Part shown: in pieces, positions 1-50,917 of the stretch
Layout of the letters: every line of letters begins with the position of its first letter
Position numbering within the stretch: position 1 is the first letter of the stretch
Assembly (NCBI GenBank): GCA_017429475.1
Contig: JAFROX010000014.1
Location: 1-50,917, forward strand
DNA: 50,917 nt
From: Bacteroidales bacterium
GTDB lineage: Bacteria; Bacteroidota; Bacteroidia; Bacteroidales; UBA932
Reading direction: 5' to 3'
Made by a program: the position numbers and the translations under genes
Notes under the pieces: model-generated
What the model was told of the DNA's origin: nothing
What the model saw: the letters and a program-made list of their open reading frames with translations, nothing else
Databases searched by the model: none

Positions 1-31
1 CATCCTGAGCCAGGATCAAACTCTCCATTGT
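1..31 (-). rRNA. rrs: 16S ribosomal RNA, 5' end only
   Basis: Read on the minus strand, positions 31 to 1 give the universal start of bacterial 16S rRNA, including the AGAGTTTGATCCTGGCTCAG primer site at about 24 to 5. The rest of the gene lies beyond the left edge, so this is a partial feature. The exact 5' end at 31 is set by aligning with the E. coli 16S start and could be off by a few bases. The rRNA operon is transcribed leftward. Confidence 0.95.
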
Positions 32-191
32 ATAATCTTTTATAAATTTCAGTCCGACCCCGCTCTACTCTTCTCTAAAGAAATTCACGCTTGCTCTTTC
101 AATTGTTATGCTACAATTGCCTTGTACTTTAATAGTACTTAGTCTTCCATTATTTCAATCAACTTTTCCTACGCTTCTTCCGAAACGGGCT
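32..191 (-). other. rRNA operon leader region
   Basis: About 160 bases lie between the inferred rRNA transcription start (near 188) and the 16S 5' end. The stretch is AT-rich and has no coding potential. It holds a short inverted repeat (CAATTG at 100-105 and again at 114-119, eight bases apart) that could form a small stem in the precursor. I do not see a clear boxA on the transcribed strand. Confidence 0.55.
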
Positions 192-223
192 GCAAATATA
201 GCCCAATAATTTATTCTGACAAA
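192..223 (-). promoter_or_regulatory. rRNA operon promoter
   Basis: On the minus strand there is a TTTG -33 element (223-220), a 19-base spacer and a TATATTTG -7 element (200-193) followed by C. This matches the Bacteroidota primary-sigma consensus TTTG-N19-TAnnTTTG exactly. It sits about 160 bases upstream of the 16S start, inside an otherwise gene-free gap after pyrC. Confidence 0.8.
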
Positions 224-252
224 TTTTTTTTGCTGATTGTGGATAAAAAATC

Positions 253-1599
253 CTAACGGAATTCCAGGGGCCTTGCAGACCTCTCCCCTGTAAGCTTTCC
301 GTCACGCACCACAAAGCGTCCATTGGCTATCGTATGCACCACAGTGCCACTCAGCCGTTTCACCGGAGACCACCCGCAGCGGGATGCCGCAGCCGGCACT
401 GCACGACGCCTGCCTGTGTTAAAAACAACCAGGTCGGCATAGTATCCTTCCCTGATGAATCCGCGCCCGGCAATGTTGTAGAGACGCGCCGGAGCGTGCG
501 CCATACGCTCTACGACAAGAGGCAGGCTGAAGCTGCCGTGATCCGACAGATCGAGCATCATAGGAAGAGAATATTGTATCAACGGTATTCCCGAAGGAGA
601 CTGCAGATAGGGCTGGCGTTTCTCGTCAAGCAGATGCGGGGCGTGGTCGGTAGAGATATTGTCTATCACGCCTGATCTCACAGCAGTCCTCAGCGCAAGC
701 ATATCACGGTGGGCCTTGATTGCAGGATTGCACTTCACAAGCGGTCCGAGTTCGTCATATGCCGAATCGCAGAAGAAAAGATATTGCACGCAGGTCTCAG
801 CGGTGACGCGAGGGCTGCGGGCTTTGATCTCCTTGAGGATTGCAGCTTCCATTGCCGTTGAAACGTGCAGCACGTGCAGCCTTGTTCCATACTTTTCCGC
901 CAGGGATACAGCCTTGAGAGTAGCTTGGACACAGGCTTCCACCGACCTTATTTCGGGGTGGGCGGAGAACGGAATATTGTCTCCGCAACGTCCCTGAACC
1001 TTCTTCAGGTTTGCAGCAATTATAGCGTTGTCTTCGCAATGGACGGCGATCAGAGCCGGGCACTTCTCAAACAGTCTGGCCAGCGCCGAATCGTCGTCCA
1101 GCAGCAGGTTGCCGGTCGATGAACCCAGGAAGGCTTTCACTCCGCAAACTTTCGAGAAATCGCAGGACAGGACTTCCGACAGGTTGTCTGCAGTGGCTCC
1201 GATGTAGAACGAATAGTTTACCACGGAATCACGAGCCGCGATGTCGAACTTCCTGGCCAGGGCTCCCCTGCTTACTGCAGGAGGATTGTTGTTCGGCATA
1301 TCCATATACGAGGTGACACCGCCCAAAGCTGCCGCAGCGCTCTCGGTTGCTATGCAGGCCTTGTGTGTAGCGCCGGGCTCACGGAAATGGACGTGGGCGT
1401 CTATGACTCCAGGAGCCACATAGCTGCCCTTAATGTCGATGACGGAATCGCTCTGCGCAATGCATTCTTTCTCCCTTTCGACACCGGAAGGATCGTCATA
1501 GCGGCATATTGCAGAGATGCGCTCATCAACAATAAAGATGCCCGCAGGGAACAGGGCACCTTCATTGACTACAGTCGCATTCTTGAGGTAGAGTTTCAT
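253..1599 (-). CDS. pyrC: dihydroorotase (class I-like)
   Basis: Amidohydrolase-fold enzyme of pyrimidine synthesis that interconverts carbamoyl-aspartate and dihydroorotate in the cytoplasm. Visible metal-site features are DAHVHF (His69, His71), Lys155 in VKAFLG as the likely carboxylated lysine, His187 in AVHCED, His243/His246 in LHVLHVST, and the STDHAPH motif with Asp318. The length of 448 residues fits the family. The start ATG overlaps the stop of the upstream glycosyltransferase gene (ATGA), so the two are translationally coupled. Related allantoinases and dihydropyrimidinases share this fold, but the motif spacing and overall similarity favour dihydroorotase. The stop is about 30 bases from the rRNA promoter, with no terminator seen between them. 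Confidence 0.9.
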   Translation of the reverse strand: MKLYLKNATVVNEGALFPAGIFIVDERISAICRYDDPSGVEREKECIAQSDSVIDIKGSYVAPGVIDAHVHFREPGATHKACIATESAAAALGGVTSYMDMPNNNPPAVSRGALARKFDIAARDSVVNYSFYIGATADNLSEVLSCDFSKVCGVKAFLGSSTGNLLLDDDSALARLFEKCPALIAVHCEDNAIIAANLKKVQGRCGDNIPFSAHPEIRSVEACVQATLKAVSLAEKYGTRLHVLHVSTAMEAAILKEIKARSPRVTAETCVQYLFFCDSAYDELGPLVKCNPAIKAHRDMLALRTAVRSGVIDNISTDHAPHLLDEKRQPYLQSPSGIPLIQYSLPMMLDLSDHGSFSLPLVVERMAHAPARLYNIAGRGFIREGYYADLVVFNTGRRRAVPAAASRCGWSPVKRLSGTVVHTIANGRFVVRDGKLTGERSARPLEFR

Positions 1600-2330
1600 T
1601 GCTGGCGGGGTTTGATTTTCCTGAAACGGAGTTTGATCACTCCCCAGAACGCTTCGCCGAAGATACTGCTGCTCATCTTGGACACACCTTCAGTGCGGTC
1701 GACGAAAATGATGGGTACCTCCTTGATATTGAAGCCAAGCTTGTATGCGTTGTATTTCATCTCGATCTGGAAGCCGTAACCGCGCATACGTATTCGCTCG
1801 AAATCGATAGTCTCCAGAACTTTGCGGCGATAGCACTTGAATCCAGCCGTGCAGTCATACACCTTCATTCCAAGCACCTTGCGCACATATACCGAGGCAT
1901 AGTAGGACATTATCACACGACCGATGGGCCAGTTGATGACGCTGATGCCGTTGCAGTACCTCGAACCGATGGCGAGGTCAGCCCCTTCTTCGCTGCAGGC
2001 CCTGTATAGGCGCGGGAGGTCATCCGGGCTATGCGAGAAATCGGCATCCATCTCGAAAATGTAATCATAACCGTGACCGACAGACCAGTTGAAACCGGTT
2101 ATATAGGCTGTACCCAGGCCCTGCTTGCCGGCACGCTCGATGATGAATATCCTTTCGGGAAATTCGGACATCAGTTTTTTCACCACGTCGGCAGTACCGT
2201 CAGGAGAGCCATCATCTATAATCAGTACGTGGAAACCGTCCTCAAGGCTCATCACCTTGCGGAGCATCTTTTCGATATTCTCGATCTCGTTGTAGGTCGG
2301 GATTATAATAACTTTCTTGTCGGCGCTCAT
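1596..2330 (-). CDS. polyprenol monophosphomannose synthase-like glycosyltransferase (GT2)
   Basis: Family 2 glycosyltransferase resembling Dpm1, which transfers a sugar, usually mannose, from a nucleotide sugar to a polyprenyl phosphate at the inner face of the membrane. The N-terminal nucleotide-sugar fold is clear: VIIIPTYNE near residues 7-15, IDDGSPDGT with Asp39/Asp40, and the metal-binding DAD at 95-97. The 244-residue protein is a single domain without the C-terminal membrane segments seen in some relatives. It overlaps pyrC by 4 bases and sits 33 bases downstream of tex. The actual sugar donor cannot be told from sequence alone. Confidence 0.85.
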   Translation of the reverse strand: MSADKKVIIIPTYNEIENIEKMLRKVMSLEDGFHVLIIDDGSPDGTADVVKKLMSEFPERIFIIERAGKQGLGTAYITGFNWSVGHGYDYIFEMDADFSHSPDDLPRLYRACSEEGADLAIGSRYCNGISVINWPIGRVIMSYYASVYVRKVLGMKVYDCTAGFKCYRRKVLETIDFERIRMRGYGFQIEMKYNAYKLGFNIKEVPIIFVDRTEGVSKMSSSIFGEAFWGVIKLRFRKIKPRQQ

Positions 2331-2363
2331 TGTTCTGGATGGTTAGGGAAGGATAAAGATAAC

Positions 2364-4514
2364 TTATTTTCCCTCAATAACCAAACTCAAACTGATGCGC
2401 TGACGGTTAAGGTCCACGCCTTCGACCTTGACGTGAATGTGCTGATGAATCTTGAGAACCTCCGACGGGCTGCCGATACGACGGTCGGACATCTTCGAGA
2501 CGTGAATCAGTCCGTTCTGCTTGATACCGAGGTCGACGAACGCCCCGAAATCGGTGATATTCGTCACGATTGCAGGCAGTTCCATTCCTACGCGCAAATC
2601 CTCGATGGTCTTTATCTCCTCGGAGAATTCAAAAACCTTGATGATCTTGCGGGGATCGCGTCCGGGCTTTGAAAGCTCCTTCACGATGTCGTTCAGGGTC
2701 AACAGGCCCACCACGTCAGAAACATATCTGTTGACGTCGATCTTCGAGCACAGCTGCTCGTTGGAAATCAACTGGGACACCTCAACGCCCATATCACTTG
2801 CTATCTGCTCCACCAGGCCGTACCTTTCGGGATGCACTGCTGAGTTGTCCAGGGGATTGGCCGCACCGGTGATCCTGAGGAATCCGGCGCACTGTTCGAA
2901 CGCCTTGTCGCCAAGCCTGCGGACCTTCAGCAGATCCTGCCTTGAAAGGAAGGCTCCGTTCTCGCTGCGGTAATCCACTATGTTCTGGGCCAGCGCCGGG
3001 CCTATGCCTGACACATAACTGAGAAGATGCTTGCTGGCAGTATTGAGATTGACCCCGACGCTGTTCACGCAACTCTCCACGGTATTGTCGAGTGTTTCCT
3101 TCAGCAGAGTCTGGTTGACGTCGTGCTGGTACTGCCCTACCCCAATCGACTTGGGATCGATCTTGACCAGTTCGGCCAGAGGGTCCATAAGCCTTCGGCC
3201 GATGGACACTGCGCCGCGGACGGTGACGTCATATTCGGGGAATTCTTCGCGAGCTACGTCGGAAGCGGAGTAGACAGAGGCCCCGTCTTCAGACACTGAA
3301 TATACCCTTACGCCTTCCGGCAGCGCTATCTTCTTTATGAAATATTCAGTCTCACGGCCAGCCGTGCCGTTGCCTATGGCTATCACTTCTATCTTGTAGG
3401 ACTCCACCATATGCGATATCTTCTTCATCGCCAGAGTCTTCTCATTCATCGGAGGATGCGGGTATATCGTGTCGTTGTGCAACAGATTGCCTTCGGCATC
3501 CAGGCATACAACCTTGCAGCCTGTGCGGAAACCCGGATCGATGGCCAAAGTGCGTTTCTGTCCCACCGGAGGGGCCAGCAACAGCTGACGAAGGTTCTCG
3601 CCGAACACCTTGATCGACTCTATGTCAGCCTTCTCCTTTGCAATAGCAAGCACTTCATTCTCAATGGAGGGGTGCAGCAGCCTCCGGTAGGCATCACTGA
3701 TGGTGTCGGAGAGAAAACGGCGGAGCTGTGACGAAGGTTTTCGCTTTCCCTTAAGGGCGCAGCGCTCCATCCTTTCGAATGCATAATCCTCATTGACGTC
3801 GATCTTCACCGAAAGCACTTCCTCCCCAGCACCGCGAAGGATTGCGAGAAGCCTGTGGGGCGGTATCTTGTCGACTCTTTGTGAGAAGTTGGAGTAGGTG
3901 TGGTATTTCTCGCTTTTCTCGTCGTCCTCCTTGCCCTTGGCGACTCTCGACACGATGGTACCCCACTTGCAGTAAAGGTCCCTGAGCTCTCCGCGGACCG
4001 CAGTGTCCTCGCTCAGCCACTCGGCTATGATGTCGGAAGCGCCTGCAAGGGCATCGTCCTTGGTGGGGACTGCGTCGTTGCAGAAAGGAGCCGCAGCAGA
4101 ATATATGTCGTCCGCCTGCACGCCGTACAGCTTGACAGCCAGGGGTTCGAGTCCCTTTTCCTTGGCGATGGAGGCACGTGTGCGTCTTTTGGGCTTGTAG
4201 GGCAGATAAATATCCTCCAGTACCCTTGCATCAACTGCAGCCTCGATTTCAGCGGCCAGTTCGTCTGTCATCTTGCCTTGCTGGCTGATGCTTTTGACGA
4301 TGGCCTGCTTGCGCTTGTCAAGGTCGGTGAGATAAAGGTAATAATGCTTGATCTGAGCCACATAGGTCTCGTCGATGCCGCCGGTGCGCTCCTTGCGGTA
4401 GCGGCTTATGAAAGGAATGGTAGCCCCCTCTTCCAGGAGATCCACGCAGTTCTCCACCTGCCAGGCGGCAAGATGAAGCCTCTCCGCTATGTATTTGATA
4501 TATGCGTCAGTCAT
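2364..4514 (-). CDS. tex: Tex-family RNA-binding transcription accessory protein
   Basis: A 716-residue cytoplasmic protein with the full Tex layout: an N-terminal helical Tex domain (GATIPFISRYRKE near residue 30), a YqgF/RNase H-like domain (RTLAIDPGFRTG near 320), helix-hairpin-helix repeats (LSYVSGIGPALAQNI near 505) and a C-terminal S1 domain (about 640-712, with TDFGAFVDLGIKQNGLIHVS). The family binds nucleic acid and contacts the transcription machinery; its precise role is unsettled. The start overlaps the end of the ClC gene by 8 bases, pointing to one transcript. Confidence 0.93.
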   Translation of the reverse strand: MTDAYIKYIAERLHLAAWQVENCVDLLEEGATIPFISRYRKERTGGIDETYVAQIKHYYLYLTDLDKRKQAIVKSISQQGKMTDELAAEIEAAVDARVLEDIYLPYKPKRRTRASIAKEKGLEPLAVKLYGVQADDIYSAAAPFCNDAVPTKDDALAGASDIIAEWLSEDTAVRGELRDLYCKWGTIVSRVAKGKEDDEKSEKYHTYSNFSQRVDKIPPHRLLAILRGAGEEVLSVKIDVNEDYAFERMERCALKGKRKPSSQLRRFLSDTISDAYRRLLHPSIENEVLAIAKEKADIESIKVFGENLRQLLLAPPVGQKRTLAIDPGFRTGCKVVCLDAEGNLLHNDTIYPHPPMNEKTLAMKKISHMVESYKIEVIAIGNGTAGRETEYFIKKIALPEGVRVYSVSEDGASVYSASDVAREEFPEYDVTVRGAVSIGRRLMDPLAELVKIDPKSIGVGQYQHDVNQTLLKETLDNTVESCVNSVGVNLNTASKHLLSYVSGIGPALAQNIVDYRSENGAFLSRQDLLKVRRLGDKAFEQCAGFLRITGAANPLDNSAVHPERYGLVEQIASDMGVEVSQLISNEQLCSKIDVNRYVSDVVGLLTLNDIVKELSKPGRDPRKIIKVFEFSEEIKTIEDLRVGMELPAIVTNITDFGAFVDLGIKQNGLIHVSKMSDRRIGSPSEVLKIHQHIHVKVEGVDLNRQRISLSLVIEGK

Positions 4515-6294
4515 GGGAAACTTGTTGGAGTTGCTCTCTGTATGATGAGAATATCTTCGACTTCGACACGAAGCCTAGATACAGTCCGTTCTTGTCAAGC
4601 ACAGGCAGGTTCCACGCTCCCGTCGTTTCGAACTTGTCCATCACTGTTTCCATACGGTCCGTCACAATCACCGAATCGCTCTCTTTCAGCAGGTCGAAGA
4701 TGAACAGCTTGTCGTACATCTCGGGACGGAACATATACTGCCTGACGTCATCCAAATAGACGATTCCGAGGAAGTGGTTCTTGTCATCCACAACCGGGAA
4801 TATGTTCCTGTGGGAACGGGCTATCACGTCGGTAAGCTGTCCCAGGGTTCGGTCCACCCGGACAGGCACGAAGTCGGTCTCTATGAAATCCGAAAGCTTG
4901 AGCAGCGTGAGCACCGCCCTGTCGCTGTCGTGCGTGAGCAGTTCTCCCGAAGCCGCGATACGCTTGGTATAGATCGAATACTGCTCTGTTGTCCTGATGG
5001 TGGCGTATGAGATGGCCGAGGTTATGATCAGGGGGAACAGAAGGGCATAGCCGCCTGTGATTTCCGCGATGAGGAATATTGCCGTCAGAGGGGCCTGCAT
5101 AACACCTGCCATCAGACCGGCCATTCCCACCAGCACGAAGTTTTCCTCGGGCAGGGACACCGGACCCAGCATATTCAGAAGCCTGGCAAGGACGAAGCCT
5201 GCGAAGGCGCCTGTAATCAGCGTCGGACCGAAGGTTCCTCCTACTCCGCCTCCTGCATTTGTAAATGCCGTCGCAAGCACCTTGAGCAAAGTCACGGCGG
5301 CAAAGAATATCACGATCGCCCATTCGTTGTCAGGCGAGATCAGGCTTGCGATGAAACCGCCCTCCAGAGCCACGAGCGCGTTCTTGTTGAGCATAGAACT
5401 GAGGGACAGGTAACCTTCGCCGAACAGCGGAGGGAACATAAAGATCAGCACTCCCAGCGACGCCGCGCATATCGCCCAGCGGGCGAAGGGTTTCTGCACC
5501 TTGCGCAGCAGGTCCTCAGCCTTCAGCGTAGTACGCAGGAAATACAGGGATATAAGGCCGCAGAACACACCGAGTACGATATAATAGGGAATGTTGCTCA
5601 TTGCGAACTGCTCCACTGAATTGGAGAATGTCACCATATCGCCCAGCACGAAATACGAAACCATCGTGGCCGTCACCGACGACAGCAGCAGAGGCAGCAC
5701 GGACGACATCGAGAGGTTGAACAGCAGGATCTCGAAAGTGAACAGGATGCCTGCCATCGGAGCCTTGAAGATACCGGCCACGGCACCTGCGGCACCGCAG
5801 CCCAGAAGTATGGTGATGTTCTTGTACGACAGGCGGAAAGCCCTCGCCACGTTGGAGCCTATCGCAGCACCCGTATAGACGATCGGGGCCTCTGCTCCTA
5901 CCGAACCTCCGAAACCGATGGTCAGGGAACTAGCCGCAATGGAAGACCACATATTATGGGGACGGATGTGGCTCTCGTTCTTGGAGATGGCAAGAAGCAC
6001 CTTGGTGACTCCGTGGCCGATCTTGTCTTTCACCACATATTTGACCAGCAGCATCGAGAGCAGCATACCGACGCCCGGCATCACTATATACATCCACCAG
6101 TGCTCGCCGAAGGTCTGGCCCCCGAACAGGAGGTTCTGGAACAGTTCTATAAGTTTCTTCAGGACAACGGCGGCAAGACCGCTGCCAAGTCCGACCAATA
6201 CAGAGAGTAACAAAAGCAAATTGCGCTCAGATATTTTGTTTCTGAGCGCACTTGCCAATCGTAAGATTATGTTTCTGCTATTCGTCAATGTCAT
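4507..6294 (-). CDS. ClC-family chloride channel/antiporter with CBS domains
   Basis: Integral membrane anion transporter with about ten hydrophobic segments. The conserved selectivity regions are visible: GSVGAEAPIV, whose Glu corresponds to the gating glutamate of ClC exchangers, and GGGVGGTFGPTLITG. Two CBS motifs, probably nucleotide-sensing, follow in the last 130 residues. I chose the ATG at 6294 because it leaves about 20 residues before the first helix, as in relatives. An in-frame ATG at 6324 would lengthen the overlap with the upstream gene to 47 bases. The 3' end overlaps tex by 8 bases. Confidence 0.88.
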   Translation of the reverse strand: MTLTNSRNIILRLASALRNKISERNLLLLLSVLVGLGSGLAAVVLKKLIELFQNLLFGGQTFGEHWWMYIVMPGVGMLLSMLLVKYVVKDKIGHGVTKVLLAISKNESHIRPHNMWSSIAASSLTIGFGGSVGAEAPIVYTGAAIGSNVARAFRLSYKNITILLGCGAAGAVAGIFKAPMAGILFTFEILLFNLSMSSVLPLLLSSVTATMVSYFVLGDMVTFSNSVEQFAMSNIPYYIVLGVFCGLISLYFLRTTLKAEDLLRKVQKPFARWAICAASLGVLIFMFPPLFGEGYLSLSSMLNKNALVALEGGFIASLISPDNEWAIVIFFAAVTLLKVLATAFTNAGGGVGGTFGPTLITGAFAGFVLARLLNMLGPVSLPEENFVLVGMAGLMAGVMQAPLTAIFLIAEITGGYALLFPLIITSAISYATIRTTEQYSIYTKRIAASGELLTHDSDRAVLTLLKLSDFIETDFVPVRVDRTLGQLTDVIARSHRNIFPVVDDKNHFLGIVYLDDVRQYMFRPEMYDKLFIFDLLKESDSVIVTDRMETVMDKFETTGAWNLPVLDKNGLYLGFVSKSKIFSSYREQLQQVSHD

Positions 6295-6631
6295 CTTCAG
6301 GCGCTTCTCCGAAATCGCCTTCATTCTCAGGAAATCCTTCGTTCTCCCCTTCTCCCACTACTGCATCGTCGTCATCGTCCTTGAAGAGGTCCTTCTCTGC
6401 ATCTTCGTAATCGTCCATATGGACTTTTACCTTGACCAGATAGATGGCGTCGGGGATCTCGACAGTCACTGCATAGAAAGAAGTACCGTCCGGCTTGTCG
6501 ATCTTCACAAGGTCGCCAAGATAGTCGGCATAGCCGTGAGGATATTTCTCTTCGAAAGCCTCACGCAGTTCATCAGACATGTTTTCGTAGCTGATGACAG
6601 CTCTTCTCTTATCAGGATATTTTATTGCCAT
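6278..6631 (-). CDS. small acidic conserved hypothetical protein
   Basis: A 117-residue protein of unknown function. The N-terminal half (MAIKYPDKRR, then an alternating segment with YLGDLVKIDKPDGTSFYAV) looks like a folded small domain. The last 40 residues are strongly acidic with runs of Asp and Glu, resembling a flexible tail. I chose the ATG at 6631 rather than the one at 6655, because a -7-like TATAATTG (6660-6653) covers the upstream ATG and would place the transcript start below it. GGAAAA lies just before the chosen start. The end overlaps the ClC gene by 17 bases. Confidence 0.65.
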   Translation of the reverse strand: MAIKYPDKRRAVISYENMSDELREAFEEKYPHGYADYLGDLVKIDKPDGTSFYAVTVEIPDAIYLVKVKVHMDDYEDAEKDLFKDDDDDAVVGEGENEGFPENEGDFGEAPEDDIDE

Positions 6632-6693
6632 TTTTCCTTTCGTTTTACCTCGCAATTATAGGCATTTTTTTCAAATACAACCTATGTTTGGAT

Positions 6694-8397
6694 TTATTTG
6701 TTGAAAAAAAATGATTTTTGACGTTTCTTGCGTTCAAGGTTGCGCTCCACGAAAAGCGGCCTGAGCGTTTTAGGGTCCAGCCCCGTGTAATACATAACTG
6801 ATGCCACAGTCATCGGAGTGGGCGTAAAATCCTGCACCTGCTCCATATAAAGGCCTTTCAGATACTTGTTTTTGGACAGGGCGTCCATATCCCTCATCGA
6901 ACAGCCAGGGTGGCCGCTGATGAAGTACGGCACAAGCTGGTATTTCAACCCGTGGCGACGCGTGATCTCGTCGAACTTGCCGCGGAGCACCTCGAACAGC
7001 CGGAACGAAGGCTTGCCCATAACGGCCAGCACATTGTCCTGGGTATGTTCGGGAGCCACCTTCAGCCTGCCGCTGGTATGCCTGGTGATCAAGGCCTCAA
7101 GATATGGCTGGGAAGTTTCGTCAAGATAGCCGTTCTCGTCGAGGAAAAGGTCGTAGCGTATGCCGCTGCCGATATATGCGTGGCGTATGCCTTTGACGGC
7201 AAGCACCTTGTCGTAGAGTTCCAGAAGGTCCTTGTGTGAATGGTCGAGGTTGCGGCACATCCTGGGGAAAAGGCAGCTCTGGCGGGTGCATTTGTCGCAG
7301 AGGGCCTTGTTCTTTCCGCCCATACGGTACATATTGGCCGTGGGGGCTCCGAGGTCCGAAATGTTTCCGGCAAAATCAGGAAGGTCCTTCAGCCTGCCGG
7401 CTTCTTTCACTATGGACTCTTCGGAACGGGACTGTATGAATTTGCCCTGGTGGGCGGCTATCGTGCAGAAGTTGCATCCTCCGAAACAACCGCGGTGGGT
7501 GGTTATGGAGAACTTTATCATATCGTAGGCCGGAATCCGCTTGCCCTTGTAGCGGGGATGCGGCAGCTTGGTGAAAGGCAGGCTGTACACGGCATCCAGC
7601 TCCTCCGTGGTCATAGGAGGATACGGCGGGTTGATGCACACGAAAGACTTTCCTGTCTGCTCGACGAGCATCATAGCGTGCATTGAATTCGCTTCCCTCT
7701 CGATGATGTTGAAGTTCTGCGCGAAAGCTATCTTGTTGCGCTTGCAGTCCTCGAAGGAATGCAGGTCGAAATAGTCGGTATCGGGAGGCGTGTCTGTCAG
7801 ATAGCCGATCTGTGGTATCTGCCTTATCTGCTCCAGTGTCTTACCTTCGGCAAAGGCATCGGTAAGAGCCGTCATCGGCCTCTCTCCCATTCCATATACC
7901 AGATAGTCAGCTCCCGATTCCACGAGGACCGAGGGTTTGAGGCAGTCCTGCCAGTAGTCATAATGGGTCAGTCTGCGGAGCGACGCCTCGATGCCGCCGA
8001 TAACCACCGGCACGTCGGGATAGAGCTTCTTGAGGATCTGGGTATATACCGTCACTGCATAGTCGGGACGGTAACCGGCACGGCCTTCGGGCGTATATGC
8101 ATCGTTGCTGCGAAGACGCTTCGAAGCCGTGTAATGGTTGACCATCGAATCCATATTGCCGGAATTGACGGCAAAGAATAGCCGCGGCACGCCCATCTTC
8201 TTGAAATCGCGCAGATCGTCCCTCCAGTTGGGCTGGGGAACGACCGCAACCTTGTAGCCACGGGCTTCCAGCGCCCTGGTCACCACCGCCGTACCGAAAG
8301 ATGGATGGTCAATGAACGCATCTCCGGTGAACAGAACCACATCGGCTGCATCCCAGCCAAGGGCATCCATTTCTTTTCTGGTGGTGGGCGCTATCAT
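6694..8397 (-). CDS. ygiQ: YgiQ-family radical SAM protein
   Basis: A 567-residue member of the UPF0313/YgiQ family. The radical SAM cluster motif CxxxCxxC is present as Cys304, Cys308 and Cys311 in HRGCFGGCNFC. The N-terminal region (ADVVLFTGDAFIDHPSFG) and the segment VVIGGIEASLRRLTHYDYW are family hallmarks and look like a cobalamin-binding-type Rossmann region. The reaction catalysed is not established. The C-terminus ends in a basic tail. Its stop lies 38 bases before the -7 element of the acidic protein gene, and its start is 2 bases from the argS stop, so argS and ygiQ are probably cotranscribed. Confidence 0.9.
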   Translation of the reverse strand: MIAPTTRKEMDALGWDAADVVLFTGDAFIDHPSFGTAVVTRALEARGYKVAVVPQPNWRDDLRDFKKMGVPRLFFAVNSGNMDSMVNHYTASKRLRSNDAYTPEGRAGYRPDYAVTVYTQILKKLYPDVPVVIGGIEASLRRLTHYDYWQDCLKPSVLVESGADYLVYGMGERPMTALTDAFAEGKTLEQIRQIPQIGYLTDTPPDTDYFDLHSFEDCKRNKIAFAQNFNIIEREANSMHAMMLVEQTGKSFVCINPPYPPMTTEELDAVYSLPFTKLPHPRYKGKRIPAYDMIKFSITTHRGCFGGCNFCTIAAHQGKFIQSRSEESIVKEAGRLKDLPDFAGNISDLGAPTANMYRMGGKNKALCDKCTRQSCLFPRMCRNLDHSHKDLLELYDKVLAVKGIRHAYIGSGIRYDLFLDENGYLDETSQPYLEALITRHTSGRLKVAPEHTQDNVLAVMGKPSFRLFEVLRGKFDEITRRHGLKYQLVPYFISGHPGCSMRDMDALSKNKYLKGLYMEQVQDFTPTPMTVASVMYYTGLDPKTLRPLFVERNLERKKRQKSFFFNK

Positions 8398-8399
8398 AA

Positions 8400-10184
8400 C
8401 TACATTCTCTCGGGAAGCTTGATTCCGAGGACAGTCATAGCCTTGGTGAGCACCTTGGCGATTGCTGCGAGAAGCGCGAGTCTCTGCGAGCGGACCTTGT
8501 CGTCTTCTGCCTTGAGCACGCTCACGTCGTGGTAGTACTGATTGAATTCCTTTGCAAGGTCATATGCATAGTTTGCGACGAGAGCGGGAGAATGAGCCTC
8601 TGCGGCTTCCGCAATCTTGTCGGGGAACGAAGCCAGTATCTTTACTATCTCTATCTCCTTGGGAATGAATCCGGCACCGGTGGCGCCGACTGCGAAGTTC
8701 TGTTCTGCAGCCTTGCGAAGAATAGACTTGATGCGGGCGTATGTATACTGGATGAAAGGACCGGTGTTGCCGTTGAAATCGATGCTTTCCTTCGGGTCGA
8801 AGAGCATTGTCTTGCGAGGGTCCACCTTGATGATGAAATATTTCAGCGCGCCCAGTCCGATGGTCATGAACAGCTCTTTCTGCTCTTCCTCGTCCATATC
8901 TTCGAGCTTGCCAAGTTCCAGGGAAGTCTCGCGGGCGGTGGCATACATTTTCTCGATGAGGTCGTCGGCGTCGACCACGGTGCCTTCGCGCGACTTCATC
9001 TTGCCCTCAGGAAGTTCCACCATACCGTATGACATATGGTAGATGGCATCGGCCCAGGACATTCCGAGCTTGCCGAGGATGAGCTTGAGCACCTGGAAAT
9101 GGTAGTTTTGCTCATTGCCCACTACATATATGATTTCATCGAAGTTGTATTCGTCGTGACGGCGGCAGGCGGTGCCGAGGTCCTGCGTCATATAGACAGA
9201 TGTACCGTCGCTTCGCAGGAGGAGTTTCTCATCCAGTCCGTCAGCGGTGAGGTCACACCATACGGAGCCGTCTTCCCGACGGTAGAACACTCCTTTGGCC
9301 AGACCTTCTTCTACAAGCGACTTGCCCAGCAGATAGGTCTGCGATTCGTAGTATATCTTGTCGAAGCTTACTCCGAGGTCTGCATAGGTCTTGTCGAAAC
9401 CGTCGTACACCCAGCCGTTCATCTTGGCCCAGAGAGCGCGGACTTCAGGGTCGCCCTGCTCCCACTTCACGAGCATAGCCTGTGCCTCTTTCATACAAGG
9501 AGCCTGCTTTGCGGCTTCATCCTTGTCAAGGCCTGTCTTTTCCATAATCTCGGCAACCTCTTCGTTCAGCATATTGTTGAACTCTACGTAGAAATCGCCC
9601 ACCAGATGGTCACCCTTCTTGCCGGAAGACTCAGGGGTGACGCCGTTGCCGCGCCTGAGCCAGGCCAGCATAGATTTGCAGATATGGATGCCGCGGTCGT
9701 TCACAAGGTTCACCTTGACCACGTTGTTGCCGGCGGCGGACAGAAGCTGCGACACCGACCATCCGAGCAGGATGTTGCGTATGTGTCCGAGGTGGAGCGG
9801 CTTGTTGGTGTTTGGAGAAGAGAACTCCACCATCACGGTACGGCCGTTGGAAGGATGCTGTCCCCAATCGGCTGCAGAGGCGATCTCGTTGAAGACTCCG
9901 CCCCAGTATGCGGCGGACATCTTGATGTTGAGGAAGCCTTTGACCACGTTGTAAGATTCAATGCTCGCGGCATTGGCCTTCATATACTCGCCAATCTCAG
10001 TCGCGGTGGCCTCGGGAGCCTTGCGGCTCACCCTGAGCAGAGGGAAAACAACCAGGGTCACGTCCCCTTCGAATTCCTTGCGTGTAGCCTGCAGTTGCAG
10101 CGCTCCGGGAGCGGGTTCCACACCATAAAGAGTCCTTACGGCATCAGCGGCAAGGCCGCTTAACAAATCTATAGAGTCAGTCAT
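8400..10184 (-). CDS. argS: arginyl-tRNA synthetase
   Basis: Class I aminoacyl-tRNA synthetase that charges tRNA-Arg in the cytoplasm. The HIGH motif is HLGH (131-134), preceded by EFSSPNTNKPL, a signature of ArgS. The KMSKS loop is represented by KMKSREG, a variant common in ArgS. An N-terminal Add-1 domain and a C-terminal DALR anticodon-binding domain (about 470-594, ending KAMTVLGIKLPERM) are present. At 594 residues it is full length. The gene sits 1 base downstream of the M3 peptidase stop and 2 bases upstream of ygiQ. Confidence 0.97.
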   Translation of the reverse strand: MTDSIDLLSGLAADAVRTLYGVEPAPGALQLQATRKEFEGDVTLVVFPLLRVSRKAPEATATEIGEYMKANAASIESYNVVKGFLNIKMSAAYWGGVFNEIASAADWGQHPSNGRTVMVEFSSPNTNKPLHLGHIRNILLGWSVSQLLSAAGNNVVKVNLVNDRGIHICKSMLAWLRRGNGVTPESSGKKGDHLVGDFYVEFNNMLNEEVAEIMEKTGLDKDEAAKQAPCMKEAQAMLVKWEQGDPEVRALWAKMNGWVYDGFDKTYADLGVSFDKIYYESQTYLLGKSLVEEGLAKGVFYRREDGSVWCDLTADGLDEKLLLRSDGTSVYMTQDLGTACRRHDEYNFDEIIYVVGNEQNYHFQVLKLILGKLGMSWADAIYHMSYGMVELPEGKMKSREGTVVDADDLIEKMYATARETSLELGKLEDMDEEEQKELFMTIGLGALKYFIIKVDPRKTMLFDPKESIDFNGNTGPFIQYTYARIKSILRKAAEQNFAVGATGAGFIPKEIEIVKILASFPDKIAEAAEAHSPALVANYAYDLAKEFNQYYHDVSVLKAEDDKVRSQRLALLAAIAKVLTKAMTVLGIKLPERM

Positions 10185-10185
10185 A

Positions 10186-12276
10186 TTATTTCAGTCCGTT
10201 ATGTTCAAGAAGTGCATCGACAGTGGCATCGTGGCCGCGGAAATTCCTGTAAAGTTCTCCGGCATCGGCTTCATCGCCGCGCTTGAGAATCTCATAGCGA
10301 TATTTGCGGGCCAGTTCCTGGTTGAAAATGTCGCCGGTCTCCTCGAATGCCCTGAATGCGTCGTTGTCGAGAACCTGGGCCCAAAGATAGCTATAGTATC
10401 CCACATCATATCCGTGTGAGAAGATATGCAGGAAATAAGGAGCCCTGTAGCGGGGCGGGATCTCGTCGATAAGACCTATTTCCTTGAGTATCCTGGACTC
10501 AGCGGACAGCACTTTGTAATTGTCCGGAATCTCGCTCTGTCCATAGAGGCCGAGATCGAGATACATCGCAGCGATCAGTTCGGTCATTGCGAAGCCCTGT
10601 CCGTAATTCTTCGATTCGATGTATTTGTTGACGAGTTCGATGGGAATGACCTCGCCTGTCTGGTAATGCTTAGCATATACGTTCAGCACCTCGGGAGCGA
10701 AAGCCCAGTGCTCGTTGAGCTGCGAAGGAACCTCAACGAAGTCGTGGTCGAAATACGAAATGCCGGGGTATCTGACGTCAATCAGGAAGGAGGCCAGCGC
10801 GTGGCCGAACTCATGGAAGAAGGTCTCTGTCTCGTCGGCGGTAAGCAGAGAAGGCTTGTCCCCTACTGGACGGGCGAAGTTGCCGCAGATGGTCACGATA
10901 GGAGTTATCTTGTTGCCGTTCTCGTCATATTTCTGGTCGCGGTAGCCGCCGCACCAGGCGCCGTTGCTCTTCTCGCCGGGACGTGCGAACATATCCATAA
11001 AGATGACGCCGAGGCTGCTGCCGTCAACGTCCTTGCACTCGAAGGCTTCCGCCTCGGGATGCGGCAGAGGAACGTTCTCGAGACGCTCGAAAGTGATTCC
11101 GAAAAGCCTGTTGGCCACATAGAAGATGCCTTCGCGGACATTCTCATAACGGAAGTAAGGTCTCATCGCCTCCTCGTCAATACTGTATTTTTCAGCCTTG
11201 GCAAGGCTTGAGTAATATCTCCAGTCGGCTGCCTGCACAGTGGTGATGCCATCCTTGGCCGCCATAGCCTTGATGTCCTTCAACTCCCTGCCAGCAGCGG
11301 CGAGTGACGGTTTCCATACCTGGCCTAGAAGCTTGTATACATTCTCGGAATTCTTGGCCATACGGTCATCAAGCTGGAAATCCACATATGTGTCGAAACC
11401 GAGAATCTGTGCCTTGCGGAGCTTCAGCCGGATGATCTCGGCGCAAATGTCCTTGTTGTCCTCAGCATTATTGTTGTTGCAACGGTTGAGATATGCGTCG
11501 AGCACCTTGATGCGGAGATCCCTGTTGGCAGCGCTCTGCAGGAAAGGCATCACGCTCGGGTTGTCGAGGCCGACTATCCATCTGTCGGTGAGTCCGGCGG
11601 CCTTGGCCCTTGAAGCGGCCTCCGCTATGAAGTCCTCGCTCAGGCCGGCAAGGTCTGCCTTGTCCTTTATTTCAAGCTTCCAGGCTGCGGTCTCCTTGAT
11701 CAGGTTCTGGGAGAACTTGAGCTGCAGGTTCGAGATGGCGGCATTGACTTCCTTGAGTTCCGCCTTCTTGTCTTCGGGAAGGGCGGCGCCGTTGCGCGCA
11801 AAGCTTTTGTAGACATTGTCCACAAGACGGAGCTGGGCGGCATCGAGACCGAGCTGGTCCTTCCGGTCGTAAACCGACTTGATCCTCTGGAAAAGAGCGT
11901 CGTTCAGCTGTATGTTGTTGGAATGCTCGCTCATCAGAGGAGTGATTATGTTCGAAGCTTCTGCAACCTCGTCATTGAAAGCCATGGATTCCACGTTGCC
12001 GAAGACTCCATAGACATCGGATAGCAGTTCGCCTGACTTGTCATAAGCCAGCACGGTATTCTCGAAAGTCGGTTCTTCCTTGCTGTTGACGATGGCTGCT
12101 ATCTCAGCGTCGTGAACCTCGATAGCTTTCTTTATTGCGGGAACGAAATGTTCTGTCTTGATTTCCTCGAAAGGCGGAATGCCGAAGGGAGTGTCCCACT
12201 CCTTGAGGAGAGGATTCTTCTCTACGCAGGCGCATAAACTCATTGCTGCGATTGCCATTGCTATAATCCTTTTCAT
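10186..12276 (-). CDS. dcp: M3-family peptidyl-dipeptidase (Dcp-like) lipoprotein
   Basis: Zinc metallopeptidase of the thimet oligopeptidase/Dcp family, expected to trim short peptides. The zinc motif HEFGH lies at 488-492, in the context ETETFFHEFGHALAS, with the downstream glutamate region about 25 residues later. Unlike E. coli cytoplasmic Dcp it starts with a signal sequence and a possible lipobox (LCAC, Cys17), so it is probably a periplasm-facing lipoprotein. At 696 residues it is full length. It begins 20 bases after the rpoD terminator hairpin and I see no good promoter there, so it may depend on readthrough or an atypical promoter. Confidence 0.9.
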   Translation of the reverse strand: MKRIIAMAIAAMSLCACVEKNPLLKEWDTPFGIPPFEEIKTEHFVPAIKKAIEVHDAEIAAIVNSKEEPTFENTVLAYDKSGELLSDVYGVFGNVESMAFNDEVAEASNIITPLMSEHSNNIQLNDALFQRIKSVYDRKDQLGLDAAQLRLVDNVYKSFARNGAALPEDKKAELKEVNAAISNLQLKFSQNLIKETAAWKLEIKDKADLAGLSEDFIAEAASRAKAAGLTDRWIVGLDNPSVMPFLQSAANRDLRIKVLDAYLNRCNNNNAEDNKDICAEIIRLKLRKAQILGFDTYVDFQLDDRMAKNSENVYKLLGQVWKPSLAAAGRELKDIKAMAAKDGITTVQAADWRYYSSLAKAEKYSIDEEAMRPYFRYENVREGIFYVANRLFGITFERLENVPLPHPEAEAFECKDVDGSSLGVIFMDMFARPGEKSNGAWCGGYRDQKYDENGNKITPIVTICGNFARPVGDKPSLLTADETETFFHEFGHALASFLIDVRYPGISYFDHDFVEVPSQLNEHWAFAPEVLNVYAKHYQTGEVIPIELVNKYIESKNYGQGFAMTELIAAMYLDLGLYGQSEIPDNYKVLSAESRILKEIGLIDEIPPRYRAPYFLHIFSHGYDVGYYSYLWAQVLDNDAFRAFEETGDIFNQELARKYRYEILKRGDEADAGELYRNFRGHDATVDALLEHNGLK

Positions 12277-12296
12277 ATATTTTTCTGTTTCTATTC

Positions 12297-12332
12297 AAAA
12301 AAAAAGAGGGCTTCCTTATCAGATTCCCTCTT
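12297..12332 (-). terminator. intrinsic terminator of rpoD
   Basis: On the minus strand the stem AGAGGG (12331-12326 complement) pairs with CCCTCT (12310-12305 complement) across a 15-base loop and is followed by a run of nine T. It lies 19 bases after the rpoD stop codon and just before dcp. Confidence 0.75.
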
Positions 12333-12350
12333 AATTCACCAGATGGGAGA

Positions 12351-13211
12351 CTAACCCAGATAGCTTTTGAGCAGCTTGCTGCGGGCACTGTGACGGAGGC
12401 GGCGTATCGCTTTCTCCTTGATTTGACGAACCCTCTCGCGCGTCAGACCAAAATGCTCTCCGATCTCTTCGAGGGTCATTTCCTGGCAGCCTATGCCGAA
12501 GAAATACCTCACGATGTCCCTCTCCCTTTCGGTCAGAGTAGAAAGGGCCCTTTCTATCTCCTTGTTGAGGGATTCGTTCACGAGACCTCTGTCAGCGTTG
12601 GGAGAGTCATTGTTGACCAGCACGTCCAGAAGACTGTTGTCTTCGCCGTCGACGAACGGTGCGTCCACGGACACGTGGCGGCCGGACACTCTCAGCGTGT
12701 CGTTGATCTTTTCGCGCGGAATGCCGAGAATCTCTGCCAGCTCATCAGAAGAAGGCATACGCTCATTCTCCTGCTCGAACTTACTGAGAGCTTTATTGAT
12801 CTTATTCAGCGATCCAACCTGATTGAGCGGAAGGCGAACGATCCTCGACTGTTCTGCCAAAGCCTGCAGGATTGACTGGCGGATCCACCATACAGCATAG
12901 GAGATGAACTTGAAACCTCTTGTCTCATCGAACTTCTCTGCAGCCTTGATCAGGCCAAGGTTACCTTCGTTGATGAGGTCAGGAAGGCTCAAGCCCTGAT
13001 TCTGATACTGCTTGGCGACCGAAACCACGAACCTGAGGTTCGCTCTCGTCAGTTTCTCAAGGGCTTCCTGATCGCCTTTCTTGATACGCTGGGCAAGCTC
13101 CACCTCTTCTTCTACCGTGATTAGCTCTTCTCTGCCAATTTCTTGCAAATACTTGTCGAGGGATGCGCTCTCTCGATTCGTAATCGACTTTGTAATTTTA
13201 AGTTGTCTCAT
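12351..13211 (-). CDS. rpoD: primary RNA polymerase sigma factor
   Basis: Sigma-70 family factor of 286 residues, the short primary sigma typical of Bacteroidota, lacking the long region 1.1 and the non-conserved insertion of E. coli RpoD. Region 1.2 ([12 protein letters not shown]), region 2 ([20 protein letters not shown], then the [10 protein letters not shown] helix of 2.4), region 3 and region 4 ([20 protein letters not shown]) are all present. It is expected to read the TTTG/TAnnTTTG promoters found throughout this window. Its own promoter overlaps the end of htrA, and a terminator follows. Confidence 0.95.
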
Positions 13212-13228
13212 TAACCGATAATGATATC

Positions 13229-13244
13229 AGGCCACTGAAGGCCA
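13229..13244 (-). promoter_or_regulatory. small hairpin in the rpoD leader
   Basis: GGCC-N6-GGCC can fold into a 4-bp GC stem at the 5' end of the rpoD transcript, a few bases after the inferred start. It could stabilise the message; no function is shown. Confidence 0.3.
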
Positions 13245-13251
13245 TAGCGCG

Positions 13252-13284
13252 CAAATATATATATTTAAATCAAGATATTACAAA
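13252..13284 (-). promoter_or_regulatory. rpoD promoter
   Basis: Minus-strand TTTG (13284-13281), a 21-base spacer and TATATTTG (13259-13252), followed by CGCGC. The -33 element lies in the last codons of the upstream htrA gene. The start of transcription should be near 13247, giving a leader of about 36 bases. Confidence 0.7.
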
Positions 13285-14384
13285 TTTACCATGATTTCTT
13301 TTTGAACATTGTCGCGCAACACTGTCACTACGGCTTTCTCGCCCGGACGGAGCTTGCTCACCTGCACCTGGACTTCCGAAGCAGTGCTTACTTTGTTCAG
13401 GTTGATTTCCTTGATGATGTCACCTGAGCGCAAGCCTGCCGCAGCAGCCGGAGTCTCTGCACGGACATCAGCGATGGTCACGCCCTGGTCGGTGTCCATC
13501 ATCGAAATGCCGAGCACAGCACGCTGTACAGAACCGAACTCGATGAAGTCGTCGGTGATCTTCTTGACGATGTTCACGGGAACTGCGAATGCATATCCGG
13601 CATAAGAGCCTGTGAGGGAAATGATAGAGGTGTTTATGCCGACAAGCTGGCCGCTGGTGTTGACGAGCGCACCGCCACTGTTGCCGGGATTCACTGCAGC
13701 GTCGGTCTGGATGAACGACTCGACTCTGTAGGTACCGTCATAGTTCGGGAATGAACGGCCCTTGGCGCTTACGATGCCGGCTGTGATGGTTGAACGCAGG
13801 TCGTAGGGACTGCCGATGGCAAGCACCCATTCACCGAGCCTTAGTTCGTCAGAATCACCCATTTCGAGAGCCTGATAGCCGGTGCCGTCAAGCTTGAGCA
13901 GCGCGAGGTCAGTAGCGGCGTCGGTTCCGATGACCTTGGCCTGATGGACAGAATTGTCATAGAGGGTCACCTGCACTTCGTCAGCGCCTGAAACCACGTG
14001 GTTGTTTGTCACCACATATCCGTCCTCGGAAATGATGACACCGGATCCGATACCCACCTGGTCCTGGGGAGTGTTGGCAAATCCGAAGAAATAGTCGAAC
14101 ATCGATGAAGGCGACTGCTGACGGCTGGCCTTCTTGACGACCTTGACATATACGACTGAATTGACAGCCATCTCGGCGGCATCGCTGAAATAGGTGGCAG
14201 TCATTACATCTTTCTCACTGCGGACAATCTTCCTGTCCTGGGGAGCATCGTTTCTCTCTCTGACGAGTTCTTCCTTGAACTCGCTCACTTCGCTGGTCTT
14301 CGCAGACACCTTGCCTGCAACCACATAGGAGACTAAGCCTGACAAAATGACAGACAAAGCCGCAATCAATAGACCTTTTTTCAT
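13278..14384 (-). CDS. HtrA/Deg-family serine protease with one PDZ domain
   Basis: Envelope quality-control protease. An N-terminal hydrophobic segment (about 4-23) serves as signal peptide or membrane anchor. The trypsin-like domain carries the triad His129 (NNHVV), Asp159 (ATDLALL) and Ser236 (GNSGGAL). A single PDZ domain follows (about 288-368) and the protein ends right after it. At 368 residues it has the DegS-like one-PDZ layout rather than the two-PDZ DegP layout. It diverges from dnaN across 126 bases. Its last codons contain the -33 element of rpoD. An ATAATTTG element near 14422-14429 could be its -7 site. Confidence 0.9.
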   Translation of the reverse strand: MKKGLLIAALSVILSGLVSYVVAGKVSAKTSEVSEFKEELVRERNDAPQDRKIVRSEKDVMTATYFSDAAEMAVNSVVYVKVVKKASRQQSPSSMFDYFFGFANTPQDQVGIGSGVIISEDGYVVTNNHVVSGADEVQVTLYDNSVHQAKVIGTDAATDLALLKLDGTGYQALEMGDSDELRLGEWVLAIGSPYDLRSTITAGIVSAKGRSFPNYDGTYRVESFIQTDAAVNPGNSGGALVNTSGQLVGINTSIISLTGSYAGYAFAVPVNIVKKITDDFIEFGSVQRAVLGISMMDTDQGVTIADVRAETPAAAAGLRSGDIIKEINLNKVSTASEVQVQVSKLRPGEKAVVTVLRDNVQKEIMVNL

Positions 14385-14465
14385 ATTGTAATTGTTGATA
14401 ATTTCCGGGGGCTTTTACGGTCAAATTATATGCCAAAAGGGTACGGAATTTCAGTTGTTTTTTAT

Positions 14466-14473
14466 TATCTTTG
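14466..14473 (+). promoter_or_regulatory. probable -7 element of the dnaN operon
   Basis: TATCTTTG fits TAnnTTTG and lies 37 bases upstream of the dnaN ATG. No convincing TTTG is seen 19-21 bases upstream, so only the -7 element is called. Confidence 0.5.
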
Positions 14474-14510
14474 TGTGTTACCATAAAGATTAATAATTAA
14501 CATCAGTGAT

Positions 14511-15635
14511 ATGAGATTCGTATTATCAAGTTCGGAACTTCTCCGCGGACTGGTGTCCGTTTCGAGAGTATTAGCAAACAAGCCTGCCCTTGCAATATTG
14601 GACAATTTCCTTTTTGACCTCAAGGACAACTCCCTTACAGTCACTGCATCCGACGGAGAGACCACTCTCCGCACCAGCATCCACGTGGAGCAGGTCCTCG
14701 AAGAAGGTGCAGCCGCAGTTCCTGCCAGGCTTCTGATCGACTCCCTCAAGGAGTTTCCGGACCAACCCCTCTCGTTCCTCACTGACAAAGCGTCTTCGCT
14801 CAACATAATCTGGTCGAGCGGTGCTTCCAAGATTCCGTTCTTCCCCGCTGAAGACTACCCCGTGTTCCCCGTCATCGCAGAGGATGCCAACAGTCTCGAC
14901 ATCGCAGCCCCGATTCTCCTGAACGGCATCAACGACACCATCTATGCCACTGCCGAAGAGGAGCTCAGGCCCGTGATGAACGGTATCTTCTTTGACATCG
15001 ACACCGTCGGCACGTCAATCGTGGCTTCAGACGCCCACAAGCTGGTATGCTACACGGTGTTCTCAGTCAAGGGTGCCGAGAAGTGCTCTTTCATCCTGCA
15101 CAAGAAACCGGCTTCTGTCCTGAAGAACATCATCGGCAAGGCCGAGGGCGACATTTCCGTCAAGTTCGACAAGCGCAACGCGATGTTCTCGTTCGACAAT
15201 ACGGTTCTCGTGTGCCGCCTCGTCGACGGCAACTACCCTGCTTACCGCACCGTCATCCCGAAAAACAACCAGAACAAGATGATCATCGGCCGCGTCGAGC
15301 TGCTCAACGCAGTGCGCCGCGTGGCTGTCTGCTCAAACCAGGCCACCAGCCATATCATCCTCAAGATTTCCGCCGGCGAGATCATGATCTCAGCTGAAGA
15401 CACTTCATTCGCAATATCAGCCTACGAGAAGTTGAACTGCCAGTACGACGGCGTGGACATCGAGATCGGCTTCAAGGCTCCGTTCCTTGCCGAGATCCTC
15501 AGCAACCTGCCTTTCGAGAACATCTGCATGTGCCTCGCCGACAGGTGCCGTGCCGCCCTCATCGTTTCAGCCGACGAAAAGGATCCTTCAGAAGAGCTCT
15601 GCGCCCTGCTGATGCCGATCATGCTCAACTCATAG
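14511..15635 (+). CDS. dnaN: DNA polymerase III sliding clamp (beta subunit)
   Basis: Processivity clamp that encircles DNA and tethers the replicative polymerase. At 374 residues it matches the family, with three similar domains starting at MRFVLSSSELLRGLVSVSRV, around residue 125 and around residue 250. It ends with the C-terminal face (CALLMPIML) that binds clamp-interacting peptides. It is not next to dnaA, which lies 30 kb away. The following exonuclease gene starts 6 bases after its stop, so the two are likely coexpressed. Confidence 0.95.
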   Translation: MRFVLSSSELLRGLVSVSRVLANKPALAILDNFLFDLKDNSLTVTASDGETTLRTSIHVEQVLEEGAAAVPARLLIDSLKEFPDQPLSFLTDKASSLNIIWSSGASKIPFFPAEDYPVFPVIAEDANSLDIAAPILLNGINDTIYATAEEELRPVMNGIFFDIDTVGTSIVASDAHKLVCYTVFSVKGAEKCSFILHKKPASVLKNIIGKAEGDISVKFDKRNAMFSFDNTVLVCRLVDGNYPAYRTVIPKNNQNKMIIGRVELLNAVRRVAVCSNQATSHIILKISAGEIMISAEDTSFAISAYEKLNCQYDGVDIEIGFKAPFLAEILSNLPFENICMCLADRCRAALIVSADEKDPSEELCALLMPIMLNS

Positions 15636-15641
15636 TCCGCA

Positions 15642-16415
15642 ATGGAACTCAATCTCAAGAATCCCCTGTTGTTTTTCGATCTGGAAACGACAGGGCTTGA
15701 CATTTCGCGCGACCGCATCGTCGAAATCGCTGCCGTCAAGGTGTTCCCCGACGGCCACGTTGAAGAGAAACGCAGGCTCATAAACCCCACGATTCCCATT
15801 CCGAAGGAAGCCCAGGATGTACACCACATCAGCGACGAGGACGTCAAGGACCAGCCCACTTTCAAGCAGGTTGCCAAGTCGCTCGCCCAGTGGATGGAAG
15901 GCTGCGACATCGCAGGCTACAACTCCACCCGGTTCGACATTCCGCTTCTGGCAGAGGAGTTCCTCCGTGCAGGCGTCGATTTCGATTTCCGCAAGCGCAA
16001 GCTCATCGACGTGCAGGTTATTTTCCACAAGATGGAGCAGCGCACGCTGGTGGCCGCCTATGCGTTCTACTGCAACAAGAACCTTGAAGACGCCCACTCT
16101 GCCCTTGGTGATGTAAGGGCCACATACGAAGTCCTCAAGGCACAGCTCGACAGATACCAGGACACCCTTCAGAACGACGTCGAGAAACTCTCGGATTTCA
16201 CCACAGTCACCAGGATGGCAGATTATGCCGGCCGCATCGCATACAACGACAAGGACGAAGCTGTCTTCAACTTCGGCAAGCACAAGGGACGCAGGGTCAT
16301 CGACGTCCTGCGCACCGAACCCAGTTACTACGACTGGATGATGAACGGCGACTTCACGCTCGACACCAAGAAGGTGCTCACAGGTCTGTATCTGGATTCC
16401 AAGAAGAAGCAATAA
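15642..16415 (+). CDS. DnaQ-like 3'-5' exonuclease
   Basis: DEDDh exonuclease domain in the first 175 residues: FFDLETTGLD carries the first Asp and Glu (13 and 15), YNSTRFDIPLL a middle Asp, and DAHSALGDVRAT the final His and Asp. A short C-terminal domain (about 205-257, with FNFGKHKGRRV and SYYDWMM) resembles the small module often fused to such nucleases. It could be the proofreading subunit or a repair exonuclease. Its position directly after dnaN suggests a link to replication. Its stop overlaps the next start (TAATG). Confidence 0.85.
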   Translation: MELNLKNPLLFFDLETTGLDISRDRIVEIAAVKVFPDGHVEEKRRLINPTIPIPKEAQDVHHISDEDVKDQPTFKQVAKSLAQWMEGCDIAGYNSTRFDIPLLAEEFLRAGVDFDFRKRKLIDVQVIFHKMEQRTLVAAYAFYCNKNLEDAHSALGDVRATYEVLKAQLDRYQDTLQNDVEKLSDFTTVTRMADYAGRIAYNDKDEAVFNFGKHKGRRVIDVLRTEPSYYDWMMNGDFTLDTKKVLTGLYLDSKKKQ

Positions 16416-16927
16416 TGAACATCGCCGTCCTGAAGACATCCGGCAATTACTGTTTCCGGCCCGACAACACGCTGAACAGGGAAGCCCGCGACTACTATCT
16501 CCCGGACGGGGTGGAAGCCGTATCGCTCACCCCCTGCATCTACGCGAAGGTGGTCAAGGCCGGGAAATGCATAGCCGGAAGGTTTGCCGGAAGATATGTC
16601 GACAATTTCGGCTTCGGAGTCCTGCTCGACGCAGCAAGCGCCGACCCTATGGAAGCGGTCTGTCTCGACGGCACTTCCTATCTCTCCGGCGACACCCTGC
16701 CTGTGTCAGACATTGAAGAAGCTGCGTTCGAAGTCCTTGTCAACGAAGAGCCCTGGTACAGCGGCGGAGCCTTCAGTGCAGCTATGCTCCACGACGCGGT
16801 GGTGACCGTCAGCCGCCGCAGTTCCTTGAGGGCGACGGATCTGCTGGCAGTCTGCCTGCCTGCTTCGACAATTCTTCACAAGGGGGATTCTTTCTCGTTC
16901 GCAGGGCACAAGGTGTCGATCCTATGA
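16415..16927 (+). CDS. small protein, possibly fumarylacetoacetate hydrolase-like
   Basis: A 170-residue cytoplasmic protein that I recognise only weakly. Segments such as YYLPDGVEAVSLTPCIYAKV and GRYVDNFGFGVLLDA, followed by a strand-rich C-terminus ending in HKGDSFSFAGHKVSIL, resemble shortened fumarylacetoacetate hydrolase-fold proteins found in Bacteroidota. The metal-binding residues of catalytic family members are not evident, so activity is doubtful. It overlaps the exonuclease stop by one base and converges with the flavoprotein gene, overlapping it by 6 bases. Confidence 0.7.
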   Translation: MNIAVLKTSGNYCFRPDNTLNREARDYYLPDGVEAVSLTPCIYAKVVKAGKCIAGRFAGRYVDNFGFGVLLDAASADPMEAVCLDGTSYLSGDTLPVSDIEEAAFEVLVNEEPWYSGGAFSAAMLHDAVVTVSRRSSLRATDLLAVCLPASTILHKGDSFSFAGHKVSIL

Positions 16928-18187
16928 TGCAGTCACATATTTTGCTGCGCTGAGGCCTGCAAGGGCCCCGGTAGAGAACGCCATCTGCAGATTGTAACCA
17001 CCCGTATCACCATCAAGGTCAAGCACTTCCCCAGCGAAGAAGAGGCCTTTGTCAAGCCTTGACTGCATCGTCTTGGAGATGACCTCGTCGAGCGACACGC
17101 CGCCTGCGGTCACCACCGCCCTTCGGAAACCAGCGTGCCTGGCAATGGGGAAACGCCAGTCCTTCAGACGGTCGGCAAGCGTGTTGACGGTCAGATTCTT
17201 CGACATCGCATAGAAGGGTTCTATCATCTCGGCAGGCATAAACCTTCTCAGGATCTTCTTCATCCTGGCCTCGTTCATCATCGGTACCTCCCACTTGAAA
17301 GAAGCCACTTCCCTCTTGACCCTCTCCTTGAGTTCGTCGATGGGGATGGCCGGCTTGAGGTCGATGACCAGTTCCACGGAAGAACCGTTCTCGAGAGCGT
17401 GTATGGCCTTGCGGCTCACGCGGAAACCGAGCGGTCCTTCGATGCCGTCTTCAGTGAAAGTCATATCGCCCATCTCCGACTGGATCAGGTCGTGGTCCAC
17501 GAAGAGGTTGAGCCCGACGTTCCTGAGTTCCACGTCATACAGCCTTCCGTCATAGTTCCTGGGCATAAGGGCCGCCAGGCTGGGAAAACAGCGGGTGACG
17601 GTGTGGCCGAGCGACTCCGCCAATTCATAGCCCTTGCCATTCGAACCGGTGGCTGGATAAGAAAGGCCTCCGGTCGCTATGACCAGCGCCCTCGACATCA
17701 CCACCTCAGTCCTTATGAAGCGCGGTGACGAGATGTCGTTGTACGTGCATTTGAATATGTTGCCGTCAGTGCAGACTGCGAGCAGATCCGCATCCGGGAT
17801 GAGTTTCACGCCGACCTGCTTCATCCTGCCGACGAGCGCGTCGACCACGTCGAACGAATTCATGGACTTGGGAAAGACACGGTCGCCCTGGGTCTCCACG
17901 GTTTCAAGACCGATGCTGTTGAAATATTCTATCGTGGCCTCGTTGGAGAAGTTGAAGAAGGCGCTCTTGACAAAGTTGTTCTTGGGGTGGACGTGGGTGG
18001 AGAATTCGCTCCACGGCTTGGTGTTGGTGATGTTGCAGCGTCCCTTTCCCGTGATGGCAAGCTTGCGGCCGCAGAGATGGTTCTTTTCGAGCAACACCAC
18101 TTCCGCTCCGCTTTCAGCAGCCTTGATGGCTGCCATCATACCCGCTGGGCCTCCCCCTACGACCAGTACCTGAACTATCTCTTCCAT
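16922..18187 (-). CDS. HI0933/YhiN-family FAD-dependent oxidoreductase
   Basis: A 421-residue flavoprotein. The N-terminus has the dinucleotide-binding motif VLVVGGGPAGMMAAI followed by an acidic/lysine strand end (VVLLEK). The family stretches CGRKLAITGKGRCNITN and the C-terminal GEVLDLDGDTGGYNLQMAF are typical of HI0933/YhiN proteins. The physiological substrate is not established. It starts 4 bases after the mnmA stop, so the two are probably one transcript. Confidence 0.9.
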   Translation of the reverse strand: MEEIVQVLVVGGGPAGMMAAIKAAESGAEVVLLEKNHLCGRKLAITGKGRCNITNTKPWSEFSTHVHPKNNFVKSAFFNFSNEATIEYFNSIGLETVETQGDRVFPKSMNSFDVVDALVGRMKQVGVKLIPDADLLAVCTDGNIFKCTYNDISSPRFIRTEVVMSRALVIATGGLSYPATGSNGKGYELAESLGHTVTRCFPSLAALMPRNYDGRLYDVELRNVGLNLFVDHDLIQSEMGDMTFTEDGIEGPLGFRVSRKAIHALENGSSVELVIDLKPAIPIDELKERVKREVASFKWEVPMMNEARMKKILRRFMPAEMIEPFYAMSKNLTVNTLADRLKDWRFPIARHAGFRRAVVTAGGVSLDEVISKTMQSRLDKGLFFAGEVLDLDGDTGGYNLQMAFSTGALAGLSAAKYVTAS

Positions 18188-18191
18188 TTTG

Positions 18192-19364
18192 TCACCTGTT
18201 AATCACTCCGCTTCCCTGAAGCTCTCCTTCATTGTCATACCAGGCGGCAAACTGGCCTGCAGTCACGCCGCGCTGGGGTTTCTCAAAGATGATATAGAGA
18301 CCGTCGCCACGACAGATGAGCCTTGCCTGCTGCAGCGGCTGACGGTATCTGATTCTCACAAGGCAATCCCTCTCCTCTCCTTCAGCCAGGGCAAGGGACG
18401 GCCGCACCCAATGGATGTCGCGAGGTTCTATGCGGAGTCCGCGACGGTAGAGGCCGGGATGGTCCTGCCCCTCTCCTACATATATTACATTGTCGGCTAC
18501 ATCCGTGGCGATGACGAACAGCGGGTTCTTGTGGCCGCCGATATTCAGCCCGTGCCGCTGCCCAATGGTATAGAACTGCGCACCGTCGTGACGGCCGGCA
18601 AGCTTTCCGTCCTGTTCTGAATAGACAGTCGGGGCCGCGAGTTCTTCTATGGTCTCCGGCTCCTTGAGCCCTTCATAGAAATCCCTGAAGATTTCAATCA
18701 CCTTTCCCTCCTTCGGTTTGAGCTTCTGCTGAAGGAATACCGGCAGATCCACCTTGCCCACAAAGCAGATTCCTTGGGAATCCTTCTTTTCAGCGCTGGG
18801 GAGTCCTGCTTCCTTCGCTATCCTGCGGACTTCCGGCTTGGTCAGGTCTCCAATCGGGAAAAGGGCGTAGCGGAGCTGCTCCTGCGTCAGCTGGCAGAGG
18901 AAATAGCTCTGGTCCTTGTTGTTGTCAAGCCCAGCCAGCAGGCGGTATGCCGTCTGTCCGTCAGTCTCAGTCACCGTGTCCTTGCGGCAGTAATGCCCGG
19001 TAGCGACGTATTCGGCTCCGAGGCTGAGCGCGTGCTTGAGGAAGGAGTCGAACTTGATCTCTCGGTTGCAGAGCACGTCGGGGTTGGGAGTGAATCCTCG
19101 CTCATAGCCGTCGAACATATAATCCACCACACGCCTGCGGTATTCTTCGCTCAGGTCCACGAAATGGAAAGGAATGCCGATCTTGCGGGCCACCATCTCG
19201 GCCACGCTGCGTTCCTCCTCCCACTCGCAGTCGCCGTGCAGGGTTCCTGTCGCGTCATTCCAGTTCTGCATAAACACCGCGAACACATCGTGTCCGGCTT
19301 TCTTCAGAAGAAGCGCCGCGACACTCGAATCAACTCCACCGGAAAGTCCGACTGCAATTTTCAT
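18192..19364 (-). CDS. mnmA: tRNA-specific 2-thiouridylase
   Basis: ATP-dependent enzyme that places sulfur on uridine 34 of tRNAs for Lys, Glu and Gln. The PP-loop motif is GLSGGVDSS (6-14). The two catalytic cysteines are Cys99 (VLCNREIKFD) and Cys200 (QGICFVGK). A C-terminal beta-barrel region with IGQRHGLNIGG is present. At 390 residues it is full length. It diverges from the SRP RNA gene over a 47-base gap and precedes the flavoprotein gene. Confidence 0.95.
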   Translation of the reverse strand: MKIAVGLSGGVDSSVAALLLKKAGHDVFAVFMQNWNDATGTLHGDCEWEEERSVAEMVARKIGIPFHFVDLSEEYRRRVVDYMFDGYERGFTPNPDVLCNREIKFDSFLKHALSLGAEYVATGHYCRKDTVTETDGQTAYRLLAGLDNNKDQSYFLCQLTQEQLRYALFPIGDLTKPEVRRIAKEAGLPSAEKKDSQGICFVGKVDLPVFLQQKLKPKEGKVIEIFRDFYEGLKEPETIEELAAPTVYSEQDGKLAGRHDGAQFYTIGQRHGLNIGGHKNPLFVIATDVADNVIYVGEGQDHPGLYRRGLRIEPRDIHWVRPSLALAEGEERDCLVRIRYRQPLQQARLICRGDGLYIIFEKPQRGVTAGQFAAWYDNEGELQGSGVINR

Positions 19365-19378
19365 TACTACAATTTTTA

Positions 19379-19407
19379 TTGCGATTCAAAAAAATCCACT
19401 ACCTTTG
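19379..19407 (+). promoter_or_regulatory. SRP RNA promoter
   Basis: TTG at 19379-19381, an 18-base spacer and TACCTTTG at 19400-19407, directly before the SRP RNA 5' end. It matches the Bacteroidota consensus. Confidence 0.65.
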
Positions 19408-19410
19408 TGC

Positions 19411-19514
19411 CGGGTAAGTCTTACACGACCAGCTCCTGTCGAACTCCCCCAGGGCCGGAAGGCAGCAAGGGTAGATGGTTGTAGCGGTGCGATGTAATAA
19501 GCTTACCCTTTTTT
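19411..19514 (+). ncRNA. ffs: signal recognition particle RNA (4.5S type)
   Basis: The conserved domain IV core is visible at 19451-19475 (CAGGGCCGGAAGGCAGCAAG, with the GGAA tetraloop and the asymmetric-loop bases). The ends pair: GGGTAAG at 19412-19418 with CTTACCC at 19502-19508. A run of six T follows at 19509-19514. The molecule is therefore a compact hairpin of about 97 nucleotides without an Alu domain. It partners with Ffh to target membrane proteins. It lies between the mnmA and cdd genes, which are both on the other strand. Confidence 0.93.
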
Positions 19515-19515
19515 G

Positions 19516-19995
19516 TTATTCCTCCAGATTGTCAAAATAAAAGGGCAACAAATCCTTGACTGAGGCAAACACCTCCACCCTGCCAGCGCTGCCGACAATC
19601 ACCGTCATCGGCGCGCCACCCATCTCTTCATACTGCACCAGTGCCTGACGGCAGGCTCCGCAAGGATAGGTCGGAGTCTCGGTAAGTCCGCCCTCGTGGC
19701 AGGCGGCCACGGCGATGGCCAGCATCCTGGCCCCGGGATAGGCGGCTCCGGCATAGTAGCAGGCCGACCGTTCGGCACAAAGCCCGGAAGGATATGCGGC
19801 ATTCTCCTGGTTGGAGCCACACACCACCTCTCCGTTGTCAAGCAATATGGCCGCACCGACCCTGAAGTTGGAATAAGGGGCATAGGCACGTTCCGTAGCT
19901 TCGATCGCCTTCTGCAGAAGAGCCTTCCACTCGGCCGGAAGTTCGTCTTTCGACTGATATACCTGATAGCTTATGTTGAGTTGCTTGTTTTGCAT
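19516..19995 (-). CDS. cdd: cytidine deaminase
   Basis: Zinc enzyme of pyrimidine salvage that deaminates cytidine and deoxycytidine to uridine forms. The catalytic motif CAE is at 73-75 (GLCAERSAC), and the other zinc ligands are in PCGAC (Cys112, Cys115). At 159 residues it is a tetrameric-type single-domain deaminase. It converges on the SRP RNA gene, its stop lying just past that gene's T-run, and diverges from the glucosaminidase gene. Confidence 0.93.
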   Translation of the reverse strand: MQNKQLNISYQVYQSKDELPAEWKALLQKAIEATERAYAPYSNFRVGAAILLDNGEVVCGSNQENAAYPSGLCAERSACYYAGAAYPGARMLAIAVAACHEGGLTETPTYPCGACRQALVQYEEMGGAPMTVIVGSAGRVEVFASVKDLLPFYFDNLEE

Positions 19996-20035
19996 GGCGG
20001 CAAGGCGTATTTATGCGAAATTAGTAAAAAATGCT

Positions 20036-20043
20036 TAATTTCG
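20036..20043 (+). promoter_or_regulatory. possible -7 element before the glucosaminidase gene
   Basis: TAATTTCG differs from TAnnTTTG at one base and ends 5 bases before the chosen ATG at 20049. If used, the message would be nearly leaderless. A similar TAATTTCG occurs on the minus strand upstream of cdd. No clear -33 element is seen. Confidence 0.3.
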
Positions 20044-20048
20044 CTCTT

Positions 20049-21011
20049 ATGAAGGCCGTCTATCTCTCACTCTGCTGCCTGATGCTTTTCACCGGTCTTG
20101 CCGCCGGCGCAGGGCTCCCGCAGGCCGCATCCGACTACAGGACGGACTATATTCTCAAATACAAGGATGCAGCGATAGCCCAGATGAAGAGCAGCGGCAT
20201 TCCGGCCAGCATCACGCTCGCACAGGCCTGTCTGGAGTCCGGTTTCGGCACGTCCACCCTGGCCACACAGGGCAACAACCATTTCGGCATCAAATGCCAC
20301 GACTACACTGGGCGCAAGATGTATGTCGACGATGACGTCAAGGACGACTGCTTCCGCGTGTACGACAAGGTGGAAGACTCCTTCCAGGACCATTCCGACT
20401 TCCTGCGCTACCGTTCCAGGTATTCGTTCCTGTTCGACCTTGACCCCACCGACTATAAAGGCTGGGCCTACGGGCTCAAGGCCGCCGGATACGCCACAGA
20501 CCCTCAGTATGCCACGCGGCTGATAGACCTTATCGAACGCTATGACCTGCAGCAGTACGACGGCGCCGTCAGTCCCGAAGACCTGCCGGTGACTCCGGTA
20601 GTCGCAAAGTTGCCCGAACAGGTAGAGCTCAAGGCCACAAGCCCCCTCTACAAGATTTCTCTCCAGCGAGAGATCCTCAAGCGCAACAATGTGATCTACG
20701 TCATAGCCAACGGGTATGAAACCTTCTCGTCGATAGCCCGTGAGTTCAACCTGTTCCCCAGGGAGATACTCCGCTTCAACGACGAGAAGCGCGACCGTAT
20801 GCTGCAGGACGGAGAGACAGTATACATCGAGGCCAAGAAGAAGCAGGCCGCCAGACTCCTCGACAAACACGTCGTCGAAGAAGGCGAGACCATGCACGAG
20901 ATCAGCCAGCAATATGCTGTAAGGCTGAAAAACCTCTACAAATACAATCCGGGCCTGAGCGCCGGCAGGGAGCCTGAACCCGGAAGCATCATCAACCTCA
21001 GGAAACAATGA
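20049..21011 (+). CDS. glucosaminidase-domain peptidoglycan hydrolase with LysM repeats
   Basis: Secreted cell-wall hydrolase of 320 residues. A signal peptide (MKAVYLSLCCLMLFTGLAAG) is followed by a GH73-type glucosaminidase domain with the family segments SITLAQACLESGFGTS and NNHFGIKCH, where the Glu in CLESGFG is the probable catalytic acid. Two C-terminal LysM-like units follow: a degenerate one (IYVIANGYETFSSIARE) and a clearer one (VVEEGETMHEISQQYAV). I chose the ATG at 20049 because it begins directly with the signal peptide; an ATG at 20031 is in frame. The stop overlaps the mltG start (ATGA). Confidence 0.88.
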   Translation: MKAVYLSLCCLMLFTGLAAGAGLPQAASDYRTDYILKYKDAAIAQMKSSGIPASITLAQACLESGFGTSTLATQGNNHFGIKCHDYTGRKMYVDDDVKDDCFRVYDKVEDSFQDHSDFLRYRSRYSFLFDLDPTDYKGWAYGLKAAGYATDPQYATRLIDLIERYDLQQYDGAVSPEDLPVTPVVAKLPEQVELKATSPLYKISLQREILKRNNVIYVIANGYETFSSIAREFNLFPREILRFNDEKRDRMLQDGETVYIEAKKKQAARLLDKHVVEEGETMHEISQQYAVRLKNLYKYNPGLSAGREPEPGSIINLRKQ

Positions 21012-22042
21012 AAAAAGCAATACTGCTGGCGCTCATAGCGCTTATGGCAATAACCCTACTGGTAGGATACAGTTACTACCGCACCTACTATAAGCCCAAC
21101 TCAGCCGCAAACGAAGCTGACATCTACGTCTATGCCGACGGCACATACGACGCCTTCCTCGACTCCCTGTTCAGCAACGGAGTTGTCAGGGACCGCAAGA
21201 CCTTCACAAAGGCTGCCGACAAACTAGGGCTTGCCGATGTGCTGAAGGCCGGGCACTACAACGTGAAGCAGGGCCTCACCAACAAGGAAATAGTCAGGAT
21301 CTTCGCCAACGGCTACCAGACGCCCGTGATGCTTCAGGTCAAAGGCTACATCCACACACCGGAGGCGATGGCAGGATACCTCGGCAGGAGGCTGCACGAC
21401 GACTCCACCGCCTTCGTCAACACCCTGCACGACACAGGCCTGATGAAGAGCCTGGGCTTCACCAAAGAGACCTACCTGAGCGTCTTCATCCCTGACACAT
21501 ACGAAGTATGGTGGACGATATCTCCTGAAGACCTCGTCAAAAGGATGAAGAAGGAATACGACGCATTCTGGAATGAGGACCGCACTGCCAAGGCCAGAGC
21601 CATAGGGCTCACCAGGGACCAGGTGATGACGCTGGCGTCGATAGTCATAGAAGAGACCAAGTATGAGCCTGAAATGCCGACGGTGGCAGGCGTTTACATC
21701 AACCGTCTAAACAAGGGAATGCTGCTGCAGGCAGACCCCACCGTCAAGTTCGCGCTGAACCAGGAGGGGGTCACAAGGATACTCAACAAGCACCTTTCGG
21801 TCGACTCGCCGTACAATACTTACATCCATCCCGGCCTTCCTCCGGGACCCATAACGATAGCTCCGAAATCAGCCATCGAGGCCGTTCTGAACTATCAGCA
21901 CCACAATTATCTGTATTTCTGCGCCAAGGACACGTTCGACGGACAGCATAACTTCGCCGTCACCTACGCCGACCATCTCAGGAACGCCCGGGCCTATCAG
22001 CGGGCCTTGAGTGCAAGGACTTCCTCCAGCGCGGCCCGGTAG
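21008..22042 (+). CDS. mltG: endolytic murein transglycosylase
   Basis: Membrane-anchored enzyme that cleaves nascent glycan strands. It has one N-terminal transmembrane segment (about 4-22), a LysM-like region and the YceG catalytic domain. The family core LASIVIEETKYE contains the catalytic glutamate (Glu215 or Glu216), followed by INRLNKGMLLQADPTVKFAL and HPGLPPGPI. At 344 residues it is full length. It overlaps the upstream glucosaminidase stop by 4 bases, so two wall-cutting enzymes are coupled. Its 3' end overlaps the convergent S41 protease gene by 46 bases. Confidence 0.93.
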   Translation: MKKAILLALIALMAITLLVGYSYYRTYYKPNSAANEADIYVYADGTYDAFLDSLFSNGVVRDRKTFTKAADKLGLADVLKAGHYNVKQGLTNKEIVRIFANGYQTPVMLQVKGYIHTPEAMAGYLGRRLHDDSTAFVNTLHDTGLMKSLGFTKETYLSVFIPDTYEVWWTISPEDLVKRMKKEYDAFWNEDRTAKARAIGLTRDQVMTLASIVIEETKYEPEMPTVAGVYINRLNKGMLLQADPTVKFALNQEGVTRILNKHLSVDSPYNTYIHPGLPPGPITIAPKSAIEAVLNYQHHNYLYFCAKDTFDGQHNFAVTYADHLRNARAYQRALSARTSSSAAR

Positions 22043-23571
22043 TCGTCATCCTCGCTGTTGATGACCTGGTAATAGGTGCTCTCGTTCCAGACAGCCCTGG
22101 CCATCAGGGCCTTCATCGCAAGCTTTATCTCAGGTGTAGACTTCTCGATTTCTTCGTCAGAAGCCTTGACGCCTTCTGTCTTCGCATATTCCAGAAACTC
22201 AGCATATGCTGCGTCGACAGCAGGATCAGCCACAAGTTCCTGCCAGGATGCATACTTCTGCTGCATCGCAGTCCTGCGGGAATCCATATAGCCGTTCACG
22301 AACTCCTGCAGCAGTCCCCTGGATGCGACTGCAGAATAGAACCTTGAGACATATGATGTGTCGCGGGACACGAATATGTCAGGCATAATGCCTCCGCCGC
22401 CATAGACGGTGCGTCCCTTGACAAGGGTGGTGAACTTCTGGGACTCGTCGAACCTGATGCTGTCGCGGCTGAAGCTCTCCCCTCTCTGGTAGCGTTCATT
22501 ATGCTCCTGATAGTATTGCTGGCTGTTGCCTTCTTCGTAAGGGCTCTGGATGACACGGCCGCTCGGAGTGTGATAGCGTGCGACAGTCACCCTCAGGGCA
22601 GATCCGTCCCTGAACGGGAGCTCACGCTGCACAAGGCCCTTGCCGAAGGTGCGGCGGCCTACTATCGTGCCGCGGTCCCAGTCCTGAATGGCTCCGGCCA
22701 CGATTTCACTGGCAGATGCAGAGTTTTCATCGACCATTATCACAAGCGGACCATCCTGATAGATTCCGTTGCCGGTGGCGAACTGCTCGTCAGTCTTGAC
22801 CCTTGCTCCTTCGGAATACATAAGCAGCTGGCCTTTTGAAAGGAACATATTTGCTATCGTAAGAGCCGAACTCAGCAGTCCGCCTCCGTTGCCCCTGAGA
22901 TCCAGGATCACGCCATCAGGCACGACACCCAGGCTCCTGATCGCATCGAAAACCTCCCGGCCAGAGGTGGCGGCAAAACGGCTCAGCTTGACATAAACTA
23001 CGCCTGGAGCGGCTTCGTAGGTTGATACAACGCTTTCCATCGGTATGCGGTCGCGGGTGATGCGGTACGTGCGCGTTCCGGGGACACCCTTGCGCATCAC
23101 GCCGACATCCACCTTAGAGCCGCGACGGCCGCGCAGCAGCGCCCGAACCTTGTTGTTCGTGATGCCTACGCCCGCCACATTCACGGTATCGACCATTGTG
23201 ATCTTGTCACCTGTCTGTATTCCCACTTTCGAAGCAGGCCCACCTGCGATTACATTCTGGACTGTCAGGGTATCCTTGATGAGGGCGAACTCGATGCCTA
23301 TGCCGTCGAACTCACCGCTCATCGACTCGTCTGCCTCCTCTGTCGCCTGTCTGGTCATAAAGACCGTATGAGGGTCCAGTGAAGAGACCACGGCCTCGAT
23401 TGCCTGGTCGGCAAGAGACTCGTAATCGAGAGAGTCCACATAGTAGTCCTGAATGAACATAAGGGCCATCGCAATCTTGCTGAACTGCTCGCGGGAGAAC
23501 TGCGCATTGGCGCATACCGGCATTATGACAGCAAGTATTACCGTTGCAAGGAAAGCGGAGATTTTTTTCAT
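21997..23571 (-). CDS. S41-family C-terminal processing protease
   Basis: Secreted serine protease of the CtpA/Prc type. A signal peptide (to about residue 23) precedes a PDZ domain (about 88-165) and the S41 core. The catalytic dyad is Ser286 (DENSASASEI) and Lys311 (RTFGKG), spaced 25 residues apart as in the family. The region after the core (about 370-524) is a helical extension common in Bacteroidota members. The start overlaps the RNase Z stop by one base (TGATG). The 3' end overlaps mltG by 46 bases in the convergent direction. Confidence 0.92.
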   Translation of the reverse strand: MKKISAFLATVILAVIMPVCANAQFSREQFSKIAMALMFIQDYYVDSLDYESLADQAIEAVVSSLDPHTVFMTRQATEEADESMSGEFDGIGIEFALIKDTLTVQNVIAGGPASKVGIQTGDKITMVDTVNVAGVGITNNKVRALLRGRRGSKVDVGVMRKGVPGTRTYRITRDRIPMESVVSTYEAAPGVVYVKLSRFAATSGREVFDAIRSLGVVPDGVILDLRGNGGGLLSSALTIANMFLSKGQLLMYSEGARVKTDEQFATGNGIYQDGPLVIMVDENSASASEIVAGAIQDWDRGTIVGRRTFGKGLVQRELPFRDGSALRVTVARYHTPSGRVIQSPYEEGNSQQYYQEHNERYQRGESFSRDSIRFDESQKFTTLVKGRTVYGGGGIMPDIFVSRDTSYVSRFYSAVASRGLLQEFVNGYMDSRRTAMQQKYASWQELVADPAVDAAYAEFLEYAKTEGVKASDEEIEKSTPEIKLAMKALMARAVWNESTYYQVINSEDDDYRAALEEVLALKAR

Positions 23572-24500
23572 CAGAATAGTTTTTTGACGGGGACATCAAA
23601 AATCATACCTTCTTCAGCCATATAAGTTTCGGGGAAAACCTGCCTGGCCTCATCCAGAAGCACATTCACATCGGGATAGCGTGAAGAGAAATGGCCGATT
23701 ACGAGTTTCCCCGCCCCTGCAGCCGCAGCGACCCTGGCCGCATCTTCAGCCGTCGAATGGAAATACTCCGAAGAAAGGTCGCGCATATCGTTGCCGAAAG
23801 TGGCCTCGTGATAGAGGACGTCCACTCCGCGCACCCATCCTTCCAGTTCGGGGAACGGAGCGGTATCGCTGCAATAGGCGGCGCTGCGGGGCACATACGG
23901 CTTGTAAGCATACTTAGCCGCTTCGAGAACGTTGCCGTCCTCGCGTACCACGTCGTTACCGGCCTTGAGAGAGCCTATCTCCTGGAGGGTCAGGGCATCC
24001 TGCTCGATGAACTCCTTGCGGACGTTGAGCGCGGGTTCCTCCTCGCGGAAAAGAAAGCCGTAGGTCTCCACCTTGTGGTTCAGGGGAAACGCGAAAACCT
24101 TGCAGTTGCGCGTGGCAATGATCTCTTCAGGAGCGGTGGCCTTCAGCGGAACGAAGTTTATGTCGAACTTGACTCCGTCGGCGAAATAGTTCTTGAAGAA
24201 CTTCAGCGTATGGCAGAATGCCTCGGGGGCATAGATGTACAGCGGAGCCGTACGGCCTTTCAAAGCCATCGTAGAGAGCAGCGGCATTATGCCGAACACG
24301 TGGTCGCCGTGGAGATGCGAGATGAGAATGTTCTCTATCTTGGCGTGGGAGATGCCGTGCCTGGCCAGCAGGATCTGGCTGCCTTCGGCACAGTCAATTA
24401 AAAACAAGCGCCCGCGTACGTTCATTACATGGGCGCTTGAAAATCTATTGTTTGAAGGAACGGCCGAAGCCGTTCCCAAAGTAGTCAGAGAGAACTCCAT
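23571..24500 (-). CDS. rnz: ribonuclease Z
   Basis: Metallo-beta-lactamase-fold endonuclease that matures the 3' ends of tRNA precursors. The zinc motif HLHGDH is at 62-67. AYCSDTAPFPE and a later GHFSSRY supply further ligands typical of the family. At 309 residues it is the short bacterial form. It begins 6 bases after the rpsA stop and overlaps the S41 protease start by one base, so rpsA, rnz and the protease form a run of closely packed genes. Confidence 0.93.
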   Translation of the reverse strand: MEFSLTTLGTASAVPSNNRFSSAHVMNVRGRLFLIDCAEGSQILLARHGISHAKIENILISHLHGDHVFGIMPLLSTMALKGRTAPLYIYAPEAFCHTLKFFKNYFADGVKFDINFVPLKATAPEEIIATRNCKVFAFPLNHKVETYGFLFREEEPALNVRKEFIEQDALTLQEIGSLKAGNDVVREDGNVLEAAKYAYKPYVPRSAAYCSDTAPFPELEGWVRGVDVLYHEATFGNDMRDLSSEYFHSTAEDAARVAAAAGAGKLVIGHFSSRYPDVNVLLDEARQVFPETYMAEEGMIFDVPVKKLF

Positions 24501-24506
24501 CCGGAA

Positions 24507-26405
24507 TTATTCCTCGGTAGCTTCTGAAGCTGCAGCAGCTTCTTTCTTCTCCATTTCGCTCTTGAGGGCTGCGAGTGAGCTGATGTCACCGAGAGTGGTC
24601 TTCTCAAGGTTGGCTTTGAGCTTCTTCACTGCCTTCTGAGTGTTGTTGGCCTCAGCGTTCTGCTCTTTCTGCTCTTTAGCAGCTTCTTCCTTGCGTGCGT
24701 CAGAGTAAGTGCGGCTGTGGCTCAGAGTGATCTTGCGGCTTGCCTTGTTGAATTCGAGAACCCTGAAAGGAAGCACTTCGCCTACTGCAGGATTGCTGCC
24801 GTCTTCCTTGACGAGCTGGCGGTTTGAAGCGAAACCTTCGATACCGTCTGCGAGGGCAACCACAGCACCCTTGTCATTCATGCTGACGATTGTACCGTCG
24901 TGAACTGAACCAACGGTGTAAACTGACTCATACTCTTCCCAAGGGCTTTCCTCAAGCTGCTTGTGGCCGAGGCTGAGACGGCGGATGGCCTGGTCAACGT
25001 CGAGAACTACGACATCGATCTTGTCACCTACTGATACGACTTCGCTCGGGTGTTTGATCTTCTTGGTCCAGCTCAGGTCGCTGATGTGGACGAGACCCTC
25101 GACACCTTCCTTAAGCTCTACGAACACACCGAAGTTGGTGATGTTGCGAACGATGGCGGTATGCTTGCTGTTGATAGGATATTCCTCAACGATATTTGCC
25201 CAGGGATCCGGTTTGAGCTGTTTGATGCCGAGAGACATCTTGCGCTCGTCGCGGTCGAGTGACAGAACGACTGCCTCAACCTCGTCGCCTACCTTGAAGA
25301 AATCCTGTGCGCTGCGCAGGTGCTGGCTCCAGCTCATTTCTGAAACGTGGATCAGACCTTCTACGCCGGGCTGGATCTCAACGAATGCGCCGTAATCAGC
25401 GATGACGACAACTTTGCCTTTAACCTTGTCACCAACCTTGATGTTCGGGTCGAGAGCTTCCCAAGGATGAGGAGTAAGCTGTTTGACACCGAGGGCGATG
25501 CGCTTCTTGACATCGTCGAAGTCAAGGATAACGACGTTGATCTTCTGGTCGAGTGAAACGACCTCTTCAGGATGGTTGATCCTGCCCCAGCTGAGGTCAG
25601 TGATGTGGATGAGTCCGTCCACACCGCCGAGGTCGACGAATACACCGTAAGAGGTGATGTTCTTGACAACACCTTCGAGGATCTGACCTTTCTCGAGCTT
25701 GCTGATGATTTCAGCTTTCTGAGCTTCGAGTTCAGCCTCGATAAGAGCCTTGTGGGAAACTACTACGTTGCGGTACTCGTTGTTGATCTTGACGATCTTG
25801 AAGTCCATAGTCTTGTTGACGAATACGTCGTAGTCCCTGATGGGCTTGACATCTATCTGTGAACCGGGCAGGAATGCTTCGATTCCGAACACATCCACGA
25901 TCATACCGCCTTTCGTACGGCACTTGATATAGCCTTTCACGATCTCGTCTTTCTCGAACGCCTCGTTTACCCTGTCCCAAGAACGGAGTGAACGTGCACG
26001 TTTGTGAGAAAGGATCAGCTGGCCTTTCTTGTCCTCTGCATTCTCTACGTAAACCTCAACCTTGTCGCCTACTGCGAGCTCGGGGTTGTAACGGAATTCG
26101 TTGATGCTGATGACGCCTTCGCTCTTGTAACCGATGTTGACGATTACTTCGCGTTTGTTGATGGCGGTAACGACACCCTCGACAACTTCATTTTCGCTGA
26201 TGCGTGAGAGAGTCTGGTTGTAAGCATCTTCAGTTGCCTGACGGTCAACTCCGCTGGGGGTTTCGTTCTCGAACTCGTCCCAGTTGAAGCTGTCGTTGCT
26301 TACTGATGCGTTGCTTTTGTGTTTGGGGGTTTCAGCCTTGACTTCCTTGGTCTCGACTGCTGCCACTTCGGGAGTGGTTTCCTGTACGGTTTTTTCTTCT
26401 TCCAT
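24507..26405 (-). CDS. rpsA: 30S ribosomal protein S1
   Basis: RNA-binding ribosomal protein that recruits mRNAs, expected to be important in a lineage that rarely uses Shine-Dalgarno pairing. Six S1 domains can be traced, for example ITSYGVFVDLGGVDGLIHIT, IADYGAFVEIQPGVEGLIHV and ITNFGVFVELKEGVEGLVHI. A charged helical C-terminal tail of about 75 residues follows (TLGDISSLAALK). I chose the ATG at 26405 (MEEEKTVQ), which matches the usual start of Bacteroidota S1; an ATG at 26441 is in frame but adds an atypical sequence. Confidence 0.93.
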   Translation of the reverse strand: MEEEKTVQETTPEVAAVETKEVKAETPKHKSNASVSNDSFNWDEFENETPSGVDRQATEDAYNQTLSRISENEVVEGVVTAINKREVIVNIGYKSEGVISINEFRYNPELAVGDKVEVYVENAEDKKGQLILSHKRARSLRSWDRVNEAFEKDEIVKGYIKCRTKGGMIVDVFGIEAFLPGSQIDVKPIRDYDVFVNKTMDFKIVKINNEYRNVVVSHKALIEAELEAQKAEIISKLEKGQILEGVVKNITSYGVFVDLGGVDGLIHITDLSWGRINHPEEVVSLDQKINVVILDFDDVKKRIALGVKQLTPHPWEALDPNIKVGDKVKGKVVVIADYGAFVEIQPGVEGLIHVSEMSWSQHLRSAQDFFKVGDEVEAVVLSLDRDERKMSLGIKQLKPDPWANIVEEYPINSKHTAIVRNITNFGVFVELKEGVEGLVHISDLSWTKKIKHPSEVVSVGDKIDVVVLDVDQAIRRLSLGHKQLEESPWEEYESVYTVGSVHDGTIVSMNDKGAVVALADGIEGFASNRQLVKEDGSNPAVGEVLPFRVLEFNKASRKITLSHSRTYSDARKEEAAKEQKEQNAEANNTQKAVKKLKANLEKTTLGDISSLAALKSEMEKKEAAAASEATEE

Positions 26406-26450
26406 AGTTTGTAATAAATTAACTAATAAGGAGTTAGACAATATTTATAA

Positions 26451-26470
26451 TCCCTTTGGTTCCAAAGGGA
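26451..26470 (-). promoter_or_regulatory. hairpin at the 5' end of the rpsA transcript
   Basis: TCCCTTTGG and CCAAAGGGA form a perfect 9-bp stem with a 2-base centre. It lies immediately downstream of the inferred rpsA transcription start and about 46 bases before the ATG. No T-run follows, so it is not a terminator for corA. It could be a 5' stabilising stem or a site for regulation by S1 itself. Confidence 0.6.
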
Positions 26471-26473
26471 GCG

Positions 26474-26503
26474 CAAATATAGGAAAAATCCCTGATTATC
26501 AAA
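26474..26503 (-). promoter_or_regulatory. rpsA promoter
   Basis: Minus-strand TTTG (26503-26500), an 18-base spacer and TATATTTG (26481-26474) followed by CGC. It matches the Bacteroidota consensus and lies between the corA stop and rpsA. Confidence 0.75.
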
Positions 26504-26509
26504 AGATTT

Positions 26510-27469
26510 TTACAGCATCCGACGACGTCGGAAGATGAAAAAGACGGCGAGCACCGTAATCAGCATTATCGCGCCGATCATAATGACGTCCCAGTGACCC
26601 CCTATCAGAGGCAGCTCGACGTTCATTCCATAGAAGCTCGCGATCAGGGTCGGAGGCATCAGCAGAACGGACACGAGGGTGAATATCTTCATGATCTTGT
26701 TCTGCTCCAGGTTGATCAGGCCAAGGACGGTATTCTGAAGATACTCAAGACGTTCGAAGCTGAAATTAGTGTGGTTGATCAGTGACGATATGTCCTGGAG
26801 CATGATCGACAGCTTGGCGTTGATCTCGTCCGGGGTTTTCTCGCTCTTGAGGATGCTTGAAATGACTCTCTGCTTGTCGACGATGTTCTCGCGAACGAGC
26901 ATTGTGTTCTCCTGCAGCTGATTGATGTCAAGCACGAATTCGTCGCCGATGTTCTCGCCCAGGCTCACCCGCTTGCTGTACTGCTCGATCTCCTTCGACA
27001 TCAGCTCGATCATATCGGCATCCATATCGACCCTGTTCTCAAGAATGCCCAGCAGGATATGGAAACCTGTGGGATAGCCTTTGCGTCCGGCAAGGATGCG
27101 GCGCTGGATATCGGTAAAACTGCGCAGGGGCACCTGTCGTACTGAAACGATGGTGTTTTCGCTGAGGATGAACGACACAGACTCCATATCGTAATTCTCG
27201 GGTCCGGGAATCAGGAAGTTGGTGTTGATGAATATTTCGTCCTCAGTCTCGCTGTAGCGAGATGAACTCTCGATCTCTTCGGCCTGTGCACGGCTCTGAA
27301 GGGTTGTCCCGAGAAAATCCTCTACCGCACGTTTCTCCTCACCCTCGGGATCGAACAAATCAATCCACAGAACATCCTTCAGCTGCATTGTGCGCAGGAT
27401 GTCCACAGACTGGCTTGTATCAATTGTAGAATTATTGTTGTAGAATATTTCGATCATATTACCCGACAT
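26510..27469 (-). CDS. corA: CorA-family magnesium/cobalt transporter
   Basis: Divalent-cation channel of the inner membrane, 319 residues. The large N-terminal cytoplasmic domain is followed by two C-terminal transmembrane helices. The pore signature YGMN is present in FYGMNVELP between them, and the protein ends in a basic RRRRML tail. It has its own promoter and a leader of about 120 bases, separating it from mntP upstream. Confidence 0.93.
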   Translation of the reverse strand: MSGNMIEIFYNNNSTIDTSQSVDILRTMQLKDVLWIDLFDPEGEEKRAVEDFLGTTLQSRAQAEEIESSSRYSETEDEIFINTNFLIPGPENYDMESVSFILSENTIVSVRQVPLRSFTDIQRRILAGRKGYPTGFHILLGILENRVDMDADMIELMSKEIEQYSKRVSLGENIGDEFVLDINQLQENTMLVRENIVDKQRVISSILKSEKTPDEINAKLSIMLQDISSLINHTNFSFERLEYLQNTVLGLINLEQNKIMKIFTLVSVLLMPPTLIASFYGMNVELPLIGGHWDVIMIGAIMLITVLAVFFIFRRRRML

Positions 27470-27486
27470 TAAGATGGTTCCACATT

Positions 27487-27500
27487 CTGTTGATTAACAG
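27487..27500 (-). promoter_or_regulatory. small hairpin in the corA leader
   Basis: CTGTT-GATT-AACAG is a 5-bp stem with a 4-base loop, about 18 bases before the corA ATG. It lies in a leader long enough to hold regulation. I do not recognise a known magnesium riboswitch here. Confidence 0.35.
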
Positions 27501-27594
27501 AGTGGCCATCCGGATCGGGGACTTGTCTTTACGAATCGTGTATTGAGAACACAGATCATCGTCGAATTCTACATAAATTGGATTAAAAGCGGTG

Positions 27595-27625
27595 CAAATT
27601 TAAACTTTTATTTCAAAAATCCAAA
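27595..27625 (-). promoter_or_regulatory. corA promoter
   Basis: Minus-strand TTTG (27625-27622), exactly 19 bases, then TAAATTTG (27602-27595) followed by C. It lies just past the mntP stop. The predicted start near 27590 gives a 5' leader of about 120 bases. Confidence 0.7.
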
Positions 27626-27633
27626 ACTTGCTG

Positions 27634-28200
27634 TCATGCAGCCAGATGCTCTATGAGTATCTTGGCACCGATTGCTATGAGGACCAGTCCGCCTATCATC
27701 GAACTTTTCTTGCCGATCAGGCGGGATGCCCACTCCCCTCCCTTGAGTCCGAGTTCGCTTGCAGCGGCCGTCACCGTGAAGACAGTGACGAGGGCAAGCA
27801 CTATCCTGCGGACATCGAACTGAAGGGCAGCCATCGAGATTCCGACCGCCAGCGCATCTATCGATGTCGCCACGGAAGCCAGCAGCAGTTTGGATGTATC
27901 CATCAGGTCAACGCTCTTGTTTTCTTCCGGTTTCAGGCTGTCAAGAATCATCTTGCCTCCTATAATAGCCAGCAGGATGAAGGCCACCCAATGGTCATAG
28001 GCCTCGATATAGCGCACGAAACTGCCGCCCAGCACCCAGCCGAGCAGCATAAAGAAAGCCTGCACGATGCCGAAAGTGCATATTATCCTTATGTTCCGGC
28101 TGAACTTTAGGTCCTTCAGGCACATTCCTCCGACAATGCTTATTGCCAGAGTGTCGAAACTCAGGCCGATGGCAAGAAGCAGTATTTCTACGAAAGTCAT
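27634..28200 (-). CDS. mntP: manganese efflux pump MntP-like
   Basis: Six-helix inner membrane protein of 188 residues. Family hallmarks are the paired Asp-containing segments LAIGLSFDTLAIS near the start and VATSIDALAVGIS in the second half, which line the ion path. The family exports Mn(II). It starts 3 bases after the recR stop, so it is the last gene of a tight run with recR and the sugar kinase. Confidence 0.9.
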   Translation of the reverse strand: MTFVEILLLAIGLSFDTLAISIVGGMCLKDLKFSRNIRIICTFGIVQAFFMLLGWVLGGSFVRYIEAYDHWVAFILLAIIGGKMILDSLKPEENKSVDLMDTSKLLLASVATSIDALAVGISMAALQFDVRRIVLALVTVFTVTAAASELGLKGGEWASRLIGKKSSMIGGLVLIAIGAKILIEHLAA

Positions 28201-28203
28201 CGC

Positions 28204-28818
28204 TTAAGTCCTGAATGGCTGACGGTTTACTATTGAGCGGCCGAGCGTCATCGAATCGGTGTATTCCAGATCGTCGCCGAACCCGACTCCCCTGGCTATG
28301 GTGGACAGCTTCACTCCGTAGGGAGCCAGCTGCCTGGAGATGTAGAAAGCAGTTGTCTCCCCTTCCATCGAAGTACTGAGGGCAAGGATGACCTCGTCGA
28401 TTCCGCCGGCAGCCACCCTTTCGGCCAGTTCATTGATCGTAAGGTCTCCCGGTCCCACGCCGTCGATCGGAGACAGTATGCCGCCAAGCACGTGATAGAG
28501 GCCGCGGTACTGTCCTGTGTTCTCGATGCTCAGGACATCGGCGTGGTTCTCCACCACACAGACGATGCGCCGGTCTCTGTGGGGATCGTCACAAAACGCG
28601 CAGGAGCCATCGTCGCTGAGCATATTGCAACGGGGGCAGAAATGTATCTTGCTGCGGAAGTCGACTATCGAAGATGCGAACTTTTCCACGTTCGGGACAG
28701 GTTCGTCCAGCAGATGCAGGGCAAGCCTCAAAGCGCTCCTGCGGCCTATTCCGGGTAGGGATGCCAGGCTTTCTACAGCATCTGCGAGCAGTTTCGATCC
28801 GTATTCGTTCTTGAACAT
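28204..28818 (-). CDS. recR: recombination protein RecR
   Basis: DNA repair protein that acts with RecF/RecO in loading RecA on gaps. Visible parts are the helix-hairpin-helix (LPGIGRRSALRLALHLL near residue 20), the four-cysteine zinc motif (CPRCNML ... CAFCDD near 57-76) and the Toprim region (IVCVVENHADVLSIE) with a C-terminal Walker-like ARGVGFGDDLEY. At 204 residues it is full length. It is 3 bases from the kinase gene and 3 bases from mntP. Confidence 0.95.
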   Translation of the reverse strand: MFKNEYGSKLLADAVESLASLPGIGRRSALRLALHLLDEPVPNVEKFASSIVDFRSKIHFCPRCNMLSDDGSCAFCDDPHRDRRIVCVVENHADVLSIENTGQYRGLYHVLGGILSPIDGVGPGDLTINELAERVAAGGIDEVILALSTSMEGETTAFYISRQLAPYGVKLSTIARGVGFGDDLEYTDSMTLGRSIVNRQPFRT

Positions 28819-28821
28819 TGC

Positions 28822-29802
28822 TTATTTGTAATTCTCAACGGCCTTGGCCACGGAGCCGAATTTCAGCAGCAGCTGCCTTGCCTGCTCGCGGTCGCTGATT
28901 CCGGTGCGGGCCATCACCAGCGCCACGGCCTTGTCCATCAGTTCGTCTGATGCGCGGGCCTCCTGCTGGCGGCGGCGGGTATGGTATTGCACCAGTGCGT
29001 CGACAGGGCTGTTCATTATGGCACCGAGCTGAAGGCCGGCGTCGTCGAGGCATTTCGCAAGGATATCCCTGTAGACCGATGCCACTGAGCCCACGAAGCC
29101 CACCTTGAGATGGCCGCAGTCATACTGCATCACATTAACTCTTATGAAATCGTTGAACGCGTCTACTAGCAGGTTGACGACGAAAGGGTCGTCGAGATGC
29201 TCATCGAGAAACGGAGAGAAAGAGCCCAGGAACCTGCCGGGTTCCGGCTCACGGTAAACGTGTCTGACTATGGCAGCATAGTCGAGCTTGTAACGCTCGC
29301 GGAACTCCTGTTCCAACGAGGCTGGCATAAGCCCTTTGACATATGCCTTGAGAAGACGCTTTCCAAGGTCTGCTCCGCCGGCCTCGTCACCGAGGATGAA
29401 ACCTCCTGAGCGGACGTTGTGCACAATCTTGCGGCCGTCGTAGCAGCAGCTGTTCGATCCCGTGCCGAGGATACAGGCAATGCCTGGCCGGTCGCCGAAC
29501 AAAGCCCTGGCAGCACCCAGCATATCGGAATCCACATATATCAGGTCATAGTCGAACACTTCCGTGAAAGCATTACGAACCTTGTCGGCCGTCTCCCCTA
29601 TCACTCCGGCTCCATAGAAGTAGACAGCATCTATTTTCTTGCCGCTCACAGGCAGCACGCTGGCTTTCAGGGCATCCTGAATGTCCTGACCGCTGACATA
29701 AACTGGGTTGAGCCCTCTGCAGGCAGTCTTGTGAACCTTGCCGTTGTCGTCAACGACCCTGAAATCGACTTTTGTACTGCCGCTGTCAGCTATGATGACC
29801 AT
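28822..29802 (-). CDS. BadF/BadG/N-acetylglucosamine kinase-family ATPase with a C-terminal helical tail
   Basis: Sugar-kinase-fold (ASKHA) ATPase. The phosphate-1 loop IADSGSTKVDF (4-14), ILGTGSNSCC (111-120) and GGFILGDEAGGADLG (133-147) match the N-acetylglucosamine kinase branch. The kinase fold ends near residue 275. A tail at 286-326 (including KAVALVMARTGISDREQARQ and FGSVAKAV) resembles the small helical domain at the end of MurQ etherases. It lies 12 bases after the TonB receptor stop and 3 bases before recR. The substrate is probably an amino sugar, but its place behind a TPP-controlled receptor is unexpected. Confidence 0.85.
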   Translation of the reverse strand: MVIIADSGSTKVDFRVVDDNGKVHKTACRGLNPVYVSGQDIQDALKASVLPVSGKKIDAVYFYGAGVIGETADKVRNAFTEVFDYDLIYVDSDMLGAARALFGDRPGIACILGTGSNSCCYDGRKIVHNVRSGGFILGDEAGGADLGKRLLKAYVKGLMPASLEQEFRERYKLDYAAIVRHVYREPEPGRFLGSFSPFLDEHLDDPFVVNLLVDAFNDFIRVNVMQYDCGHLKVGFVGSVASVYRDILAKCLDDAGLQLGAIMNSPVDALVQYHTRRRQQEARASDELMDKAVALVMARTGISDREQARQLLLKFGSVAKAVENYK

Positions 29803-29814
29803 GCGTTGATATGA

Positions 29815-31860
29815 TTAGAATGCAAATGACAACTTGCCCATAGCATTGATGGGAGCCTGAGGATAATAGCCGACATCGTCGCCGTACGCCCAGGCATCTG
29901 CCACATACATCTTGTTAAACAAATTGTCTACAAAAATAGAGAATTTTAAGTTCTTGGTGAAACTGAATGATGCACTTTGGCTGACGACAGTGTAGTGAGG
30001 CAGAGTCTTGGCTTCGCTGCCTGTGTTGTCGATATATTGTCTGCCGACAAACTTTACAATTGTTGCAAGTTCCAGACGTTTCGCAATCCTGAAAGTAGCC
30101 ATCCCGGAGGCTATCGCAGCCGGCGACAGCGCAAGGTCCTTCAGTCCGCCGTCAATCTTTATCTTGTTGGTGGAAAATGTGGCGTTAGCATCCAGTTTCA
30201 CCCACTGGGCCGGCTGATATGCGGCCACAAGCTCGATTCCGCGACGGTAGCTGCGTTTCACGTTTTCCTTGATGAGGTATCCTGACGGAGTAAAGCGGCC
30301 TGTAGTCACAAGCTGGTTGTCATATTCCATCATATAGATGTTGGCCGATGCTGAGAACTGTTCAGAAGCATACCTGTAGCCCAGCTCAAAATCAAGCAAA
30401 GTCTCGGGATACACCTTCGTATCATTGGCGACAGCATCTTTCAGGTCGGCCCGGCTCGGCTCCTTGTGACCTAAGGCAACCGAAGCATATGCGGTGCCGC
30501 CCCTGCCGAAATCGTAACTGGCGCCAGCCTTGGGGTTGATGAAATACCATACATAAGTGCTGTCCAGCCTGGTGCCGTCATCATCCGGACCTTTCATTTC
30601 GTAGTTTACGTTCCTGTACTGCAAGTCAGCATAGACGTTGAGCCGTTCCAGCATAGTGCGTTCCACCCTCAGGAAAGTCGAGAAATCTCCCTTGACGGAA
30701 TTGTTGTCATACCAGGGATCCTCCGTGCCGTAGTCCACCTGCCCGGCGCGCCAAATCACCTCTCCGAAATGGTGACCGTAGTAGCGCGAATAGGCCAGGT
30801 TGAAGATGGCTTCAGTCTTCGAGTCGCGGTATTTCAGGTTGGTCGCCCCAGCGAAATTGTCGGCGGCCGAACTCTTGCGGTTGATATAGTCCACCTTTTT
30901 GTCCTTGTAGGCTTCGTAATAGCCCTCTCCGTCAGTATAGTTCAGGGTTGTGCTGAGTGTCAGCCTGTCCGAAAGACGACCTACGTGGATCAGTTGGTAA
31001 TGGTTCTGGAGATAATTGTCAGAATCGTTGTCGTAGTATTTTATGTTGCCTTCGGAATCCACATATTCTCCTGCCGGGTTATAGCGCCTGTCTTTTGCCA
31101 TCTGTTCGGCAGAAACACCCTCCCAGGTTATGCCCGAATGCTGTGACCCGTGAATAAAATTGAACTTTACGAGGTTGTTTCCGTTGCTCCACGAGGCTGA
31201 TGCCAGCATCGAGTTCAGGTCTACCCAGGCATTGCGGATATATCCGTCGGTCGTGCCGTAGTTGTATTTTACATCGAAGGCGAAACCGCCGGGAAGCCTG
31301 CCTGTAGACACCGAAGCATTGATGAGGCTGGTCTTGAAGGAACCGGCACTGATGTCTACCGAGGCAGCAGCCTCATTGCCCGGCAAGGCTGTCTGCATAT
31401 TGAGGCTGGCCCCGAAGGCGCCGCTTCCGACTGTGGAAGTTCCAAGGCCCCTCTGGAGCTGTGCAGAATTAAGCATCGAGCCCACTGAAGCAATGTTCAC
31501 CCAGAAGACTTCCTGACTCTCGGCATCGTTCAGGGCTATGCCGTTGATGGTGACATTGGTGCGGGTGGGATCGCTGCCTCGCACGCGGAACTTGGAATAG
31601 CCGAGGCCGGTGCCGCCCTCGTTGGTAGAAACAACTGAAGGCATCAGGCTCAAGGTCATCGGAAGTGAATTGAGAGGAGACTTGCTCGCAATCTGCTCCG
31701 CTCCCATTTCGGAATAGCTCACCGGAGTGCGGGCCGAAGCTCTCGTGGCGGTGACAACGGTTGAATCGATGGTCTGGTTAACAGAATGGAACTGCGGGGC
31801 ATTCTGGCCCACACAGAAAAGCGGCATAATAAGAGCCGCGGCAATCAAGATTTTTTTCAT
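29815..31860 (-). CDS. TonB-dependent outer membrane receptor, probably for thiamine or a thiamine compound
   Basis: A 681-residue outer membrane barrel with signal peptide (MKKILIAAALIMPLFCVGQ). A TonB-box-like DSTVVTATRA near residues 32-41 is followed by a plug domain (FRVRGSDPTRTNVTINGIAL) and a 22-strand-type barrel ending in Phe (GKLSFAF). There is no SusC-type N-terminal extension. The TPP aptamer directly before the start codon indicates thiamine-repressed expression, as for thiamine receptors known in Bacteroides. The ligand is inferred from this regulation only. The kinase gene follows after 12 bases. Confidence 0.9.
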   Translation of the reverse strand: MKKILIAAALIMPLFCVGQNAPQFHSVNQTIDSTVVTATRASARTPVSYSEMGAEQIASKSPLNSLPMTLSLMPSVVSTNEGGTGLGYSKFRVRGSDPTRTNVTINGIALNDAESQEVFWVNIASVGSMLNSAQLQRGLGTSTVGSGAFGASLNMQTALPGNEAAASVDISAGSFKTSLINASVSTGRLPGGFAFDVKYNYGTTDGYIRNAWVDLNSMLASASWSNGNNLVKFNFIHGSQHSGITWEGVSAEQMAKDRRYNPAGEYVDSEGNIKYYDNDSDNYLQNHYQLIHVGRLSDRLTLSTTLNYTDGEGYYEAYKDKKVDYINRKSSAADNFAGATNLKYRDSKTEAIFNLAYSRYYGHHFGEVIWRAGQVDYGTEDPWYDNNSVKGDFSTFLRVERTMLERLNVYADLQYRNVNYEMKGPDDDGTRLDSTYVWYFINPKAGASYDFGRGGTAYASVALGHKEPSRADLKDAVANDTKVYPETLLDFELGYRYASEQFSASANIYMMEYDNQLVTTGRFTPSGYLIKENVKRSYRRGIELVAAYQPAQWVKLDANATFSTNKIKIDGGLKDLALSPAAIASGMATFRIAKRLELATIVKFVGRQYIDNTGSEAKTLPHYTVVSQSASFSFTKNLKFSIFVDNLFNKMYVADAWAYGDDVGYYPQAPINAMGKLSFAF

Positions 31861-31864
31861 TTTT

Positions 31865-31930
31865 CCTACGCCGGTATTATCCGGATCAGTTTTACGGGTA
31901 TTATCTCAGCCCTTTCGAGCACCCCTGTTG
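31865..31930 (-). promoter_or_regulatory. TPP (THI-box) riboswitch
   Basis: Read on the minus strand the aptamer core shows the standard TPP elements in order: GGGGTGC (31925-31919), GCTGAGA (around 31909-31904), ATACCCG, CTGATC (31889-31884), GGATAAT, then CGTAGG (31870-31865). The aptamer ends only four bases before the receptor start codon at 31860-31858. There is no room for a separate terminator, so control is most likely at translation initiation. The outer P1 stem is not obvious. Confidence 0.93.
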
Positions 31931-31943
31931 TTTATATAAAGAA

Positions 31944-32705
31944 CTATTTGTCTCTTTCAGTATAAGTTATCCTGAACATACTTGGCCAGTACTTGCCGGT
32001 CAGGTATATCTCCTTGGTGTCAGGATTGTATGCAATGCCGTTGAGCACGTCGGTTCGGTTTGTGTGCCTGAACGTCGTCTGCAGCATACGGCAGTCCAGC
32101 ACGCCCTCCACGACTCCGTTCTTCGGCTCGATGATCACTATCTGGTCCTTGCCGTAGACATTGGCCCAGACCTTTCCATTGATATATTCCAGCTCGTTCA
32201 GATAAGGAACCGGATGGCCGTTGAGCGTCACCGTCACTTCCTTTTTCTGGGCGAAAGACGACGGGTCCATATAGAACAGCTTCGACGAGCCGTCGCTCAT
32301 TATGAGGTCGGTGCCGTCCGTGGTCAGGCCCCAGCCCTGATGGTTGTTGGGGAACTGGCCTGTAACTTCGAAGGTTGCAGGATCCATCACGAAGCAGACG
32401 CCTTCCATCCAAGTAAGCATATATAGCTTTCCGTTCAGGATGCAGCTGCCTTCAGCGAAATAGGCCTGGTCGAAATCGACGCGGTGCAGGGCCTTCCCGC
32501 TTTCGAGGTCCACGCGGCGCATCGTCGATTCGCCGTACTGTCCTGTGCTTTCATAGAGTTCCCCTTCGTGGAAGAACAAGCCCTGGGTATACGAACTCAC
32601 GTCGTGGGGCAGCGTCTGCTCCACGTTGCAGTTGTAATACACCACGCGCCCGGTGCCGCACGAAGCGCACAGCAGTATGGCAAGCAGAAGCGAAAGGACT
32701 CTCAT
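31944..32705 (-). CDS. glutaminyl-peptide cyclotransferase (glutaminyl cyclase) lipoprotein
   Basis: Bacterial-type glutaminyl cyclase, a beta-propeller enzyme that turns N-terminal glutamine into pyroglutamate on secreted proteins. Family stretches include SSYTQGLFFHEG, ELYESTGQYGES, NELEYINGKVWANVYGKDQI and VLNGIAYNPDTKEIYLTGKYWP. The N-terminus is a lipoprotein signal with lipobox LCASC. I chose the second ATG (32705); the first at 32711 is only 7 bases from the -7 element. In Bacteroidota many exported proteins start with Gln after signal cleavage, which gives this enzyme abundant substrates. Confidence 0.88.
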   Translation of the reverse strand: MRVLSLLLAILLCASCGTGRVVYYNCNVEQTLPHDVSSYTQGLFFHEGELYESTGQYGESTMRRVDLESGKALHRVDFDQAYFAEGSCILNGKLYMLTWMEGVCFVMDPATFEVTGQFPNNHQGWGLTTDGTDLIMSDGSSKLFYMDPSSFAQKKEVTVTLNGHPVPYLNELEYINGKVWANVYGKDQIVIIEPKNGVVEGVLDCRMLQTTFRHTNRTDVLNGIAYNPDTKEIYLTGKYWPSMFRITYTERDK

Positions 32706-32718
32706 TTTCATACGGACG

Positions 32719-32750
32719 CAAAGATATAGTTTTTTTGTTTATGCTGCCAA
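32719..32750 (-). promoter_or_regulatory. glutaminyl cyclase promoter
   Basis: Minus-strand TTG (32750-32748), a 21-base spacer and TATCTTTG (32726-32719). It overlaps the rightward promoter region of the phosphatase gene. The inferred start would leave a leader of only a few bases. Confidence 0.5.
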
Positions 32751-32764
32751 CTTGCGTAAATTGC
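32734..32764 (+). promoter_or_regulatory. possible promoter of the PAP2 phosphatase pseudogene
   Basis: TTTG (32734-32737), 19 bases, then TAAATTGC (32757-32764), an imperfect -7 element. It ends 3 bases before the ATG at 32768, so the transcript would have little or no leader. Confidence 0.35.
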
Positions 32765-32767
32765 GAT

Positions 32768-33496
32768 ATGAAACGTTTTCTCTCCACATTTATTGCTGCG
32801 GTTCTTCTATGCGTGGGACTGTCAGCCCAGAATTATGAGCCCTATCTCACACAGGAAGAAGTAAAGAGCAGCATCGCCCTGCTGCCGCCTCCGCCCGAGG
32901 AAGGGAGCGTCGAGTTTCTTATGGACAAGATCGCCCACTGGCAATATTTCCACGTACGCACAACCGATCCCGAGCGGGCAAAGCAAGCCATAGAAGACGC
33001 TGAGATGGACAATATCGGAGAAAAGTTCTTCGAGTCTTTCGGCCTTCTGATCACCCCGGAGACTATGCCGGAAACCTATCTGCTGCTCAGGCGCTCCCGC
33101 TAGTGTTTCGGCTCTTCCGGCAGCAACGAGGCCAAGCGCCACTACAACAGGACACGTCCTTTCGTGTATTTTTCGTGCCCTACACTCGTGCCGAACGATG
33201 AGGGCTGGCTCGTCCACAACGGCTCATATCCTTCCGGCCATACAGCAAACTTTTTCGGCATTGCGTATGTCCTTGCTGACTTAAGGCCGGAACGTGCTCC
33301 CCAACTGCTTGAGCGTGCTAATCAGGGCGGCATTTCACGTCTTATCGTAGGAGTCCACTGGGCCAGTGACGTGGCCGCTGGACGTATGGTGGCCGCATCC
33401 GTGTTTGAATATCTCAAGAAAGACCCCGAATATCAGGAGCAGTTCCGCAAGGCCAAGGCCGAAGTGGACTTCCTGCTCAGCCAGATTTCCGAGTAG
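32768..33496 (+). pseudogene. PAP2-type acid phosphatase interrupted by one in-frame amber codon
   Basis: One continuous reading frame of 243 codons carries a signal peptide (MKRFLSTFIAAVLLCVGLSA) and all three class A acid phosphatase/PAP2 motifs: KRHYNRTRP (K-x6-RP), PSGH, and SRLIVGVHWASD (SR-x5-H-x3-D). A single TAG at 33101-33103 splits it after codon 111, before the first motif. No frameshift is present and the total length is normal for the family. The genuine stop at 33494-33496 is also TAG. It is either a recent nonsense mutation, a sequence error or, less likely, readthrough. Confidence 0.88.
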
Positions 33497-33513
33497 ATTT
33501 GGCTATTTTTTTA

Positions 33514-33521
33514 TACTTTTG
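33514..33521 (+). promoter_or_regulatory. probable -7 element of rnpB
   Basis: TACTTTTG fits TAnnTTTG and lies 8 bases before the RNase P RNA 5' end. No TTTG at the proper distance upstream is evident. Confidence 0.5.
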
Positions 33522-33528
33522 CCCTCCC

Positions 33529-33868
33529 AAGGAGAATCGTGCCATCGCTGGTGCCGCAAGGCATCGGAGGAAAGTCCGGGCAGCACAGGGCGGCGCCCTG
33601 TGGAAAGCACAGATGGGCGTAAGCTTATGGGGGTTGCAACAGAAAACAACCGCCTTCTGCAAAGGAGGCAAGGGTGAAAAAGGGAGGCAAGAGCTCCCTG
33701 CGGGCTATGGTGACATAGTCCGGGTGCAATCCGGCGCGCTGCAAGGCCATGTATACCGGCATTCAAGGACTGCCCGTCCATTGCCGGGGGGTAGGCTGCG
33801 ACAGATAAATGATGGCGGGCCGGCTCTTCGGAGCAGGCTACAGAACCCGGCTTACAGATTCTCCTCTT
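33529..33868 (+). ncRNA. rnpB: RNase P RNA, bacterial A type
   Basis: Catalytic RNA that cuts the 5' leader from tRNA precursors. The universal core GAGGAAAGTCCGGGC is at 33567-33581 and its 3' partner ACAGAACCCGGCTTACAG at 33840-33857. The ends pair as helix P1: AGGAGAATC (33530-33538) with GATTCTCCT (33857-33865). The length of about 340 bases is slightly compact. It follows the phosphatase pseudogene and ends before a strong terminator shared with the convergent M64 gene. Confidence 0.95.
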
Positions 33869-33880
33869 TTTTGCAAAAAA

Positions 33881-33920
33881 CAAGGGTGCATTCCGGCAAG
33901 GAGTGCACCCTTTTGTTTTT
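33881..33920. terminator. bidirectional intrinsic terminator between rnpB and the M64 gene
   Basis: AAGGGTGCA (33882-33890) pairs with TGCACCCTT (33904-33912) across a 13-base loop. T-rich sequence follows on the plus strand (TTTTGTTTTT), and GTTTTTTG follows on the minus strand. It can therefore end both rnpB and the leftward lipoprotein transcript, whose stop is at 33938. Confidence 0.75.
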
Positions 33921-33937
33921 GTATGTGTATGTTCGCC

Positions 33938-36900
33938 TTACTGCACAACTACAGGCGGAGCGCCCGGCTGCCAGTCGGGAGCCTTGAACGGTGGCTTGAC
34001 TGACATCTGTGAGGGCGAAGCCTTGCGGTTGATCTCATCGTATTCGAGGAACTTCTCGAAGCTGCATTCCTCGCCGCTGAGTTTCATTATCCTCTGGTAG
34101 ATGGCCCAGCGTGAAGGTGCATTGAAGTACTCCAGGTTCTCCCGCATCATACTGTTCTGAGTCGGACGCCAGGCTCCTTTTGCGTAGAGAGCACCACCTT
34201 CGAAGATACCGACCTGCCCGTCATATCGGGCGTCATCGAGGAATGCACTCCAGCGGATCTTCTTCGGATCGTTGGTGAAGTCCACATTCGCAAACCAGCC
34301 ATACTTGTTGTATACGTCGTTGTAGTACGCGATGTGTTCGGCTGTCGCCGCTTCCGAATACTGGGTATATTCATCTGCCAGGAATCCGAAGCCGTGGCCG
34401 CCGGACTCGTGACGGAGAGTAAAGCCGAAGACGGAAGGATCGTTGGCCATTGATGAGAAATATGCAACGCACGTCTGTCCGTCTGGGTACATAAATGTAG
34501 TACCTGAGTGCCTGCGTGAATTGGCCACGACAGTCACAAGCAAGTTGTCCCGGGAGGTTATTGAAGGAACCTTCAATGCATATTCATAGCATTTCTCATT
34601 GTTTCCTGCTATGTATGAGCCCACGCCGAATCTGGTGGACAGAGCGGTCGAATAGCCTTCGCCGATACGGCCATTCTTGGATACCACCTTCACCGCATAC
34701 ACATTATAGCGGTTGCGGAAGGTCTTGTAGGGCTCGATGGCGAAGAATTCCTCCATCGCCTGCTTCATAACGGTTTCGTAAAGGCCGCCTGCTCCCATAT
34801 CCTTGTCGGTGTATGCATCACCAAGGAACACGAGATCGATGCCCTTGCCGACCGATGCCTTCTGAAGAGTCATCACCTCGCCGTCCTTAGAATAATCCTT
34901 AGATTCGTATGTATCAGGTATCTCGGCCGGTCCCAGCAGGGTTTCCAGGAATGGAATCAAATCCGAGGAAGCGACCTTGCCGAAGCGGTTCCTTACCGGA
35001 TCGGGATAATTGGCGCAAGAGCTGAAAATGATATTGCCCTGCTGGTCATACACTTCAGCATTGGGCACTGAAGTCCAGTATGAATAAGTAGTATATTTTG
35101 TATAGTAATAGTTGTACCATTGGTCATATCCCTTCTCAATGCATTCTTTCTTCTGTTTTTCATAGTCATAGAAGAACGCGCCATCTTCATCCACCTGTAT
35201 CGTGGCAATGACTTCAAGACCATCCTGCTTGTAACGGTCATAATAGTCCTTAAGCTGCGGCATAAGTTCCTTAGAGAACGGACACCATAACGCCCAGTAA
35301 ATGTAGACCGTATATTTATTCTGCTTGATCACCTCAGGGATGGAGAAAGTCGTGCCGTCGAGATTCTCCAGCAACTGGTCTTCGAACCAGTTATCGACAC
35401 CGGGTATTTCAATGTCACTGATATCGAAGCCATAACCTGTTCTCTGCCATAGATTGCTTTCTTTGACGAAATTTCTCAAATCCTCTGAATTGTGGAACAG
35501 ATGGGAAATCTTCCCTGTGAGACAGTTGTTTTTCACTTCCATAAATCCGGCATAAGGAGCCCACGAGGCAGGAATCGAGCCAGTGAAAAAAGAATACCCT
35601 ACATCAAGATATTCCAGGACCGGAGAATGAAGACTCGCGGGGAGTGAACCTTTCATCGATTTATTATTACGAACATAAAAACGCTTCAGCTTATTCATTT
35701 CGCCGAAGATATCGGGAAGCGTCGTTATTCCTGTATTTTCGATAGAGAAATGTTCAAGGTTAACCAATTTGCCTATTGATTCAGGCATCGGACCCGTCAA
35801 ACCGGGCTCATCAAAGATTCGCAAATCATACAATACTTCGCTCAAATCACCGATATAATCGGGAATCGTTCCCTTCAACCCGAATTCGTAGAAATGGAGA
35901 TAAAGGCCTTTTTCGTCGAAATAAACTCCGCTCCATGAATCTATTGGTTTATCTGTACCCCAATTTTCTGCTTTCTTCCAGTTCGGTCCGTCCCAGGCAT
36001 TGTACAGCTTCATCAGTATCTCGCGTATCTCATTCTCCCTGCTGCCGCTCTGTACGATAGTTATTTCGACGGGATCGACATAGCCATTGTAATCAATGAG
36101 CGTAACCTTGCCGGTGCGTTCTTCCTCACTCCTGTTTTCATCAACATACAATATAATCTCACCACTTGCAGTTGACTTCGTGCTGTAAATGTGGATCCAG
36201 GATTCAGCCGACTCTTCCACATCCACGTAATAAGCGACATTGTATTCAACAGGAATAGTTACATATCCCCCCATAAATGAGACCTTGGACGGCTCGCCTA
36301 CAATCAATACCTTCTTTTCATACTGATAGACCGTCAGTGTGACGTCATCCACTTCTCCATTCTTGGCTTTCAGCGTCACTTTGCCCTCACGCTCATCCGT
36401 CGTTTCGTTCTCATCGACTTCGAACAGAAGTTTGCCGCTGCTTACTGTCTTGGTCCTGACATAATGGAGCCACGATGCCGCTGAAGTCTCCACTATCACT
36501 TCAAAGTCAACGTTATATCGGACATCAATCTCCAGGGAGCCTCCTTGCGAGGGTACCGTGGCCACTTGACCTACAACAATAATTTTATTCTCCGGCTCCT
36601 GAGCGAAAGTCAGCGTTATCGGCTCCAACTTGCCTGACTTGTCTCTCACAGTCACCTTTCCGCTGCGCAGATCGCCTTCATTCGCAGCAAACGTGAACTC
36701 CAATTTGCCGCTCTGCATCGCCTTGGTACCATTGTACCGAATCCACGACTGGGCGGACTTCTCTATCTCGACTGTGTACTCGGTGTTATATTGGATATCG
36801 ACCTGAAATGTTCCGCCTTCTGCCGGAATCCCCATTACATCACCGACTATGATGACAAGTTTGGGGTCCTGAGTGAACGTAATCGTCAGAGGTGCGACCT

Positions 36901-37456
36901 TGCCAGTCTTGTCAGTCACGGTCACCTTGCCCGTTCGGGCCTCGGTAATCTCATTTGCCGCAAACGTAAACTCAAGTTTGCCGCTATGCATAGCCTTCGT
37001 GCCGTTGAACGTTATCCACGACTGGGCGGACTTCTCTATCTCAACTGTGTACTCGGTGTTATACTGGATGTCCACCATGAAGGTTCCTCCTTCCGCCGGA
37101 ATCTTCGCGACATCTCCGACCACTATGGCTGACTTGGCTTCCTGATTGACGGAAATTGAGGCCGACAGCCCTTCGCTGTGGAAAGATACTGAGCGGAGCA
37201 TATCCGAAGTGGAGTTTGCCGCCGACACTGTGATGGTGACTGTCGCATCCCCTTCACCGGAGCTTGGAGACACTGATATTCCCGTGCCGCTGGCACTTGC
37301 CGTCCACGGATAATTGGCTGAAACCTTGACTGTTTGAGAACCACCGTCCTGACCGAATGAAAGATCGGTCGGGCTGACCGTCAGGAACGGAGCCGGCTTG
37401 CACCCTGCCGCCAGCAGGAGCGACGCCATCGTGAAAAGGGCAAGAAAACGTTTCAT
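33938..37456 (-). CDS. BACON-LRR-thioredoxin-like-M64 metallopeptidase lipoprotein
   Basis: A 1172-residue surface or periplasmic lipoprotein (lipobox LLAAGC, Cys19). In order: a BACON domain (about 25-105); four further BACON-like repeats (108-197, 199-287, 290-380, 381-470); leucine-rich repeats of the GxIPxxIGxL type (about 475-690); a thioredoxin-like domain (about 690-845) with WCPFS at 724-728 and probable cis-Pro798; and an M64 (IgA peptidase-type) metallopeptidase domain (about 855-1145) with HESGGH at 1016-1021, then LADEY, and a possible Met-turn NSMMREN. Family knowledge supports proteolysis of host or glycan-associated proteins. The substrate is unknown. It begins 23 bases after psd with no promoter seen, and ends at the terminator shared with rnpB. 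Confidence 0.88.
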   Translation of the reverse strand: MKRFLALFTMASLLLAAGCKPAPFLTVSPTDLSFGQDGGSQTVKVSANYPWTASASGTGISVSPSSGEGDATVTITVSAANSTSDMLRSVSFHSEGLSASISVNQEAKSAIVVGDVAKIPAEGGTFMVDIQYNTEYTVEIEKSAQSWITFNGTKAMHSGKLEFTFAANEITEARTGKVTVTDKTGKVAPLTITFTQDPKLVIIVGDVMGIPAEGGTFQVDIQYNTEYTVEIEKSAQSWIRYNGTKAMQSGKLEFTFAANEGDLRSGKVTVRDKSGKLEPITLTFAQEPENKIIVVGQVATVPSQGGSLEIDVRYNVDFEVIVETSAASWLHYVRTKTVSSGKLLFEVDENETTDEREGKVTLKAKNGEVDDVTLTVYQYEKKVLIVGEPSKVSFMGGYVTIPVEYNVAYYVDVEESAESWIHIYSTKSTASGEIILYVDENRSEEERTGKVTLIDYNGYVDPVEITIVQSGSRENEIREILMKLYNAWDGPNWKKAENWGTDKPIDSWSGVYFDEKGLYLHFYEFGLKGTIPDYIGDLSEVLYDLRIFDEPGLTGPMPESIGKLVNLEHFSIENTGITTLPDIFGEMNKLKRFYVRNNKSMKGSLPASLHSPVLEYLDVGYSFFTGSIPASWAPYAGFMEVKNNCLTGKISHLFHNSEDLRNFVKESNLWQRTGYGFDISDIEIPGVDNWFEDQLLENLDGTTFSIPEVIKQNKYTVYIYWALWCPFSKELMPQLKDYYDRYKQDGLEVIATIQVDEDGAFFYDYEKQKKECIEKGYDQWYNYYYTKYTTYSYWTSVPNAEVYDQQGNIIFSSCANYPDPVRNRFGKVASSDLIPFLETLLGPAEIPDTYESKDYSKDGEVMTLQKASVGKGIDLVFLGDAYTDKDMGAGGLYETVMKQAMEEFFAIEPYKTFRNRYNVYAVKVVSKNGRIGEGYSTALSTRFGVGSYIAGNNEKCYEYALKVPSITSRDNLLVTVVANSRRHSGTTFMYPDGQTCVAYFSSMANDPSVFGFTLRHESGGHGFGFLADEYTQYSEAATAEHIAYYNDVYNKYGWFANVDFTNDPKKIRWSAFLDDARYDGQVGIFEGGALYAKGAWRPTQNSMMRENLEYFNAPSRWAIYQRIMKLSGEECSFEKFLEYDEINRKASPSQMSVKPPFKAPDWQPGAPPVVVQ
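36596..37135 (-). repeat. tandem duplication of a BACON-like unit within the M64 lipoprotein gene
   Basis: Two copies offset by 273 bases (91 codons) encode residues 108-197 and 199-287. Stretches such as the one beginning at 36748 and 37021 on the plus strand are nearly identical at the DNA level, with mainly single-base differences. This indicates a relatively recent duplication or gene conversion. The other BACON-like units of the protein are more diverged. Confidence 0.7.
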
Positions 37457-37479
37457 ATGATGAATTTATTTTGTGAATC

Positions 37480-38142
37480 TTATTTAGAAGACAGTTTCGC
37501 CAGAGGTGTAATGCGGCCACGCACAAGGTCACCTTTGCTGACGAGCAATGTTGTGCCGAGAGGCAGGAAGACATCAACGCGGGATCCGAACCGAATCATC
37601 CCCATAAGATCACCCTGGATGCACCGGTTCCCCTGCTCGGCGTCACATTCAATCCTGCGGGCCACGATACCCGCGATCTGTCGGAACATAATCTCCTTGC
37701 CGTCGTCAGTGCGGACCACGATGCTGGTGTGCTCGTTCTTCTCCGAGCTCTTTGAATGCATAGCGAAAACTTTACCGCCTGGAATGTAATTGACATACCG
37801 GACCTCTCCGGACACCGGATACCAGTTGACGTGAACGTTGAAAAAGGTCATAAAGACCGACACGCGGATGCGCCGGTCGTGGAAATACTCGTCTTCATCC
37901 GCCTCCTCTATGTTGATCACGTTGCCGTCGGCAGCAGATATGACAAGGGAATCATCGCGCACTGCCTTGCGGTCCGGAATGCGGAAGAAAGTAGCTACGA
38001 AAAATGACATATAAAGCGCCGCAGCCGTCACGGCTATGCAGACGCCTGTAGAACGGCAGAAAATCCAGCAAAGGGCCGCTGCCACCGTCCAGCAGAGGAA
38101 GTGGAGCACAATGAACCTTATTCCTGATTTTCTGATTGTCAT
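37480..38142 (-). CDS. psd: phosphatidylserine decarboxylase proenzyme
   Basis: Membrane-associated enzyme that makes phosphatidylethanolamine. It is the short form (220 residues) with two N-terminal hydrophobic segments (about 8-52). The self-cleavage site is Gly186-Ser187 in IRFGSRVDVFLP; Ser187 becomes the pyruvoyl cofactor. The conserved FMTFFNVHVNWYP (His104) is present. The start overlaps the cdsA stop by 4 bases, so phospholipid genes are coupled. It catalyses the later step of the pathway that CdsA opens; the intervening synthase is not in this window. Confidence 0.93.
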   Translation of the reverse strand: MTIRKSGIRFIVLHFLCWTVAAALCWIFCRSTGVCIAVTAAALYMSFFVATFFRIPDRKAVRDDSLVISAADGNVINIEEADEDEYFHDRRIRVSVFMTFFNVHVNWYPVSGEVRYVNYIPGGKVFAMHSKSSEKNEHTSIVVRTDDGKEIMFRQIAGIVARRIECDAEQGNRCIQGDLMGMIRFGSRVDVFLPLGTTLLVSKGDLVRGRITPLAKLSSK

Positions 38143-38978
38143 ATTATTTCAAACAATATCAGATATACAGCCACGACGGGCAACACTGCCAGGGCACTGT
38201 CGAAACGGTCGAGAAGCCCTCCGTGGCCAGGCATTATGCGGCCTGAATCCTTCACTCCGTAGTGCCTCTTTATCAGCGACTCGAACAGGTCTCCGAATAT
38301 GCCGCACACAAGCACCAGCAGCGCAAGGACAGCGACGTGTCCCCAGCCCATACCGAACCATCCCACGAGTTTGAGAACTACGGCGGCTATGCAGACGAAT
38401 AGCAGTCCGCCGAAGACACCTATCCACGACTTATGAGGTGAGATGTCGGGACAGAGCTTTCGGCTGTCCGGCTTCTGTCCGAACCCCATTCCAAGCACGT
38501 AGGCCCCTACGTCGCTCATCCAGATAAGGATAAAGATTGCGAGGAACAGCCTTCCGCCGAAGACGCCTGCCTTGTCGAAGAGCAGCAGGCTTCCGAGTGC
38601 GGAAGACAGTCCGACATACAGCACGGGGAAAAGGATGTTCTCAGTCTTGCGTACCTCTCCCCTCTCTTTTCTATCCAAGACCAGCACCGCACAGCAGGCG
38701 AAGAAAGGAAGCGCGCAGAGCAGCAGCCACTTTGCATCGAAGTCACATAACTTCCACAAGAACACAGCTAAGAACATCGCAAGCGAAGTGGCGGTCGCAA
38801 GCACCTTTTCCAAGCAGTAACTTCCACGGCCGATGGCCATATCGTAATACTCTATGTGCATCACTATGATCACGAAGGCCATCGCTGCCATAAAGGCATA
38901 CTGGTGGAGCAGACACGCCAGGAATATGGCGATGAACAGCACACCCACCAGGGTCCGTGTCAGTAGCTTGCTTGCCAT
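38139..38978 (-). CDS. cdsA: phosphatidate cytidylyltransferase
   Basis: Multi-pass inner membrane enzyme that forms CDP-diacylglycerol from phosphatidate and CTP. It has about eight hydrophobic segments in 279 residues. The C-terminal family signature is intact: SLIKRHYGVKDSGRIMPGHG followed by GLLDRFDS. It lies 5 bases after the ftsH stop and overlaps psd by 4 bases. Confidence 0.95.
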   Translation of the reverse strand: MASKLLTRTLVGVLFIAIFLACLLHQYAFMAAMAFVIIVMHIEYYDMAIGRGSYCLEKVLATATSLAMFLAVFLWKLCDFDAKWLLLCALPFFACCAVLVLDRKERGEVRKTENILFPVLYVGLSSALGSLLLFDKAGVFGGRLFLAIFILIWMSDVGAYVLGMGFGQKPDSRKLCPDISPHKSWIGVFGGLLFVCIAAVVLKLVGWFGMGWGHVAVLALLVLVCGIFGDLFESLIKRHYGVKDSGRIMPGHGGLLDRFDSALAVLPVVAVYLILFEII

Positions 38979-38983
38979 ATGGA

Positions 38984-41305
38984 TCAGAACAGTGAGCCGG
39001 GCTCAGGGTTGGACGGCTCCTCAGGAGCGGGTGCTTCGGGTTCTGCGGGAGACTCGGGCTCGGGAAGCGGCTCGGGTTCCGGCGCAGGCTCGGGCTCTGG
39101 CTCGGGAGCAGGTTCCGGCTCTGGCTCCAGCTCTATCGCGGGTTCCGGTTCCGGAACAGGCTCAGGCTCAGGCTTGATTTCCGGCTCAGGCTGAGGCTCC
39201 TGCTGAGGCTCGTCCTTAGGCTCATCTACTATGGTCTCAGGTTCTTCCTTCTTCTTTGAAGAGGCTTTCCTGGGCTTCTTTGGAGTATCCTCTATCGGAG
39301 TCTCGTCGTTGATTATGGCGTTCGGGTTCACACCGCCCTTACGAGGGCCGAAGATGCGCTCGAGGTCCTCTGAGAATATCACTTCCTTCTCCAGCAGGAG
39401 CGCTGCGAGCTGCTCGAAACCTTCCTTGTTTTCATTGAGTATGTCGACAGCCGTCTTGCGGGCCTGCTCGATCAGTTTCTTGACTTCGGTATCGATAAGT
39501 TCTGATGTCTTCTCGCTGAAAGGCTTGCTGAGAGCCATCTCAGAACGGCCAGTAGAATCGTAGAATGAAACGTTTCCGACAGCATCGCTCATACCAAAGT
39601 AAGACACCATGGCATAGGCCTGCTTGGTGAGTTTCTCAAGGTCGTTCAAAGCGCCGGTAGACAGATGGCCAGTGTACATCTCTTCAGCCACACGGCCGGC
39701 GATGGTCGAAGCCATCTCGTCGAGCATCTGCTCCTTGGTGGTGAGCTGCTTCTCGTCAGGCAGGTACCAGGCTGCACCGAGGGCCTGTCCGCGAGGGATG
39801 ATGGTCACCTTGAGCAGAGGATTGGCGTTGGGCAGCATCCAGCTGACAGTGGCGTGTCCGGCCTCGTGGTGGGCTATCGTGCTCTTCTCCTGGTCGGAGA
39901 TGATCTTGCTCTTGCGCTCGAGTCCGCCGACGATACGGTCGATGGCGTCGAGGAAATCCTGTTTATCGATGGCCTTCTTGCCGTGTCGGGCGGCAATCAG
40001 GGCAGCCTCGTTGCAGACATTCGCAATGTCAGCGCCGGAGAAACCGGGAGTCTGCCTTGCCAGGAAGTCGATGTTGAAGCCTTCGACGAGCTTGAGGTTG
40101 CGCATATGCACCTTGAATATCTCAAGCCTTTCCTTGAGCTCGGGGAGCTCGACGTTGATCTGGCGGTCAAAACGTCCGGCTCGCATCAGCGCCTTGTCAA
40201 GCACGTCTGCACGGTTGGTGGCTGCCAGGATGATGACGCCTGAATTCGAGCCGAAGCCGTCCATCTCGGTAAGCAGCTGGTTGAGGGTGTTTTCCCTCTC
40301 GTCGTTCGATGAATAACCTATGTTCTTGCTGCGGGCACGGCCCACTGCGTCGATTTCGTCTATGAACACGATGCACGGAGCTTTCTCCTTTGCCTGGCGG
40401 AAGAGATCGCGGACGCGGGAAGCACCCACGCCTACGAACATCTCCACGAAATCAGAACCAGACATCGAGAAGAAAGGCACGTCGGCTTCTCCAGCCACAG
40501 CCTTGGCCAGCAAGGTCTTGCCGGTGCCGGGAGGGCCTACGAGCAGGGCGCCTTTCGGAATTTTTCCTCCAAGGGCGGTATATTTCTTCTGGTTGCGCAG
40601 GAAGTCGACAATCTCCATAATCTCGACCTTGGCTTCCTCCAGTCCGGCTACGTCCTTGAAGGTAACCTTCTGGGTTGTGCTGTTCTTGTCGTACATCTTG
40701 GCCTGCGACTTGCCCACATTGAACACGCCGTTCGGGCCGCCGCCGGCGCCCATATTGCGCATAGGGCGCAGCAGGATGAGCCACATCGCCAGCAACAGCA
40801 GAGGGAACAGCAGCCAGTCAATCACCCTGACCCAGTTGTTGTTCTGCTCTTCGGTGACTACTTCGAAACGCTGCTCCTGCGGCATATTCTCCAGCACCTG
40901 GCCAAACTCAGTCTCGGCATCGAAACTGCCTGACACAAGGAAATAGAACTGAGGGCCGTCCACAGGGTCGATTCCGCCGAACTGGTTGCGGTATTTGCTT
41001 ACGCTGTCCTGCTTGAGGAATACCTCGGCCTTGTCAAGGTTCCTGGTGAAGACTATCTTCTCTACATCTCCGCTGGGAAGCAGGTCGTCCTTGATGGACA
41101 GCCACTCCTTCTTCTGCGGTTCAGTGCCCTTGCCGACGCTCTGCCACATAAAGATCAGCGCGCCGAAGATGGCGATATAGAGAATGACGGTAAAAATGTT
41201 GACGGGTTTCTTGCCGCCGGGAGGGGTATTGCCAAGTGGTTTGAACGGATTGTTCTTGCCGGCGTTGTCGTCAGGATTCGGGATGTTGTTATTATCGTTG
41301 CTCAT
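38984..41305 (-). CDS. ftsH: ATP-dependent zinc metalloprotease FtsH with Pro-Glu-rich C-terminal tail
   Basis: Membrane-anchored AAA+ protease that degrades membrane and short-lived proteins. In order: two transmembrane segments flanking a periplasmic domain, AAA module with Walker A GPPGTGKT and Walker [11 protein letters not shown], second region of homology, and M41 protease domain with HEAGH. The final 87 residues are an unusual tail built of repeated Pro-Glu pairs. I chose the ATG at 41305 (MSNDNNN); one at 41326 is in frame but lengthens the overlap with rsfS. The overlap at the chosen start is 14 bases. cdsA follows. Confidence 0.93.
38987..39247 (-). repeat. low-complexity Pro-Glu coding repeat at the 3' end of ftsH
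   Basis: A degenerate 6-base repeat (CCGGAG/CCTGAG-like on the coding strand) encodes many PE dipeptides with AP and VP variants. The tail carries a strong negative charge and should be unfolded. Such DNA repeats can expand or contract by slippage in multiples of six without breaking the frame. Confidence 0.75.
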
Positions 41306-41657
41306 CGTATTCTGTTTTCTGTGCATCAGCCCACAGGTCTTCCAACCTGTAGAATTCGCGGTATTCTGTCTTGAAGATGTGTGCCACTATGTTTCCATAA
41401 TCAAGTATCACCCAGAATGCATTTTCGCGGCCCTGCTTGCGGATGGGGCTGCGCTTGCACTTGGCGTACATCATTTCCTCTACATTGTCACAAATGGCGA
41501 CAACCTGGGTGGTGCTGTCGGCATTGCACATTACGAAGTGGTCGGTAATCGCTGTTCCAATGCCGGTAAGGTCCAGGCTCACAACACCCTTGGCCTTTTT
41601 GTCAAGCATTGCGTCGGCAATCACCTGCAGTTCTTTTTTGTCTTCGTTCTCTGTCAT
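41292..41657 (-). CDS. rsfS: ribosome silencing factor RsfS
   Basis: A 121-residue protein that binds the large ribosomal subunit and blocks subunit joining in poor conditions. The family core is visible: [40 protein letters not shown] and FYRLEDLW. It overlaps ftsH by 14 bases and heads the run rsfS-ftsH-cdsA-psd. It diverges from birA over 64 bases. Confidence 0.93.
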
Positions 41658-41664
41658 ATTTGAT

Positions 41665-41672
41665 TAACTTTG
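41665..41672 (+). promoter_or_regulatory. probable -7 element of birA
   Basis: TAACTTTG fits TAnnTTTG and lies in the 64-base gap between the divergent rsfS and birA genes. Its predicted start leaves a leader of about 45 bases for birA. No clear -33 element is visible. Confidence 0.45.
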
Positions 41673-41721
41673 GCCTTTGTTAGTCCGTTTTACGGCCAAT
41701 TTCTTTATAAGGTGTAAATTT

Positions 41722-42435
41722 ATGAAAATTAAATGGTTTAAAACAATCGATTCCACCAATAATCGCATCGCCCGCGACAAGGAGGAACTTGCCGACAGAA
41801 CTGTATATATGACCGATTTCCAAACTGCCGGAAAAGGGCAGCGCGGCAACGGCTGGGAGAGCGCCAAGGCGGAGAATCTGCTTTTTTCCATCTTTCTGAA
41901 GCCCACGGACATAACAGCCGAAAACCAGTTCGTCATATCGCAGGCCGTGACGCTCGGCATCGCCGACTACATCAAGGGCAAGGGAATCACCGCAAAGATC
42001 AAATGGCCCAACGACATCTATGTGGGAGACCGGAAGATCTGCGGCATACTCATCGAGAATACTGTCAACGGACACTCGCTTGTCAGCAGCATAGTGGGCA
42101 TCGGGTTCAACCTCAACCAGCTTTCCTTCAGCCCCGCCATACCCAATCCCGTGTCGCTCTCTCAGTTGACGGACATCACCTACGACCTCAAGGACGAACT
42201 GCTCCGGCTTCTGCACTGCATATTCGAGGAGTATGACAACCGTTCGGACCAGACCGCCGTGCGCTATACATCCTCCCTCTACAGGCTGGGAGAGCCACAT
42301 CCCTATATCGACGCAGTAAGCGGCGAAACTTTCACGGGAACGATACGCGGCGTGGACGAAACGGCCCGCGTGATCATCGACACGGAAGACGGCCCGAAGG
42401 CATTTGCCTTCAAGGAGCTGAAATACATTATCTGA
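41722..42435 (+). CDS. birA: biotin--protein ligase (BirA-like, no repressor domain)
   Basis: Enzyme that activates biotin and attaches it to carboxyl carrier proteins. The ligase core is present: IDSTNNRI, the biotin loop GKGQRGNGW and KWPNDIYVGDRKICGILIEN. A short C-terminal SH3-like domain ends the protein. At 237 residues it lacks the N-terminal helix-turn-helix of E. coli BirA, so it is not expected to act as a repressor. I chose the ATG at 41722; upstream in-frame codons use only a TTG start. It converges with rpe, 5 bases apart. Confidence 0.92.
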   Translation: MKIKWFKTIDSTNNRIARDKEELADRTVYMTDFQTAGKGQRGNGWESAKAENLLFSIFLKPTDITAENQFVISQAVTLGIADYIKGKGITAKIKWPNDIYVGDRKICGILIENTVNGHSLVSSIVGIGFNLNQLSFSPAIPNPVSLSQLTDITYDLKDELLRLLHCIFEEYDNRSDQTAVRYTSSLYRLGEPHPYIDAVSGETFTGTIRGVDETARVIIDTEDGPKAFAFKELKYII

Positions 42436-42440
42436 TCCGG

Positions 42441-43100
42441 CTAAAGTTCTGCCATCCGGCTGATGCAGGCTTTGGGATCTTCAGCAGAGAAAACGGTGTT
42501 TCCCGCTACGAAGATATCCACTCCTGCCTCGCGGAGCATCGCCACGTTGTCGAGGTTGATGCCGCCGTCGATCTCTATCAGGAAATCCGCGCCTTCCTCC
42601 TTCCTCAGAGCCTTGAGTTCCTTCACCTTGTCGACTGAGTGAGGGATGAAGGACTGCCCGCCGAAACCGGGATATACCGACATTATGAGCACGTAGTCGA
42701 CATCTTTCAGGAAAGGTTTGAGCACTTTCACCTCGGTGTCCGGATTAACCACAACTCCTGGCTTCATCCCGTTTTCGCGGATCATCGCGATGGTCTCGCG
42801 AAGCTTCGGGCAGGTCTCATAGTGGACGCTGAGATAATCTACGCCGAGATCGGCGAAGCGCTTGATGAATTTTTCGGGCTCGACTATCATCAGATGGGCG
42901 TCCAGAGGCTTGCGGGCCACCTTTGCAACCGGCTTGAGCACCGGGAATCCGAAAGATATGTTTGGCACGAAGACACCGTCCATCACATCGAGATGTATCC
43001 AGTCGCAGGACGACTCGTTGAGCATCTCGATATCCCTTTCCAAATGGCCGAAATCGGCGGAAAGGATTGATGGAGCCACCATATTCCTTTTCCTTGCCAT
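42441..43100 (-). CDS. rpe: ribulose-phosphate 3-epimerase
   Basis: TIM-barrel enzyme of the pentose phosphate pathway that interconverts ribulose 5-phosphate and xylulose 5-phosphate. Motifs are MVAPSILSADF, WIHLDVMDGVFVPN (metal-site His and Asp), LDAHLMI and EIDGGI. I chose the ATG at 43100, which starts MARKRNMVAPS and lies 4 bases after the pepD stop. A longer in-frame reading runs into pepD and is not supported. 220 residues is standard length. Confidence 0.95.
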   Translation of the reverse strand: MARKRNMVAPSILSADFGHLERDIEMLNESSCDWIHLDVMDGVFVPNISFGFPVLKPVAKVARKPLDAHLMIVEPEKFIKRFADLGVDYLSVHYETCPKLRETIAMIRENGMKPGVVVNPDTEVKVLKPFLKDVDYVLIMSVYPGFGGQSFIPHSVDKVKELKALRKEEGADFLIEIDGGINLDNVAMLREAGVDIFVAGNTVFSAEDPKACISRMAEL

Positions 43101-43104
43101 AGCT

Positions 43105-44574
43105 CTACCTGATATTGTCCAGCACATCGAGAAGCAGATCCCAGAACTTGTCGAGAGAAGCCAGCTCCAGTTTCTCACCGGGTGCGTGCACTCCTCTCAG
43201 AGTCGGTCCGAAGGAAATCATATCCAGATGGGGATATTTGTCAAGGAACAGTCCGCACTCCAGTCCTGCGTGGATAGAGCGGACTATCGGCTCCACGCCG
43301 AACAGACGCCTGTATGAATTGCGAGAAACCTCTAGGATGTGTGATTCCATCTTGGGTTTCCATCCAGGGTAGCGCGATTCGTGGGTAACCATCGCTCCTG
43401 CAAGGTCGAATGTCGCCTCGACACGCTGGGCAGCCCATTCTCTTGCAGAATTGATGCAGCTGCGCTGGCTTGTGGCGACAGTTATGCATTTTTCTCCGTA
43501 AAGGTCGGCGAGTTCTTCGTCGGCAGTCTTGCCCATATGGACTGACGCCAGGTTGCTGGAAGTCTCCACGATTCCCTTCAGTTCGGCGCTCATCGCAAGC
43601 ACTCCGTTGGGCACTGCAACCATAGCCTCGATAAGGTCCGATGCAACATCGTGGTCGATGATGCCTGTTTCCCAGGATGAAGGCGTTGCATAGGCGTGCA
43701 TTCCCGGATCGGTCAGGGCATATTCGTCCTTGATCTCAGCCGCAAAGCGGTCGAAAATCTCCATTATACCGCCTTTTGAGATGGGATCGAATGCAAGCAC
43801 GGCAGAGCAGTCGCGGGGGATTGCATTGCGCTTGCCGCCGCCGTCGATGCTGCAGAGCTCCACGTCCTCGAAGTCGATGACCTGATGGAGGAAACGTGCG
43901 AGAAGGCTCAGGGCGTTGGCCCTGCCCTTGTCGATATCGTCACCGCTGTGGCCGCCGATACCGCCTTCTACGGTGAACTGAACGAACTCTTTCTCGCCTT
44001 CGAGTTGGCTTTCGTCATAGAAGAACGTGGCAGTGGTGTTGATGCCGCCCGCACAGCCGATGAACAACTGGCCCTCATCCTCAGAATCGAGGTTCACGAG
44101 TATATTGCCCTCCAGGAAGCCGGGCTGCAGCCCGAACGCTCCGTCCATTCCGGTCTCTTCCGAAGCGGTGAAAAGGCACTCCAGCCTGCCGTACTTGAGC
44201 GTCGGGTCGTCGAGGATGGCAAGTTCGGATGCGATGCCTATGCCGCAGTCGGCGCCGAGGGTGGTGTTGTCAGCCACCATCCAGCCGTCGCGGATTTCAT
44301 ATTTGATGGGATCCTTAGCAAAGTCGTGCTCGTAGCCCTTGACTTTCTCGCATACCATATCGAGATGGCTCTGAAGAATCACGGTGGGACGGTCCTCGCA
44401 GCCTTTTGCGGCGGGTTTTATGATGAGGACGTTGCCGGCCTCGTCGGTCTTGCATTCAAGTTTGCGGTCTGCAGCGAATTTCTGCAGATAAGCACGTATA
44501 TGCTCTTCGTGGCCTGACTCCCGAGGGATGCAGACTATCTCGCGGAAGAAGGCTAAAACCTTGTCTGATTTCAT
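43105..44574 (-). CDS. pepD: aminoacyl-histidine dipeptidase (M20 family)
   Basis: Cytosolic zinc dipeptidase of the PepD/M20C type, 489 residues. The metal-binding stretches are VILQSHLDMVCEK and TTLGADCGIGIA, with FTASEETGMDGA holding the general-base glutamate pair and FGPTLRGVHAPGE the late histidine. A dimerisation domain lies in the middle (about 195-385). It sits between dnaA (12 bases) and rpe (4 bases) on the same strand. Confidence 0.93.
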   Translation of the reverse strand: MKSDKVLAFFREIVCIPRESGHEEHIRAYLQKFAADRKLECKTDEAGNVLIIKPAAKGCEDRPTVILQSHLDMVCEKVKGYEHDFAKDPIKYEIRDGWMVADNTTLGADCGIGIASELAILDDPTLKYGRLECLFTASEETGMDGAFGLQPGFLEGNILVNLDSEDEGQLFIGCAGGINTTATFFYDESQLEGEKEFVQFTVEGGIGGHSGDDIDKGRANALSLLARFLHQVIDFEDVELCSIDGGGKRNAIPRDCSAVLAFDPISKGGIMEIFDRFAAEIKDEYALTDPGMHAYATPSSWETGIIDHDVASDLIEAMVAVPNGVLAMSAELKGIVETSSNLASVHMGKTADEELADLYGEKCITVATSQRSCINSAREWAAQRVEATFDLAGAMVTHESRYPGWKPKMESHILEVSRNSYRRLFGVEPIVRSIHAGLECGLFLDKYPHLDMISFGPTLRGVHAPGEKLELASLDKFWDLLLDVLDNIR

Positions 44575-44586
44575 ATTTTTGGATTG

Positions 44587-46002
44587 TTAGTTCGTAACCA
44601 GCATCTTCTCGATATCGCTGACGTACTGTCTGAAGGTACGGTCGGTATCGATGAGGTCGCAAACGGTGTTGCAGGCGTGGAGGACTGTAGCGTGGTCCTT
44701 GCCTCCTATCTGCGCGCCGATCGATGCGAGAGAGACTTTGGTGAGATTGCGGCTCAGATACATCGCTATCTGGCGGGCCTGGACTATCTCCCTCTTGCGG
44801 GTCTTGGCGAGGATTGCGTCGTGGGGAAGATTGAAATAATCGCAGACGACATCCTGTATCCTTGAAATCGTGATCTCGTTCTGACCGTCGGTCACTATCT
44901 TTTCAATAAGCTCCTGGGCGAGCTCGAGGGTCATGTTGCGCTTGGCGAACGTGGCCTGTGCGATAAGGGTCAGCAGTGTGCCTTCCAGCTCGCGGATGTT
45001 CGACTTCACCTTGCGGGCGATGAACTCCAGAACTTCGTCGGGAACCACGGCACCTTCGCGGAAGCTCTTGTGCTTGAGAATAGCGAGCCTTGTCTCGTAT
45101 GACGGAGCCAGAAGCTCAACAGAAAGGCCCCATTTGAAGCGCGACAGAAGCCTCTGCTCGAGACCCTGAAGCTCAACGGGAGGGCAGTCTGACGTCAGCA
45201 CAAGCTGCTTGCCGCTCTGATGCAGATAGTTGAAAATCTGGAAGAAGGCATTCTGGGTGCCCTTCTTCTCAGAAAACTCGTGAACATCGTCGATGATGAG
45301 AACGTCCACGGACTGATAGTATCTCAGGAAGTCAACGAGGTTGTTGTTCAGACCGACAGCGTTCATAAACTGGGTCTGGAAACGGTTGGCGCTGACATAG
45401 AGGACTATCTTGTCGGGATACTTCTCCTTGATGGCGATGCCGATGGCCTGTGCGAGGTGGGTCTTTCCAAGACCGGGACCTCCGTAAATGAAAAGGGGAT
45501 TGAAAGCGGTCTTGCCGGGTTTGTCGGCGATGCTCAGACCGGCGGAGCGGCCGAAGCGGTTGCACTCCCCTTCTATGAAATTCTCAAATGTGTATGCGGG
45601 ATTGAGGTGCGAATCGATGCGGACCTTCTTCAGTCCGGGAATCAGATAGGGATTGCCGTTGTACTTCAGCGAATCTCCGGCAAGGCTGATCTCGTTGTTC
45701 TCGAGAATCTTGCGGTCCTGCTCGGGAGCGACGAGCACGCTGTCACCCACGATGCGGACATTGTAGATGAGGCGCGCGCCTTCGCCGAGCACTCTGTGAA
45801 GAACCAGACGGATGAGGTCGATGTAGTTATCCTCCATATGCTTGCGCACATAATCTGAAGGCACTTCGATAGTGAGAGCCTTGTCCTTGAGCCGGACAGC
45901 TTTCACTGGTGCGAACCAAGTCCTGTAATTCACCTCGGAGATGTTGTCCTTGATGATCTCAAGACAGTTGTTCCAAACCGATACCGGATCCAATTCTTTC
46001 AT
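44587..46002 (-). CDS. dnaA: chromosomal replication initiator DnaA
   Basis: AAA+ protein that binds and opens the replication origin. Domain I begins at MKELDPVSVWNNCLEII. The AAA module has Walker A GGPGLGKTH and Walker B VLIIDDVHEF. Domain IV ends with the DnaA-box-binding signature DHATVLHACNTV. I chose the ATG at 46002 (471 residues), which matches the usual N-terminus; the longer frame opens only with TTG. A 245-base AT-rich gap lies upstream. It is transcribed leftward, followed by pepD and rpe. Confidence 0.96.
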   Translation of the reverse strand: MKELDPVSVWNNCLEIIKDNISEVNYRTWFAPVKAVRLKDKALTIEVPSDYVRKHMEDNYIDLIRLVLHRVLGEGARLIYNVRIVGDSVLVAPEQDRKILENNEISLAGDSLKYNGNPYLIPGLKKVRIDSHLNPAYTFENFIEGECNRFGRSAGLSIADKPGKTAFNPLFIYGGPGLGKTHLAQAIGIAIKEKYPDKIVLYVSANRFQTQFMNAVGLNNNLVDFLRYYQSVDVLIIDDVHEFSEKKGTQNAFFQIFNYLHQSGKQLVLTSDCPPVELQGLEQRLLSRFKWGLSVELLAPSYETRLAILKHKSFREGAVVPDEVLEFIARKVKSNIRELEGTLLTLIAQATFAKRNMTLELAQELIEKIVTDGQNEITISRIQDVVCDYFNLPHDAILAKTRKREIVQARQIAMYLSRNLTKVSLASIGAQIGGKDHATVLHACNTVCDLIDTDRTFRQYVSDIEKMLVTN

Positions 46003-46247
46003 ATAAAAATTCGCGGAGATTCGAAGCGTTCTTGCGCTCCCTTGACGCAATACAAAATTGGGTAAAAAAAAGTTATAAAAAAATTAATTTTCTATTGGAT
46101 TTTTCAATTCTTCTATAACTCCCTAATTTTCACCAAGATATTTTTGAAAATTTATTATCCGCTGATAATCAACATTTTAACAAATGCGCAATTGCTATCT
46201 CATTGAATATACATCGGTTGCACGGTGTAAAAAAATTAACAACTTTT
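46003..46247. other. AT-rich intergenic region upstream of dnaA, candidate replication origin
   Basis: A 245-base gene-free stretch, very AT-rich from about 46050 to 46200. It contains the 14-base near-palindrome TTATCCGCTGATAA (46155-46168), whose arms resemble half DnaA boxes, and TAATCAACA nearby. I found no perfect TTATCCACA box here. It lies close to the switch in gene direction at about 47.4 kb. The dnaA promoter must also lie here, but I cannot place it firmly. Confidence 0.45.
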
Positions 46248-47402
46248 TCAACGGACTTTTTCGGCTTTGCCAGCCTCGATTTTTACGACAAATGCGTCCT
46301 TGAATTTCGCCCTCACAGAAGAAAGCGCCGCCTGTGCTTCCTGGGCCGTTTTATAGTTGCCGGTGGTGTACTTGAAGATGCTGCCGGCAGGGAATTTTCC
46401 GATCTGTTTGAGCCCTTTGAATTCGCTTGCGTTTGAAGAAAGATTTCTCGACACCGCAAAAATCTGGATGGCATAGTATGGGCTGTCGGCCGAAGCCTCC
46501 GCAGCTGCCGGTTCGTCCTTCACGGCAGGTTCATTTTTGACTGCGGGCTCCTCTTTCTGCACAACGGGAGGCTGGACAGAGGGAACATCCGAAACGGTAC
46601 CGTCATACTGCTCCTTGAACTCCTTGAATGCTGCGAAGAGACGGCTTGCGAGCTGAGTGCGTTTTTCCTTGGAGGCCAGCGTATTGCGGTCCGACTTGTT
46701 GGTTATGAAACCCATTTCCACAAGCACAGAAGGCATAGTCGTCCGCCACAGCACGAGCAGCGCACCCTGCTTTATACCCCTGTTTGTCGAAATGGGGCCT
46801 TTGCTGAGCTGCTTCTGGCAAAGTTCGGCCATCTTGAGGCTCTGCTCGAAATATGCGTTCTGCATCAGGTTGAAGAAAATCGCAGACTCAGGATTGTTGG
46901 GATCGTAACCCTGATATTTAGTTGTATAGTCGTCCTCCATCAGGATCACGGAGTTCTCGCGCTTGGTAACCTCCATATTGGAATCGCTCTTGCTCATTCC
47001 CATCACATAGGTTTCGCAGCCGCTGGGAGCGGTCTTGTTCTTGGGAACGGAATTGCAGTGCAGTGAAATGAACAGGTCCGCGTGGTTCTTGTTGGCGATG
47101 TCGGCCCTTGTGTTCAAGGGGATGAAGACATCCTTGTCCCTTGTGTAGATGACTTTTACATCGGGATATGCATCCTTTATCATCTTGCCCAGGATAAGGG
47201 CCACGTCAAGCACGACAGACTTCTCGGTGAGCTTGCCGTCGAGCGATATCGCGCCCGGATCGTTGCCTCCGTGACCGGGGTCCAGGACCACCGTCCTCAG
47301 TGCGACTCCGGAGTCCTGCGCCGATGCGGAATAGCTTGCAGACAACGAAGCAGCCGTTATTGCCAGAATGCACAATAAGGTTATAAACGGCTGTTTTGGC
47401 AT
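46248..47402 (-). CDS. N-acetylmuramoyl-L-alanine amidase with SPOR domain
   Basis: Secreted zinc amidase that removes stem peptides from peptidoglycan during cell separation. A signal peptide (to about residue 28) precedes an Amidase_3 domain with VVLDPGHGGNDPGA (His44), Glu60, SLHCNS and VEMGFITN. A Pro/Glu/Ala-rich linker (about 262-300) leads to a C-terminal SPOR domain (about 305-384), which usually binds denuded glycan at the division site. At 384 residues it is complete. It diverges from the LptD-like gene. Confidence 0.92.
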   Translation of the reverse strand: MPKQPFITLLCILAITAASLSASYSASAQDSGVALRTVVLDPGHGGNDPGAISLDGKLTEKSVVLDVALILGKMIKDAYPDVKVIYTRDKDVFIPLNTRADIANKNHADLFISLHCNSVPKNKTAPSGCETYVMGMSKSDSNMEVTKRENSVILMEDDYTTKYQGYDPNNPESAIFFNLMQNAYFEQSLKMAELCQKQLSKGPISTNRGIKQGALLVLWRTTMPSVLVEMGFITNKSDRNTLASKEKRTQLASRLFAAFKEFKEQYDGTVSDVPSVQPPVVQKEEPAVKNEPAVKDEPAAAEASADSPYYAIQIFAVSRNLSSNASEFKGLKQIGKFPAGSIFKYTTGNYKTAQEAQAALSSVRAKFKDAFVVKIEAGKAEKVR

Positions 47403-47421
47403 ATTAGTTGCGGATTTTTAC

Positions 47422-47445
47422 TACCTTTGTACTTTTGCAAATATA
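47422..47445. promoter_or_regulatory. divergent promoter elements between the amidase and LptD-like genes
   Basis: A plus-strand TACCTTTG (47422-47429) can serve the LptD-like gene, and a minus-strand TATATTTG (47445-47438) can serve the amidase. Both fit TAnnTTTG. The -33 elements are not clear. The two sites sit within 24 bases, so the two envelope genes share a compact control region. Confidence 0.55.
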
Positions 47446-47456
47446 GCGATTTTTTT

Positions 47457-50189
47457 GTGAGAATTTCGAGGTTCATCGTATTATTCGCCTCTCTTGTTGC
47501 ACTTTGCTGCTTCTCGCAGGCCCACGCACAGAGCCTGCCCGACAGCGTCTCGGTAGCAAGAGACAGCGTCATTGCAGAAGCCGCAGGCATCCAGGCAGCG
47601 GCTGACAGCAGTTCGGCATATGTCGACAGCCTCGGAAGACCCATCATTGATCCCGGTCTTTCAGAATACGTGCCAGACCAGATCGACTCCATCCCTGTCG
47701 TCAAGAGTACGCTGGAGCGTCCTGCTTTTTCTTCAGCCAGGGATTCCGTGATCGAAGACATGCGCGAAGGGCGCAACATCATATATTATTATGGTGACGT
47801 TTCAGTCACCTACGGCGACATTGCCATCACCTCCGACTATATGGCCTACGACGTTGACAACAACATCGTCTTCGCCAGGGGTACGAAGGACCCCAACGGG
47901 GAATGGGTAGGACAGCCCAAGATGACAAACGGAGGCAACGAATACACGATGGAGGAGGTCTACTACAACTTCAACTCCAAGAAGGCCAAGATCAAGAATA
48001 TGATCACGAACCAGAAGGAGGGCGAACTCCGCGGCGAGAACCTCAAGATGCTTCCCGACGAATCCATCAACATAGCCGGCGGCGTTTACACTGTCTGTGA
48101 CGCCGAACATCCGCATTATTATATGAAGATGACCGCCGCCAAGATCACCAGCGGTTCGAAGAAAACCGTTTTCGGCCCGGCATATGTGGTTGTGGAAGAC
48201 GTGCCGCTGCCTATCGTGCTGCCATTCGGTTTCGTCCCCGAGATGCCCGAAAGGGCCAGCGGAATCCTTATTCCTACTTTCGGAGAAGAGAACGCCCGCG
48301 GTCTGTATATGCGCGGTCTGGGCTACTATTTCGTTGTCGGAGACCACTTTGACGTGTCCCTCTCCGGCGACGTATATTCATACGGTTCCTGGGCAAGCCA
48401 ATTCACCACCCGCTATAAGAAAAGGTACGCTTTCGACGGATCTCTCAACCTGAAATATTCCGTCGACATCGTCGGCGAGGCCAACTCGCCCGATTATAAG
48501 GAGTCACGCAACTTCGGCCTCACCTGGTCCCACTCCCAGGACCCCAAGGCCCGTCCCGGAACCACCTTCAGGGCATCTGTCAATTTCTCCAGCCCCAAGA
48601 ACAACACTTACAACTCGACCAGCATAGCAGACGCCGTCCAGAACCAGACCTCGTCTTCAATCTCCTATTCCAAGACCTGGTCGTTCGGAAGTTTCTCGGT
48701 GAATGCCCTGCACAGCCAGAACTCAAGGGACAGTTCATACTCCATAACCTTCCCTAACTTCACCTTCAACGTCAACAGGTTCTATCCCTTCAAGCGAAAG
48801 GTAAGAGTTGGAAAAGAGAGGATATACGAGCAGATTTCGCTGAGTTACAACACCACCTTGCAGAACAAGATCGCATTCAAGGCCAGCGAGGTACACGACC
48901 CCGGACTCATCAACAAGATGAGCAACGGCATGACCCACAGTTTTTCAATAGGACTGCCGCAGTTCACACTGTTCAAATACTTCAACTTCTCCCCCTCCAT
49001 CTCCTACGGAATGAACTGGTATTTCAGGGAGAATATCCGCTCATATGACCCTGAGGCCAATAAGGTAGTCAGCCAGATGACCGATCTCTTCAGCGCATTC
49101 GGAATCTCCCAGAACTACTCCGGAGGCATCTCGATGAGCACCCGCATCTACGGTATGTTCAACTTCAACCCCAAGGGCAAGCTTCAGGCCATCCGCCATA
49201 TGATAACCCCGAGCTTCAGCTTCTCGTTCAAGCCTGAGCTTGGAACACCTGCTAACGGATACACGACTCTTGAATACATCAACTCAAAGGGAGAGAAAGT
49301 GGTGGAGGAATACAACAAATACAGCGGAATGCTCTACTCTCCGCCCGGCAAGGGAAAGGCCGCTTCCCTCAACTTCTCGTTCGGTAACAACCTGGAGGCC
49401 AAGATAAAGGACCCCACGGATTCCACCGGTGTGAAGACCACCAAGATCAAACTGATCGACCAGTTGAACCTGAACGGTTCGTATAACTTCCTCGCCGACT
49501 CCCTCAAGCTGTCGACCATATCCATCTCTGCTTCGACCACGGTCTTCGGCAAGCTTGGCATCAACGGCAACATGACCCTCGACCCTTATGCGGTAAATGA
49601 AAGAGGAGTCCGCATCAACACCTTCAACATCATAAAGGAGAAAGGATTCAGAATCGCAAGGCTCACCAACGCCAGTGCCTCCCTCTCCTATTCTTTCAGC
49701 GGCGAAGGACACATCGACGGCAACGAAGGCGCGGACGAAGCCGACCCCAACAGCTCACCGGACTACTACAGGGTCTACTATCATCCGGTTACCGGCGAAT
49801 ACATACCCGGAGGTTGGCTTTACTACCTCAACCCCACTTCGCCCTGGTCAGTCAACCTCAACGCGAACTTCGCATATACAGCAGCGTACAAGAACGTAAA
49901 CGGAATGATGCAGAAAGTCAACAACTTCACCAGCACCATCAGCGCTTCTGCGCAACTGAGGCTGACCAAGTCCCTGAACTTCTCCATCAACACCGGTTTC
50001 GACCTTACGAAGATGGCGCTGACCACCACCCAGTTGAGCGCCACATACGACCTGCACTGCTTCAACATCTCAGTATCCTGGGTACCTCAGGGAACTTGGG
50101 AAAGCTGGAGCTTCCGCATAGCGGCAAACGCATCCGCCCTGTCCGACTTGCTGCAGTTCAAGAAGGCGTCCAGCTACTGGGACAACTAG
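47457..50189 (+). CDS. lptD: LptD-like outer membrane LPS assembly protein
   Basis: Large outer membrane protein of 910 residues. A signal peptide (MRISRFIVLFASLVALCCFS) is followed by an OstA-like beta-jellyroll region (about 95-235, with IIYYYGDVSVTYGDI and repeated YxxN-type strands) and then a long barrel domain rich in alternating aromatic strands up to the end. Family members insert lipopolysaccharide into the outer leaflet. I chose the GTG at 47457 because it begins the signal peptide; the frame upstream offers only a TTG. rho follows after 117 bases with its own promoter. Confidence 0.85.
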   Translation: MRISRFIVLFASLVALCCFSQAHAQSLPDSVSVARDSVIAEAAGIQAAADSSSAYVDSLGRPIIDPGLSEYVPDQIDSIPVVKSTLERPAFSSARDSVIEDMREGRNIIYYYGDVSVTYGDIAITSDYMAYDVDNNIVFARGTKDPNGEWVGQPKMTNGGNEYTMEEVYYNFNSKKAKIKNMITNQKEGELRGENLKMLPDESINIAGGVYTVCDAEHPHYYMKMTAAKITSGSKKTVFGPAYVVVEDVPLPIVLPFGFVPEMPERASGILIPTFGEENARGLYMRGLGYYFVVGDHFDVSLSGDVYSYGSWASQFTTRYKKRYAFDGSLNLKYSVDIVGEANSPDYKESRNFGLTWSHSQDPKARPGTTFRASVNFSSPKNNTYNSTSIADAVQNQTSSSISYSKTWSFGSFSVNALHSQNSRDSSYSITFPNFTFNVNRFYPFKRKVRVGKERIYEQISLSYNTTLQNKIAFKASEVHDPGLINKMSNGMTHSFSIGLPQFTLFKYFNFSPSISYGMNWYFRENIRSYDPEANKVVSQMTDLFSAFGISQNYSGGISMSTRIYGMFNFNPKGKLQAIRHMITPSFSFSFKPELGTPANGYTTLEYINSKGEKVVEEYNKYSGMLYSPPGKGKAASLNFSFGNNLEAKIKDPTDSTGVKTTKIKLIDQLNLNGSYNFLADSLKLSTISISASTTVFGKLGINGNMTLDPYAVNERGVRINTFNIIKEKGFRIARLTNASASLSYSFSGEGHIDGNEGADEADPNSSPDYYRVYYHPVTGEYIPGGWLYYLNPTSPWSVNLNANFAYTAAYKNVNGMMQKVNNFTSTISASAQLRLTKSLNFSINTGFDLTKMALTTTQLSATYDLHCFNISVSWVPQGTWESWSFRIAANASALSDLLQFKKASSYWDN

Positions 50190-50207
50190 AAATCTGCCCG
50201 GCTGCTG

Positions 50208-50238
50208 TTTGGCATATCCGATTTTAATGCTATATTTG
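50208..50238 (+). promoter_or_regulatory. rho promoter
   Basis: TTTG (50208-50211), exactly 19 bases, then TATATTTG (50231-50238) followed by C. It is the cleanest match to the Bacteroidota consensus in the window and gives a leader of about 65 bases. That leader contains TGCC and GGCA around 50261-50274, which could form a small stem. Confidence 0.8.
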
Positions 50239-50306
50239 CATTGCATTCCACGAAGGAATATGCCGTTTCAGGCATTCTTTCCTTTCCAATCACCAATTAT
50301 TTATTA

Positions 50307-50917
50307 ATGTACGACATTCTCGAATTGAGCGCTAAAAGTCAGGAAGACTTGTACGCCATCGCAAAAGATCTCAATATCAAAAAGCCTGAGAACATCAAGA
50401 AGGAAGACCTCATCTACGTCATCCTCGACGAGCAGGCAATACAAAGCAACGAATCTCCCAAACCCAAGAAGGCCCGTCCCAGGATAGCGAAACCGGCCGC
50501 ACAGAAAGTTGCGGACAGCGCCGCAGCGGAGCCCGCCGTCAAGAGCCAGCCCCTTCCGGAGCCCGAAAGCGCAGCAGAAGCCGCTCCCGCTCCAGCAAAG
50601 AAGAAAGGCGGAAGGCCCAGGAAAGCAGCCGCACAGACTGAAGAGAAAGCCCCCGAAGCAGCAGCTCCGGCCGAGGCGGAGAAGCCTGCAAAGCAGCCCA
50701 GGCAGCCCAAGGCGCAAAAGCCCCAGGAGCAGCAGGAGCAGCAGCCCGCTCAGCAGGCGGCAAAGCCTGCCGACAAGCAGAAAAAGGGCAAACAGCCCAG
50801 GCAGAAAGCCGAGCAGCCCGCCTCAGAACAGGCAAAGGAGCAGCCCCAGGCTCAGCAACAGCCCCAGCAACAACAGCAAAACCAGCAGAACCAGAACCAG
50901 GACCAGAACCAGAACCA
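50307..50917 (+). CDS. rho: transcription termination factor Rho, N-terminal part
   Basis: The first 203 codons of Rho; the gene runs off the right edge. The first 45 residues (MYDILELSAKSQEDLYAIAK, then KKPENIKKEDLIYVILD) are the Rho N-terminal helical domain. They are followed by at least 155 residues of low-complexity sequence rich in Pro, Ala, Lys and Gln, becoming Gln/Asn-rich at the edge. The RNA-binding and ATPase domains lie beyond the window. An inserted disordered region of this kind is known in Bacteroidota Rho proteins. Confidence 0.92.
   Translation, partial: MYDILELSAKSQEDLYAIAKDLNIKKPENIKKEDLIYVILDEQAIQSNESPKPKKARPRIAKPAAQKVADSAAAEPAVKSQPLPEPESAAEAAPAPAKKKGGRPRKAAAQTEEKAPEAAAPAEAEKPAKQPRQPKAQKPQEQQEQQPAQQAAKPADKQKKGKQPRQKAEQPASEQAKEQPQAQQQPQQQQQNQQNQNQDQNQN

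Follow-up and report, generated by a model that had tools for sequence, protein, structure and literature searches.

Peptidases of family M64, the igalysins, carry the zinc signature HEXXHXXXGXXD (PMC12402451, PMC12237041), and in the enzymes of known structure, BF3526 and the T. ramosa IgAse, a structural zinc is described as being held by a glutamate and three cysteines (PMC12402451). In a 2025 survey of the family, the clusters keep this signature, listed exceptions apart (PMC12402451). The closest described systems are BF3526 and BACOVA_00663 (CL-I; PDB 9qdi, 4df9, and 3p1v), which have a beta-sandwich N-terminal domain, and the founder of the family, the T. ramosa IgAse/ThomasA (PDB 9qdh and 9i4z), which has other accessory domains. 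A zinc motif longer by one residue is known from unrelated settings: in DPP III (family M49), hexapeptide (HEXXGH) and pentapeptide forms both occur (PMC5805324), and the tubulin carboxypeptidases TMCP1/2 (KIAA0895L), which are gluzincins and eukaryotic exopeptidases, have HEXXXH too (PMC10499314). A motif printed as HExxGHxxGxxH in PMC10469887 is given for M12B, not M64, and an M64 effector is mentioned there separately. With respect to accessory domains, the Bacteroides metallopeptidase BT4244 combines an M60-like mucinase domain with BACON and CBM32, and LRR or thioredoxin domains go unmentioned in the available text (PMC3267712).

The window analyzed here, a stretch of 50,917 nucleotides from a Bacteroidales bacterium, contains a complete gene on the minus strand (33938..37456) that encodes a lipoprotein of 1172 amino acids with an M64-type peptidase domain whose zinc motif reads HEXXXH. 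With a probability of about two in three, we read this protein as a lipid-anchored modular zinc endopeptidase whose branch stands apart within the M64 (igalysin) fold. In this reading, the HEXXXH motif sits in a bulged helix, BACON repeats serve as a stalk, and the LRR domain chooses the substrate. This analysis shows how the protein is built, how well it is conserved, where it falls in a tree, and which fold is predicted for it; that it cleaves proteins, binds zinc, and is displayed at the surface, and what each module does, we infer. Neither HEXXXH in M64 nor the full domain chain was found described, nor was an assay of any enzyme of this branch found, in the open-access literature, which misses most subscription papers.

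The domain order proposed in the first-pass annotation (lipobox, five BACON repeats, LRR, thioredoxin-like domain, M64) proved correct by Pfam, phmmer, and Foldseek, with both the M64 match and the thioredoxin fold lying above their Pfam cut-offs. Residues 1 to 19 (MKRFLALFTMASLLLAAGC; 37400..37456, minus strand) form, by eye, a signal peptide that ends in the lipobox LAAGC, which bears out the lipoprotein signal. Five BACON repeats follow at about residues 25 to 475 (36032..37384; Pfam BACON, PF13004, 3e-39 in five stretches; BACON_2, 9.5e-18), then a plant-type LRR domain at about residues 476 to 672 (35441..36031), a thioredoxin-like domain at residues 676 to 845 (34922..35431), and the peptidase domain at residues 846 to 1172 (33941..34921), all on the minus strand. 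The latter matches Peptidase_M64 at 77.4 bits in two stretches (cut-off, 26), and the solved M64 structure 3p1v by phmmer at 1e-8. Against the orthologue in a genome of the same genus (G014), dN/dS is 0.14 for the whole gene and 0.06 for the M64 part, and the open reading frame is thus a real, constrained gene. Acidic residues after the lipobox cysteine are a criterion for the export of lipoproteins to the surface; here the cysteine is followed by KPAPF, which lacks such a signal. The surface protease of the first-pass annotation therefore retains its lipoprotein signal, while its exposure at the surface is a conjecture that the sequence after the cysteine does not favor.

Residues 1016 to 1030 (34367..34411, minus strand) read HESGGHGFGFLADEY, with four residues between the two histidines, one of which is the catalytic glutamate. 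Compared with the published signature, one residue is extra between the histidines (HESGGH), and the family glycine is replaced by phenylalanine; D1028, the aspartate expected as third ligand in M64, follows seven residues after the second histidine. The H, E, H, D, and Y of this motif are invariant in alignments of 36 and 82 rows, and so is the methionine of the Met-turn, placed by alignment, which has a frequency of 1.00 (rounded) in both the canonical and the clade group of a joint alignment. Aspartate is the third ligand in 130 of 130 clade rows, a count that is built in, as our motif expression required it; one relative (L193) has glutamate instead and reads AEEY. Of 69 canonical rows, 56 keep the glycine four residues after the second histidine; among 130 clade rows, 2 keep it and 128 have lost it.

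An AlphaFold2 model of the M64 domain, built on 82 aligned sequences, reached a pLDDT of 90.9 and a pTM of 0.89 and places the zinc motif in a helix (model residues 171 to 187). In Foldseek and VIA-align searches with this metzincin-like core, BF3526 and BACOVA_00663 came first and the T. ramosa IgAse next, with other metzincins far behind. Because M64 structures lead the fold matches, the domain belongs to M64 by fold, and yet it stands outside the printed signature. From BF3526 and BACOVA_00663, with which it shares 19 to 24% identity, the protein differs in having HEXXXH instead of HEXXH, in lacking the structural zinc cysteines and the family glycine, and in carrying BACON, LRR, and thioredoxin-like domains in front (PF16217 is absent from its Pfam matches); the same motif, zinc, and glycine differences separate it from the IgAse. 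HESGGH conforms to the HEXXGH of DPP III, but the likeness is confined to the motif, since the third zinc ligand of DPP III is a glutamate in a separate EECKAD-type motif. By eye, no EECR/KAE/D motif with a third ligand is conserved in the alignments, nor is an EECSFE near residue 1129. The DPP III fold is not among the fold matches listed, although such a listing is no test of fold. As DPP III and the tubulin carboxypeptidases already have HEXXXH, its appearance in M64 is a variant of something known.

The structural zinc site appears to have been lost as well. In the joint alignment, the three columns of structural zinc cysteines hold a cysteine in 67, 59, and 48 of 69 canonical rows (the last count lowered by 19 gaps). 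For the 130 clade rows the counts are 0, 0, and 10, and serine, asparagine, and serine are the usual residues instead, as in our protein; this second zinc site, which is perhaps not defining for M64, is thus missing here. With the family glycine and these cysteines gone, something else must fix the loop that carries the third ligand. A disulfide in place of the lost site was considered and rejected: the two most common clade-specific cysteine columns are negatively associated, with both occupied in 26 rows, a single one in 35 and 47, and neither in 22 (n = 130). The first-pass annotation was right about the M64-type fold, the zinc ligands, and the general base; it did not notice that the zinc motif is HEXXXH or that the cysteines of the structural zinc are gone.

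This branch is widespread. Within the organism's own family, 48 of 99 genomes match the protein, 37 of them in the peptidase region and 11 in BACON or LRR alone, as sorted by reading the rows, and across the phylum the Pfam M64 profile matches 58 of 296 genomes. In an alignment search at the level of the order, scores among the matches listed are at least 202 bits in 9 of 247 genomes and then drop to 103 bits or less. The domains read in these nine genomes are HEXXXH, except for one locus in G594 (L192, HEMGH) and the paralogue on contig C14 of our own genome (HECGH); the locus in G497 (L195) is too short to be counted. A scan of GTDB genomes with the pattern GHG[FIL][AG]xL[AGD]DE gave at least 455 confirmed relatives, all motif types together, from which 80 loci were added; because the pattern demands GHG, it picks up too few sequences with GHA or GHS. 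The titles of the loci listed refer to Bacteroidales, to members of this order, or to the wider groups Bacteroidia or Bacteroidetes; Phocaeicola coprocola, Bacteroides, Prevotella, and Alistipes are included, and many are metagenome-assembled genomes from rumen and gut. Distinct M64 domains with a readable motif number 199, of which 127 are HEXXXH and 72 HEXXH; these counts leave out L108_1, L193, and L130_2968 (no motif match), the short L128_1 and L195, and identical domains. A sequencing or assembly slip is rejected as the source of HEXXXH, which occurs in so many distinct domains and in many genomes.

For the phylogeny, 83 of 153 thinned rows were used, 64 of them drawn at random, with the motif masked and L193 (HETVGHAFGWLAEEY) added by hand to the tree only; the long-branch rows L193 and L194 are to be read with care. 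Canonical M64 (34 rows, all HEXXH) is split from the rest (46 HEXXXH and 3 HEXXH rows) with a support of 100/99, and the motif changes 4 times on this tree compared with 27.5 times in shuffles. Two HECGH rows, L094 and L005 (the latter being the C14 paralogue), are nested inside HEXXXH groups with starred support and are therefore best read as reversions; a clade of all HEXXXH rows without them is rejected (p-AU, 0.00056). L192 is unplaced in the free tree, and holding HEXXXH and the two reversions together without it gave a likelihood 8.45 higher (p-AU, 0.659). One insertion after L192 had branched off, followed by two deletions, would be the simplest story, for which a p-AU of 0.659 is no proof. 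In the printed alignment, L192 is also without the structural zinc cysteines, with one cysteine a column off the first site, and since its motif is of the HEXXH type, the cysteine loss seems to be earlier than the insertion.

Taken together, these data incline us, on balance, toward the following history: a sizeable, so far undescribed group of M64 metzincins in Bacteroidales of gut and rumen would have lost the structural zinc site and then acquired HEXXXH. Active HEXXXH enzymes would thus have arisen independently on a metzincin fold, and the two reversions and the HEXXH stem L192 would record the steps. The Bacteroidia-only clusters CL-IV (379 proteins) and CL-XII (7 proteins) of the survey might contain this branch (PMC12402451). 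HEXXH is the textbook signature of zincins, and if the enzymes with HEXXXH are active, annotation by motif and the definition of M64 need correcting, and a stepwise history becomes readable from living sequences. DPP III would then be the reverse case, with HEXXGH as its usual form and HEXXH as the exception. Our genome itself holds three paralogues, HESGGH on contig C6, HEVAGH on C12, and HECGH on C14, which makes the effect of a one-residue change measurable.

How could a peptidase accommodate the extra residue? In DPP III, it is assumed to be absorbed as a bulge of the helix. By analogy, the extra residue in the M64 branch, where a glycine stands just before the second histidine, is probably absorbed in the same way, and the zinc geometry would thereby be kept. 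In this proposal, with positions assigned by alignment, the ligands of the catalytic zinc would be H1016, H1021, and D1028; E1017 would be the residue that activates water, Y1030 would contact the scissile carbonyl like Y324 in BF3526, and M1104 would form the Met-turn. Alternatively, the inserted residue may break the zinc site and leave an M64 domain that only binds proteins. A residue inserted in the zinc helix together with the loss of the family glycine and the structural zinc site would fit such a pseudo-peptidase, and in simulations of DPP III, extending the natural pentapeptide by a glycine altered how the zinc is coordinated, and the catalytic glutamate joined its ligands (PMC5805324). 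One relative (L108_1), a clear M64 match, has an open reading frame without the motif, so some copies may be dead, and the two independent reversions could mean that the insertion is costly, perhaps in activity. A binding-only domain, however, need not keep the invariant H, E, H, D, and Y, and the M64 part is under constraint in all comparisons, with a dN/dS of 0.095 against G034 and 0.055 against G052 in addition to the G014 value, although the ratios against G034 and G052 are rough because synonymous sites there are saturated or nearly so (dS of 1.5 and more, one not computable). Active HEXXXH enzymes are moreover described in other families (PMC10499314, PMC5805324). We therefore consider the loss of activity unlikely and retain the zinc endopeptidase as our reading.

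The thioredoxin-like domain scores 33.8 bits with Thioredoxin_8 (cut-off, 27) and 27.3 bits with AhpC-TSA (cut-off, 26), matches StoA (3erw, 4.3e-6) and also ResA by phmmer, and has a strand-helix order in the model that fits a thioredoxin fold. In the alignment to 3erw, the WCPPC of StoA is aligned with WCPFS, so that the CxxC redox pair is replaced by C725-P-F-S728 (35273..35284, minus strand). A profile run over 129 clade proteins, ours included, detected such a domain in 66, again with ours among them; 38 of these are CxxS, none is aligned as CxxC, and the others lack one or both positions. In one of the 66 proteins (L157), a WCSFC occurs elsewhere, outside the aligned site. The domain has a dN/dS of 0.075 (G034) and 0.092 (G052), roughly matching the low values of the M64 part, with synonymous sites near saturation, and of 0.25 against G014, where changes are few. 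The low dN/dS and the lack of aligned CxxC pairs argue that the domain has a role, though one other than that of an ordinary oxidoreductase, and the thiol module of the first-pass annotation loses ground without a resolving cysteine.

What remains of a thiol function would be a holdase that traps disulfide-rich substrates as mixed disulfides and shows them to the protease, much as CxxS protein disulfide isomerases such as ERp44 hold their clients. In a 23-row alignment of the LRR-thioredoxin-M64 region, the serine is invariant and the cysteine present in at least 90% of rows, the domain is constrained, and CxxS protein disulfide isomerases are termed holdases (PMC12384036). Yet the cysteine is lost in L095 (WSPFS), which is 51% identical to our protein over the aligned part, 28 of the 66 thioredoxin-like domains are not CxxS while the peptidase persists, and the domain is undetected in 55 of 113 clade proteins. 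An active holdase thus appears improbable; the domain is more likely a scaffold beside the catalytic domain. A model of the LRR-thioredoxin-M64 region (23 sequences) gave a pLDDT of 85.7 and a pTM of 0.69, which is too low for the placement of the domains to be read.

Within the zinc endopeptidase, the five BACON repeats could act as an extensible stalk that holds the peptidase off the membrane; two neighboring repeats share a stretch of 206 nucleotides with 79% DNA identity. The LRR domain would be the likely substrate-choosing surface. Residues of about 497 to 668 match plant LRR receptor ectodomains (phmmer, best 2.8e-31), and Foldseek matches the model to PGIP (8ikw/1ogq) and plant receptor LRRs, which together identify a solenoid of the plant-specific (PS) type; none of the LRR models of Pfam is over its cut-off in this protein. 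The LRR is the least constrained part in comparisons with other genera, and its dN/dS is 0.525 against the very close G014 orthologue, where changes are few.

Among 113 clade proteins (17 of 130 were omitted because they are cut at the locus edge), 30 have BACON, LRR, and thioredoxin-like domains before M64, with 1 to 7 BACON copies; LRR and thioredoxin are found in 28, BACON alone in 27, BACON and LRR in 6, LRR alone in 3, and none of the three in 19. These counts come from home-made profiles with loose thresholds, and BspA-type LRRs (e.g., L051) were not scored as LRR. The module set in front of the constant peptidase is thus recurring but variable, and the chain that was new to the first-pass annotation, although undescribed in the literature covered, is not unique.

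The same modules have invited another interpretation, a protease of immune evasion or mucus that cleaves IgA or mucin and docks on glycans via BACON and LRR. The M64 founder cleaves IgA (PMC12402451, PMC12237041), BACON is found in M60-like peptidases, including a mucin-degrading one (PMC3267712), and among the matches listed many relatives come from gut and rumen. In a Bacteroidales genome paper, an M64 family call was read as possible immune evasion (PMC4936053). However, the characterized Bacteroides enzyme BF3526 does not cleave intact IgA (PMC12402451); the IgA target rests on a family name. The name of BACON and older predictions point to carbohydrate or mucin binding, but in BoGH5A the domain is proposed as a membrane spacer (PMC11216935); BACON by itself is no evidence for glycan binding, which undermines its earlier assignment as a glycoprotein- or mucin-binding module. 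An IgA or mucin role for this protein is accordingly unsupported and, in our estimate, the most doubtful of the alternatives, and the HEXXXH branch warns against IgA peptidase as a name for such proteins.

The gene neighborhood likewise holds no mucin locus. Within the window, the neighbors are psd and cdsA of phospholipid synthesis and ftsH, the last named from its translation. A conserved psd-cdsA-ftsH operon was considered as a functional clue and rejected: among loci with flanks of a few kilobases, the genomes in which these neighbors accompany the peptidase gene are G000, G014, and G079, all of the same genus, and elsewhere L161 alone has relatives of psd and birA beside it. G079 carries three tandem M64 genes.

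In the same-genus genome G079, the interval flanked by psd on one side and the glutamine cyclotransferase gene on the other is a local expansion site for M64 genes: three of them stand in tandem there, at about 4.8 to 14.4 kb of contig C23 (locus L042), compared with the single one found in the window. The first of the three carries a stop within its matched stretch. In both G079 and G014, a second genome of the genus, the glutamine cyclotransferase gene immediately adjoins the M64 genes. The window copy of this neighbor (31944-32711, minus strand; Glu_cyclase_2, 2.3e-91) lies downstream of the M64 gene, and between the two stands a PAP2-type phosphatase reading frame (32735-33496, plus strand), which adjoins the M64 gene. 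This frame is broken by an in-frame stop at 33101-33103 into two ORFs that share one frame, with the PAP2 match confined to the second.

Synonymous divergence between the window gene and its G014 orthologue (L008) is uneven along the gene and forms a mosaic, with dS reaching 0.335 in the BACON region (window 36032-37384) and amounting to 0.03 in the LRR, 0.02 in the thioredoxin-like, and 0.081 in the M64 portions. Such a pattern is what recombination of the BACON array might leave behind.

The two other M64 paralogues of the window's own genome carry Big_2 N-terminal to the peptidase, together with BspA-type LRR_5 on contig C14 (L051) and with LRR_1/LRR_14 repeats on contig C12 (L050). The HEXXXH form is present in a named species, Phocaeicola coprocola DSM 17136 (L151; motif HEANGHGFGLLGDEY), where a fimbrillin-like domain and LRRs precede the peptidase, making this strain a handy laboratory source of that form.
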